A DNA stretch of 64,000 nucleotides from Hexactinellida sp. DTS-2022 (lineage: Eukaryota > Porifera > Hexactinellida), in NCBI GenBank assembly GCA_028753945.1, contig JAPNXP010000007.1, positions 3,410,001 to 3,474,000 of the forward strand. The letters are read 5' to 3'. A program made the translations under genes and the position numbers. The stretch's first letter is position 1. Each line of letters starts with the position of its first letter. Of the stretch, positions 1-64,000 are shown piece by piece. The notes below the pieces were generated by a model. It made no database searches. It was not told the DNA's origin and saw only the letters and a program-made list of their open reading frames with translations.

Positions 1-1580
1 ATTTGTTAATCAAAAATCGTAACCCCAGGTGCAAATCAGACGTCGACTCCGAACCAACATTCCAAGTTTTAGCCCTCTATGTATATAGGTGTGGCCAGGG
101 CACCTGCTACGGAGAAATAAAAATAATAATAAAAAAATAAAGGCAGTAAGATTAGAAATGGGCCACTATACTATAGTATAGTCGGCACAGTAAAAAATAA
201 TAATAATAATAATAATAATAAAGGCAGTGATTCTAATACTGGGCCACTATACTATAGTATAGTCGGCACAGTAATAAAAAAAAAAATCCAAAATTGCAGC
301 TGTGCCGACGCATGTTCCTTTGGTGGCACTATATTTTGTTGGTGGGTTATTGATAGTGCCTCCAAAAGAACATGCTGTCAGCACATCTGCAATTTTGGAT
401 TTTTTTTCGCCAAGTCATCAACGCCTCAAGGTGTCATGATCCATTTGTTAATTGATCCGAGCCACAAGGACGGGAGATAAATTTGAAGTTTGTTTCTATC
501 ATAAACCATCTTGAGTTTAATGCCATTCATTCATTATGTATTGATAATAAATTATATTATTAGTTATTTATTTTAGCAATGTTATCCATGGTTGGTTGAG
601 TTGAGTCAACAAATTCCTTATATTATATTATTTAATTTAATCAATTGTATAGTAATACTAAAATTAAATAGAAGCCAGCTGGAATTTATAAGTTAAATCA
701 ATATAATTATCGCAAGTTGAATCACTAGAGTAGGATTTAACAAGTTAAATCAATATAATTATTACAAGTTGAAACAATAGAATTAGATTTAACACTTTAC
801 TGAAATTGAAGTGTCAGTAAACAAAGAAATTTCAACCCCCATTTATGGCAGAAATTGACCCCTTTATTGAAAAATTTCTTCTCCCATCAGACGCAGAATT
901 TTATGGCGAATCCAAATGTGAAATAAAATTTTGGGGTTTAGTAAAACATTTTTTGAGTTATGGACCAGACAAATTTTGAAAGGTGTTAAAGATGTGTCAA
1001 GAATTTGTTAATACAAAATCGTAACCCCAGGTGCAAATTAGACGTCGACTCCGAATCTACATGCCAAGTTTCAGCCCTCTATGTATACAGGTGTGGCCAG
1101 GGCACCTGCTACGGAGAAATAATAATAATAATAAAAATAATAATAAAGGCAGTGATTCTAATACTGGGCCACTATACTATAGTATAGTCGGCACAGTAAA
1201 AATAATAAAGGCAGTGATTCCAATACTGGGCCACTATACTATAGTATAGTCGGCACAGTAATAAAGGCAGTGATTCTAATACTGGGCCACTATACTATAG
1301 TATAGTCGGCACAGTAATAATAATATAAATAAAGGCAGTGATTCCAATACTGGGCCACTATACTATAGTATAGTCGGCACAGTAATAATATACAATAAAG
1401 GCAGTAAGATTAGAACTGGGCCACTATACTATAGTATAGTCGGCACAGTAATAAAAATAAAGGCAGTAATTCCAATACTGGGCCACTATACTATAGTATA
1501 GTCGGCACAGTAAAAAAAACCAATAAAGGCAGTGATTCCAATACTGGGCCACTATACTATAGTGTAGTCGGCACAGTAAA
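1..1580. repeat. Modular repeat family A, copy 1
   Basis: This block is built from four modules that recur in other orders elsewhere. P (about 1-118 and 960-1120) reads from the 'accccaggtgcaaat' motif to 'cacctgctacggagaaat'. Q (two units at about 143-275, then an array) is 'aaaggcagt' to 'cggcacagta'. R (about 285-415) is a palindromic module starting 'ccaaaattgcag'. S (about 415-960) is a long AT-rich module. Modules P, Q, R and S return at 43.6-45.8 kb in both orientations. No coding capacity is visible; short ORFs here are chance. It is probably a non-autonomous DNA element or a satellite spread by one, but I cannot assign a superfamily. The left edge may continue beyond the window. Confidence 0.8.
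1144..1579. repeat. Tandem array of seven Q units
   Basis: Seven head-to-tail units of about 55 bases begin near 1145, 1207, 1263, 1331, 1397, 1459 and 1525. They are separated by variable AT-rich (often ATA/AAT) spacers. Each unit holds the 16-base perfect palindrome CTATACTATAGTATAG and ends in CGGCACAGTA. The spacers are low-complexity, so this is not a CRISPR array. Single Q units occur in family A at 43.6 and 44.7 kb, and degenerate ones near 10.59 and 57.2 kb. Confidence 0.9.
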
Positions 1581-1988
1581 AACCAGTAATATAATTGATA
1601 AATAAGTTAACCTTATTCTTGTAAATTACTCACTACTACTTCGTTCATTTCAATGTGTTGTTATTTGAGAGAGGATATTTACTAACTCATATTATATTTT
1701 CTGCATCGTTGGTACAGGCGCGCCTAAAATTATGGACCATTTCGCGGCGTACTTTTCCTCAAGTTACCATTTATAACTAGTACTTCATTTTGGGTTGTGA
1801 TTCGTTAATAATGCAATAATGTAATTTGTTTTGGAAAGTACGTATGTTAATTTTATTTAATTAAGTTATTCTCATTACTTTATTAGTTATCAATTATTAG
1901 TTAATTAATAGCTCAATAATTCTTAAGAGCTGGTTTCAGCTTCATTAAATAGTTATCTCGTTGGCTCAAATAATACTCATATTATAAA
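1580..1988. other. No feature recognised
   Basis: AT-rich sequence with scattered TTAATTA motifs. I see no ORF, repeat boundary or splice-like structure that I can support. Confidence 0.6.
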
Positions 1989-2452
1989 TCTATATTATTA
2001 AAACTCGATTGTTGTTTGTTTGTGTGTGTGTGTGTTTGTTTGTCCGGATTGTATTAAAGATGATAGAAACTAACTTCCAAATGTTATAATATGTAAACAA
2101 TTGTTATAATAGGTAAACAAGTATGCTGATCACGAATTTCGCATTTACAAATTTCTAATATGAATATTTATTGTTGTTGTTTACACAAATAGGTAAACAA
2201 ATAATGAAATTCAAAATCACCCTAGAAGTTAGCTTTCAACGGGTATTATAGGTAAACAAGTATGCTGAACCCGAATATCGCGTGTATAAATTTAGAACTT
2301 GAAAAATAAGTTAAAACTATGGAAATCTTATAAAGGGGTGTATATAACGTCCCTTTCTACCATTTTCCATGGCAGAAGGGTGAGGAGTTAGGCCGCACAG
2401 CGGCCGTTAACTTGAGGCGCAAAGCGACCGAGACCGAAGGGCTCGTAGTAAT
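1989..2452 (+). mobile_element. Helitron-like non-autonomous element, copy 1
   Basis: The left end TCTATATTATTAAAAC after an A is the classic Helitron 5' end. It is followed by a TG-rich tract, 'gtaaacaagtatgctgat' repeats, and a GC-richer 3' end with 'ggccgttaacttgagg' and 'gaccgaagggctcgta'. The same arrangement recurs at 36.9-37.3 kb and, 5'-truncated, at 56.6-57.0 kb. The three copies share the end up to about 'ggctcgta' and then diverge, which sets the 3' boundary. The usual CTRR 3' terminus is not clear, so this could be a Helitron variant. No coding sequence. Confidence 0.6.
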
Positions 2453-3333
2453 TGAAACCTGTTGGCTAGTAAAGTATACGTGATTAATTAATTAAATTGT
2501 ATACTATATATCTCAACTATATATAGCAATATGCAGCAATTCGATTTCAAAATTGTTGAGTAATACGTGTTGTATTGTATAACTGAGGAGCGAACGAGAA
2601 AAAATGTGAAAATTCAAACTAGACATTGGTGAAAGATCAAAGATGGAACTAGAACAAATGTTAATTAGACAACCATTAACAAAAGAGACACTTTATCGTG
2701 TGTATACGCTAGTGTATATGCACGAATATGAAAATAGTGATTTTCGTGCATATACGCTAGTGTGCATGCATGCAGGCTAGAAACTTAGTGTGCATGCATT
2801 CACACTAGCGTGCATGCATGCGCACTAATCTTGCGTACACGCTGCAACATTAATATTAGAAATGGTACTATTTGTGTTTATTATTACTATTAATTAAATT
2901 ATGAAAATCCAATCACCGTTCTCATTACGGCTAATACTAATTACGGGTTAGCAGGGCTGAGTTATGTTTACGACCTAGAGACGCATAAAGAACTTAGTAG
3001 TTCAATATACATAACATTAAATACAATTTGCCATCTTCTTGTGCATCCCTGGTACATCTACTGTCAGGCCATATATAGAGTAGGCTATGGGTATAGGCTA
3101 TACGTATAACACGTATTACATTATACGCATTATACGTAATACGTATACAATAAAAGACGTATTAAACAACTAGGCTTTTATTTAGAAGTAAATTTCTCGA
3201 ACAATAAAGATAAAATCAGGCAGTAATATGTTAGTTATTGTAGCCAAACAAAATGGTGACTGAGAAATAAGATAAGTTAGATATCGTGTTACTTTGGAAG
3301 TTTCATAAGCTTCCAGAACGTGTGCACTTGTAC
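2453..3333. other. Gene-free stretch with palindromic repeats
   Basis: Positions about 2700-2850 hold alternating inverted motifs around CGCTAGTGTGCATGCATG and end in 'cgctgcaaca', which resembles the style of the Ginger ends at 49.5-52 kb; no partner end was found. A 28-base string starting 'tgtcaggccatatata' at 3064 recurs at 13703. Positions about 3085-3160 are low-complexity TACGTAT repeats. No gene seen. Confidence 0.5.
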
Positions 3334-3761
3334 TAGGGATGCACCGGATCCACTTTTTTGGATCCGGCCGGATCCTGAATTTTCGGATCCGCTTGGAAAG
3401 AAAATACAGTTATATTAAGTTTGTAGTAATTGATATATGGTAAAGTAAAACTTCGTTAGTATGAAGACATTAAAATTGTCTCAATCTGTCAATCAGAGAT
3501 ATTTAATTAATTTATGTCTCCTATTACTTCATGAAAATTATTATAAATTTGAATTGGCGTAGAGTATGTCACTATTGAATAGTTTTTGTAAGTAATTAGA
3601 GGTTACTTGGATTAATAGAATCAATTAAATAGTTTATACACATACAGATTCGGATTCGGTGGATCCGGTAACCTCATCTCGGATCGGCCGGATCCTGGAT
3701 CCTCCACAAATGGGGAAATCCGGCCGGATCCGGAACCGGATCCAGGATCCGGTGCACCCTA
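3334..3761. mobile_element. hAT-type MITE with GGATCC-rich ends
   Basis: Terminal inverted repeats TAGGGATGCACCGGATCC (left) and its near-complement at the right end enclose 428 bases. The 8-base target duplication ACTTGTAC is exact at 3326-3333 and 3762-3769. Inverted GGATCCGGCC motifs fill both subterminal regions. There is no transposase, so it is non-autonomous. An 8-bp duplication with a TAGGG terminus is characteristic of hAT elements. Confidence 0.9.
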
Positions 3762-3900
3762 ACTTGTACCAAATTACGTTTTTGAAATTTCATGACTCAG
3801 TTACGTGCTACAATGACTTACAGCTATGTATACCATATGAAAGATGCAAAAGGTATTACAGCTATTATGGATTGCGGTGCTAGATATTACGTAGAGCTTA

Positions 3901-4253
3901 GGCCACATAAAATAAATTACTTGTTTATCATCCATATTTTTCGAGAAAATTGGGACGGCGGACGGGATTTTATTTTTATTTTTTATTTCTATTAATATGC
4001 AAATAACATCATCCTATGCCAAAAATTAATATAAATTTTTAATTTAATTAGAAAATAACATGACAATTCCAAATAATTAAAGTATGCTCTAAAATATAGA
4101 ACTTATTAAAAATTCATACATAGTAGGTACTTTACACAAGTTATTGCTTATATTCTGTACGATTAGGTTCATAAGATAATAATAAAATAGATCAGGGGTA
4201 GTTAAAATTGGGGCAGACGGGGATGATTAACAAGTCATTTATTTTATACGGCC
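3901..4253. mobile_element. PIF/Harbinger-like MITE
   Basis: The ends GGCCACATAAAATAAAT and its inverted counterpart (ATTTATTTTATACGGCC) are flanked by TTA on both sides (3898-3900 and 4254-4256). Subterminal inverted motifs such as TGTTTATCATCC are also shared. GGCC termini with a 3-base TWA duplication point to PIF/Harbinger, by inference. A related left end occurs at 17145. The 87-residue ORF at 4208-4471 runs out of the element and looks spurious. Confidence 0.65.
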
Positions 4254-4560
4254 TTATTGAGGAAATGCAAAAAAAACATGCGGAGGAGATGTTGAGGATG
4301 ATGAAAGAAACATGCGTAAGATCGATGAGCACAAAGAATTTCTGGACAAAAAAAAGGCACAAAGGGAGATTGAAAGAAAGGCACTGCGTAAAAACTAAGA
4401 CAATTAAAAAGACAAATAATAAGGTTGGAAGATATTGGTTCAGATTAATTAAGTGGGTTGTGGAATATTAAATTAAAATTGAAGTATGTATATTATGCTT
4501 TTTTTGTTTTGTTCGTTTTGTTTGCTTTGTTATTCATAAGATTAAAATAAAAATGTAATT
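4254..4560. other. Short spacer, no gene supported
   Basis: The lysine-rich 87-codon ORF running to 4471 is mostly A-rich sequence with no recognisable motif. I do not call it. Confidence 0.5.
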
Positions 4561-4562
4561 TA

Positions 4563-4678
4563 CTACTGTATTTCTCGGTCAATTATCCGATTCGGGCAAC
4601 CAATTATCCGATTGGGTCAACCAATTATCCGATTCGGGCAACCAATTATCCGATTGGGTCAACCAATTATCCGATCGG
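4563..4678 (+). repeat. Left terminal inverted repeat with five 21-bp motifs
   Basis: About 115 bases. The motif CAATTATCCGATT alternates between a 'CGGGCAAC' and a 'GGGTCAAC' tail. The right copy mirrors it. Repeated subterminal motifs are likely transposase binding sites. Confidence 0.85.
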
Positions 4679-4791
4679 AATTACTTTTGATTTTCATTGG
4701 TTTATCTATTTAGGATACTGGGTTGATTAGTATAAAACAAAGTAATACGAAATAAATATATTCCTAAATATTCAAATATTCATCATAAATT

Positions 4792-5907
4792 ATGGCTTCC
4801 AGTTCATACTATGCAGGACAACACTCTGCCACATCATCTACAGTTGCTATTTCACGAGGTGGAAGAGCAATTTCAAATGAATTACGGCAAAGACTTATCG
4901 ATGCCCATGAGTCGGGAGTAACCTATAAACAGATGACCAGATTGTTTGGCGTTAAGAAGGATACCGCTTACAGAATTTGTAGCACCAGACAATATTCTAC
5001 CAAACTTCGCGGTGGTCCAAGAGGAAAAAAGTTGGACGAGGATTCGAAAAGTCTTCTCTTAATTTCCATTGAAGCCCGTCCCGATATCACTCTTGGCGAG
5101 ATGAGAAATAAACTACTTCTCGAACGAGGGATAACTGTTTCGATATCTACGATCGCTCGGTGTCTTGAAGGATGCTTAATTACAGTAAAAAAACTTGAAT
5201 TACTTCCGAGTGTACGTAATTCACCCGCAAACAAAGATTGTAGAAGAACTCATGCTATATGGTTGCAAGAACAGCATGAAATAGGAGCAAGATTCTGTTA
5301 CGTTGACGAGTGTGGATTTGGCTTATATACCGCTCGGAATCGTGGTCGATCAATTCAAGGATTGCCAGCTCGAAGGGTTGCTGACAATCAACGAACTCCC
5401 CATGTCACTCTGATATGTGCTATCTGTCCAGGTGTTGGACTCGTCCATTCAAAGATCCTTTTCGGAGGTGCTAAACAAACACATTTTGATCAATTTATAA
5501 GTGAATTATTCCATCTCTCGTTTGGTTTGGCATTGGAACCAAGTAGCTCAGTTGACACGGCATTTATCGTACTTGACAACGCTCCTTGTCACCGTGGGAT
5601 TGAAAATAGACTTGAAGCTTCTATCCCTTCACACATCGAATTGAAACGCCTCCCTCCATACAGTTGCGAGTTGAATCCGATTGAGTTGTGCTTCCAAAGT
5701 CTAAAATCCTATATAAAACGAACTCTCAGCGCTCAAGGACCAATTATACCAATTGAGGGCCAAACTATGGTAAGTGCAAGGAGAGATAAACTATTGCAAT
5801 TATGCCCAAATGCTTTGGCTCAAATTACTCCAGCAACTTGCCTGAATTCGTTCTACCATGTATTGACAGCAACAGTTCCGAGAGCAATACGCCTTGAAAA
5901 TCTCTAG
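4792..5907 (+). CDS. Transposase, Tc1/IS630 (DDE_3-like) family
   Basis: A 371-residue protein that should cut and re-insert the surrounding element. Residues about 25-70 form a helix-turn-helix DNA-binding region with the pattern of homeodomain-like or paired-type domains. A second helical region follows at about 80-130. The catalytic core shows the triad D172 (YVDECGF), D262 (VLDNAPCHRG) and E298 (LPPYSCELNPIE), with 35 residues between the last two. The ATG was chosen because it opens the only long frame and lies about 115 bases inside the left terminal repeat. Length is normal for the family and no frameshift or stop is seen. The C-terminal 70 residues are less conserved and were not assigned. 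Confidence 0.93.
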   Translation: MASSSYYAGQHSATSSTVAISRGGRAISNELRQRLIDAHESGVTYKQMTRLFGVKKDTAYRICSTRQYSTKLRGGPRGKKLDEDSKSLLLISIEARPDITLGEMRNKLLLERGITVSISTIARCLEGCLITVKKLELLPSVRNSPANKDCRRTHAIWLQEQHEIGARFCYVDECGFGLYTARNRGRSIQGLPARRVADNQRTPHVTLICAICPGVGLVHSKILFGGAKQTHFDQFISELFHLSFGLALEPSSSVDTAFIVLDNAPCHRGIENRLEASIPSHIELKRLPPYSCELNPIELCFQSLKSYIKRTLSAQGPIIPIEGQTMVSARRDKLLQLCPNALAQITPATCLNSFYHVLTATVPRAIRLENL

Positions 5908-6016
5908 CAGCTACATTATTCCAATATATATATCCAATAAATCACTTTATCCTATATTAATTAACTGTATTCATTATCACTATTATATCAAATATATCAC
6001 TATAATTGTTGATTGC

Positions 6017-6133
6017 TCGAATCGGATAATTGGTTGACCCAATCGGATAATTGGTTGCCCGAATCGGATAATTGGTTGACCCAATCGGATAATTGGTTGC
6101 CCGAATCGGATAATTGACCGAGAAATACAGTAG
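6017..6133 (-). repeat. Right terminal inverted repeat with five 21-bp motifs
   Basis: Mirror image of the left end, with ATCGGATAATTG repeated at 21-base spacing near 6021, 6042, 6063, 6084 and 6105, ending in 'gaccgagaaatacag'. Confidence 0.85.
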
Positions 6134-6433
6134 TATTAATTAATGGTATTTTTTATTAAATAAATCTATAAGGGAAAATAAGTATGTATAGCTAGACTAG
6201 ATCCTGTCTTTTTGAAAGGCAAGTGGATTAGAGTTAAATCTTTTAATTATAAGAATTATAAATATATTGTATGTATTGAATCCCGGAAGTTTCGTCCCCG
6301 GAGATTTCGTCCCGGGGAATTTTCTTCCCCGGAGATTTCGTCCCCCGGAATTTCGTCCCCGGAATTTTTAATTTATTTAGAGAGTTAGATATGGTTTAAT
6401 TAATGAAATAAGTATATGAGGAATAATACAGTA

Positions 6434-8479
6434 TCAAAACTCAAAATTATATGCGATTCCCCTAAGATAAGTTGTTATATCCCGGTTCCCATAATCTCCA
6501 ACAAGTAACTGTATACGCTCATCTTGTTCAATAGACTTTATGCTATGTACCATTGTACTACCAGACTCCCACTTTATCAGTTTGGCTTCTTGTAGTGATT
6601 GTTCTCGTTGCAAGAATATGAAAAGCTTTGACACGCTTGGGTGCGAACAACCGATACTAGAATTAAATGCATTGTGCCATCCCTCAACAACATTATTAGT
6701 TCGAGGTAGTTGTTCACGTACTCTTTCATACATGTTCCAGATTCTGATAGGAAAGGGTGGGGTCCTTCTACTGTAATTAGGAAGTATTTTACCAATATAC
6801 TTATCTTCAAAATAAGTAACAACATGTAGAGCAGATTCTGGAAAATCTGCCATCAGAATAATGAAAGTCCACAACATCATGTTTAGGGATCGACCGGGGC
6901 CCCGGCCCCTGTCCCGGCAAGAAATTGCTACTTTTTCCCCGGCCCCGGCCCCGGCTATAAATACCTAAACTAGCCGGGGAATATTTAGGTTCCAAAAACA
7001 TATATTATAGCTGCATTGTGTAAGAATTTTATATGTTAACATTTCAAACACCCGGCAGAATAAAAATGCATCGTTTAATCGGAGAAATCCACCGGGATAC
7101 CGGGATAAATAATATTGAAATTAATGTATTTCTTAATAAATCACCTAATAACAGTATGTATTTGAATAAACTTGGCAGGAGGGATTTGTAAATGCATAAA
7201 AGCAGCAATTTGACATGTATGTCTCAGTGCCGGAGTAAGCGGTCAGGCACTTTTATCAAGTGTCAGGCCAATAGCCTGACTACTCTTACGTCACTATTTA
7301 GGCCAGTCATGGCTGACAACTTTATAACTGCTTCCGCCGACCATGTGTATGTATATTATTACGTTGGAAACGCAACAACTACTCTAAAAATTTTCTTTAT
7401 TGAGTATCAAGACTAACCTCTGTACCGGACCGGTCCCGGCCAAAAATATTCCAGCCCGGACCCGGCCCCGCCCCGGCAGAATTCTGCCCCCGGTCGATCC
7501 CTAATCATGTTCTGGCACAAAAGCAAGGCTGGTAAGCATCTTAAACTTCAGGAGGAATTCTCTATATTCTTGATAGATTGTTGTTAACCCCTCTGATTGT
7601 TTTTTCTGTATATTTTTTGAAGAGATGAAAGAAACAACCCGAAATTATAGCAACAAGTTTGTCCTCAAATGAATTTATTGCTGCTTTTTCGAAATCGGTC
7701 ATTATCGTGGAAGGGTTTAATTGTGGTTGTATTTCGAGGAGTTTAGTGAGAAGTCTATTGTAAGTAGAACCAGCTTTATCAGGTAGTAATGCATATACGC
7801 AAGGGTAGACGAATCCATCCTTCTCTGCATGAATGGTATACAACTGAAATAAATATTCTGGTACAACCTTGAAGGTTCCATCAGCATACCAAGTTTCAGA
7901 TTCTGTAAGAAGAGAGAAAAACTTGGGATTTGCAAAGATAATCATCCGATTGACGTCGCCATAACCAGAATCGAAAAGTAAAAATGGTTCTTCCTTAAGC
8001 GTCACTTTGTATTTTTCCGCTATGATTATTTCAGCAGCACAAGTAGGATTACCACAATTTTCTTCGGGTTTGCTTTTGTGCTTAAGGATTGTTCTCTTAA
8101 CAGATTCCAATAATTTAGGGAGTTGTGCAATACTTGAAGATCCCATTTGCCCAATATCATGTGATAGAATGACCCTTGTACTTTGTTCAGAATCAATTGA
8201 ACGTTCTTTTACTTTATTATAACCTCTAAGCATTTCGATTCGTACAGGGTTTGAACCATGGGCATTACTTGAATAGATGTCGTTTATCAGTGTCGGTTTG
8301 GTAATTTCATCTCCTCTCGAATGCATACGAGCTTTACACGTCCCCCGCTTTTTACATACCCACTGTTGTACGTCCAATGAGGACTTTGTCAATGTATACA
8401 CGAACCCTTGGAAAGTAGCTTTATCTTTACCCCTTATACTTTTAACCAATTCGATTTTGAGAGGAGCAGCGGCCATCAC
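6434..8479 (-). pseudogene. MULE transposase with FLYWCH finger, interrupted
   Basis: The N-terminal piece (8479-7562) starts with a FLYWCH-type zinc finger at residues about 8-75 (WVCKKRGTCKARMH). A MULE catalytic region follows, with WYADGTFKV, an IMTDFEKAA block carrying a catalytic-type Asp, and GCFFHLFK. A +1/-1 shift near 7575 leads into a second frame reading YREFLLKFKMLTSLAFVPE, the usual MULE continuation, up to 7512. The gene is then cut by the 620-base hAT MITE plus target duplication. A second frame change near the junction leads into the C-terminal piece (6880-6434), with FEDKYIGK and NNVVEGWHNAF. It cannot make a full protein as it stands. Confidence 0.9.
6884..7503. mobile_element. 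hAT-type MITE inserted in the MULE gene
   Basis: TIRs TAGGGATCGACCGGGG and its complement bound 620 bases. The 8-base duplication ATCATGTT is exact at 6876-6883 and 7504-7511. The ends are strikingly GC-rich (runs of GGCCCCGG) around an AT-rich core. No transposase. Removing it restores contiguity of the MULE coding region, which confirms the boundaries independently. Confidence 0.95.
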
Positions 8480-8928
8480 AATGTTAAGTTAACGAGAAGA
8501 TAATTCGTGGACTCTGATTGAAATTACTGAAACACTATCTTATTCTAAATATATGCATCCTTATATACTACGTGAGGTATTCACGGGTTATTTATTTTTG
8601 GCAATACAGTGGTCAGGAAGTTTACCTTTCACACCCAGAATATGACTAGTCACTAGTGTAAATAAAATAAATCTATTATATAATTTGCAAGACTAGTTTA
8701 GTTTCACTAAGTATAAAGGGTTTTTTAGTGGTATCATACTATTGTATTTTTCCTCATACCTATTTCATTAGTTAAACCATATCTACTCTCTAAAAATTTA
8801 AAATTCCTTGGTACGAAAATTCCGGGGACGAAAATTCCGGGGACGAAAATTCCCGGGGACGAAATATCCGGGACGAAATCTCCGGGGACGAAATTTCCGG
8901 GACGAAACTTGCGTTACCCGTATGTATT

Positions 8929-10560
8929 CATTGTATTGTAGCCAACAAAATGCTTTAGATAGAATAAAATTGAGAATTGCAAGACATCAAATTTAGTAAA
9001 CGTTATGGGAACCAGTTACCTCATTCTTGTAATCGGAAGTGAGTAATAACTAACGCATTCCATTTAATTCCGGAATTTGTTTCAAGAATATATGCTGTTA
9101 GTTCGGATTAAATCAAATTTAATGATCAATGCAAACGATATTAGTGATTACTTCGTTGAGTATTTTTATTATCAAAGATGTAATAACTTATATACTATAA
9201 ATGGTTATAGTTTAGCAATTATTGAATTAGGATGGTTTCAATTATTTATCTGTACGAGACGTTGACAAAAGAAATTCAGAATCAGCCGAAGAGCAGATCG
9301 AGCTGCCAAGATGCAGTCGAACAATTTTAACTAATTAATTCTTTAAATTAAGAGCAGAGTATGGCAGGATGAGAGAAATGCTTTGAAAATGAAAATTAGG
9401 GAGAAAATTATAAAACTGCAAAACATGGAGACTTAGCTGGAGGGTTCCGAGAAGTGGAGGGATATCATTGGAAACTAAAATAATTTGTATACTTTATTAT
9501 TTAGATTTTTGTTGTGTCAATAATGAAATAAAGTTGAGTTGCTACTACGTATTATTAATTAATTGTATTAATTAATAAATAAACAAAGGAGAATATAGAT
9601 ACATTAATTAATTAACACAGCAATCTTTTAATTAATAAAGCAAGTGGATTACAATTAAATCTTTAAATTATGATAATTAAAAGGGATAATTTAATGTAGT
9701 AGAGAGTAAATATAGATAAACAATGGATGTTATTATAAATTAATCTGTAAAGTAGAAATTATTTTCACTACCAGCGCCTCAAAATACTACACTAAATGGA
9801 TAAGCAAATTCAGAATCCAATAGTTATACTAAGACTCAAATTCACAGTTTAATTAAGTATAACATGAAACAGTAAACTTATAGTAGAGTGGATCAAATTT
9901 TCCTTATATAGTTGCTTCTCAGAATACCAGTGTCTCAAAATTCAAATAAATTTAAACTATATAATACCATCTTCAAAGTTTGAATACGATTTTCTATAAT
10001 TCGGAATGATTGTCGAGTCATTTCCATTATTATCAAATCGTATTCTAATTTTGAAAAAGGTTTTATATTTTGAAATTTATTTGAGAATGACCTGAAAATT
10101 AGTTGAAAGTGATTTGGAGATGAATAGAAAATGATTTGAAATATTTCGATATTAGATTTTATTTGAAATTATTTAATTTGATTTTAGGGAAGAATGAATT
10201 ATATATTTATCAACTTGATATTTACTCTGTTTCAAGTTTCAAATGATTCTGAGCATTACTCATCGATTTCGGGCAATAACGCTTTTTGAACTGAACACAA
10301 TCAGTACAAGAAGTCCCAAATAAATGACGGAATCTCAGACTGAATGAACAAAATACAATTGTGTGAACAAACTAAGTGACGTAAATATATTCTAACAGGT
10401 TCACTACAAGTATATATATGCAAATTATAATACAAATTGATTCCAATTTTTTAGGAATATGAGCAAGAGTGAAATCTGATTTTGATTTGGCTGCCAATCA
10501 AAAGTAGAGGTCCGATTAACATGAAACTTTAGGGAATAACGACATGAAATACTAGCATAA
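8929..10560. other. Long AT-rich stretch with one inverted repeat
   Basis: No gene is supported. About 9930-10086 is an imperfect inverted repeat: 'tctcaaaattcaaataaat' on the left mirrors 'atttatttgaga' on the right, with inner arms around AATCGTATTC. It may be an old MITE, without a clear target duplication. The rest is low-complexity A/T sequence. Confidence 0.5.
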
Positions 10561-10579
10561 GCGAATGTATTAAACTCAC

Positions 10580-10770
10580 AGTATTTACTGTGCCAACTAT
10601 ACTAGTATAGTATAGTGGCCCACATAGACATATGCGTCGTAATACGAGGGATGGACCTTCGGCCCGCCCGGACATTGAAATATAGGGCCGTCCCCATTGG
10701 CGACGTAAATGAAGGTTGGCTCTTCGGGCCTCGCGGCCAGTAAATCCTGGGCCGTATTTCGAACTACTAC
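10580..10770. repeat. Degenerate Q unit next to a GC-rich MITE fragment
   Basis: 10583-10625 is a Q-type unit of family A (TACTGTGCCAACTATAC to GTGGCCCA). 10630-10700 resembles the 81-base MITE at 13927 (motifs GCGTCGTAA and GATGGACCTTCGG). Neither has intact ends here. Confidence 0.55.
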
Positions 10771-10789
10771 TAGGTAAATGTATTATCAT

Positions 10790-11166
10790 TAATAATTGCC
10801 TACTGTCAAGGGATTTAACTATTTTTGTGTTCTATACATGCGTGCAGGACTATTTAGTACATTTGTACAGGGGTTTTTAGTTTGGACTAAATTACTGATT
10901 GTGAGTCATTTCCAAAGAGATAAATTTGATTTATGTAAACCTAATAAATTTTAATAGCATTTTTCTTTTCCTGCCATGCTGATGTGATGTGTCACTCTAA
11001 TACTCTGGAGTCCTCAGGAGTGCACGGGTTGGGAGCCTGTGTAGGTGGCAGTCGGGGATAGACTTTAGGAAGAGTCAGACCCAGCTGTACGACTAGTAGC
11101 ACTGTATGGAGACATGGTCAGTACGGTGAGGCAGTTCTGGTATAGGAACGTCACGGCAGTCGCATG
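10790..11166. other. Unassigned GC-richer segment before the ribozyme motif
   Basis: From about 10980 the base composition rises compared with the surroundings and stays so to about 11230. No ORF with recognisable motifs is present. It may be the body of a small retroelement that carries the hammerhead-like motif at 11167-11215. Confidence 0.35.
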
Positions 11167-11215
11167 GTGGTCGAGGGTTGCCTCCTGATGAGTCCATGCA
11201 ACGGGACTAAACCAC
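11167..11215 (+). ncRNA. Type III hammerhead ribozyme-like fold, likely inactive
   Basis: All parts of a minimal hammerhead occur in order. Stem III 5' strand GTGG (11167-11170) is followed by T-C as the cleavage-site pair (predicted cut after C11172). Stem I is GAGG-GTTG-CCTC (11173-11184) and the core is CTGATGA (11185-11191). Stem II is GTCC with an 8-base loop and GGAC (11192-11207). TAAA stands where GAAA is expected (11208-11211), and the stem III 3' strand is CCAC (11212-11215). Only the first base of the GAAA box differs. That position is G12, which is important for catalysis, so the copy is probably inactive. Such ribozymes are known in animal satellites, retrozymes and Penelope-like elements. 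Stem III is short, as in satellite hammerheads that act as dimers. Confidence 0.62.
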
Positions 11216-11399
11216 TCACATACTATCCCTATGAATTGAAGTCGATCATAGCAACTAGTCATCACACTAGGTTGTGGGCTTCATCTCATAATATAGTCTG
11301 CATTGACAACATGAATGCATATGGTCTTAGTGTTATTCCTATTAGTACAGTACATAATGGGTATAATGATATTGGATATAGTGATATAATGGATATAGT

Positions 11400-12998
11400 C
11401 AGGCCCTACGAGAGGGGGGGGCAGACGGGGCAGTGCCCCGGGGCCCAGGGCTAAATAGGGGGCCCAGGGCTAGAGAAGGGGCAGGGCTAGATATGGACCT
11501 CGTGGCCTAGGGAGGCCCAAGATCTGGGTCATTAATGTCCTAAGTCCATGTATTTGATTATTATTGTTTCTGACTAGATCTATATTTGCATAGAGGCGTG
11601 AAATTCGAAATTTAAATGTATTATTATCTTTTGTCATCTTTCTAGTTCTTCACTTAATTTGAATATTTTAGAAATGGTAGTGAGAAATGTAAACATAATT
11701 ATGTAGAATTGAATTACATACAATAGCTTTTCTAAAATTAATTATGTACTACTACTTTATTAGTATTTTCTAATATCTTCTAACCACAAAATAAATTATA
11801 TAAATACTAAAGTCATTGGTATTATTCTAATTGTTTTGAAAAAGAATTCGACTGAAAATGCATAAATCTGGTGCTCAGAAAAGAAAAAAGAAAAGAGCGA
11901 GAGAAGAAAATGCAATGCAAGGTAGAACAACATTGTTCGAAATAGGTATTACATCTACTCTAGAACATAGTCCAAGCACAATTTCATCGGAGGCTCTAAA
12001 TCAAATCGGAGTTTCCCCTGAAATATCGTTAATTGCAGAAATTTTAGATGATGACTCTAATGAGTCAGAAATTTTACCAGAAAGTAATGGACAATCTATA
12101 GTTCGAGAAACTAACAGTGTGGAGGATGATTATGTTATAGAAGGAGTCCAAAAGATACTATCTACAGATAATACATTATTTGATATAGGTCTAGATATCG
12201 GAATGATTACTATCTTGTCAAATACAATAATAGATGAATATTTGTATATAACGTCATCATTGATCATGTAATCAGTGGTCTTACGAGAAGATTCAATACT
12301 GCAAATGAAATTTTGCAGACATTTGGATTTTTGTGGCTATATTTTGGCTTGAGTGAGGAAGAAATATGCCAAAGGTCAAACATTCTTGCAAATATTTACA
12401 AAGACGACATAAATGGTGAAGAATTGGGCAGAGAAATTGTTGATCTTAAGAGTATGATTCAAATTGCAAATTTCGGAAAAGAGCAAATGAACCCTTATGA
12501 ATTAATCAATGCAATTCACAAGTATAAACTGGAAAATATCCTTCCAAATATTAGTGTAGCTCTCAGAATTTTTCTCACAATCCCAGTAACAGTAGCCTCA
12601 GCAGAGAGATCTTTCAGTAAACTTAAACTTGTAAAAAATTATCTCAGAAGCACCATGTCACAAGATCGTATGGTTTCCTTGGCAAGATTGAGCATTGAAT
12701 CTGAATTGGCCAGAAAAATCGATTTTAGCAATGTCATAAAGATATTTGCTCATCAGAAAGCAAGAAAAGCAATGCTAAAACAATAGTTATTTTCTTCAAG
12801 CTCAATATAATTAATTAATAATTCATATACTAATACTATTTACTTTTTCATGTCTTAATAATCAATATACTCGATATGACGTAACTTTCGATAATATCTA
12901 ATTAATAAATGAGAGAAAGATTTGCTTAATGATAGTCAATTAGTAAGGGGCCCAGAATTACTCTGCCCCGAGGCAAATAATTTCTCTCGGCGGCCCTG
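11400..12998 (+). mobile_element. Internally deleted hAT element (ZMYM/TTF-type)
   Basis: The ends are inverted: CAGGCCCTACGAGAG on the left and the complement of CAGGGCCGCCGAGAG on the right. Both sides carry GC-rich 'gccccggggcccag'-like subterminal sequence. Between them lie an N-terminal and a C-terminal transposase piece in plus orientation. No matching 8-base duplication was found, so the copy is old or its flanks have changed. The GATATAGT motifs to its left are part of a small local repeat. Confidence 0.75.
11858..12786 (+). pseudogene. hAT transposase remnant, N- and C-terminal parts
   Basis: The first piece (11858-12271) opens with the basic start typical of ZMYM1/TTF-type hAT transposases (MHKSGAQKRKKKRAREEN). 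The second piece continues from about 12255 in another frame (VISGLTRRFNTANEILQTFG). It ends at 12786 with the hAT dimerisation domain, including VTVASAERSFSKLKLVKNYLR. The catalytic middle is missing. The family protein is several hundred residues longer, so this is a non-functional deletion derivative. The N-terminal piece is rich in acidic residues. Confidence 0.85.
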
Positions 12999-13167
12999 CC
13001 TTCACTAGTACATTCTGCTAGGTACCGAAACTTTATAATTGTTCCAGTTTGTCACCTCCAATTTTGAATAGACACAATGGCAACACTTTGATACGATATT
13101 AGTGAACAAATTAATACACAATATATATTTCACACAAGTTAATTTCTAGGCATTCATATTTGTATTT
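12999..13167. other. Spacer without feature
   Basis: Short AT-rich spacer between the hAT remnant and the minisatellite; nothing recognised. Confidence 0.5.
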
Positions 13168-13252
13168 GTCACGAATTGTCCTGTCACGAATTGTCCGTCA
13201 CGAATTGTCCTGTCACGAATTGTCCTGTCACGAATTGTCCGGTCACGAATTG
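13168..13252. repeat. Minisatellite of TGTCACGAATTGTCC units
   Basis: Six near-identical units of 15-17 bases in tandem (core GTCACGAATTGTC). They translate to repeated NCPVT peptides in one frame, which is an artefact. Such arrays often mark the subterminal part of DNA transposons, but no matching inverted copy was found. Confidence 0.85.
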
Positions 13253-13349
13253 TCTGTATCCCCTTCGTTATAACGAGAGTTCACTTTATATTCATGTTAC
13301 TTCTAGTATTTACATATTATCTATATTTCAGATCAATAATTATATTTGT

Positions 13350-13575
13350 AATTCCCGAGCCAACATCTTCCAACACGAAAGATGTTGGCGTTTACAAAAC
13401 TTTATTTGTGGAAGCCTTATTCCTGCAAATGTTACCGTAAACCTTATAAATTCTACATAACTGGAAACCTCATTAGTGCTGAAGAAAAGCCATACAAATT
13501 AACCGAGCCAACATCTCCCGCGGAAGATTTTGGCGTTTAGCCAACATCTTCCAATCGCCAACATCTCCCGTAACA
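13350..13575. repeat. Scattered GCCAACATCTTCC motifs
   Basis: Four copies of GCCAACATCT(T/C)CC and their inverted partner GATGTTGGCG occur at about 13359-13392 and 13506-13570. They could be two nested MITE-like hairpins. The 13603-13926 stretch that follows has a 28-base match to 3064 but no gene. Confidence 0.6.
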
Positions 13576-13926
13576 TATATATTTCAAGAATATTTCTAAT
13601 AAATGTGGTTGATTATTATTATTATTTTTGAAATTAAATATTGTGGTTGGATAAATATTACCATCTTCTCCTTCATCCTTGGTCCATATTTTCTAGGTAA
13701 ATGTCAGGCCATATATAGAGTAGGCTATGATGTTGCCTATTATAACATTTTGAACTTAGTTTCTATCTCCATTATAAATGCGGTTTCTATTCCCCCATAA
13801 CTTGAATACAATCCGGAAAATCAACAAACACAACAATTGAGTTTTAATAATAAACATTTATTATACGTTCTTGATCTTTAGTGCTATATACTATTATACA
13901 ATGTTTCAGAGCCATCGGGTGATATG

Positions 13927-14007
13927 CATAGGCGTCGTAAACGCAAAGGTCCATCCTTCGGGCCGCCCGGACATTTCCGGGCACCCGAGCGGGTTACGAC
14001 GCCTATG
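13927..14007. mobile_element. Very short (81 bp) hAT-type MITE
   Basis: TIRs CATAGGCGTCGTAA and TTACGACGCCTATG enclose 81 bases. The 8-base duplication GTGATATG is exact at 13919-13926 and 14008-14015. A sister copy with the same ends lies at 29011-29107. Confidence 0.93.
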
Positions 14008-14369
14008 GTGATATGCACGAGTGATACAATTATCACTCTTGAGTGGCAAGGCCGCTATCATCAAACATGCAAGGTAAGCCTTTAGTAAAAAGAAACTCAT
14101 CAAAATAAGGCATTTTAATTTCTTATTAATTAAAGCATCGATATATAATTTCCCATCAATAAATAACACGCTCTTAAAGTAAACGAATTAAAATTGATAG
14201 TTTATAGTAATTATTAGAAAATAATTGATCTTAACAAAGTTGCTATTATTCGTCAAAATACAATTGTGTGCTTTAGCAAATTAGACAACTAGAACTGAAC
14301 GATTACAAATATACAAACATGCATGATTCAAATTAAAATCAGTAGCACGAAAAGACCAAATCCTGGAAG
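14008..14369. other. No feature recognised
   Basis: AT-rich spacer; the 87-codon minus ORF at 13906-14169 reads through the MITE and is not credible. Confidence 0.5.
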
Positions 14370-14857
14370 CAGACCTGGGGCTGATTACTAGTGAGTGATT
14401 ACGATTACGATTACGATTACATCCTTCAGAAAAAGCTTGATTATGATTACGATTACGATTACACGAAATGTTGTAATCGATTACAATTGATTACAATTTC
14501 ATTTTCTTTACGATGCAATACGATCGTTCCGATTAAGCCCCGGAGTTTCATGCGCACGAAAAATAAGGCCCGTGTGCATGGGAGTAGCCACCAAGAATTA
14601 TTTGTAGGGACCAGATATATCTTTCGGGGTGCAATGAGATCAGTGAACCCTTAAACTATAACCTTATTTAAAGTTATTGTGGAAAATTTGGGGGGTCTGG
14701 TGCCATACCTGGGGCTGATTACTAGTGGGTGATTACGATTACGATTACGATTACATCCTTCAAAAAAAGCTTGATTATGATTACGATTACGATTACAGGA
14801 AAAGTTGTAATCGATTACAATCGATTACGATTGTAATCGTAATCAGCCCCAAGCCTG
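14370..14857. mobile_element. hAT-type element with GATTAC hexamer repeats
   Basis: Ends CAGACCTGGGGCTGATTAC and the complement of CAGGCTTGGGGCTGATTAC define the element. The 8-base duplication CCTGGAAG is exact at 14362-14369 and 14858-14865. The left 130 bases (GATTAC repeats, 'catccttcagaaaaagctt', TTGTAATCGATTAC) are repeated at 14703-14840, so the element carries a duplicated or nested left end. No transposase. The Asp-Tyr repeat ORF across it is an artefact of the hexamer. Confidence 0.9.
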
Positions 14858-14871
14858 CCTGGAAGTAGTTA

Positions 14872-15367
14872 TCTATACTATTAAAACACAAGGGTGGGTG
14901 TATATATATATTTGTTTGTATGTTCCGAGTTGATTGAAGAAACTGGACGGTTTCCAAATGAGTTTTTGGCATATAGAGGTAACTTTTGGCACTCGCCAAC
15001 AAGTTGAGGTTTCCACTCAAAATCTCTCACACCTCGACAAGTTATGACGTCATTGTCACATTTCGAGAACCCTGAAAATTCACTTAATCGTACCTAATTC
15101 GCGTCCTCTAAGAGATAAAAATCTGAAAATTAATAGAACATGCACATTAGTGATGAGGACACGTTGGTCACACCAGATCGCCACTATGCTGAGTCATTAT
15201 CGCATGATGACGTAATCACTAAATTTCACATTGTTAAAATTGACTATTTAGGCCTATTTACGCTTTATAATCAATATTAGGAGTATATAAACCACACACC
15301 AACCGCAAAGCGGTTGGTGTGTGGTTGTGTTCTGCCGCGAAGCGACCTAGCAAGCGAAGCGCGCTAG
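14872..15367 (+). mobile_element. Non-autonomous Helitron
   Basis: It begins with TCTATACTATTAAAACAC directly after an A and ends with CTAG directly before a T, as Helitrons do. Near the 3' end are GC-rich hairpin-forming segments: 'accgcaaagcggt' and 'ctagc...gctag', with 'cgcgaagcg' motifs. The same 3' end appears on the opposite strand at 63761. No Rep/helicase coding is present. It sits 6 bases beyond the target duplication of the preceding hAT element. Confidence 0.85.
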
Positions 15368-15612
15368 TTTAGGTATGAGATAGCGCATTTATACATTTAT
15401 AATTTATTGTCCATCGATGCTATGTTTACTGCAGCGGATGCAAATTATACAAGAGATCAGTATAAATTTAACATAATTATTTCAGTGATGTCATATTATA
15501 TAATTAAATTTGCACACCAGCTAGTATATTTAATGTAACTAAATTCAGTTAAAATGCTAGGTCCTCCAATATGTTAAATTATGATCTCTTCGCCACATAT
15601 ATCTCTCATAAA

Positions 15613-16081
15613 CAGGGGCGTCAATTTGAAGAGCAAATTGCGGGGTGGGGGGGGGGGGGGTCGAACAACAATTTCATATACTATCATTAGGATGATATCC
15701 CTCATTATGTACTGTCGTAAAACCATTAATTCGAACACTCAAGGGAAAATTAGCGAATTTTTGGTCGAATTAGCGAATTTTCAAAATATTGAACGGATAT
15801 TTTCTAGGAGGGGCTTCCAAGGGAAATTAAATTTGTTTGAATTAACGTTTGTCGACTGTAATAACACAAGGTAAATCCAAGTATACATGGGTTTAAAAGA
15901 CGAGCGACCCTAGCTAGCGAGAAAAATTTTGGGGATAATAGGATTTTCAAATATCATCGAAAATCACAAAATAATTTTAAAAGACTGATTTAGGGGAGAT
16001 AAATATATGAGGTGCACGAAATATTGTCGGGGGCGAAATGATACTCTCGCCACCCTTCCCTCCCCAGGTTCGACGCCCTTG
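15613..16081. mobile_element. hAT-type MITE
   Basis: TIRs CAGGGGCGTCAA and the complement of CAAGGGCGTCGAA; the 8-base duplication CTCATAAA is exact at 15605-15612 and 16082-16089. A G-tract of 14 bases follows the left end. No transposase. Confidence 0.92.
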
Positions 16082-16089
16082 CTCATAAA

Positions 16090-17144
16090 GTTCTTCCAGT
16101 CAACAATAGTTACCTGGTGCCCAGTGCCCACTGCAATTGATCCTCCATAATAGAGAGTGACTGGAAGATTTGGAATTAGCCGAGATTTGGAATCAGCCTC
16201 AAATAATGATATACCTATTACAGTGTAACCTATATAAGTGGGGAAGCATGGAACGGGCAAAATTTGAATTTGCTCCCCATTCCACGGTTATAATTTCAAT
16301 TGGATAAAAATTATGGCCATATTATACAACATACAACACCCCATTAAACAACCATTTTTTAGAAGTTGGGAAGAACTAAGCATATTTGACTGTGCTATGG
16401 TCAATTAAAGCCATTTTTGGAATTCAAATTTTTATTCGAAATTTTAATTTTTAATTTTTAATTTTTAAAAAGCAGTTATTCTTTAGAAATGCAAGCCTCG
16501 ATTAGGTTATTAATCTTATAGAGTTAGCTTGAGACTATAAAAAGTTACCATTAACATGAAAATCCAGTATATGGTTAATTTGATCAGCAATCGACCAATG
16601 CTCCCCGCATAGGCGTAGAAGTAGCCCGGGACGGCCCGGGGAGGTTCTGGAAGCACACGGGCGGCCAGGGGGATTTGGATCGAAAAATCATTTAAATATA
16701 CTATAATCTTTCCCGATATGCCTTCTCCAAATACATATATAGTGCACCTTATTGAATTTCTCATTCAATTGCGAATTTATTATTTGTTATTGTCACTTGC
16801 TATATACCTATACCTTGAGACTTGACGCTTGTTAGTGTCCAAGCTGCTCTCCGAGAATGTATAAAAGCATATTGACGATGGCTGAAAACGTCCAAGTATC
16901 GCTAACTCGCCCGCCAGATAATAATGATTTTCTAGAAACGTTTACGCCTATGGCTCCCCCCATCATATTCTCCATATATTATCTTACCTCTCTTATGAAA
17001 CTTTGCCAAATATTAGCAATCAATTCCTTTTAGTTTGCAAGATGTGGGCCATCTATTTTTGACGAAATAATATCATCGTACGCTTATAATTTATAGACAC
17101 CTAGATACTGATATTGATAACTATTTCCGATCTATACGCCTTAG
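16090..17144. other. Gene-free stretch with one GC-rich MITE scrap
   Basis: 16606-16700 starts GCATAGGCGTAGAAG and is rich in CCCGGGACGGCCCGGG; it resembles the CATAGGCGTCG family but lacks a clean right end. Nothing else is supported. The minus ORFs here cross this scrap. Confidence 0.5.
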
Positions 17145-17481
17145 GCCATATAAAATAAATAACTTGTTTATCATCCCCGTCCGTCCCAATTATACCCTCA
17201 GTCAGTGTATATTTTATTACTATCTTATGAACATAGAGGGACAAAAATATTGGCTATAAACTTCTAATGTATTAATTTTTAATGTCTTGTATTTTAGAGC
17301 ATTACTTTAATCATTTCACCTTTGTCAGGTGATTTGCTAATTTAAACAAATATTATTATTTATTGTTTGGCATAGGATAATTATATTTGCATTATAATGG
17401 AAATAATAAGAAATAAGAAATCCCGGACGCTGTACATATCTTCTGGGCATTCCGGATGATAAACAATTAATCTATTTTACC
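17145..17481. mobile_element. Harbinger-like MITE fragment
   Basis: The left end (TTA, then GGCCATATAAAATAAAT) matches the element at 3901-4253. An inverted TTGTTTATCATCC motif occurs near 17460, but the expected right terminus is absent and a hAT-type MITE follows at 17482. Confidence 0.5.
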
Positions 17482-18558
17482 CAGGGATTTTCACGAGTCA
17501 CTAGATTGACTCGATGACTCGCGAGTCACCTCGAGTCAGACTCGGTGACTCGAGTAATCGAATGTTACCACGAGTCAAGTCAAGATGCGCGAGTTATCGA
17601 TGTGTTCGTATGGTAAGAACAGGGTTGCCAATCCAATCTAATCGATTAAAATTTTGCAATCGATATCGATAGGCAATCCAATTGATGATATAATCTGACA
17701 ATCCAATCCAATCGATAATCGATAAAAATCATCGATTATATATTGAATTTCAATCCATAATTTATTGATTTCTATCCATTATTTATTGATTGTTTGTCGA
17801 TTTTCTATCGATTATTTATCGATTATCTGTCAATTTCTATCTAATATTTATAGATAACTTGTCGATTTTCTATCGATAATTTATTGATTATCCATCGATT
17901 GTGTATAAATTTAGGGTGCATTATCTAGTCTCCATGATTAAGAAATATGTATACTAGAGTGCAAAGTATTAGAACATCACTACACGTGTTAAGAATTCCT
18001 GCATTTAAGCTTATAGCAGCATAATAACATCTATAAATGCTTCAATATGGCTATTTACATAAATTTACATTTTTATAGAGGTGTTTAACTCATAAGCTAT
18101 AATTTTGTAATGATTTCATATAATTCGTCCAAACTAACAATTATTTTAAAATTATTCGCCTTAAACGTATAATGGAAAAAAATTGATAATTGATAAAAGT
18201 CGGTCGGTAATTATCCAATCGATGAAAACTTTCGGCAATCAAATCGATACAATATTCAGCAATTGATAATCGATAAGTTCTCTCGATTGGATTGGCAACC
18301 CTGGGTAAGAATAGGCTATTGGAAATTGATTATATATCTGTATATTTTTATATAATCTGATTGTATTAGGAATTCGAAAATCCCATGAATCTCAAAAGTT
18401 ATTACCCGACTGACTTGATGACTCGCGAGTCACCACGAGTCATTGAGGCAGACTGGTGACTCGAGTCACCGAATTTTGTCAAGAGTCAATTGACTCGGTA
18501 GCTCGAGTCACTGAATTTGTCACAAGTCAAATGACTCGGTGACTCGTGAATAGCGTTG
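17482..18558. mobile_element. hAT-type MITE with GAGTCA repeats, hosting a second MITE
   Basis: The duplication ATTTTACC is exact at 17474-17481 and 18559-18566. The ends are CAGGGATTTTCACGAG and the complement of CAACGCTATTCACGAG. Both subterminal regions are dense in (C)GAGTCA/TGACTCG motifs in both orientations. The middle is occupied by another MITE (17620-18303). Confidence 0.88.
17620..18303. mobile_element. hAT-type MITE with ATCGAT repeats
   Basis: TIRs CAGGGTTGCCAATCCAATC and its complement; the duplication GGTAAGAA is exact at 17612-17619 and 18304-18311. Internal sequence is full of ATCGATTA-type motifs. It is nested in the GAGTCA MITE, so it is the younger insertion. Confidence 0.94.
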
Positions 18559-18950
18559 ATTTTACCTGGATTTATCCTTCAATTCTAAATATGAATATTA
18601 ATTAAATAGGATATCTTATAGATAATATATCAATACTTATTAGTGTTGTAAAATTTCCAAAAAATTGGTTTTCTATGGAAATTTCTGGAAAGATTACGTA
18701 TTTCAAATTTTGCTTAGGAAATTTTTTTGAAATTGCCAAAATTTTTGTGCTACTTAAGTTAGACTGTCATGAAAGAAAATAACAAGCGCACAGTAACAAC
18801 TCTCCATTATAGATATTGTTTATCAAAATTAAAAAACTAGGTATATATAATAATTTTTCCTTGTAAAATTTCCGGAAATTTAGCTATTTTTTGGAAATTT
18901 CCTAGGAAATTTTCCGACCTTACAATCTATGCATATATGTATATGTGATA
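18559..18950. other. Spacer with AAATTTCC-type inverted motifs
   Basis: About 18650-18920 holds imperfect inverted 'aaaatttcc' / 'ggaaattt' motifs, possibly an old MITE. No gene. Confidence 0.4.
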
Positions 18951-19127
18951 CAGTAGAGCCTCTGAACTTGGGACCGGAACCGTTGTCCGTTATTTAGAGG
19001 TTGTCCGCTATTTAGAGGTTCCTTTTCTATTAGACATATGCTAAATAAATAAATCCGTGCCACGAGGGTTGTCCGTTATTTAGAGGTTGTCCGCTATTTG
19101 GAGCGTCCGTTATGGGAGGCTCCACTG
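18951..19127. mobile_element. pogo/Tc1-type MITE
   Basis: CAGTAGAGCCTC and the complementary GGAGGCTCCACTG are flanked by TA on both sides. Internal TTGTCCGTTATTTAGAGG motifs are repeated. TA duplication and CAGT ends fit the Tc1/mariner (pogo) superfamily. Confidence 0.85.
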
Positions 19128-20008
19128 TATAACCACTTAACTCCAAAATTTGATATGATAATGCACCATTTCACAGAAAAATAATTCGGCGTCACCAATG
19201 TATTTGGTTTGATTCCTAGGTTCTTAACTTTACTATGACACATAAACATTCTATACAGTGGATTCCGTTTAATAGAGCCACCACATACTAAATCTAATAC
19301 TTACCAGTAATGTATTCACTTTGTATGAGATATATGAATTTCGATTTCAGAATCGTATTCTGCGCATCCATTAACTTTCAACTCGAAGCTTTCAACTAAC
19401 TAGTTTATTGACTAGTTTCAAATTATCGTTTGTCACCATGTACCACTTTTCCAATTGATACAAGATGGGAACAAGTGGTATGCAATGGGGACAAGTGGCA
19501 CATGGTGTTAATGAATGACAATTTTCAACCTAATCAGTAGCTAATATAGTTGAAAGCTTCTGCAATGGATATTTCGAATGCGTAAAAAAGCTTTTCAAAT
19601 CAAAATTGCAATATCCCATATATTTTGAATATAATACACATTATACACACTATATTACTATATTCTATAGGAATGTTTGGAGAACGATTACTTTGTAGCG
19701 GAGAGCATATACTATATACATTAAATCAAAGGCGAAAAATCTCTTAGAATTTGAATCAATGCTGTTAGTTCACATAGTTATAAGCCCTGGCCAACAGCCA
19801 AAAAGGCCCAACCCCTAACTGGCTTGTAACCTCCAGTAAACATATGGTAATCCACATATGGGACTCCATATGAGAAACATCAGGGTAATTCCTACAGAAA
19901 TCCTGTGTAATGGAATGGACATGAAAATTCCCCTCTTTTTGGCAACCCTGATTATCCAGCAGTTTATAGTCGATTAAATTTTGCTTAGAAAGAAGAATAT
20001 AATATGAA
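19128..20008. other. Gene-free stretch with an inverted repeat
   Basis: About 19387-19560 has inverted arms (GAAGCTTTCAACT...AGTTGAAAGCTTC), perhaps an old MITE. 19780-19955 contains MITE-like GCCAAAAAG motifs at both ends. The minus ORF at 19765-20028 has no recognisable motif. Confidence 0.45.
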
Positions 20009-20205
20009 TCAACTAAGAAGTTTTCCACCTTTCTTCGTCTTCAGAGTAGAGTATGCAGATTCCATCACCAATAGTTCTTTGCCATCTAAGGATAGTATAT
20101 TTGGCTTGGAATTGAATTCAGGAATATAGGAAGGACTGTTAAGAATAATGCAGGGTATTGCTGTTTCTTTAGAGCTATTGTTGGAAACTGTAACAATACT
20201 AAGCC
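20009..20205 (-). other. Candidate terminal exon of an unknown gene
   Basis: On the minus strand an open frame of about 65 codons runs to a TGA at 20011-20009 without an internal stop. It has coding-like composition (SLDGKELLVMESAYSTLKTK). AG dinucleotides usable as acceptors (CTTAG, TTACAG) lie just upstream of the open part. No domain is recognised. It lies downstream of the EML terminal exon on the same strand, so it would belong to a separate gene. Chance openness is possible. Confidence 0.3.
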
Positions 20206-20535
20206 AGTGATTTTAGGTTATGGTCCAGTCGATGTCACCCTCTTTGAAATGACGAATGCATACCTGAAGAGACTAACGTAATTATGGCAATCTGTAATTG
20301 GAAATTATAGTGTGTCAAACTCCCCTCAGCTCTAAACTTGTGGGAGTGCAGAACTCCAAACTTGGCGTCTATGACTCCTTTAGTTCAAGTTTTTGTTGAT
20401 ATGGCTATTTGAACTATGAAGAATTTCTGGATAAGTTAATTGGGTGATTAAGCACGTCTTTCAATTGATTTATAATCGGTGGCGAATCCAAGTTGGGGAT
20501 GAGTTTATTTATTCGATGACCTTTAATATGGAATA

Positions 20536-20770
20536 TAGTAAACTCCCGTTATAACGAAATTACTCGGGACCGTGGTTTTATTTCGTTATAAGCGGTGTTT
20601 GGTATAACCGGAGTAAATCAATAGCTTAGAGGCTATATGGGATTTAATTGACTTCGTTATAAGCGAAATTTAGTTATATCCATTTCGTTGTAACCGAAGT
20701 TTTAATAATGTAATAAAGAAAGATGGATTTCCTGACCATTGAATGACTTCGTTATAACGGGAGTTGACTG
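20536..20770. mobile_element. pogo/Tc1-type MITE
   Basis: Ends TAGTAAACTCCCGTTATAAC and the complement of CAGTCAACTCCCGTTATAAC, flanked by TA. Internal TTCGTTATAA motifs are repeated in both orientations. Confidence 0.85.
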
Positions 20771-20772
20771 TA

Positions 20773-21911
20773 CTTTCTATTTATTTTACTCAATTATTTG
20801 TACGGAACTAAAATATCACATAAATTGGCCTTAACCCCTGATTACTCCAAATTTTAACTATAGAACTATTATAAACTTTTACTAACCAAGACATGAGATT
20901 ATTCAGAATGCATGGCGTCATATACTTATCATATTGTGCAGTTGTATAAGGTGTTATAATTAATTTCAGAACGATATGAATTATCTAGTGAGCGTCGCAC
21001 TTGTTAGGTACACTAATTCTCCGAGATCCGGACCTCTCAGATACAGGAAACTCCTTCAACCGAGCACCCTTATTGGTAAAAAGCCAAGCCAGATAAGTAT
21101 TCATTTAACAGGCAATGGAGTTTAATGACAAAATTATCTATACATATTAAAAATTGTCTACAACCCGGAAAAAACACTAGTTTTTGATTTTTGAATGAAT
21201 CTAGAAATATGGATTTTACACCTTTGGATTGCACATGTACGCGCCATTGTAACGGGAAAATCCGGACGACAGGAAGCCTAAGGGAGATTTGAGTGTATTT
21301 GTACAAGTGTGAATAGCACTATTGGCTCTGACTTCTAGGTCTTCGCCACTGTGCCCGAGAATAGGGAAAATAACGCTCCCAGAACCCCAGCTGGAGCTTG
21401 GATCCCAAATCTTCCCCTTGGGGAGCCCCTCTTGTTATAAATATAGCTTTATACTCCGTAATATTGCTTATGTTATAGAATAATGCTACATTCAGTTTTC
21501 AACGAGTTGTAGATAATTTAAGATATGTTCTTGTTATGTAATATTGTAATTTTGTACCATTATTGATTAAAATGATACACATTTAGCCCGTTTTAGGAAA
21601 GTGTCCGTATCTGTGATGTTTGAGTGTATATTACAAAAAATGATAAATAGTTGCACTGGGCTGTAGTAGTAATATTATTGCGAAACACCATAGGACTATA
21701 GTCTATCAATCGGTACCATTATAGGAATTCTTCTCAATATATTATGGATATTAATTTACAACTAGTACAACCATATATAAACATAATAGGTGTAGTATAA
21801 AGAGAATTATATACTTCTAAAATAGTATCTAAGCTAGGACAAAAATTTATACAATATAAGTTTCTAATGGTCGAAACATATATACAGTATATATATATGA
21901 ATGAAAAATTT
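20773..21911. other. 3' flank of the EML gene
   Basis: No gene recognised. The minus ORF at 21070-21306 shows no motif. The 3' untranslated region of the EML transcript should lie at the right-hand end of this interval; I see no unambiguous AATAAA on the minus strand close to the stop. Confidence 0.45.
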
Positions 21912-23497
21912 CTAAAGTGTCTCTAAAGATGTTTTCCATAGGAAAACACAAGAGTCATCTCCCCCAGTAGATACAAGATAGCAGTCATTATGAGTAAACC
22001 GTAAGTTAGTTACATGTGCAGAATGACCATGAAACTGAAGAAATGCAGGATTCCTTTGATCTACAGGAAAATTAAATAATTTCACTAAACCATAATCATC
22101 CCCTGTAGCAAGGATGTGTCCACGATTGGAGAGGTGAGAAATGTTTACATCTCCTGATTGAGCATCTGCAGGCACAATCCCAACAATATCAGGACCACTT
22201 AGACATGTCATTGTTGACCATACAATTTTTCCAATAACATCAATGTCAACTACAGGATTTGCATCACTAATCTGATAAATTAGACGTTGATATTGTATTG
22301 TAGTGATCTGGATATAATTAGAATCATTGGACCAATCAAGATTACCCACAAATCCTTTAAATCCTCGGCAAGTAGCATGTTTTATTACATGTGGGAGTTT
22401 GTAAATATCAACAAAATTTTTGGAACATGCAACAGCTAACATTTTTCCATCAGGTGAAAACCTTAGTAAGTTAATAGGTGAAGAATAATCCCTTTTCTTC
22501 TTTTTCACGGACTCTTTTTCTAATTCCCCATTTGACTTTAGTTCAAATAATGTGATCTGCCCATTGCAGAATCCAACAGCTAATGTATCTGCAACTTCAT
22601 TAATATCAAGACATTGAACAGGAGAAGGCAAATTCTCTAGTGTGCTAATTGTACGTTTACTTGATAAATCCCATGTTTTAATGCATGAATCGTGTGATCC
22701 AGTGATTGCAATCATTTTAGTTGGGTGCATAGCTAAACCCCAGAGCTCTCCATAACCATGACCCTGATTTAAGCATGTTTTAATTCCATTTTTAAATTTA
22801 AAAATTATACTATTACTGGTACCAATTATCATAACATCTTCTCTAAAGTCAATAGCTCTAATATCTGAAACATGCGACTTAGAAGCAATTTCTTGAATTG
22901 TAGTGCCTTCAATGGTAGTTAATTTCAAAACTATATCAACATCTGTTAAACCACGTGAACCACTCAATATTCCTTCAGGATGGTAACCTAATGCCCAGAT
23001 TGGCCCATTGTGCAGTTTAATTGAATTAACTAACAAAAGATCTTTGAAAATATAAACAAATCCACTTAAACTCCCAAATATTAAATTATCATTATTATAT
23101 TCCAAAACTGATAACATTGTTTCATTCGATGCATCAGCTCCCAACGATAATCGTTCAGAGATCAATTTGCTACCAGCAACTGCCCAATATTTGAGATGTG
23201 AGATTCCGCAAGTCACAAGTGACAGATTGTCAATTTGTGCTGTTTGTTTACTCCTTGGTGTATTAATGCACAACACCTGAAATATTCTGTAATGGCTGCC
23301 ATCAACACTAGAAATTAAAGTTCCTTCGGCCCAATTCCATACAGTAATCTTGTGAGAATTCTCTATACCAACTGAAGCAAGTAATTGGCCAGAACTCGAA
23401 AAAGAAAGTGAACATACACCTTTATTGTGGCAACCAGTTAGAATAGAGAGTGGGTCTTTATTGAAAACTTTCCATACATGTATTGCACCATCCTTAC
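21912..23497 (-). CDS. EML: EMAP-like (EML5/6-type) protein, terminal exon
   Basis: Last exon of a WD40 microtubule-associated protein. It starts after the acceptor TTCTACAG (AG at 23499-23498) with two bases that complete a Gly codon. It then reads KDGAIHVW and continues for 527 codons to the stop at 21912. About nine WD-type blade ends are visible (ITVWNW, LKYWAV, VYIFKD, IKTWDL, ITLFEL, VDIYKL, VKLFNF, VFLWK). The final GHSAHVTNLRF...GGDDSCVFLWK is the signature close of EMAP units. EML proteins fold as tandem beta-propellers and bind microtubules. The open frame upstream of 23497 (starting MQLDNLHNN) is intron, not coding. The whole last propeller lies in one exon. Confidence 0.93.
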
Positions 23498-23633
23498 CTG
23501 TAGAATTATTATGTAAATTATCTAATTGCAAATATAAATTAATGAAAATTGAATTTTTGCTAAACTCTATCTAGTAAATGCAATTTAAAATGGCATGTAA
23601 AATCTCAAATAGATAGATATAATATTACAACCA

Positions 23634-24148
23634 GGGCCCGTATTCACTAAGAAGTTAAGTACGTACTTAGTACTTAAGTACTAAGTACGTACTTAAGTCG
23701 TATTCACTAAGATTGGTATTCACTAAGATTTAAGTGTGTACTTAAGTACATACTTAAGTACAAAACTTAAGTAACCTACTAAGTTGACTTAACTTATAAG
23801 AATTTTCTTTTATTGACTCTTTAGACGTTGGTGTTTAATTAGAACATTGTAATAGATTTATAGTAGTACTTGCTTTACCTTAGGGGAAGTTTATGATTCT
23901 ATTTTCAACATTTATTACAATTGGTTGTTGTTTTCTAAAAGTCTGTTTTTTCTCAAGCACAAAAATCACAGGAACTTCTAAGAGAATATTCTTTTTAAAG
24001 TTAAAAGAATACAGCAAGCTATTACAATAGCATTCCATACACTAATATGATATGCTATTAAATATAATTCAATAATATAATTCAATTTCGTACTTAAGTA
24101 TGTACTTAGTACTTAAGTACTAAGTAATCTTAGTGAATACGGGCCCAG
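23634..24148. mobile_element. MITE with GGGCCCGTATTCACTAAG ends
   Basis: TIRs GGGCCCGTATTCACTAAGA and the complement enclose about 515 bases. Subterminal sequence is made of TACTTAAGTA palindromes. No clear target duplication. The type is seen in many invertebrate genomes; superfamily unassigned. Confidence 0.75.
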
Positions 24149-24279
24149 TATTCTCATATGGTCGACCTGGACAAAGTATAAACAATCGGATCATTAATGA
24201 ATCAATAAATGCTTCTAGAAGTACTTTAATAAAGATAGATACCTCAAATACATAAATCATAGTATTTAAATAGACCGTA

Positions 24280-24747
24280 ACCTACGTTATAATAAGGCCT
24301 GTTCATTAGTGTTAAATTTTGGACCATGGATGTCGTTTAAGTCCATTGATTCTTTTTACAATAAATGTTATAGTTAGAGATATATAACCAAGTAGTAATC
24401 CAGAAGAAGTAAAATATTATTGGGTTTAATACCAAGCACATTTGGAGTAAATTAAAGTTGCAAAAGTACAAAATATTAAAGAAAACATGAAAGTGAATAT
24501 AACCTTTTAGCAAATAAACATTTGAAGAACAATAACAACTAATTGGGTTTAGCTTTCTTTATTTTTTAGAGTATTTTCGACACGAATATACTGCAAAAGT
24601 AGCAAGGCATTCATATTTTTCGTTCTGGATTACTACTTGGTTATATATCTCTAACTATAACATTTATTGTAAAAGAATCAATGGACTTAAACAACATCCA
24701 TGGTACAAAATTTAACACTAATGTACAGGCCTTATTATAACGTAGGT
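24280..24747. mobile_element. Long-TIR foldback element
   Basis: Arms of about 130 bases (24280-24408 and 24625-24747) are inverted copies, beginning ACCTACGTTATAATAAGGCC. The ends resemble those of the larger palindrome at 38915-39890 (GACCTTCGTAATA..GGCCTTA), so both may belong to one family. No coding region. Confidence 0.8.
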
Positions 24748-25469
24748 CTCGCATAGATCAAAATGTTAGTATCATTACTTATCTAGATAATTATTAATTA
24801 GATAGTTATAGCCGATAGTTACATAAGCATTTTATATACCAAATCGGGATTCATCTTTGAATTCAAAATGTAAGAATTACTCTAGTAGCTAATTTTTTAA
24901 TCATTACCGTTATTTCTTAATGTAATACTTAGTATATTAGCAAAGTATTACACCACAGGTTTAGCACATAATGTTAGATTACCCCAACAATGACCCCTTT
25001 TCCGGAAATTTAATTGACATGCTAATGGCAAATCCATATTGGAATTATACTGTGATGAAGTATTATATAGATCATAGTTTAGCTAATACAGTAGAAACTG
25101 CTTATTTCTAACACTCGGCTTTTCTAACTAAACGGTTTTTTAAACTATCTATTTATTATAATTATGTAAGAAATTTCCATTTTGTTAAATTTTAAATTGG
25201 TTTATTCTTATTCCAAATAACGGATTTTTCCTACTTTATTTCCATGCAAAGACAAAAAAAGGACTAATACTTTAGTAGTGATTATAATAACAGAGAACAC
25301 CCACGAAGAATTATGATAAGTGAGAAGTGACTCAACTAATTCTACGTTATTACTACGAGAGTATCACTATGTTACATCACTCTCCTCTTGAAAAAATCAG
25401 CCCTTTAGAGATAAGGTGTTCAGGACCATTCTCCATAATGGTTTGGTTCTTTCCGGATTCGAAGTCTTC
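24748..25469. other. No feature recognised
   Basis: AT-rich intronic sequence; no ORF or repeat boundary that I can support. The right-hand part may include the missing LTR of the gypsy remnant, but no LTR pair was found. Confidence 0.45.
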
Positions 25470-25889
25470 TTAGGGCAACAATTTCTCTATCTCCTGACTA
25501 TCAGGAAGTAGAGGCTCCTGATCATCCTGTCCGTACCGCACAGAAGCATACACTGATACCTCTTCTCCGGCCACAGGAACTCCTGTAGTCTCTGTGTTAA
25601 GGTCAGTAGTGGGATTCAAATCAACCTTAGTAATTTTATTTGAACATTCCCGAGCTTCGTTTGATCTATCTTCATCTGACTCATATGTTATGAAATGATC
25701 TGCTGTCACGTTTTGGATTTCTTACCCCTTGAGAAACGATAAGCGTGAAATTACTCCCTGTAGATCAACAACAAGCCAAGGTCCCTATACAGTGGTGATA
25801 GGCTATTTGAACATATCGTTCCTCAGCCAAACCAAAAATCCAGATTAAATTACGCCCACATAATCCTCGATTGAAATTTCTCTCGAGAG

Positions 25890-26015
25890 CAGGGGTTGTA
25901 AACATATAATTTATTTTTTTCTCAATGAAAACAAATCAAATCATTTGAGAATTCAAATAATTTCAAATCAAGTCAAATCAAATATTTGAAATATTTGATT
26001 TGATTTACAACCCTG
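25890..26015. mobile_element. hAT-type MITE in the gypsy remnant
   Basis: Ends CAGGGGTTGTAAA and TTTACAACCCTG with CAAATCAAAT-type repeats inside. The flanking eight bases do not match, so the target duplication has decayed. Confidence 0.65.
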
Positions 26016-26589
26016 GAACTTCAGAGCAATTTCTATTCTCCCTTACAATTTCGATTAATTCCTCGGTAGCTTTCTCCGCCTGGTTACAATAGTCCTTAAT
26101 ATCGGTTTGAAGAAAGGAAATAAGGTATCAGCAATTGAACGCAACGTACCTCATACATTATTTCGTGCGGGGAATACCCTGTGTCTGCGTTCACATATAA
26201 ACTACATGCGAACATACTTCGTGTATATCAACATGTCTCTCTTCACTTACAGCGCACCTTGCTTGAAGGTTTCCACACTTTTCAATTACCAGACTCTTGC
26301 TATAACCCGTTAACTAGCATATCATCAACATTGCGCCCTTGATCAGTGATCAGAGAGTAGAGTCAACGGGTAGCCGTGGAGTTGGACCCAACCCTGTCCA
26401 GAGCACTAACTACTGAGCTGGCATCGGTACAGTTTCGATAAATTTCGAAAAGAGATTAGTCAATACCAAAACATAACGATAACACCTGCTGTCCATATAA
26501 TGTGGCATTATCGAAAGAAATACCGACAAGGGAAAATATCAATTGCAATTTGATAGTCAATGTTGTTGCCTGTTGCGTCCCCAGGGATT

Positions 26590-26845
26590 GTTAAAGAAAT
26601 TTTTCCTGGGGGGGGGGAAACTTTCCTAGAAACAGACAGTTCCCTTGGATAAAGGAGCAGCATATCCCAAAAATTATGTATTTAGTTGGCATAATCATTC
26701 TATGCTTTAATCCTGTTTATATTAGCAATTATTTATCCATTATTTAATAACTATAAGGCAAAGTTAAGCAATTCCTGGGATGGGGGCATCTTTCCTGGGG
26801 GGGGAACTATTGTTGGAGGGGGGGAATCCCAGGCCCCCCCCCCTA
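26590..26845. repeat. G-tract-rich MITE-like insert
   Basis: Begins near TCCCCAGGGATTG and ends near GGGGGAATCCCAGGCCCC with several G or C runs. Ends are only roughly inverted. Probably a hAT MITE. Confidence 0.5.
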
Positions 26846-27894
26846 TGTATCACACCCTGGTCCCGTTTGTTTTTCCCACAAAGCTCACAAGCGAAACTAA
26901 CTTTTCAACATCCTTGAACAGTCCGCCCCAAAAGAACCTCTATTTTACTCCTCTAAGGTTTTCTGTATACCCCAGGGTCAATCGTTGTGAACTGTACGAA
27001 TCACTTGATCAACTATCGAGGCTGAAGTAACAATGCGTTGACTAGGGAAAAGTATACGAATATTTAATTTCATTACTCTGAACTTCTTGAAACGCCCATT
27101 CAAAACGTTCTCTCTCCTGGATTTGGGATACATCATTCAATATCACTGGGTCCAATGACTGAGTTCGTCTGAGTTCATCGAGAAAGGAAGCGGATTCCGG
27201 AGCAATTAGAGCACAGTATTAATTTTCCTAATCGTCATTGTTATTGTCGCTGCCCTCCCTTATTAGATAGACATGACGCTCCAAATTTTCGGTCTCATCA
27301 TTCACATCGAGTCATAGGTGGTTGCACAACGGCTTAGATAGTCGGAAACTCGACGATTCTTCACTAAATAGTTAATTCATTCCAGCTCCAGAAGCCAACG
27401 AGCGAATTTCCCTCTATGGTATCTTTTCTGTCTGAGTCACACAAGCTGGTTGTGATCAGAGGAGATGATCACCTGTTTAGCAGCCTGAAGATACCTAGAA
27501 CATCCAAAATAGAGGGAAATAATGAAATAGGTTGGAGGCTCTTCAAGGGGCTCTCCTGTGCTAACACACCACCAATAGCACTATCAGAAGTATCGACTTC
27601 GAGGTGAAACGGTTTCGACCAATCGGGATAAACAAGACTCACTGGATCTTTGCCCAAGAGCCTGGTCTAGCTGTTGAAAACTTTGCTCACAACTTTCACA
27701 CCATTTCCAAGTCACTCCTTTCTTAGTTAACTGATATAGTAGGGCTGCGACTCGAGCAAGTTCCAGATGAAAGTCCCTATATTAATTAACTAACCCAATA
27801 AATGACCTAAGTTGATTCACATTAGATGGCCGCACATGGCGCTGTATCCGGAATACGTTTGACATGAGTGGACGATAATCCAAGCTGGTTTGCA

Positions 27895-28310
27895 GTGGGG
27901 GCGCTAGCACATCAGAAGAGGGGGTGCAACGGGAGGTGCTGATGTATTTCAGGGAGTGCAAGCATTTTGTTCAGTTACAGCCTGCCAGAATGTTTGAATG
28001 AGTATTGTGTCATGTTATCACGGTGGTGTTTTATAGAAAGTAGCTATAATTTTAGGTTGCTACTCAAATCTAATATTCGAAAACATTCAACAAATTAAGC
28101 AATAAGGAGAACATAGATTTCAAATTACTTAGCACTAAATTTCAAATAGTCATTAATGCTAATCCTTATATATCGAAGTGGGCTAGTAATGCTATCCAAC
28201 TGAATAATGTAGATTCTAAATACACCTTGAATTCTCTGAGCACCCCCACTGGGGGTGCAGACAGAGTTTAGGAGGTGCCGTAACACCCCATTTCCTCCGC
28301 CCCTACTGGT
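27895..28310. mobile_element. hAT-type MITE splitting the gypsy RT/RNase H region
   Basis: Left end CAGTGGGGGCGCTAGC and right end near CCTCCGCCCCTACTG are inverted, with GGGGGTGC motifs inside. A second, more heavily nested copy of the family in reverse orientation lies at 62063-63520. No clean duplication seen. Confidence 0.75.
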
Positions 28311-29010
28311 TAGGGTGTGGTCTAAGAACTCTATTCTTTGTAACCAAAGAGACACTCGTAATTTCGTAGCTGCAGATTCGTATTCTGTAGCACTGAAGAA
28401 CACGCTAGAGGAGGCTTATGTTATTTCAAAAGTACGAGAAAATGTTAAAGTATCATCGATATATGGTAAACTCTGGGGAACATCTTTCAAGGTCAAGTAA
28501 CTTATCCTTTGGTAGGTAGTGAGTGTTTTGTATAAAACAAAGGGATGACACTGAATACAAACTGTCCCTTCCGGCGATAAAAATGCTATGCTCGCCCTAT
28601 CACATTCTGCAATCGGAACGCTCCAATATGCACTTGCACTTTCCAGAGTCGAGAAATATTCGCTGCCTTGGAGTTTGTAACGTATATCCTTAGTGCTCGA
28701 TAGTCGATCGCAAAAATGAGTGAGCCATCTTACTTTTGAACGAGAATCACCCTATTAACCCATGGAGAGTTCGACGGACGGATTATTATATTCTCAAGCA
28801 TCTGCTCTATTTGAACCCTTATCTCCCCTATGTACGTGGCCATACTCTTATGTAACTTGACTTTACGGGAAGCGCTTCGCTATATCTATTTGGTGCTTCT
28901 TTGGGCTTACTGCGAATACGTCTGAAAACTCAGCGAGGAGGGCAATCATCACTGAATTTTGGTGCCGTATCATGTCCAGGTTGATATTTCATTCCATTTT
29001 CCCTCATTGT

Positions 29011-29107
29011 CATAGGCGTCGGAATGGGCCCGCCGGCCCGAAGGCTCCGGGGTCGGCCCAAATGATTCCGGGGCTGCTAAATTCACCGGGTGGGTCCGAC
29101 GCCTGTG
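29011..29107. mobile_element. 97 bp hAT-type MITE
   Basis: Ends CATAGGCGTCGGAA and TCCGACGCCTGTG; the duplication CTCATTGT is exact at 29003-29010 and 29108-29115. Same family as 13927-14007. It interrupts the gypsy remnant. Confidence 0.93.
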
Positions 29108-29760
29108 CTCATTGTTCTCGGATTCGTGAAGAATTGTCATCACTTTTCCAGCTCTGATCAATAGGTGTCCACCTCACACACATGCTTCGCTTCGACAACC
29201 ACTGAGAGCCCAACCGGACACGCCGATTTTTTTTCAGTCAAACTCCCTTCATTTGATTCGTTTCAGGAAATCTCTACCCAGATAATGGTTTGTTCTGCGC
29301 TGTCCAAAACAACGAACCTATGCATAGGCGGACACTCATGCCAAATAGTTACCTCGAGATTGACGAATCCTCTCGTTGGTATTGGAGTTGCACAATCACC
29401 ACTACCATACTAGACTAGGACGAATACGGTGTCCGATATGAAGCTTGTTCAGTGTTTCAGAATCTATAATCGAGGGTTTCGCGCCCGAGTCCAGCATGAC
29501 AACGTTTTCTACGTTTTCTAGAAAACATCACATCAGGTTCGTCGTTGGATCTGTGGAGCTGACGAAGCTCTCCCTGATCAATTGAAAGGACTTGTCTCTT
29601 GGAGTAACAGTCGACGCGATTGTGCCCCTCTTTCGCCGATGCCCTCGAATGTGAGATAAATAGCTGATAACTTTATTATTGGACTGTAGGAGAATAAGCC
29701 TTTTGCCAAGAAACGAGTAAATTTACAGACGAATGTTCGTTTTATTATGTCATTCATCAT

Positions 29761-30176
29761 TTTGCACTTTCAGAATTAATACCTTTCTGTATTTAATTCC
29801 CAAAACTATCCCACAGTGGGCAATTAGTGAAATACAGTTATTTTTTATGCTACTATATGCGTGAAATTCATATATTATCATGTTAAAGATAAACATTTTT
29901 GATCTAGGGATCAAAAAATGTTATTATTTTAAATAGCACATTGCAAATTGGTAGCTCAAATATTTCAATTTTAGTATTAATCATCATACACGAATTCCAA
30001 GCGACGGAAGATATTCTAATATGCCTTCAGATTTCATAGTATGTATTATAACAATATATAGGCTGCATATATGCACTATTCAAAAGCTTAGTTAATCGAA
30101 TCAATTTTATCGTAGATAAATAATGATATATTTATTATAACTAACTCGCTACGGTTTCAAATGAGCATAGCCTATA
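29761..30176. other. No feature recognised
   Basis: AT-rich intronic sequence without supported features. Confidence 0.45.
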
Positions 30177-30740
30177 CACTGGCCAGCCAAAAGTATTTGA
30201 ACATCAGAGATTTCAATGCACACACAATACTCGTCTAGTAACTTATTAACGGCTATCTAAACTTCTCTGAAATTACTATAAATATCTTATTATAGATATA
30301 CATCACAAAATATTATGATTTCAATTAAATTCATAAAATATCCTTGAAGTGGCATAAGTGTTTCTGCCACGTGCCACTTGTGGCATAAGTGGCACAAATT
30401 GAAATCTTACTGTATCACTGTAGAAAATATACGGATTGATTTGAAATTTTGCACTTAGAGTCATTTAACCATGAGGAATTCAAATCTGCTATCAGAATTA
30501 ATATATTAACATTGCATCATAATGATAATAAATTAAATATTTAATTAGCTAATTAAATATTTAATGAGTTTAACGCCTCCATAAAAATTTAAATTCGAAA
30601 ATTTTCCTGTTTTATTGTACTTTACATATCGTTTCATGTAAATAGCCATTTTGTTGCATCTGCTAATGTTATTATGCTGGTATAACCTCAAATGTCTGAA
30701 TACAAATTATTGCTGTTCAAATACTTTTGGCCGGTTAGTG
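30177..30740. mobile_element. Tc1/mariner-type MITE, 564 bp
   Basis: Ends CACTGGCCAGCCAAAAGTAT and the complement of CACTAACCGGCCAAAAGTAT are flanked by TA (30175-30176 and 30741-30742). Such CACTGGCCAAAAGT ends are typical of Tc1-like elements. No transposase remains. Confidence 0.85.
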
Positions 30741-30742
30741 TA

Positions 30743-31197
30743 CAATCATACTATAATTAATTTTAAATATATTTATTTTCCCTACGGACTTTGGCCTGTT
30801 TGGGGTATAAATTTAATTCATCTCATAATAATATAATACTTTATCAAATGCATTTGGTTGCTGAGTGACTGAAATTAATTGTAAACTTTCCGATCCGATC
30901 TAACAAGGTATATGTCTACAAAAACCCCTTAAAAATTTAGGAAAATTTACCAAAATTAGAATTTTAGATATAATACATAATAGAATTTATCCAAACATTC
31001 GAAAGTTTCTAATGAACATCAATGTAGCTAATGATATTTGCAGGTCAAATCTATCAATCAGCCCATCAACTAAGGAATTCATCCATGCCTTTGAATTTTA
31101 GTAAGATATGCTAGCTATGTTCCACAAATGATTGATAAATATGTAACCAATAACGAGCTAAGAATATTTGCACCTGTGATAGTATCACTCAGCATTC
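30743..31197. other. No feature recognised
   Basis: AT-rich intronic spacer before the hAT element. Confidence 0.45.
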
Positions 31198-31219
31198 ATC
31201 TATCCCAGTGATGTGCTCC

Positions 31220-31480
31220 GTTACTAAAGCTTCCGTTAATCCGTTACTCCGTTACCGTTACTTTATTTCTTCCGTTACCGTTACTCCGTTACCGTTACTT
31301 TATTTCTCCCGTTACCGTTACTCCATTACCGTTACTTTATTTCTTCCGTTACGGTTACTCCATTACCGTTACTTTATTTCTTCCGTTACGGTTACTTAAT
31401 TTCTTCCGTTACCGTTACATTTTTTCTCCCGTTACGATTACTTTATTTCTTCCGTTACCTTTAATCAGTTACCGTTACCT
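31220..31480. repeat. Left subterminal CCGTTACCGTTACTTTATTTC array
   Basis: About ten irregular units of CGTTACCGTTACTTTATTTCT. Matching units in the same sense lie at 34370-34510 at the other end, where TIR orientation would predict the reverse, so the arrays expanded independently of the TIRs. Confidence 0.85.
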
Positions 31481-31612
31481 TAATGTAACGGACGGTAACT
31501 GATTAAAAGTAACGAAGTAACGGAGTAAAGATAACGTATAACAGTGCGGTAATGTAATTAAAGATGACCGTAATTAATTAAAAGTAACGGAATAACGGAG
31601 TAACGGAATAAC

Positions 31613-31774
31613 GGAGTAACGGCAATGGAATAAGTAATGTAGTAGCCGTAACAGTGTTACGGTAATGTAATGGTAGAGTAACATATTAAAGATAATGTTA
31701 ATATGTTACTCTAACATTACATTACCGTAACACTGTTACGGCTACTACATTACTTATTCCATTGCCGTTACTCC
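31613..31774. repeat. 162 bp near-perfect palindrome
   Basis: Arms starting GGAGTAACGGCAATGGAATA mirror each other around about 31693, with only a few mismatches near the centre. It lies inside the hAT left end and could form a long hairpin. Confidence 0.9.
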
Positions 31775-31780
31775 ATTACT

Positions 31781-31870
31781 CCGTTACTTTTAAATAATTA
31801 CGGTTATCTTTAATCCGTTAAAGATAATGTTAACGGATTAAAGATAACCGTAATTATTTAAAAGTAACGG
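31781..31870. repeat. 90 bp near-perfect palindrome
   Basis: CCGTTACTTTTAAATAATTA at the left mirrors TAATTATTTAAAAGTAACGG at the right around an 8-base centre. It is separated by only a few bases from the 162 bp palindrome. Confidence 0.9.
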
Positions 31871-32200
31871 AGAACGGCAATGTAATACGTTTAAAATAAT
31901 AATGAAATAGTTAATAATCAGTTAAGGTCTCTTATTGTAGCTACATGGAGCAAAGCTATTCCTACTTGGGTGGTCCAAGTATATAATTTTTGTATATAGG
32001 CTTCGGAGGCAGTCATTTATCTTAATTAATTATTTAGTAAACATAGTCTATTGATTATTAATTAATATTACATGGCATTACCATTGCTCTGTTACCGTTA
32101 TAACTTATGAGGTTTATTTATTAATTAAAATATATTGTGTTTTGGTTAGATATATTAGTGTGTTTACTGTTACGTATTCGTATTTATTAATTACATCTCC

Positions 32201-34325
32201 ATGTCAGCGGACAAAATAGTTTTTTCTTCCATTCTGGAGATGATGTTTGTCAAGGTGTCAAGTGATAAAAACGACACGCTGTATTGTTGTCTACATTGCA
32301 AGAACTTGCCAAGAAGTACCTCAAGGCGGACAAGAAAGGCTTCTCAAATCTTGGGAAACATGCATCTAAGACACACCCCAGAGAGTTGGAGGAGGCAAAG
32401 GTGTCTCTCAATTCTCACAAATCAACTACACAAGAATGCATGACACAGCCCTATCTAAAGTTGACTCATGAAGGGTTAGAAGTGCTCAAGCCCAAAAATT
32501 TTCCAAAGAATTCCCCAGAGTATCTCGAATTCAGGGATAGAGTTTCGGAGGGACTGGCAGACTGTGTGTTGCCTATTACTGCCGTCGAAAGTACTCTAAT
32601 GAGTTCAGTTTTGTCATATCTGGCACCTAAGATGCCCTTAGTGACTCGATTTGAAATTACAAGACTGCACAAAGCCTCTGCAATTAGGTACCAACAAGTT
32701 GTGACAGAGATTATGGGATCTTCAACTGTAAGATCTGTGTGTCTAAGCCTAGATGGATGGTCGATCCACCAAATGCAGCTGGTAGGTGTTTTAGCTTTCG
32801 TGGGGTTTAAAAATCTTGAACACCAAAAAATATTTTTGGGCCTTCGCGAAACCACTGACCAGACTGCAGCTACTCTGAAACAGATCACTAACGAAATGGC
32901 AGCAGAGTATTGTACCCCCATACAGAAAATCGTCGCAATAGCTTCCGATACATGCAGTACTATGCGCATATTCGGCAAGCTGATATGCAAGGCCAAGGAA
33001 AACTCACAATGGCAAACAGAATCAGAAGAGGACTGCGACCATTCAGTTCACTCCAAATCCGATGAAGATGATACACAGACTCGGGGAATACAGATGACGA
33101 TGAAATTCCAACGAACATCGCTGACCAGAATCGTTTGGATCTAGCTCAAGCTATGGTAAATTGCAGTCAATATCTATGCCCGCTACACATCATCCAGCTC
33201 ATAGTCAATGATGGCATGAAAGCCACTAACGTATCTTCTGTCCTTGCTACCCTCAAACGACTAATTACCGCTACCCACAGACCCGCTGCCAAGGGAAAGC
33301 TTCCTTTCTTGCCTAAAATAGGAGGTGTGAGATGGAATTCTCTATATATAGCCATCAATGAAGTAATAAAGAAGTGGGAGATCATAAATGCGTATTGTAT
33401 TGAGACTGATTTCATCGAGCCCCAGAAAATGTCCAAATTCGAATCCCGCATCCGGAATCTTCACAAATTCCTCGAGCCGTTCTTCAATGTCCCACTCTGT
33501 CTTCAACCTGAAGATCCAGTGGGTTTTTTATTTATTCCATTTATCGGGACGTGTTACGCCTCGTTCAAAATCATCCAAGATTATATCAATATAGGGATAT
33601 TTGATTCATATGAACGACAGTTCGCGGAAGGTATTGTTAAATCTGTAGAAAAACGGTGTCAGCCCGGGGGTGGACTCACGCAGTACAAAGGTTATGGCCT
33701 GTTTTGCGCACAAAGCTATCTGCAGCCTACCATCAATGTTACACTTGAACAAAAGTGCATTGCGACTGCAAAAGAGACACTGAAACAGTGGCACAAGGCC
33801 TTTCAACAAACGGTACCATATGCACAGTCAGCTGTAGAATCAATTTCGTGCGCGAGTGATGATGGTGATGATTGTGATGATCCTCCTTCTGGGAAGCGGT
33901 CAAAACTCACTTTAGACGAAATCCTATCTGGAGAGGGATTCAACATTGTCAAAAAAGTAGGGCATCCGCAGATGCCATCAACAGTCACTAACCTAGATGC
34001 CGAGTTTATGGACTACGAAGAGCTAGTACGCAATGCGCCAGAGAATAATACCGAACGCACTTTTATGGCTTTCTCTGTGTTCGCCTCTGCGCAAATGATA
34101 TCCAATCTAGAAGATGAGATGGTGAAATTTTGGAAGAGACACGAAACTCGCCTTCCATGCCTCAGAGTGCTGACAGAGGTGGCCCGTGCCCTTCCGCCTG
34201 GGAATGGAGATGTAGAACGCCTTTTCTCCATATTAAAGCTACTCAAGCAGCTTCACAGGAACAGGTTGACTGTAAATAATATGGAGTTTAGATTTAAAAC
34301 TAGATTATTAAAAGATATTAGTTAG
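32201..34325 (+). pseudogene. hAT transposase with two frameshifts
   Basis: Reading starts at ATG 32201 (MSADKIVFSSILEMM). A BED-type zinc finger follows, with Cys pair in the first frame (YCCLHC) and His pair in the second (NLGKHASKTH), so a frame change lies near 32300-32310. The second frame runs to about 33075, with the RNase H-like start LSLDGWSIHQMQLVGV. A second change then leads into DSGNTDDDEI and the third segment to 34325. This ends in the hAT dimerisation domain (ALPPGNGDVERLFSILKLLKQ). Summed length of about 700 residues is normal for the family. Either the copy is dead or one or both breaks are assembly errors. Confidence 0.9.
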
Positions 34326-34535
34326 GAACTAATAACCGATAGTGAGAAGTGCTAGAAATAATAAATGATATTTACCGTTACCGTTACTTGTCGATGCCCG
34401 TTACCGTTACTTTTCCCGTTACCGTTACTTGTCGACGCCCGTTACCGTTACTTTTTTCCGTTACCGTTACTCGGCGACGCCCGTTACCGTTACTTTTTCC
34501 GTTACTGAGTAACCGAGCACATCACTGATCTATCC

Positions 34536-36051
34536 TCTTTAAATTCAATGAAATAATATATTATCCTGGAATATGACAAGTCTTTAATTATATCCCACAA
34601 GTTTAAGATTTATGATCAATAATCATGCGTTAATAATAAAAGTTTGTTACAAAACCAAAATATAATTAATCAAAAAATCACCATTGGTCGTCCTGAAATA
34701 CTATTTTGAGACTACATAAATCATTTTTTTTGATGCGAAAAATGGGAGCGGCGATCGACCAGCTGCCAAATGATTTAAGAATCAAGCTCCACATCAGCTG
34801 CAGTCTTAAATCTTGGTAATTGAGGATGATCTAGGCAAATGTTTTGGTATTAAACTACAAGTATTCCAAATTAGTTTGTCTACATACGCCAAACTTTGCT
34901 GGTATGATATGCTTGTGAATTAAGATATGTAAGGACTCACCTTTGCTTAACAGACATATATCACCAGTATAAAAGGACTGTGAAATACGAGATGGGGTAA
35001 ACATAGAGAAGTCAGAAAGCATTAACTATGAAACCTTTGGTTATGTGGATTAGACATGTTCAAACAAATGACAATATCGAATTTCAAATCATAGTGTTTG
35101 GTATTAAGGCCCTCATAGGAACTAGGCACCTTTAGGATGTCAGCAGATTCATTGGGATAATTTAATCCAAATTGACTTGTCACGTTAGCTTATGGGGTAC
35201 CATCAGTGGCGGTGCTAGCTATCCGCCACTGGTGGGACACAATTGAGTCACAGTGCAGGGCAGGCACAGGCTATACTCAACAAATAATTTATAAGACATT
35301 TTGCTTAATCCGGAGAATTTTTTTGTCGAATATCAGGCTATTATCAGCCATAAGTAAAATAGCTGACACATTACTGGAAGGAAATGGATACAGGATTATA
35401 ATTTATTATATTCTTACAAAATTCAAATAATGTTTAATCTTTTATAGAATAATTATTAATTACATTCGTTCCTAATATTTAACAGAACGGTTAACTGATC
35501 TTCAAAATTTACGACCGTTAAGCCACTAACCGAATTAAGCCTCACCAATTTTACACCGAAATAAACCTCCATCGACATGTCTGAACAAGCGTTGAAATGA
35601 ATTGTTATTTATTTGTCTTCAGATCACAAATCACACTAATTCAAGTTTTTTCTAATATCTCAATTACATGTAATTGAACATGTCGTATGGTAACTGACGA
35701 TAACATGAATCCGGGCATACCAAAGCTTTTCGGGTGTAATAAATTGAGGAAATTTTATTAAAAATTACCAACTCAAACCACCTTATAAACCACGTTCCTT
35801 GATGTCCATATACTAGGTACCCCAGTTTGTCTTACTGTGGTGACGTTAATTTATATATACATACGTATATTTAACGATTTTAATTGAAGTCAATATTTTT
35901 TCGGAAAGAATATTTTTGTTTAGTTTTCATTATATCTACACACGTATGTGTAATGGTAATTATTAATAACTATCAGATATGGTATTTATTCATGTATTTT
36001 CTAAATTCACTTTAAATTTGTAGCATTTGTCAACTATTAACCTTTTAGTGG
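34536..36051. other. Gene-free intronic stretch
   Basis: Only a small hairpin (CAGTGGCGGTGCTAGC...ATCCGCCACTGG, 35199-35227) stands out, looking like a solo MITE end pair. Otherwise AT-rich sequence. Confidence 0.5.
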
Positions 36052-36886
36052 GGCAGCATAACAGCCATATTGGAGTGAATTGTTCAATTTTTGATACAAG
36101 CATGAAAATTGGCACAGACATACATAAATATATTATATAAAGATATGGATATGGAGGCATCACGAAATTTTAATATTTTCAAGATGGCGGCCAAAAATTG
36201 TCGCAAAGTGTCGGACAAAAGCCCGCTCTCGCGAATAATTGTTCAATGACCTCGTAGAGTGTTTGTATGCACATAGTTATTTTCAAATTATTGTGCGGTG
36301 AAGAAAGAGGGGTGGTATGTACCACATTCCAGCGTTGTCAAGGAATGTCATCCCTCCCAAACATGGTCATGTGACCCCTATAATGACTGGAAATCTTATG
36401 CTGATTACGAATATCAGCATTAAACATTTATTAAACTTCAATTGACAGAGTTAATTTGTTTTTGTATACATATATGTACTACAGTATAACTTGGGTTAGT
36501 ACGTACTTCGGCTTAGTAGGTACTGATTTTTTAAATCATTTAGTAAATTTACGTATATGTATCTCAATATAATGTAAAGTCAGTTAGTACTGTATAATCA
36601 AATAATCACTTTTCGTTTCTTCTATTTCGGCTATTTTGCCCTAATCTATTTCCCGTTCATGATAACAAATTGGTATCAACCGGTGTTATTCGAATTGAAG
36701 ATTCTTTGAAAGTTCCAAAAATTGTGTTCATAGTAACGGAAATCGCATTATCGTGTTCGTACAAATGAGTTTATACTGTATATTTCAATTTTTGAATTTC
36801 ATAAAGATTAATTTAAGTTTAAGTGCTCAAAAATATTTTAGGCGAGAACAATCAGGGGCTAAGGATTTTAAGAAACTATTGATAAA

Positions 36887-37331
36887 TCTATATTATTAAA
36901 ACTCGACTGTTGTTCATGTTTGTTTGTGTGTGTGTACCACTGTGTGTGTTTGTTTGTCCAGGTTGCTTTAAAGTGATTGGGGAATAGAAACTGCATTTAT
37001 ATACCAAGATAGAGACTAACTTCCAAATGTTATAATAGGTAAACAAGTATGCTGATTTCAAATTTCGCATTTTAAAATTTTTAATATGAATAGTATTATT
37101 GTTGTTGTTTGCAAAAAAGATAACAAATTATTGTAAATTCAAAATCACCCTAGAAGTTTGCTTTCAAGTGGTGTTAAATGTAAACAAGTTAAAAGTATGG
37201 AAATGGTAGGAAGGGATGTTTTACTAACTCTATCATCAATGATTTAGTGAGGAGTTAGGCCGCATAGTGGCAGTTAACTTGAGGTGCGTGGCACCGATCA
37301 GTCGCAAAGCGACCGAGACCGAAGGCTCTTA
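36887..37331 (+). mobile_element. Helitron-like non-autonomous element, copy 2
   Basis: Starts TCTATATTATTAAAACTCGA after an A, like copy 1, and shares its 3' end 'cgaccgagaccgaag'. It lies within the foldback element. Confidence 0.65.
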
Positions 37332-37563
37332 TTTAATAAATAACGACTTAGAAGAGTTTATGACTGCAACTATTAATAAACGATGATCAGTGGGTAACTC
37401 TAATGGCAGGGGGCGTATCGAGCCATTTACCTCCTGGAGGATGCAATCCTCAATCGGCGCAGACTTTTCTAATAGTATAAGAGCCATTATTTTAAGGAAA
37501 TCGAATACACAATATTGATTTCTATTAAAATATGGATAAGATCTTTACATGCATGCCTATATA

Positions 37564-37736
37564 CAGTAGTACCTCGTTAACATGAGCACCAACGGGTTTA
37601 TAAAATTTTGTTAGCTTTATCCGGAGTTCATATTAACCGGAGTAATACCCAGTGAATAGCCATTGTAGCTTGTAGGGACCTAATTCTGTGGAACTGTTTG
37701 TCTTCTTATCCGGTTCGCACTAACGAGATTCTACTG
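37564..37736. mobile_element. pogo/Tc1-type MITE
   Basis: CAGTAGTACCTCGTTAA and the complementary AACGAGATTCTACTG are flanked by TA. Nested in the foldback element. Confidence 0.82.
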
Positions 37737-38709
37737 TAATATGAAAATATCCGTTGAATATAAGATAGGTATTGGTGTCGATTAAACGCAGCCGACTCCG
37801 CTTTATAGAGCTACCAGTTAATAGATTTCTCCTCTTAATCGAGTAAAAGTTTCATAAGATATTTTGGGTTAAAATAGAAATCGGTTAGCAAGTAACCCCT
37901 CGGGAGAGAAAATTGGTGCATATTATGCAAGTGTAATTACCACGGAATTTACATTATATTGAGATACATATAAATTTACTAAATGATTTAAAAAATTAGT
38001 ACCTACTAAGCCGAAGTACGTACTAACCCAAGTTATACTGTAGTACATATATGTATACAAAAACAAATTAACTCTGTCAATTGAAGTTTAATAAATGTTT
38101 AATGCTGATATTCGTAATCAGCATAAGATTTCCAGTCATTATAGGGGTCACATGACCATGTTTTGGAGGGATGACATTCCTTGACAACGCTGGAATGTGA
38201 TACATTCCATTCTCAAATATTGTTTCTACCCTATCGAGTGACCCCTCTTTCTTCACCGCACAGTAATTTGAGAATAACTATGTGCATACAAACACTCTAC
38301 GAGGTCACTTAACAAGTATTCGCGAGAGCGGGCTTTTGTCCGACACTTTCCGACAATTTTTGGCCGCCATCTTGAAAATATTAAAATTTCGTGATGCCTC
38401 CATATCCATATCTTTTTATAATATATTTATCTATGTCTGTGCCAATTTTCATGCTTGTATCAAAAATTGAACAATTTTATTGCTATGCTGCGCCACTATT
38501 TATTTCGCTGAGACACAAAAGTATCTTAATTAGCTAATTATGTGGGCAATTGTCATTACTATAATAAAGATTTAAGTATTTAAGTTAATATTTCATTAGA
38601 AACACATAAATAGTACAATCACTTCGGATAATCTCCCCGACGAAAAATATTCTGTAAATTTAATATCCACTTTTTATTACTCTTAACATATATCTCTACT
38701 TCCTAACTA

Positions 38710-38894
38710 AAGTCGACTCCGCTTAATAGAGACACCTCGGGACCAGGTTGTTTTGACCCGATTAAGCGGAGAAACCAATTAACCGAAAATATTGTAAGCC
38801 AAACTGTAATTCAGTTCTATAAATCCTGTGAAATTTTGACCCGATTAAGCGGAGAAACCAATTAACCGGTGGCTCTATTAAGCGGAGTTGACTG
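38710..38894. mobile_element. pogo/Tc1-type MITE, GACTCCGCTTAATAGAG family
   Basis: Ends AAGTCGACTCCGCTTAATAG and CTATTAAGCGGAGTTGACTG between TA dinucleotides. Near-identical sister at 59234-59417 and a shorter relative at 56627-56726. Confidence 0.87.
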
Positions 38895-38914
38895 TATTCA
38901 TGGTTTAATTAGTA

Positions 38915-39890
38915 TGAGACAGTTCGTGACCTTCGTAATATGGCCTTACTACTACTCCGAACCATGGATTACTTAAAGGCCATTGATTATTAGCTGACAT
39001 ATCTTTATCTGAATAGCTAGTAATGACAGACCTGATAAATGCATTATAATTATATGAAGTTAGGAACATGATATCAAGGCATACATAACACTCTTTAGAA
39101 ATGTGATATATCACCATTTGATGACGTAATCGCTAATTTTCGTGGGAATTATCGTGTTTCTGAAGCCTGCTTTTAACATAGTTAAACGCGTTATAAATGT
39201 TCAAAATTGGAACATGATGATACCCATATCTCATTGAATGAAATATATCGAAATTATAAATGGAATGTAGACAAATACCTTGGTTGCCAAGGAAATGTAT
39301 ATTTCCTAAAATGAGCCATAACTCAAAAACTATCGATTTTATGTAAACTATGCTAGTACTAATCTATCCGAAATTGGTAACTTCCTATTCATTGGTAATA
39401 CATTTTCTAGGCCTAACTTCAATATTTTTTGAGATAATGAGATTATTTGCACTTAATTCTTTATATGGTAACACTCATTATCTCAAAAGATTATTGCAGT
39501 TAGGACTAGAAAATGTACTATCAAGCTATTTGTCAACATTCCATTTATAATTTCGATATATTTCATTCAATGAGTTAAGGACATCCTTATGTTCCAATTT
39601 TGAACATTTATAACGCGTTTAACTATGTTAAAAGCAGGCTTCAAAAACAAGATAATTCCCATGAAAAATAGCGTATACGTAATCAAATGGTGATATATCA
39701 CTATTCTATATATGCCTTGATATCATGTTCCTAACTTCTTCTTATATTATTATAATGTATTTTCACAGGTCTGTCATTACTAGCTATTGAGATAAAGATA
39801 AGTCACTTATTTATCAATGGCCTTTAAGTAATCCATGGTTCGGAGTAGGGATAAGGCCTTATGTTACGAAGGTCACGGTTCAAACAAACT
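38915..39890. repeat. Large (~0.97 kb) palindrome
   Basis: Arms about 38915-39270 and 39540-39890 are inverted copies, from TTCGTGACCTTCGTAA inwards, sharing AACGCGTTATAAATGTTC and GTGATATATCACCA. The centre (39380-39500) has further inverted motifs around CTCATTATCTCAAAA. Probably a foldback transposon related to 24280-24747. Confidence 0.85.
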
Positions 39891-40293
39891 TTTATGAATT
39901 CCTTACATCATTTAACTTGTAACTTCAAGCTAGAAATCTGATTCAAATTGATTGTGTGTGATGATATCGAGAAGCTACTAAACGTGGGGTAATAGTATGA
40001 TTTTCTCGAATTATAGCAAGTGTTTAAAGGCTCAATTGTTTAAGTACAGTATTTCTACCTTTATTTCCAACTGTTGTTACAGCTAGCATGTTATTAGAGT
40101 CATAAGGATGGTTGAGACTGAGACAGGCTTGGAAAATTTGAATGAATAATATTACTGTCTTCTTCTTCTAATGTTGTTTAAGGAATTCAGATGCTACATT
40201 ACTTATAAAACCTTGAGCTTCTAACTTCTCAGCGTTTTACCAGCTTCAAAAGAGCTTTTGGGATGTTTTAAAATATTCTACAATAATTTCCAT
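39891..40293. other. No feature recognised
   Basis: AT-rich intronic spacer. Confidence 0.45.
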
Positions 40294-41434
40294 CATACAT
40301 GGGTTCAATTCCGATTTAATTCCCTGAATTCCCAATCTTAATGGGTTCCCTGATTTAATTCCCAGTCGCAGTCTTTCATTTTCGTCAATTCAGGGCTTAA
40401 GTCCCATTCCAATTCCTTAGGATAGGACTTAATTCCAAGTCCCAGTCTTTCAAATCCCGGATTCCAGGACTTGAGTCCCATTCCCATTCCCTAGGATAGG
40501 ACTTAAATCCCAACCCAGTCTTTCAAATCCTGGAATTCAGGGCTAAGTCCCATTCCCATTCCTTAGGATAGGTCTTAATTCCCAGTCCCAGTCTTTCAAA
40601 TCCTGGAATTCAGGACATAAGTCCCATTCCCATTCCCTAGGATAGGACTTAATTCCCAGTCCCAGTCTTACAAATCCTGGAATTCAGGGCTTTAGTCCCA
40701 TTCCCATTCCCTGGGATAGGACTTAATTCCAAGTCACAGTCTTTCAAATTCGGGATTCCAGGACTTAAGTCCCATTCCCATTTCCTAGGATAGGACTTAA
40801 TTCCCAGTCGCAGTCTTCCAATTTCGGGAATTCAGAACTTAAGTCCCACTCCCATTCCCTAAGATATGACTTAAGTCCCATTCCCATTCCCACTCCTTAG
40901 TACAGGACTTTATTCCCAGTCGCAGTCAAATTTCAAAATTAAATCAAATATAACTATGGGTAATCAATAATTCAGGACTTAAGTCCCATTCCCAATTCAC
41001 TGAATGGGATTTGGCTCTCGTAGTCCTTTAATTCCGGAAATTCAGGAATTACATCGATCCAATTCAAATCTATTCAATGAATACTTATCAAATTTAAATC
41101 AAATTTAACTATGGGTACTCAATAATTCAGGGCTTAAGTCCCATTCCCATTCCCTAGGATAGGACTTAATTCCTAGTCCCAGTCTTTCAAATCCCGGATT
41201 CCAGGACTTGAGTCCCATTCCCATTCCCTAGGATAGGACTTAATTCCCAGTCGCATTCTTTCAAATCCGGGAATTCAGAACTTGAGTCCCATTCCCATTC
41301 CCTAGGATAGGACTTAATTCCCAGTAAGTGTCTTTCAAATCCTTGATTCAGGACTTAAGTCCCATTCCAAATCAGAATGGGATTGGGATTTAAATATAAA
41401 TCTTAATTCCAGTCCGGACTTGAACCCATGTATG
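40294..41434. repeat. 72-bp minisatellite bounded by inverted ends
   Basis: About fourteen irregular units of about 72 bases combine CCTAGGATAGGACTTAATTC, CCCAGTCCCAGTCTTTC and TTAAGTCCCATTCCCATTCC. The array is bounded by CATACATGGGTTCAA and TTGAACCCATGTATG, which are inverted. This suggests a transposon whose interior was replaced or filled by a satellite. No clean target duplication. Confidence 0.85.
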
Positions 41435-41469
41435 AAATTTTCCATCGTGATTTCCATATAAATCCCACA

Positions 41470-41676
41470 TTTACAATACATCACCTTAAAAGGTGACTGT
41501 TCCAAAGGTCTGCCGGGTCGTGGACCAAAGGTTTTTTCAGTATCTATGAAGTTGTTGAGGGAGGATCCATTGAGTGGGCAAACATGACAACGATTATCCA
41601 CCTTACATCCCACTTTACTGCGAATGAAATATTGTTGATCTTCAAAACTACTCAAGAGTTTTACCATCATTCTCAA
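41470..41676 (-). other. Candidate orphan exon, unknown protein
   Basis: The minus frame from 41676 is open through a coding-like stretch (YFIRSKVGCKVDNRCHVCP, EKTFGPRPGRPLEQSPFK). A possible donor TTTTAAG|GTGATG lies at about 41486. Further on, the frame enters the minisatellite and is not credible. It lies within the EML intron on the same strand. No family recognised; it could be a transposon relic. Confidence 0.3.
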
Positions 41677-43535
41677 ATTTACACAAAGCCATTTTACCTG
41701 TGTCTAGGTTCGCAAGCCTAGTACGACAACCGCAACAAATTTACTTTGGGATTTGTCATATCTGAATGCTAAAAAAAGCTTGAAATTTAGCTGGTTTTAG
41801 AGACATATAAATAAATATATTTCAATTAACCCACTCAAATTATATAGAAGAAATTCAACTGCTATTTGGAAAGTGAGTTTGCAATATTAAGTAGAATTAA
41901 CAAAAATTTAAATAGCTTCCGCCCTTTCAAATAGTAAATCAAAATTAAAACAATTGATTTTGTTCTTGATAACTGTATTGTTTCGAATAAGCGCCCCGGC
42001 GAATATTTTTTCGTGGGCCAATTTATTCCGAATATTTTCATGTAAAATACAGAGAATAATATTTTGGTGGATTCCCATGAGTCTCAGCGACATTATACAT
42101 ACTGTAGCTGCAGAATTAATGTAATTATACTTCAATTAGTGACTAATGTGTTTTATTTGACAATACCAATGCCACTTTAATTTACTCGGGCGTATTCAAG
42201 ACCGGACGTTTATTCCAAGCAATATGATATATTTCAAAAGTCATTATCTTACTATATAGCCCTGCCTAAACCTGGTCGCATGTGTTGCTGTGGAAGATTG
42301 TAGAGAGGCTATAAGTCCGAAAGAGTTTACAGTGTGAACTCTTTGGGAGTTTTATAGTCGATATCTAAATTCTTTTCGGCTTCACCTAAAAGATGGAGTA
42401 TATAAACTGGAAATCTTAAATGCAAGGATTATGTGATCCGAAGTGTGTCAAAGATGCGATGGTCTGCAAGTGGTAACGCCATGAGAGCCCTATTTAAGAA
42501 TTAGTCTTAGATTAAACCGTCTAATCTAGGGATGAACTGGATCCTGAATCCGGTTCCAGCTCCAGGATTATAATTAATATTTGACCTGTGAACGCTATAT
42601 TTACAAATTATTTATGAGGAGCAGTGGAGACCTTATATGGAAGTCTAGGCAGGGATTTGCAAATATAAAGTAATTGCCCAAGCTAAGATTAATAAAATCC
42701 ATATCCGAAACATATCGAATTGGATAAATACATAGTACAAATGCTATTAGGACTGAACACGAGGTAAAATTGGAGAATAACACTACATTGAACAGTGGCA
42801 TATCGGTATTTCCATCCCTCCCTATTTTAAATTATTGCCCCTACATTTACAGGGACTCTAAATATAGAATTTACTTCGTTATTACATTTCTCCCATTTTT
42901 GTAACTTTGCTAACTAACCCAAATTTAAATTTTCCATACATCTGGCTGTCACGGTGGTTCTGCACTGTACCTGAATTTCTAAACATTAAAATTACGGAGG
43001 AAAAATATATTTTAATGCATGATGAAATAATACTCTTTCTAAAATATTACTTTAGGTTATAATTGCATGTTTTCATATCAAGAAGATCATGAAAAATAAA
43101 AGTTTAGAGTAAAGTTGGAAGAAAAGGGATGAGCATTAAACAGCGTATATATTTGAAAACACCTTATTTTTTCCAAAATTATGGTTTAAATGAAAGCAAA
43201 GCCATATCAATTCTCACAATTAGGTTCGAAGTATTTCATAGGATCTCTTGGAGGTGCCTCGCTTTCCAACATTGATACATCAAGATTTGTCGTATATGAT
43301 TGCAAATGTTTTTCAACACTGATTAAAAAGTTTCTGATCTTTAGCTGTCATAAGACAATGTATGGTATGTTAATTATATCGTCCAAATTGTCCAGAGCTG
43401 ATAAAATTGGATGAGCATATATAATTTCATCAAATTGAATAAGTAATATTCTGGCTTTTCAAAAAGAATTTATTGAAATTGACAATAACTATAAACTTTC
43501 AAAATCCTGTAGCTGTAGTTGATAACATACATGTA
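41677..43535. other. Gene-free intronic stretch
   Basis: Several short ORFs but none with recognisable motifs or codon character. No TIR pair found. Confidence 0.45.
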
Positions 43536-43635
43536 TAGTATACTCCGCTTAATTGGGACACCACTGAATCGGGACATCCACTTAATTGGGACAACTCCCC
43601 AAGAATCGAACCCTATCAATTGAAGTTAATATTTT

Positions 43636-45778
43636 TTACTGTGCCGACTATACTTTAGTATAGTGGCCCAGTATTGAAATCACTGCCTTTATTATTTATA
43701 TTTTTGTTTTCTCCGTAGCAGGTGCCCTGGTCAGAGCTTTATAGTTGATGGTCTAAAACTTGGCATGTAGGTGCGATGGGACCGTCTAATTTGCACCTGG
43801 GGTTACGATTTTTGATTAAAAATTTATTGACACATCTTTAACACCTTTCAAAATTTGTCTGGTCCATAACTAAAAAAACCCAAATTTGCAGCCTGTGCCG
43901 ACCATATTCCTTTTGGTGGCACTATATTTTGATTGTGGTTTATTGATGGTGCCTCCAAAGGAACATGCTTGTCGGCACAGGCTGCAATTTTGGATTTTTT
44001 TCGCCAAGTCACCAACGCCTCGGGGTATCAAGAACCATTTGTTAATTGGTTCGGCAAGGAATGGTAGATAAATTTGGAGTTTGTTTCTATCATAAACCAT
44101 CTAGAGTTTAATGCCATTCATTCATTATGTATTGATAATAAATTATATTATTATTTATTTATTTTAGCAATGTTATCCACGGTGAGTGAGTTAAGTCAAC
44201 AAATTCCTTATATTATATTATTATATTTAATCCATTGTATAGTAATACTATAATTTAATAGAAGCCAGCTGGAATTTATAAGTTAAATCAATATAATTAT
44301 CTCGAGTTGAATGAATAGAGTAAGATTTAACAAGTTAAATCAATAAAATTATTACAAGTTGAAACAATAGAATTAGATTTAACAGTTTTACTGAATCTGA
44401 AGTGTGAGGAAACACAGGAGATTGGCACCCCAATTATGGCACAAACCTAGGCTAAGTTGAACATTTGCGAATTGCCAAAAGGTGTAGAATTTAATTCTCT
44501 ATCCGTATATGTAAAATTTATCAAGCTAACTATTAATTATTTAATGCTATGAGCCATAATTAGTTTAAATAGGTGTTAAAATTATTTGATCAAAATCGTG
44601 ACCCCAGGTGCAAATTAGACGGTCACTACGCAACTACATGCCAAATTTCAGCCCTTAATGTTTAATGTATACAGGTGTGGCCAGGGCACCTGCTACGGAG
44701 AAATAAAAATAAAGGCAGTGATTCCAAGCCTGGGCCACTATACAATAGTATAGTCGGCACAGTAAAAATGTTATACTAAACCCCAATTATTATTTGACCA
44801 TTGGATTCATCTTCATATTCTGCGTCTGATGGGAGAGGAATATTTTTTATAATGGGTTTAATTTCTGCCTTAAATGGGGGTTAAAATTTATTTGTTTACT
44901 CACACTTAAATTTCTGGAAAAGTGTTAAATCTAATTCCATTGTATCAACTTGTAATAATTATATTGATTTAACTTGTTAAATCCTACTATATTGATTCAA
45001 CTTGAGATAATTATATAGATTTAACTTATAAATTCCAGCTGGCTTCTATTTAATTGTAGTATTACTATACAGTACACCCTCGCTAATCCGAACAGAGGTG
45101 TTCCGATTCAAAAATCTTCTGTTCCGATTAGTGAATTCGTTCCGATTAGTGAAGTAATGCATTTCTATGGGCATCTATAAATGAGAATCTCGATAATCCG
45201 TACCAAACTTGGAGAAACCTTATTAATTCGCACTAAACATCTAGTGTACTCCTTAAAATACTTGCCTGAGACTTATTTTTCATACTTCCATTGCAATTTA
45301 CGATTTTTTCCCACATTTATTAGAAGAATATTTTGGTTTCTCCTGTTCGGATTAGCGAGGGTTCGGATTAGCGGGGTTCGGATTAGCGAGGGCGAGGGTG
45401 TACTGTACAATGGATAAAATTAAATAATATAATATAAGGAATTTGTTGACTTAACTCACTCACCGTGGGTAACATTGCTAAAATAAATTACTAATAATAT
45501 AATTTATTATCAATACATAATGAATGAATTGCATTTAACTCAACATGGTATATGTTAGAAACAAACTTCAAATTTATCTACCGTTCCTTGTGACTCGGAC
45601 CAATTTACAAATGGTTCTTGACACCTTGAGACGTTGATGACTTGGCGAAAGAAAAATCCAAAATTGCAGCCTGTGCCGACAGCATGTTCCTTTGGAGACA
45701 CTATAAATAAAGAACCAACAAAACATAGTGCCACCAAAGGAACATGCGTCGGCACAGGCTGCAATTTTGGATTTTTTA
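43636..45778. repeat. Modular repeat family A, copy 2
   Basis: Module order is Q', P', R, S, P, Q, S', R' (prime = reverse strand), giving a partly mirror-image structure. R is itself palindromic (CAAAATTGCAGCCTGTGCCG at one end, CGGCACAGGCTGCAATTTTG at the other). The S' module hosts a pogo MITE. No coding capacity. Confidence 0.8.
45070..45405. mobile_element. pogo/Tigger-type MITE with proven empty site
   Basis: CAGTACACCCTCGCTAATCC and the complementary end are flanked by TA (45068-45069, 45406-45407). The other S modules (near 645 and 44238) have the uninterrupted sequence with one TA, so the paralogous empty site confirms the insertion. TTCCGATTAG motifs are repeated inside. Confidence 0.95.
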
Positions 45779-46221
45779 TAATTCGGTTAATCGGGACAAA
45801 CTCCACTTAATCGGGACAAACTCCGCTTAATTTGCACAAACTCGCACAATGAAAATCAATATTGATCAGAATAAATTCTAATAATTTTGAACAATTCTGA
45901 TAATCTACAACATAATGTCCAGATAGGACGTTGTCTACTTGATTTATTGAAATCTCAATTCACCAGAGAATATGATCTAGTGGTTCACTTACAGTTCCAA
46001 ACGGTCCACATATTATTAAGGTTCATAATATGGGATCGAGTAGCCTCAAGGGTCTGTAAGCAGTGGAGGAATTGTTATAACAGGTTTAAAACTCAAATTG
46101 TAGTAAATCGCTACTAGATCGAAACAATACATATATGAATTTTTCGGTTAATTGAGATTTCCGCCTAATTGGGACAAGATGTCTGAAACAAAAGTGACCC
46201 AATTAAGCGGAGTAGATTGTA

Positions 46222-46679
46222 TTTGAAAATCTATAGCATTTTATTGATCGTAGGCTCTGACATTATTTTTGAGCGATACATGACAGATTCACAATTACTA
46301 AATGATACAAAAGAGCCAGTTGCATCTTCTCTTGTTATATTTCGCAAACAATATTGTCAACTTAGCGCGTGAATTTTGCATCTCATTCTTAAATTATAGC
46401 TCCAGTTTGGTAATCCACTAAACTGTGGTCATGTAATATACGTATATGGATAAATTAAATTTGTATTCACTAGTAATTTTGTTGTCGCTTTAATCCATTC
46501 CTATACAGAGCGCATTTTAAAACTACGTCGAAAAAAATTGTGTATTCCATTGAGATGAGTACAACTTATCAATTAGTAGATGTCAATAAATTATATGAGT
46601 ATTTCAATAATAAATACTCGATAAGAGTGAACAAAGTACAAACTTGTCATCGTATGGTCATAATTTTCAATGAAATGGA
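46222..46679. other. No feature recognised
   Basis: AT-rich intronic spacer. Confidence 0.45.
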
Positions 46680-46911
46680 TAGTTTATTTAACTAATATTA
46701 ATTTATAGTTATGTATGGAATAAATTTCTTTGACCTTTAGTAAATATATTTCGAATTTCTTGAAAGTTGCTTTCTCAAATGCAGTTCTTAAAAAAGAACG
46801 TCCAAAAATTGGCACAGTTGACCCGCGGCCGCTTCCCATGGCGTCCACATTATAAGGCCCAACCCTGGGCATTGCACCCCCCACATATATTTTGTGCTGG
46901 AACCATCCCTG
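46680..46911 (-). mobile_element. Truncated hAT MITE, one end only
   Basis: Reverse-strand match to the left ~230 bases of the element at 53276-54259, ending in CCATCCCTG (complement of CAGGGATGG). The other end is missing. Confidence 0.8.
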
Positions 46912-47394
46912 ATTGAGATATGATATCATGAAAGTTTTAGACTGATACGATTAGTCTAAAAGACCCCTCAAGGAAGTTAGATTTTGTAAAGAATCAAGCA
47001 AGTTATACATATCGGCTTTTCTTAATCCCGTTGAACACAACTGTATTAATCTGAATTCGAAGCCATTTCTGTTTGTTACTGAAATGGAAAGCTCAATTTC
47101 GTAGATGTATATCATGTGGTTTTCTATTTTATTTTAATATTTTTCATTGATTTCTTGTTCACATAAGGATTCGAAAAATATATGTTTTATATTGGAGAAC
47201 AACATCTCAGCACACTAACAAACAATACGTATTTCTTATAATCATTTCTATGGCGAAAAAGATAGCTACTGGAGCAGTAATTTAACATGCCAGTTTTCTC
47301 TCATACCTGTACTCAAAGCAAAAATTATTGTTCGCAAGGCGACAAGTTTAATGCACTATAACATACGTATGTTTATATGATAAAGACAACTAAC
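46912..47394. other. Intron start region of EML
   Basis: No element or ORF recognised between the truncated MITE and the splice donor at 47394. Confidence 0.45.
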
Positions 47395-48125
47395 CTATTT
47401 GACCTGTTGCTACAATGGTATCCAGTAGGATATCTTTATTGTGGAATACAGCTATGGAAATAATATCATCATTGTGTTGATCATAAAACCATTGAGAATT
47501 ATTAACTATATTTAACACTATTCCCACAGCTGCAGCATTATACAAAATATGGTTAGCATCCAGAAACTTCAAGTTTGATCGACAATCAAACCCTCTGAAA
47601 CCAAACACATAATCCAATTTAAGTGAGTTAAAGTCAGTTGTTCCTTCCTTAGTAAGGACTTTAGTACAGTTGCTAACAACTTTTTTAACTGTAGATGATT
47701 GGATTCCTTGATTGATTGGATACTCATCATGATCTATTGGAGAACGTATTGGGTTTGTGTATATTTTTTCCAAATAATCAATTTTAATTTCCCAATCAAC
47801 ATAGCTATCATAGCCACCTTCATCTTCCGCGGATGAATTGATATCAATAACCTCCTGCTTTTGACAATGAGAACTTTCGATCAATTTCCAAATCAAAATT
47901 GAAGTATCATTGCCACCCAAAGAAACTAAATAAGATCCATTATTAGAAAATCTTACGCAAGTAACATGAGCAGAATGCCCAACATAACTTTTATGTTTTG
48001 CTCTTGTCACATATGAAGGGTAATTATAGAGACGTACGAAGCCAAGATCATCACCTGTAGCAAGGATATTTTTAGATAAGCAACAGTCGAGAGAATTCAC
48101 ATCAGTTACATCTGCACCTTCGTAC
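47395..48125 (-). CDS. EML: EMAP-like (EML5/6-type) protein, internal exon
   Basis: An exon of 731 bases between the acceptor TTCATAG (AG at 48127-48126) and donor G|GTTAGT at 47394. It first encodes the close of one EMAP unit (ILATGDDLGFVRLYNYP; GHSAHVTCVRFSNNGSYLVS; TSILIWK). An acidic linker of about 80 residues follows. Next comes a HELP-like segment (LDYVFGFRGFDCRSNLKFLD) and the first blade of the next unit, ending VATGQIG. A second unit following the first marks the multi-unit EML5/EML6 type rather than the single-unit EML1-4. The phase-2 start means another coding exon exists upstream (to the right), which I could not find. The upstream open part of the frame is intron. Confidence 0.92.
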
Positions 48126-49096
48126 CTATGAATCAAATAAAAATAAACTTTCATAAATAATAAACATATTATATATGTGTACAAGACAGTCAATTGAGTC
48201 GAAATATAAAAGTTCATCAAAAAGCACAAAAATGTCCGAAAAGTAAATTTTAAAGATGATTACCCAAAGGGGGCATTATGAGTTAATAGTTGACCGAGTA
48301 TTCGACAAGGGTCTCTTCAGTTAGATACTTGACTCACTTTAGTCAACAGATTTGAATAAATTTAATATAAATCGACAGAGGAGATACGGAGAATTCCGTG
48401 ATATTAGTTATTTTAGAAAAAATAACCTTATGTGTATTATTTTTATCATACAAAGTAGGGTTGGTAATTTTTAAAATTAAACTTTGGAGAGATGGATGCT
48501 TATTTGATATAATACACATAAAAATTCCAAAATATTAAGGAGTTATAAACAAATAGAGTGGAAGTAGATATTTTAAAATTTCATTGAGTAGGGTTTGTTC
48601 AAAGTGTCAATTCCCATTCAATTTCAAACTCATCTAGCTTATATTGGTATCAGCCGTTAGAAGAGACAAGGAGGTTTACCTCAATGAAGTCAGATTTTCG
48701 AACATTCCCTAAATAACAGACAAATTAGTCATTTTAAATGCCGTATATTGCTGTGTCAATCGTGTTCTGTTTTCCAAATTGGAACTCAATTTTACCAAAT
48801 AAATATAAGCAGAATCGATTCAAACTTTAGAGATACCTTCACCTCGCATACTATAACTCACCTCCAGGAAAAAACAGGGGTCGCTAGTAAATTTATTCAG
48901 AATGTTTTTTACATTTCTCCAATAGGTTTAAATATCAATCTCTCCATTATTTTTGCTAAGCCTATTCATTATTCATAACATCAATATTGTTGATTCTACC
49001 TACGCAATCTATCACAATGAATTAACTCCCTATTTAGTATGGTTCTTATAGTAAAAACGTTATAGCAGGGTCCTAATACAGTATTATTTTATAAGA
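48126..49096. other. Upstream EML intron, no exon found
   Basis: A preceding EML exon must lie to the right of 48126, but no WD40 or HELP segment could be read on the minus strand here. The plus ORF at 48748-48978 has no motif. Confidence 0.45.
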
Positions 49097-49332
49097 GTTT
49101 TAAAATCCATCTGATGGAGTTCCGGCCGGCTCTTCTCGCTCGGATGATTGGACCATTGGTGATAGAGATTTCAAATTTAGACAGGGGATAGAGAATCTCC
49201 TGGAGATGATTTCTAAATTACGTCTTTGTTCGTAAGTTATATCGAAATCTGTGTTCTGGTCCAGTGACTCTTTCATTATTCGAATTAGCAATTGAAAATA
49301 TAGAGGTTGTATTCTCATAAGGATGGTTCTAT
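49097..49332 (-). other. Candidate terminal exon, unknown protein
   Basis: An open minus-strand frame of about 75 codons follows a possible acceptor CATATATAG and ends in a stop near 49097. The text is charged and coding-like (YEQRRNLEIISRRFSIPC, SSEREEPAGTPSDGF). No domain recognised. Could be the 3' end of a gene located in an intron of EML, or chance. Confidence 0.35.
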
Positions 49333-49528
49333 ATATGAATTAAAGTCAATAGGTCGTCAACCGATTCAGCGTGTTATTAACGGTTTTTATACATAAATCA
49401 GCCATCTCAGTATTGAAATTATTCTATAGTATACTGATACTATAGATTAGCCTACAACTACCGCTTGATAATGACTGCTATTATTATTATTATAATAGTT
49501 GTTTTAGGTAATGTGTGTTTGATATAAG

Positions 49529-49707
49529 TGTTGCAGTGTATTAGAAACTTCTGTGTGTTCACGAACATACATGTGTATTCACGAATACACAATGTTTGCT
49601 GTGTGTTCGCGAACACACAGCTTCAAACTTAGTGTATTAGAAACGTCATTTAGTTTCTATGTTTGTTACTATAATATCTATTTATGGGTAGCTAATAAAT
49701 TCGTACT
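49529..49707 (+). repeat. Ginger left TIR
   Basis: 179 bases. Contains two 20-base palindromic units of the TGTGTRTTCACGAAYAYACA type and a separate TGTGTTCGCGAACACACA palindrome. Confidence 0.92.
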
Positions 49708-49974
49708 AGGCGATGAAATTAAATAAATAAATTACACCTTAGGTTACCACCCATTAAGTATATCCTTGGATCTCAGCTGATAGTAACTATAGGCAATACA
49801 TAAATTCGTGATTTATTTACTATAAATCATAAAAACTTGATCGAGGAAATAGTCGGTTAATTAATTAACCTAAATAATGGCGAAACAAGATTTCATAGAA
49901 AGAATCTGTCTCTTCCAGTTACGAACCGGTCTGAGTTATTCTCATCAGTTGATATCCAGGATAAAATTACTTTC

Positions 49975-51780
49975 ATGTCAGACCCCGAACCACAGGAGCA
50001 TTCTTCTAAGCTTCGATGGCAGAGACTCCGTATTAGGTTCAAAATCTTGACTTATCAAAGTGTAAAGGTCCTATACCTCCGTAACAAGGATTCAAGTATG
50101 CCTGATAAACGAGTCCTGTCAATTGATGAGATGTATGATGTTCTTCTGCGTATACATCTAGAGCAGAACCACGTGAGGAGGATTGGCATGTATAAGCGGG
50201 TGTCTCAGGAGTTCCATGGCATCACAGAGAAAGCTTGTAACATCTTCTTACAAGACTGTGAAGAGTGCCATCTAAGAAAAGCAAAGAAAAACATAAAGTC
50301 GCTTGTAGTAAAGCCAATATCTTCTACTGGATTCCTGACTCGTTGTCAGGTAGACCTAATCGACTTCAGAGACATGTCAGAGGAACACAACAAGTCTGAG
50401 TCTGGTATTCCGTATCGTTGGCTGCTGGTGTATCAGGATCACTTCACAAAATTCATCCGTTTACGTCCTCTGAAGAATAAGTGTGCAGAAGAGGTAGCTA
50501 ATGTGGTAGAGGATATATTCTGTGAACTTGGCATTCCTCATATTCTGCAAAGCGATAACGGGAGAGAATTCAAGAACAACATCCTATACTCTCTTATTAA
50601 TGAAAATTGGCCGAACACGAAAGTTCTACATGGAAAACCAAGACATCCAGAAAGTCAAGGCTCTGTAGAGCGTGCAAACCGTGATATCAAAAACGCACTG
50701 GCTTCTAAGATGAGGGATAACTCAAACGACTTGTGTTGGGTAAAGTATGTTAGACGTGTCCAACTCGAAAAGAATACAACATACCATTCGACCATTGGTA
50801 TGACTCCATTTGAAGCCCTATATAATCGTAAGCCCTCTTTTGGTCTCTCTGACCTTGGAATACCCAGCGAACTAGCTTCACAAATTCACGATGAGGGGGA
50901 TTTGGAAAGAGTTATTAACGATATAAATAACCCTCCTCAATTAGAAACAACTTCAAGCAATAAACTTCCATCTGACGCCAACATTTCCTCAAGTGACATT
51001 ATTGAGGACACAAATCTAACTCCTCTGCATGAAGTTGAGCTACCATTCCAAGAGCCTAGGATTCGGGATGCATATCTCGATGATATATCACAACCACCTC
51101 CTGAAGGTATCAATGTGTTCTCTCCACAAGCTCCGACAAGTTCTACTGCAGGCGATCTCGACTGTATTAAATGTGGCCTTGAAACTACCGGTGCACACAA
51201 GTGTTATAGATGTTTGCGTCCTATTCACTTCATTTGTGGTCGTCAAGGTGGGGAAGAGGGATACGGAAGCAGCGTTTGGTGTCCGAGATGTGACATAGAG
51301 GTGAATAGAGAACAACACGAAGTTGTGAGAGTTGGTATCAAAAGGAAGCAGGATGTGTTACACCAGCGTTTGATTAGTTCTTCTGCCAAGAGCTATGTAC
51401 CTGCACTCGTTGGGGATAATGTGACAATTCCTATCGAGAGACCTGATAAAATGAACTCTCTTGGGCAGCAGAATGTTTTAGTTGTCATAACTGGTCTTAG
51501 TGACGATGTTTACACAATCGGAACAAAGTACGGCTCACTAGGTTCCAGCTACACAAGGAACCAGTTTGATATCTGTACTTCAAATAGATTCCTCAGTCCA
51601 TCCGATATCCCAGAAGTTACAGTCTCACAAACAACTGTTATGAGGAATTCTTCCTTAGGCTTAGAAGAAGGTTCTTTTTGCAGATATTCCAACTGCAAAA
51701 CGAACAGATGTCCTTGTAGAAAATCTAATCGCACTTGTAATACCAAGTGTCATCTTGGAAGAAAGTGCTTCAATAAGTAA
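49975..51780 (+). CDS. Ginger integrase-like transposase with zinc fingers
   Basis: A 601-residue DDE integrase. An HHCC zinc-binding domain has H61, H66, C95 and C98. The catalytic core has D127 (CQVDLID), D194 (LQSDNGREF) and E232 (QGSVERANRD), giving 37 residues between the last two. The LQSDNGREF and HGKPRHPESQGSVERA blocks match KRBA2/Ginger integrases. A linker rich in Ser/Pro/acidic residues spans 300-395. A PHD-like Cys/His finger lies at about C397-C439 (CIKCG, HKCYRCLRPIHFICG, CPRC). A cysteine-rich CXC/tesmin-like tail covers 569-599 (CRYSNCKTNRCPCRK). No frameshift. The first in-frame ATG after the left TIR was chosen; a shorter start at M42 is possible. Confidence 0.94.
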   Translation: MSDPEPQEHSSKLRWQRLRIRFKILTYQSVKVLYLRNKDSSMPDKRVLSIDEMYDVLLRIHLEQNHVRRIGMYKRVSQEFHGITEKACNIFLQDCEECHLRKAKKNIKSLVVKPISSTGFLTRCQVDLIDFRDMSEEHNKSESGIPYRWLLVYQDHFTKFIRLRPLKNKCAEEVANVVEDIFCELGIPHILQSDNGREFKNNILYSLINENWPNTKVLHGKPRHPESQGSVERANRDIKNALASKMRDNSNDLCWVKYVRRVQLEKNTTYHSTIGMTPFEALYNRKPSFGLSDLGIPSELASQIHDEGDLERVINDINNPPQLETTSSNKLPSDANISSSDIIEDTNLTPLHEVELPFQEPRIRDAYLDDISQPPPEGINVFSPQAPTSSTAGDLDCIKCGLETTGAHKCYRCLRPIHFICGRQGGEEGYGSSVWCPRCDIEVNREQHEVVRVGIKRKQDVLHQRLISSSAKSYVPALVGDNVTIPIERPDKMNSLGQQNVLVVITGLSDDVYTIGTKYGSLGSSYTRNQFDICTSNRFLSPSDIPEVTVSQTTVMRNSSLGLEEGSFCRYSNCKTNRCPCRKSNRTCNTKCHLGRKCFNK

Positions 51781-51854
51781 CAGATCCACTTAGTCCAGTC
51801 TTATTTATTACTACGTGTATTTAGTATTTACGGGTAATACCTTCTTTTACACGA

Positions 51855-52073
51855 AGTACGAATTTATTAGCTACCCATAAATAGATATTATAGTAACAAA
51901 CATAGAAACTAAATGACGTTTCTAATACACTAAGTTTGAAGCTGTGTGTTCGCGAACACACAGCAAACATTGTGTATTCGTGAATACACATGTGTGTTCG
52001 TGAATACACATGTGTGTTCGTGAATACACATGTGTGTTCGTGAACACACAGAAGTTTCTAATACACTGCAACA
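51855..52073 (-). repeat. Ginger right TIR
   Basis: 219 bases, complementary to the left TIR but with four rather than two copies of the 20-base unit. The short minus ORFs full of TH and CIHE repeats here are artefacts of this array. Confidence 0.92.
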
Positions 52074-52077
52074 TAAG

Positions 52078-53014
52078 TGCAATTAAAATACTTGGATCAA
52101 TCAAAATATCCTCCAGAAGGGGCTTTCTCTCTGCAAGTTACTCTTAACTTCAGTTTCATCCTCGAATTAATTGGAAACATAATTACTAATATTAATCTCC
52201 GCCTTAATACAAAATTTTAGTTGGTTTAATGTACTATAATACAAACTAAATTGCTTCTTGCTACCCAAATATAGCAAATTTACCCAAAAGTCGATTAATT
52301 TCAGTCATATGTCTACAATTAACCATACGACATAGCATGCAATATTATTCTTTTGAAAGCTTTTCCTATATTGAAATTATTATTTAAATTATAACTGATT
52401 CTGTGCAAGATATGAGTCGAGCAGAAAAAGAGGAATGTTATAACACCTAAGTTCTCATTATTAGCTATAAATTCCCAACAGTATTGGAGATAATTGGGGA
52501 TACAAAATTTGTTAAACGCTAACCATGTACTGCGCATCATAACCCAACTGAAATCGATCTAAACTTTCTTAATTTTTGACTCATTTTAGGTAAATAATTT
52601 ATACGCAAACACTATTTATTCAGGAATTGTGAGATCTCAGCTGTGCTATGATCGCTACTAATAAAAGAATCAAGTAATCTCCACTTAAAAACCCATATTT
52701 CTAAACGAACATTTGATACAAGAAATTACATTCTAGCTGTACTTCAGTCATCCACAAAACCATCAAAGGGGTACATTCCACAAAACTCTCATAATATGCA
52801 CTTACAATCGTGGGAATAAAATACTCACTAAATATCAACATTCCTCAAATTGCAAAAACCAGATACACTTTGTGGACAAGTTAATCCATAAAACATGACA
52901 ACGTCTACCCACACATGACATTCAGTTGTATTGAACATGTAATACACGTTGTGGCATTCACTATTTAGAGAACTGAGATTTATATTCTGAGACTCTCTCT
53001 TCAACCGAACTTAC
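52078..53014. other. No feature recognised
   Basis: AT-rich spacer right of the Ginger element. Minus ORFs at 52319-52540 show no motif. Confidence 0.45.
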
Positions 53015-53186
53015 ATAGCTTGGTCGGTGCAGAAGATGCCCACACATTAAGAAGTTCATGATCGACTAAATCAAATTCAAGTTTTCTTAAATCTATGATA
53101 TCGAATGACGAAAATAAATCAGAACTCGCAGCTACACTTATACTTACTTCCTTAAGAATAATGGAAGTTACAAATGTTGCTCTCAT
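53015..53186 (-). other. Candidate internal exon, unknown protein
   Basis: On the minus strand, acceptor CTATTCAG precedes ATGAGAGC, and 57 open codons (LRKLEFDLVDHELLNVWASS) run to a consensus donor T|GTAAGT at 53014. A second GTAAGT occurs inside the frame at about 53146, so a shorter exon is possible. No family recognised. It might pair with the candidate terminal exon at 49097-49332, which would place Ginger in an intron. Confidence 0.35.
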
Positions 53187-53275
53187 CTGAATAGTTAAGT
53201 TTGTAAGGCCTCAACTCACGTGAAACTGTATCTCTGAACTAGATAGACTTACTAATGGCTTTACTTTGTTTAAAG

Positions 53276-54259
53276 CAGGGATGGATCCAGCACAAAATAT
53301 ATGGGGGGGTGCAATGCCCAGGGTTTGGCCTTCCAATTGTGGACGCCGCCTGAAGCGCCCGCGGATCAAATGTGACAGTATTTGGACGTTATTTTTTTAA
53401 GAACTGCATTTGAGAAAGCAACTTTTAGGAAAGTTGAAATATATTTAATAACGTCTAAGAAATCTATTCTAAATTCATACATAACTATAAATTAAAAATT
53501 AATTAATTAACTATCAATTAATCAACAATCACAATGAATCAACAAAGAGATAACGATTACTTAACGATTTTCTTGATATTTGAAATAGAACGTTCCTAAA
53601 GTACTCACAGAAAAGATAGGGTTAGAGAACTCTCATATATTTCTCTCAACCGATTTCGGAAATTGTGCCAGTTCCTAACTATAATTTTTGTATTATATTA
53701 CCATATTCTTGGGAGGGCCAGTGGCGTATCCAGGATTATCATGAGGGGGGTGCAAGGCATTATCCAGGAGCGCCAGAAGCTTCTATAGGAGTATGATTTT
53801 TAGCAAAATTATTATTAGGAGCGCGAAAATTTGGAATCTTCTCCCATACCGTTAACATTAATTTGTGATTTAGGCGTATGAAAATTGCATCAGACCAATA
53901 TTAGGAGCGTACTTACAAATTGCTGTATATTACACTGGGGGGTGCTCTGGAGCGAGCGAAGCGAGCAACGCTAAGAGGGCAATCCCCCCAGAATTTTTTT
54001 GAATCTTAGACGCTCAAACATCGATTTACAGCTATTCTTGTCACATAGTAGGAGGAGTGTAATATTGTGCAGTTGTACCAAAGATGTTTAGATGTTTAGA
54101 TATTATAATAACAACATTTCCCTTTTGGAAACCAGTTATGAGGGGGGTGTTTGACACCCACTCCCCCCACTGGATACGCCACTGGGGGGTTCGCACTCCC
54201 CCTGAGCCATTATAGGGGGGGTGCAACCCCCCTGAACCCCCCCGGTGGATCCATCCCTG
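53276..54259. mobile_element. hAT-type MITE hosting a second MITE
   Basis: TIRs CAGGGATGGATCC and GGATCCATCCCTG; the duplication GTTTAAAG is exact at 53268-53275 and 54260-54267. GGGGGGTGCAA motifs lie at both ends. The middle holds another MITE at about 53719-54185. A truncated relative is at 46680-46911. Confidence 0.94.
53719..54185. mobile_element. Nested hAT-type MITE
   Basis: CAGTGGCGTATCCAGG and CCACTGGATACGCCACTG are inverted ends. The flanking octamers (gggagggc, gggggttc) agree only partly, so the duplication is decayed. Contains the palindrome-rich 'gagcgagcgaagcgagc' motif. Confidence 0.8.
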
Positions 54260-54516
54260 GTTTAAAGCATCCTTCACCAGGGTTCTTATGTTACGAGAGT
54301 TCTTTATCCATTTCAAATATAGGCTTGTTACAAGAGTGAACCTTCTTACAGATGGAATCTCAAATAGAATTTTGGCGAACTGGAGCTGACAGACAGGGAC
54401 TAGACTAATTGTTCAAACGATAGTGTTGTGGAGAGGAGTGCGTCGATAATGGACTTGATCTCTGCTGGTAGTTTTAAAAAATATCCCTATTCATAATATA
54501 TATCAGTCAAATTACC

Positions 54517-56060
54517 TTGTTTGTGATGATCGCCTTAGATGATGGCAAAGGAATAAACATAGCTAGATCCGCTAAGGAGATCATCATTATATATGGTATC
54601 CCTTTAGAAAATTGTTGTGGAATTGGGAGTGACGGAGCAAGTTGTATGACTGGAAAATTCAACGGCTTTGGACACTTTTGGCAGGAAATGTTAAGAGATT
54701 CTCGGGGTAATGCTGGAATAAATGATAAAGTAATCCAAGTTCATTGTGTATCTCACCGTGTTGCCCTGGCCGTTACAGATGCATATTCACAAGTTGGAGA
54801 AATTGGTCAATTTTTGGCGAGTGTTGATCAGTTGTGTAGAGTAGGCTATTCCTTTTTCTCAAGGTCAACTATGATGAGGAAAGAGTATATGAAACTCCAG
54901 TCTACTTTCTCTAACCTCAAGCTTCCTAATTCTCTTTGTGAGACAAGATGGCCCGGTCGTTACAGATGTATAGCTACACATGATGACTGTGGTAAACAAG
55001 TACAACAATTTATAGATGGAAATTTCCGCCTGAAGAATACGGTAGAAGGTGGATTCATCCGCACATTCAACAAAGATCATTTAAATGATTTACATGATCT
55101 GCGGCGTATCCTCCGACGCATTTGGCGTCTTAGTAAATGTACACAGCAGGATGACCTTTCCCTTTGGAAAGCCTATGTATACGCTCTTACTACTCAGGGG
55201 CAGATCTCATAGCTGTCTGGAATGGGTTCCATAGGGAAAAAGTTAGTCAAAGTATTTGTATCAATGATATCAAAGCGATTTCCAGTTGATGATGCCCGTG
55301 CAGTGATGCCTTTTGAATTTCCAGTATTGACTGTGAGAGGTGAGAAATTTATGAAATGTGAAGTAAAGAAAGCAATTTCGCAGCTTGTGAGAAGAAATTC
55401 TCATCATTTTCAACAAGTTAACAAGTTACTTTTCAAATCACTTTATATTAACTACAGGAAATGCGAGTTATTTGCTATCGAAAATCATGTGCAGCGCTTG
55501 CGAGATGTAATAAACTCTATTTATCAAGAGCTCTCACCGTATTTCATCATGCTAGTTGACATAGTCAATTGCTTACCAGCGAGCTCTGCAGTAGCTGAGC
55601 GGATTTTTCAGTACAGAACCGCTTCAAGACGAAATACCGCAACAGACTTTCTATGGACGTCCTTAACCAACTCATGACAGTGAGACTGTTAGAATCGCCG
55701 AAGAGATTGGGAATTGAGGCATCTGAGCAGTGGTGGTCGTCAAAAAGAAGAAGATATTGTAGAAATTCAGATAGAAATACAAATGAAAAGTCACTCAAGC
55801 AATTGTCTAAGGGAATTTCTAAGGAGGACGACTTGTTTCTGGATAGTGACGACAGTGAGGATGAAACATATGTCCCTGCCCCTGAGGATGAGTTCATTAG
55901 TGACAACGATTCAGATTGGTACGAGGACATTGACTCAGGTGATGAAGAGGTATGCAGTGAGAAGGTAATTACTTGGCCAAAGTTAACTGGTCAATCTCAG
56001 ATATTGTATGAAAGTGACATATCCGATGGATGGGAGAACGATTCAGACATAGACAGTTAG
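54517..56060 (+). pseudogene. hAT-like transposase remnant
   Basis: Segments in three frames. 54517-55212 carries GIGSDGASCMTGKFNGFG and VHCVSHRVALAVTDA, typical of the RNase H-like region of hAT transposases of the DUF4371/KIAA1586 kind. 55222-55677 continues to LPASSAVAERIFQYRTA, a worn hAT dimerisation motif. 55653-56060 is a very acidic tail (SDDSEDETYVPAPEDE). The N-terminal zinc finger is missing. Stops and frame changes make it non-functional. Confidence 0.85.
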
Positions 56061-56234
56061 ACTATGAATAGCCACATATATTCGATTTGATAGAATGAGA
56101 TATAGTACTGAATTATATTATATTAGAATAGTAAATTTAGTCAAACAATGCAAATCTAGTTCACTGTTAAAATGAAATTTAAAAAATAATCCGAGCAGAA
56201 GAAGCAATTTGTTTATAGCAAATTGGTGGCCTTA

Positions 56235-56347
56235 AAATCCTCTAATTTTCGGGGACCTTGATAAAACACGACTTCTTTCGGGGGTCTAATGAAAATAATA
56301 ACAATTTTTCGGGGGATACCCCGAAAAAACCCTTAGAGGGAACACTG
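56235..56347. repeat. Right end of the hAT remnant
   Basis: Ends CCCTTAGAGGGAACACTG, the complement of the well-known hAT terminus CAGTGTTCCCTCTAAG. TTTTCGGGGG motifs precede it. The matching left end was not found near 53.2-54.5 kb, so the element is truncated on that side. Confidence 0.78.
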
Positions 56348-56479
56348 CCTGTGGCCAATGTTATTTTTTTTTCGTAGAAGTGAGTTATAATATGCGAGAG
56401 AAGGTACTGCCTTAAAGTTTGAATTGATTAAGATTATATTTATTTGGTAAATTGAGCTCAAAGTTGGAAAAAAAAACCA

Positions 56480-57000
56480 ATAAAAAAATCTAAATTACAG
56501 CTGTACCGACTTAATATTCATTTGGAGGCACTATAATTAGTGGTTCAATGACTAATGACCACAATTTGCTGTCTGCACATTTGTAAGTTCGTAATTTCAC
56601 ATTCACAAATTTATAATATGAACATACAGTCAACTCCGCTTAATAAAGCCACCGGTTAATCGGTTTATCGGCTTAATCGGGTCAAAACAAACTGGTCCCG
56701 AAGTGGTAAATTAGCGGGGTTGACTTTATGTTGTTGTTGTTTACAGAAATAGGCAAACAAATTAATGAAAATTCAAAATCAACCCAGAAGTTAGCTTTCA
56801 ACGGATATTAGAAGTAAACAAATTATAAGTATGGAAAATGCTTAAAATGATGTATAAAACTATGACAAATATTTATTAAGTATGTAATAAATTGTTTAGT
56901 GAGGAGTTAGGAAGGAGATCGGCCGTTAACTTGAGGTGCGTAGCACCGATCTGTTGCGAAGCGATAGAGACCGAAGGGCTCGTACACGTACATAAAGTTA
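56480..57000 (+). mobile_element. R-module fragment fused to Helitron-like copy 3
   Basis: 56480-56585 resembles module R of family A. From about 56575 it continues into the body and 3' end of the Helitron-like family (GTTAACTTGAGGTGCGTAG, GACCGAAGGGCTCGTA). A pogo-type MITE is inserted at 56627-56726 between TA dinucleotides. Confidence 0.7.
56627..56726. mobile_element. 100 bp pogo-type MITE
   Basis: CAGTCAACTCCGCTTAATAA and the complementary GCGGGGTTGACTT between TA. Copy 1 of the Helitron-like family shows the sequence without this insert. Confidence 0.8.
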
Positions 57001-57070
57001 TTTTGTGATCCATATATTGGTTTAAGGGGTAGGGCCCCCAATTTTCCACCAAGCCTTTGATCCCAAAGAC

Positions 57071-57115
57071 CCATAATCCGGCCATGTCGTGAAGTAATAT
57101 TGACTTATACGATAG
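57071..57115 (-). pseudogene. Protein tyrosine phosphatase-like WPD fragment
   Basis: After the acceptor TTTGCAG the minus strand reads YRISQYYFTTWPDYG, which matches the WPD-loop region of PTP domains (FxxWPDxG; the Asp is the general acid). Beyond it the frame reads SLGSKAWWK and stops at about 57025. It is either one exon of a real PTP gene that ends at TATGG|GTCTTT, or a captured or processed fragment. It lies just outside the 3' end of a Helitron-like copy. No other PTP motif was found. Confidence 0.4.
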
Positions 57116-57199
57116 CTGCAAATTGAATGGCATCATCAAAAATGATGTATCTAGTCTCATACATGAAAATCTGGACAATCTCATACAATTTCACTAAGT

Positions 57200-58300
57200 A
57201 TTAAGTGCCACAATAGTCCAGTATAGTAGCCCAGTTCTAAAATGACTGCTTTGGTTATTTATTATTATTATTAATATTATTATTATTCCGTTTCCGCTCC
57301 ACAGAAAAGTTTTATTAATCAATAACTGAAAGTTCAGGATAGGTGTCTCATGGTTAGAGATGTTTAAACCTATTCAATGCCGCAACAGGAACAATAAATA
57401 GTACCCGAATATTACATTTATTTGCATTCGATAAAGAAGTTAATTATATACTTTTTCACAGTGCACGAATTTTCATATTGGGCTTAGTTAGTGCCACAAT
57501 TGAGTTGCACATTTCTTTGTTTACTAACGCTTAAGTTCAATTAAAAGTGTTAAATCTAAATCACATAGTTTCAAATTGTGATAACTATAATATTCAATTC
57601 GTGAGATCGATTAAGCTTCTATTTTATAATTGAAAACAAAGTTTATATTCCAAAACAACGACAGATTGTGTGAGTATATTTGCTCCTGCCATGCAATTAT
57701 ACTCTTGAATTATTAATATTCTGACTTACTGATCAGTGCATAATAGATATAGTGATATATGGATATAGTAATAATTTTGCAGCTTTAGGTGCGTCCCCGA
57801 GCAAATCCCATACAAATTTTATTGGTTATAGTGATATCTTTATTGGATATAGTGATAATTTGTGTACAGATTACATAAGAATATTGGATTTTACCTTCCT
57901 TGGACCCCATAATTTCATATTTTACAGTATAAATATAGTTACCACTTGAATTTGATAAGGAATTTGATTATTCTTTTCAGAATATAAGTATTGACAATGT
58001 ATACAGTCATATATTAGATGCGGTGATACAGTGGATATAGTGATATAATGGGTATAGTGATATATTGGATATAGTGATAATTTGGCCACAAATCAGATGT
58101 CTCCACATTTATCACTATATCCAATAAATAATTCAAATTTAATCAGTCTGTATTTAATATATAGAGATGCTTCTAAATTGTTTATAGGTGATAACTTATC
58201 GAGTGGCTGAATTCAAATAATGTAGCCAATTCATTTTTAATTACCAAATATTCATAATAATTGAACGTAACAAATGTAAGTTGACATTGAAATCGAAGTT
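57200..58300. repeat. Degenerate Q unit and GATATAGTGATA repeats
   Basis: 57207-57290 is a worn Q unit with a following ATT microsatellite. 57745-58105 contains about eight scattered (T)GGATATAGTGATA motifs. A few more occur at 11370-11399. No gene; the 65-codon ORF at 57752 is made of this repeat. Confidence 0.65.
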
Positions 58301-59233
58301 AGCAATAATGATTTTAATAATTATTTAAACTAATTAGCTAAATATCAATAAACTCAGAGATGTACAAGATAGAAACAAACTACCAATTTATCAATTGACC
58401 AAAATGTTACGTAACACCTTGACAAATATGTCTTAACACCTTGAGGTGATGATGACTTCGTCAAAATATTTTGATGCTACTATTTGGATAATTTTATATT
58501 TCGAGTGTGTTGGTTGGCGTTTGGTGAACACCCAACATGCGGAGAAAAGGTTGACTCGTCAACTATTATATTATACTGAAACTAGAAAATATCTGAATTG
58601 AAGTGAACAAAAGGAAAACTTCCAACACACTAAGGGTCGTTTCCGTTCGAAATACCTTTACAGTGACGATGACGTAACAAAAAACCTAAATTACAGCTTT
58701 GCCGAAAGCATGTTCATTGGAGGCACTGCTAAACGACCAACCACCAGAAGAATGTCCCTACAAAGGAACATGCTATCGGACAGCAGTAATTTCAGATTTT
58801 TATCAATCCAATGTTAGTCACCAATTATTATTGATTACAAATTTTAAACATGGTCAAATAACAAAAGCCAAGTCATTTCTTTGGGAAATATGATATTACA
58901 AAAAATTAGCCGCCTCAGAAAATGCTTTAAAGTCTTCCAAGGCGACATTCCGCGTAGAATTTTATTTTGCTAATTTATATCCTATATAAATAGGGATAAT
59001 TAGAAATATTCAAAATTCTTGCCCACGACTGCTCACAGTAAGTTTCTCCACTGAAATAATCAAGGATTATTATTTCTGTCTACAAACTTACTATATTGAG
59101 CATCAAAATTAGAAAATACTTGTTGTCAATGCCAATGAAGTTAGTTACATATATATATAAATATACTACTCCTGGCAACAACAAAAAAACGAATTGCAAT
59201 GCATCTTATAAATACAACCAACTGATTTACATA
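58301..59233. other. Family A module R relic, no gene
   Basis: 58677-58805 is a diverged R module (ACAGCTTTGCCGAAAGCATG...GGAACATGCTATCGG). The remainder is AT-rich spacer. Confidence 0.55.
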
Positions 59234-59417
59234 CAGTCGACTCCGCTTAATAGAGCCACCTCGGGATCAGGTTGTTTTGACCCGATTAAGCGGAGAAACC
59301 GATTAACCGAAAATATTGTAAGCCAAACTGTAATTCTGCCTATAAATTCTGTGAAATTTTGACCCGATTAAGCGGAGAAATCGATTAACCGGTGGCTCTA
59401 TTTAGTGGAGTTTACTA
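59234..59417. mobile_element. pogo/Tc1-type MITE, sister of 38710
   Basis: CAGTCGACTCCGCTTAATAG to the worn end TAGTGGAGTTTACTA between TA dinucleotides. Almost identical throughout to 38710-38894. Confidence 0.87.
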
Positions 59418-59914
59418 TATTAATAATATCTTCGGGGAAAGATGTCTTTAGGTGCATATTGTTGTTTCAACAAGAAAGGAAAAGTTCTGGGCAAGTGTTC
59501 CCAAATAATCGCGAAAGCTACAAATCAGTTGCAGAAAATAGTGATCCAAATGTGGGATACTTTTTCTTTTCCTACTATCTCAATGGAAGGAGTGATTAAG
59601 AAAGCACATAATCTTCATAATAGGGTTAGTGAAGTAACAAAAATATCACTGGATAGCAGAGATTCTGATATATTTCTCAAGGGACTCGCCGAGTTTGATC
59701 CCATGTTTGATATTTGTTCTTGTACCTGTTATGATCGAGGAATTGAGAGAAGTGAATGTCAATGTAAGTAAAAGATAGCAATTAAGGAATGGATACCTAA
59801 TGTCCAACAGAAAATCCGTGTTGGACAACTTGCTGGCATTGATCTGAGGACAACAACTAATCTTCGCGAGAAGGAGAGGAGACAGGATGACAAGCGAAAA
59901 GACAATTTTGTCTT

Positions 59915-60030
59915 TTCGCTTCGGCATCATACTTTTAGAATTCGGCAGAATTTAGAATTCGGAATTCGGCATACTTTTAGAAATCTTTTTAGAATTCGGC
60001 ATCATACTTTTAAGTATGATGCCGAATTCT
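59915..60030. repeat. Local GAATTCGGCATCAT duplications and 38-bp palindrome
   Basis: CGGCATCATACTTTTAGAATT-type units are repeated three times. 59992-60029 is a perfect palindrome with 18-base arms (GAATTCGGCATCATACTT) and two central T. It interrupts the decayed gene and does not look like ordinary drift. Confidence 0.88.
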
Positions 60031-61544
60031 TCCAAACGATTTCTTTTGATCAAACAACGATTGAGCTTGAAAGTCCGGATTTAGTAAACTATGATAACGA
60101 AAGTGACGACCCAGATTTTGAAGTGGATATCATGCCATACATTAAACACAGCTCCAATAGAAACATTCATTTATTCCCCCAATTAGCTGTCACTGCGGAT
60201 CGTTTTGGCTTAAGTAACGTGGCAGTTGCAGCTATAGCCAATGCAGCTCTTCAATCCTTAGGGCTATTGAGTGATCAAAACAAGCGCGGTAAAAAAAAAG
60301 TTAGCCAGGAAAGGAAAAGAATGCGAAAATCAAGTATACTTGAAAATGTAACCGATATAATTGATGTTCAGTGTATTGGTTATGATGGACGTAGGGACAA
60401 AACCAAAGAGATTACAAGTGTTTTAGTTAAGGGTGAAGAAGATACAGGCCACGTTAAAATGATGCAAGAAGAAATAGAGGAGCATTTTGTTTCTTAAAAC
60501 ATTCAGGAAACATATTTCGAGATCACTTTTCACCAGAATCAGGTAAAGCAATAGAAGTCGCGAGAGAAATTATTGGAATTATTCAAGAACGCAATAGCAT
60601 GCCTCCCTTGTTGCCAAGACATTTGATGGTTGCAACTTCAATACAAGAAAACATGGTGGTGTAATAAAACGGATTGAATTGGAATGGGATCGTCCATTAC
60701 AATGGTTAGTATATCAACTACATCTGATAGAATTACCACTGAGAGAGATGTTCAGAAAAATAGATTAACTTACCAGTGGGGCACGTGCATATCAGGGTGA
60801 AATTGGGAAAAAGATTCAGCCTGATCTCCGGACATCACAAATTGTAAAATTTGAGAAAATATTTTGGGAGGTAGAAGAATTACAAGATCATGTTCTTAAG
60901 AATCTTAGCAGCGATCAAAGTATTTGTATGAGGTAGCTTTATCAGTTCAAACAGGTAACTTTCTCATAAGACTCGCTACTCGATCACCATGAACTCAAAA
61001 TGAAGCAATATGGCTTATTGAAGCAAACAGAATCCTAAGAATATACGTTTCGACAAATAAATTATTCCTTCATTTAACTTAGTGAAACTGGTGTCATTCA
61101 TATTAAAGTTGTATGCTCCTGCATGGTTTAAGATTAAGTCAAATCCAAGAGCTGTAGATGGTGACAAGAAATTTTACATCTTACTACTGTTATCCAAACT
61201 ACCGGAAGATGATCAGATCATTTGTAAACCAGTTGTACTTCGCAATGCATACTTTTCACACTGTGAGAGTATATTGTTAGCTTTCGTTAATGATCCTGAT
61301 CCAAATATTAGAACAGTTGCTATCGATAGAATATTACAAACAAAAACGAAAGCCGTGTCACAGAGTGATTTTCTACTCCCTAACAAAATAAACTGGATGC
61401 AGTGGAGTATCCTGAAATGATAGAGTGGCTTCCAGAAAACGATATTTGTTCCACATTGGTGCACCAATCCTACAATATTGGAGTGAAGAACAAATCAGGG
61501 AGGGATTTGAGATACCATTAGAAATTCCTGAATACCCTTGTGAC

Positions 61545-61689
61545 CATGGGCGGAAAAGTGTGGTGGCAGGGGGGGCGCGCCCCCAAATTTACAACTAGGC
61601 CCCATAGTTGTAATATGTACAACCGATAATTGACAAGTCTCGCCCCCCCCCCACATTTTTAGTAATTTTTAGATAACTTTCCGCTTATG
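61545..61689. mobile_element. 145 bp hAT-type MITE
   Basis: Ends CATGGGCGGAAA and TTTCCGCTTATG; duplication CTTGTGAC / CTTGTCAC (one mismatch) at 61537-61544 and 61690-61697. C and G tracts lie at both ends. It interrupts the decayed gene. Confidence 0.85.
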
Positions 61690-61860
61690 CTTGTCACAAT
61701 AGGTCGGTAGAGAGAGGTGTTCGTTTGCTTTCTGAAGCAAGTAGACGAGTTTATGGCTATGAGGAGAGACAGGGATATATTTTGAATACTCTAGATTCAA
61801 GAGATAATGTGCCCTATTTTAGGTCCAAGAAAGATTTCCCTTCGTAAATATTTTGTATAG

Positions 61861-62062
61861 TTGAGAAGAAATACATTAATGAATAGGCAAACTAAAACTT
61901 CATATATTCTCAAGAATAGTGCAAAGAGTGTCTAGTAAATTAAGTGATAAAGCAATGTTATATATATCTTATAATTAATTTCAGTTTTGTTAAAGTGCGG
62001 GGGGGGGGTTTGTGACCGAATTCAGCTTCCACAAGTGGTTATCACGAGTTGATAGGGATAAA
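61861..62062. other. Short spacer
   Basis: AT-rich, with one G tract; nothing recognised. Confidence 0.45.
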
Positions 62063-62199
62063 CAGGGGCGGCTCCAAGGGGGTGCTAGGGGGTGCTACGG
62101 CACCTCCTGAAACTATGTCAGCACCCCCAGTGGGGTTGCTTAGAGAATTCAAGGTGTGTTTAGAATATATTGTGTTCAAGTTGAATAGCATAACTAGCC

Positions 62200-62611
62200 T
62201 ACCTGCCAACCTATTTGAGTCATATCCCTCATAGGGCTGAAATTTTCGCCTGTACATTGGCCAAAAATCCGTGTACACCTCCGAAAGATTTCTCGATCGC
62301 TGCGCTCGCTCGTCCCGGGAACTATTATTCAGGGAAATACGAAAGACATATCAAAATTATTACTTTGGAAAGGTAATTTAATTAAATATATACTGTACAG
62401 GGATGCCCTAAACACTTGAATAGATATATAAACCAAGTTGTGCCTTTATGTGGTCAATGCAAAATGCATGGAAGAATATATTATCATCACTGTAGATATT
62501 TTATTTATTATTTAACTAATAAATAGTAAATTAAAAATCCCAATACAAATGGAATAAATTTCTGTATGTTTTACAGAACAGCCAAAAATCCCTGTACGGT
62601 TGGCAGTTATG
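62200..62611. mobile_element. Nested MITE, 412 bp
   Basis: Ends TACCTGCCAACC and GGTTGGCAGTTATG; duplication AACTAGCC exact at 62192-62199 and 62612-62619. Internal GGCCAAAAATCC(G/C)TGTAC motifs are repeated. Confidence 0.88.
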
Positions 62612-62692
62612 AACTAGCCCACTTCAATACGTTTATAAAAATTAGCATGAATGACTAGTCAAATTTAGCACTTTGTGCTTTGATATCTACGT

Positions 62693-63295
62693 CAGAGGCG
62701 GTTCGAGAAACAAATCTGAGGGGTGGGCAGAGACTATTTTCGGTGGGCAGTATCTTCAAATTCTTAACTAAAATTCAACATACTAAAATCTTATTTATCT
62801 CAAATAATCAAATCTCAAATATGTAAATACAATAATGTATAGTGAGGGAGTTCGATCTATCTGTAAATATACAAAAGGCATATAATTGGAGCCATATGCG
62901 AAACTGAACTTTCAGGTTGGGTGGGCACAGATCATGTGATACGGAAGTTACCAACTAAACACGATACAATAACTACATAATTTAGCTGTTGATATGTAGC
63001 TTCTGGATGTCTTATATCTCAGTTTTAGAGATCTCCATAACAGGAGTATTACCCATTGAATAGAAAATCTAGGAACCTGATTTCGTGATACTATTTCTTC
63101 CTCTTATACGAAATTATCATTTACCGTGTTTGTACTAACGAGCTTCTGCTGTAATCCTTAAAGGAAAAGGCAAATAAGACCACCGCATTTGTTGTTTAGG
63201 TATATCGCCGGAAACTAAGATCCTGCCGTTGGGCAATAAAGGAAGGGGGCAGTGGGGGGGGGCAAATGCCCCCCCTCCCCTAGGATCTGCCACTG
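62693..63295. mobile_element. Nested hAT-type MITE, 603 bp
   Basis: CAGAGGCGGTTCGAG to GGATCTGCCACTG; duplication ATCTACGT exact at 62685-62692 and 63296-63303. It may hold a further pogo-like scrap at about 63030-63155 (similar to 37564-37736). Confidence 0.9.
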
Positions 63296-63760
63296 ATCTA
63301 CGTATGTTCGCCTTATTGCTAATATATTTAGTTTAGAAAATTAGATCTGAGTAGCAACCTAAAGCAATTGCTACTTTCTATAAAAGACCACCGTTATATC
63401 ATGACACAATAATCATTCAAACATTTCGGCAGGTTGTAACTGGACAAATTATTGCACCCCCTGAAATGCAACAGCACCTCCAGTTGCACCTCCTCTTTTG
63501 ATGAGCTAGCGCCGCCACTGAGGACCAGGCGGATACAGAAAAAATGTAGTTTACTTGCAGATATAAATAGACAGAAACAGTCCTGTCAAGCATGTTGGGT
63601 TAAATGAACATAATATTAGGGTGATCAGGATGCCATACTAACCTAGTTGACTAATTCATTGAATTATATGAATAGTTGACAAACTTGTATAATTATAATG
63701 TATTTTCCAATTGTGATACTTTGATAGATAATAGCAGATATTTTAATAACATAATTATAA

Positions 63761-64000
63761 CTAGCACGCTTCACTTGGTAGGTCGCTTCGCGACAGAACA
63801 CAATGCTTCCAACATTGATTATAAAGAGTTTGTTTTGCGTCATACGACAAGCGAGTCTGTTAGGTTGCTGAGGTTGAAGAATAGAATGATGGACAACCAG
63901 GAAGCAAGCACCGAACTGGCTGTCTCTCAACTTGGGCTTGGCACGAGGTATTTCAGTGAAAGTTCAGTCTCAACTGGGAAACTTGTGCGAAACTTCTACA
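63761..64000 (-). mobile_element. Helitron 3' end, continuing off the window
   Basis: On the minus strand the end reads TGTCGCGAAGCGACC, AAGCGTG and CTAG followed by T, nearly identical to the Helitron 3' end at 15330-15367. Its body extends beyond 64000. The minus ORF at 63930-63664 crosses the end and is not credible as a host gene. Whether Rep/helicase lies beyond cannot be seen. Confidence 0.78.

Follow-up and report, generated by a model that had tools for sequence, protein, structure and literature searches.

Hammerhead-bearing repeats in a hexactinellid sponge genome resemble the LTR retrozymes of plants

The LTR retrozymes of plants carry a hammerhead ribozyme in LTRs of about 300-400 bp, placed on either side of a non-coding centre, and are flanked by 4-bp target duplications. 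Their PPT and LTR ends are Ty3/gypsy-like, and many of them are solo LTRs (Cervera et al. 2016, PMC4918200). The same account proposes that solo, full or multimeric cDNA is made from a circular template. The hammerhead of these plant elements is of type III (PMC7229834). The non-LTR retrozymes of animals are described as having type I hammerheads and a tandem arrangement, without LTR, PBS or PPT; their target duplications, when present, are longer than 4 bp (Cervera and de la Pena 2020, PMC7229834). Type III hammerheads have been described in animals as well, in HDV-like circular RNAs of toads and termites (PMC7761336). In the open-access literature, as far as its text was available and with PMC10045372, PMC10886601 and PMC11721086 included, no LTR-type or type III retrozyme is reported from an animal genome.

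The window considered here is the whole stretch of DNA that was analysed, 64,000 nucleotides from Hexactinellida sp. DTS-2022 (contig JAPNXP010000007.1, positions 3,410,001 to 3,474,000 of the forward strand). A sequence-only reading had placed a near-complete type III hammerhead with a mutated G12 at 11167-11215, and this is where a match to the Rfam model RF00008 (Hammerhead_3) was found. In a permissive scan of 10900-11400 (501 bases), positions 11165-11217 of the plus strand scored 41.8 bits (E 8.4e-8) and covered all of model positions 1-54. The gathering cut-off is 48.5 bits, so the copy lies below it, and the whole window gave no match at the Rfam gathering threshold. On this score and on comparison with 71 other copies we regard 11165-11217 as a damaged type III hammerhead ribozyme. 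Its layout, read from the plus strand, agrees with the earlier claim that stems, core and cleavage site fit the hammerhead fold. Stem III is formed by 11167-11171 and 11211-11215, stem I by 11173-11176 and 11181-11184, and stem II by 11192-11195 and 11204-11207. The predicted cleavage-site base C17, 3' of which intact copies would be expected to be cut, is at 11172; the CTGATGA core occupies 11185-11191, and the T that replaces G12 at 11208 is followed by AAA (11209-11211). That T is indeed the sole departure in the core, but it is not the sole lesion: compared with the family, stem I has lost one base of its length and stem II its fifth pair. When 63 bases containing the window ribozyme are folded as a single strand, the hammerhead is not favoured and another structure is preferred (z -0.64).

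The genome (112,398,167 bases in 18 contigs) was searched for relatives with an intact GAAA. From 12,319 first-look candidates for RF00008, 68 places were scored and 64 of these exceeded the gathering cut-off; in a control, 7 of 14 other genomes gave matches at E up to 10 and none gave one over the cut-off. A pattern of the 24-base ribozyme core, with up to three mismatches, has 353 sites in the genome and none in the reversed control, and the 100 matches listed all have no mismatch. Ribozymes were also parsed from the fetched loci with a pattern that permitted any base at G12. This gave 72 rows, reduced to 71 when one, recognisable by its shorter stem I as the window copy, was dropped as misparsed. 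GAAAC is present in all 71 and the full core in 64 of them. An intact type III family is present in this genome, and the window copy itself lies below the RF00008 cut-off; with relatives that retain GAAA, the proposal that it is a dead copy of a genomic family is borne out. Self-cleavage of the family copies is predicted from their sequence. The type I model RF00163 found no match in the genome, nor did it in the controls, and the exact 24-base pattern found none in collections of viral contigs or of genome contigs.

Covariation was assessed on 61 distinct rows of equal length, 10 of the 71 copies being left out as duplicates or as copies of other length. In shuffles, which do not correct for relatedness among copies, the values for stem II (97.4% paired, 17 double-change cells) were reached in 0 of 500 runs for either measure, and those for stem III (89.6% paired, 10 double-change cells) in 1 and 2 of 500. 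The compensatory changes anticipated in the stems of relatives are thus seen in stems II and III and not in stem I, where no double-sided changes occur among the 61 rows.

The ribozyme lies inside a repeat unit of about 325 bp with TG...CA ends. An all-against-all comparison of 54 ribozyme loci gives the unit of the best-preserved group limits of about -201 and +124 relative to the cleavage triplet, with a left end TGTGACGAG (TGTTATAG in others) and a right end CTCATAACA. Copies are up to 99-100% identical, and other subfamilies are shorter or truncated. Four of the 54 loci were without a 3' end call; in 14 of the remaining 50 the flanking 4 bases match, when shuffled pairing gives a mean of 1.16 and a maximum of 7 (2000 runs). 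Examples of duplications in near-identical copies are GCAT, TTAG, CTAT, TTAT and AGTA. Two observations count against taking these units for the LTRs of a retrozyme. Of the 50 loci whose 3' end was called, 36, including the window copy, show no exact duplication, and the ends are like short inverted repeats, TGTTATGAG and CTCATAACA, such as some DNA transposons have.

It is scarcely credible that the window holds a lone chance look-alike of a hammerhead, a satellite repeat or a Penelope-like relic. Taken alone, the window copy does score below the gathering value; against this are the 64 scored places above the cut-off, the 353 core sites, the LTR ends and the target duplications, and the earlier judgement that a chance match is unlikely agrees with them. 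Moreover, the ribozyme is of type III and not the type I of Penelope-like elements, and in a self-comparison of 50 of the 58 loci direct repeats span it in only five (L018, L023, L035, L036 and L052, the first two being one place). The sequence-only reading had offered a retrozyme, a satellite or a Penelope-like family, and of these the retrozyme is supported. Satellite and Penelope-like origins, and with them an animal non-LTR retrozyme, were rejected in view of interspersed copies, 4-bp duplications, LTR ends and ribozyme type.

What remains in the window appears to be a decayed solo LTR of this family, at 10980-11293 on the plus strand, judging by identity to a copy on contig C11, the position of the 3' end and GC content. 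A GC-richer segment at 10980-11330 had been pointed out, and GC is indeed 50.0% in 10980-11293 as against 36.7% and 34.7% in the 600-base flanks on either side. It had also been said that this host segment of about 340 bases had no other explanation, which no longer applies if it is an LTR. The 3' end is well defined, CTCATAATA at 11293, and lies at +124 from GTC, a position shared with many other copies; the 5' end can be placed only roughly, at about 10980-10990. The nearest match (C11:13435067-13435363) has 87% identity across 292 query bases, and no target duplication was found in the flanks of the window LTR. Because of this divergence and the lack of a matching duplication, we read the window copy as an old, dead solo LTR.

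Other elements of the window are a Tc1/IS630-like transposase frame (4789-5907), a FLYWCH-MULE frame (7562-8488), an EML-type beta-propeller gene (21912-23570) and a gypsy-like RT fragment (28416-28751, recognised by eye, with no Pfam match). There is also a Ginger2-like DNA transposon (49525-52077), flanked by TAAG duplications and bearing terminal inverted repeats (TGTTGCAGTGTATTAG...). In its open frame of 639 aa Znf_SCAND3 is over the cut-off and rve below it; a copy on C11 has 96% protein identity. The Ets domain, which is not known outside animals, has 7 matches in the genome; like the EML-type gene and the transposons, these indicate an animal host. The Wnt family had no match in the genome, nor in the controls.

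In fuller copies of the element a first LTR is followed by a short non-coding stretch and a purine tract and then by a second LTR, and the spacing of the ribozymes is 486 or 385 bases. Few copies retain the whole internal part: used as a query, that of locus L052 gave 16 matches, and the three that are of full length belong to the L052 cluster; that of L059 gave 5 matches. At L052 one pair of CTAT duplications encloses two oppositely directed LTR-internal-LTR units of 325-161-325, and the space between them holds a fragment of an LTR and a fifth LTR that has an internal copy of its own. The last bases of the internal part are GGCTAAAGGGAAGGTGA, with the LTR directly after, and the junction of purine tract and LTR start reads CTAAAGGGAAGGTGA then TGTGACGAG. 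At L059 the corresponding junction is AACAAGGGGGGTGA then TGTTATAG. In L059 and L060 the ribozymes are 385 bases apart, the second repeat is preceded by AACAAGGGGGGTGA or AACAAGGGGGTTGA, and the outer duplications are CTAC (L059) and ATAG (L060). Related internal sequence and junctions are seen by eye in L072, L074 and L075.

The first repeat of both L059 and L060 is without the last ~95 LTR bases and without the hairpin described below. Such an asymmetry, kept in two insertions, is not predicted by canonical LTR copying and so counts against the reading as an LTR retrozyme. A comparison of the split repeats was aimed at DNA copying versus passage through RNA. Identical positions number 226/231 and 225/231 within the loci, 228/231 between loci on the same side and 225/231 across; three differences part the first from the second repeats, and the remaining ones are private.

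Gypsy elements are a likely source of enzymes. Their RNase H domains are common, with at least 150 genome matches (150 of 150 of those scored), and three elements were compared with the retrozyme. L082 has a 175-bp LTR (TG to CA), TATC duplications, TTAGGGAAGGGTGA before TGTCATGATC and an open frame of 1446 aa; L083 has a 177-bp LTR, GTAG duplications, AGGAAGGGGGAATGA before TGTTATACG and an open frame of 1447 aa. By eye, the junction of purine tract and LTR start in the retrozyme resembles that in these two of the three. The third, L081, also has a purine tract, but its LTR starts differently (TATAG by repeat match) and no self-complement is seen. In L082 and L083 no TGG-type site is found directly after the LTR; instead, exact complements of the element's own LTR (near position 104), 15 and 11 nt long, come right after it, which we take to be a mark of self-priming elements. 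From two of three elements, then, a gypsy is a candidate helper of the retrozyme. One gypsy-related locus, L084 (C11:9118500-9126800), contains at 1829-6419 a palindrome of 4.6 kb and 99% identity in self-comparison, with a gypsy RNase H match in each arm. Equal scores at C11:4806549/4810728 and at C1:8560772/8566884 suggest further inverted gypsy pairs of this kind.

Given the ribozyme family, the LTR ends, the duplications, the gypsy-like junction and the non-coding centre, we consider the family to be, most probably, an LTR-type retrozyme with a type III ribozyme in an animal host. Its life cycle might be as follows. A transcript spanning two LTRs would be cut by both ribozymes, and the resulting monomer of 486 nt (or 385 nt) would be closed into a circle. 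The Ty3/gypsy enzyme set would copy the circle and insert the product with 4-bp target duplications. Copying that starts at the LTR 3' end and reaches the purine tract once would yield a solo LTR, and a second round an LTR-internal-LTR copy. Strong folding is computed for two predicted circles (z -6.91 and -4.87). Cleavage in vivo, circular RNA and help from a gypsy are what we infer for this element.

Alternatively, the elements could be MITEs moved by an integrase-like transposase of the Ginger2 type, the hammerhead being a passenger. Ginger2 DNA transposons are described as having TGTNR ends and 4-bp target duplications (PMC2836005), a description into which our elements fit; the window holds a Ginger2-like element whose 639-aa frame is open, and both inverted and asymmetric copies have moved as units. 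However, the ends of Ginger2 elements here, TGTTGCAGTG or TGTTGCAGTC (window, L077 and L080), share only TGTNR with the hammerhead element, their terminal sequence being otherwise different; Ginger2 encodes a transposase, and the 24-base core is present within six mismatches in none of the five loci with Ginger2 relatives (L076-L080). A looser core pattern was matched in L076, L079 and the Ginger2 region of the window. The two lie side by side at L071 (C10:1232600-1235800), where a truncated Ginger2 gene lies between a shortened hammerhead-element end with hairpin and a full hammerhead element. The right end of Ginger2 is still inside this locus, by eye, and L071 looks chimeric. Ginger2 as helper, on L071 and the five relatives, is unproven. 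The reading as MITEs would leave the gypsy-like junction of purine tract and LTR unexplained. We therefore judge this alternative improbable and retain the LTR retrozyme.

As to the priming of the LTR retrozyme, no TGG-type tRNA primer site is found directly after its LTR. In six loci (L006, L012, L052, L072, L073 and L074) the internal sequence that follows a complete LTR end starts instead with a hairpin, the 3' arm of which is continued by the reverse complement of the LTR end. By an automatic rule, 13 of 76 distinct LTR 3' ends in the fetched loci are followed by such a hairpin, some inverted pairs contributing both of their sides to the 13. The other ends include solo ends, some false calls in the ribozyme, and hairpins that escaped the rule because they are damaged or longer (L048, L064, L066 and L069). 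For a comparison of the arms we used 13 loci, one hairpin each, nine called by the rule and four (L026, L048, L066 and L074) picked by eye; the asymmetric or double joints of L064, L065 and L069 led us to omit these. In the 11 distinct arm pairs 93.9% of cells are paired, as against a mean of 80.0% and a maximum of 86.1% in shuffles, and double-change cells number 21, where shuffles reach at most 13; in inverted copies, though, the copying of one arm from the other may suffice for such complementarity.

The hairpin is also found at the centre of several inverted units. Seven inverted units have two readable LTR 5'-type outer ends; L063, L064, L068, L069 and L073, each with a truncated or broken arm, are not counted. 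In five of the seven the outer 4 bases match (L026 CGTA, L052 CTAT, L062 ATAC, L065 ATAT and L072 ATAC), and in L012 and L066 they do not. Three of the units, L026, L062 and L066, are simply LTR-hairpin-LTR, with matching outer duplications in two; L052 includes such a joint, the joint of L065 is rearranged, L072 turns back within the second LTR, and L012 links two subfamilies via part of the internal region. The units with matching outer duplications most likely existed before insertion. Head-to-head inverted copies in L067 and L042 are centred elsewhere in the LTR; together with the turn in L072 they indicate that turning points other than the hairpin are also used. L058 (C11) and L067 (C4) have inverted 3' ends of the hammerhead element with the same flanking bases, perhaps a larger duplication.

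How might the inverted units have arisen? Hairpins are known to promote fold-back in DNA. It is a real possibility, short of probable, that the LTR retrozyme is primed by a tRNA or another RNA end and that its inverted units come from DNA fold-back or host repair. The gypsy-bearing 4.6-kb palindrome of L084, at 99% identity, would agree with this, as would the use of more than one turning point (L067 and L042 elsewhere in the LTR, L072 within it). Fold-back after insertion fits less well with duplications that flank five of seven units as wholes, by which most were formed beforehand, and with the spacer in L026, L052 and L062, which is the complete hairpin that also follows a non-inverted LTR in L052.

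The other suggestion, which we make tentatively, is that reverse transcription of retrozyme RNA is primed by the hairpin, because a hairpin, and no recognised tRNA site, follows the LTR and inverted LTR units are inserted as wholes. Lying directly after the LTR, and with a 3' arm that extends into the complement of the LTR end, the hairpin would prime synthesis, and copying back from it would produce inverted LTR units that are then inserted whole. Quite possibly, the hairpin would supply the 3' end, the cDNA would be joined to its template by the loop, and the tail-to-tail LTR units would be fossils of this process, integrated by the gypsy integrase through their two identical LTR 5' ends. 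Hairpin priming on RNA would simply account for the LTR-hairpin-LTR form.

Priming without a tRNA, as suggested here, has parallels in other LTR elements. GalEa is an autonomous element of the Copia group. In self-priming LTR elements the primer is the RNA 5' end, whereas the complement in the retrozyme sits in its own downstream hairpin arm. Tf1, Tf2, Maggy and Skippy are named as self-priming LTR elements in PMC6934838; in the retrozyme no tRNA primer site was recognised, and the gypsies L082 and L083 show complementarity between LTR and leader. For biv-TRIM the same source gives no clear tRNA primer site and notes hairpins, and for GalEa a hairpin has been proposed as the primer site (PMC6934838). 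Both are animal LTR elements, as ours would be; the word ribozyme occurs 0 times in that paper.

With the HDV-like circular RNAs (PMC7761336) the family has the type III hammerhead in common, but those are described as RNA agents in transcriptomes and these are genomic LTR elements. Animal non-LTR retrozymes (PMC7229834) are likewise non-autonomous, hammerhead-bearing and found in animal hosts, with circles given as ~170-400 nt; the present elements differ in their type III ribozyme, LTRs, interspersed copies and 4-bp duplications. With the plant LTR retrozymes, as far as PMC4918200 and PMC7229834 describe them, they share ribozyme type, LTR size, 4-bp duplications, PPT, gypsy-like ends and solo LTRs. 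They differ from them in the animal host, in an internal part of 161 bp (L052) and a predicted circle of 486 or 385 nt as against ~700 in plants, in having a hairpin and no recognised tRNA-Met primer site, and in the inverted units inserted as wholes. It may be that these insertions physically record how first-strand synthesis starts on a circular RNA without a free end, and since copies are 99-100% alike, circularisation, helper use and priming are open to test in this genome. If our reading is correct, the division between plant LTR, type III retrozymes and animal non-LTR, type I retrozymes is broken by this numerous animal family of LTR type with type III ribozymes, which raises the question of whether this plan arose twice or crossed kingdoms.
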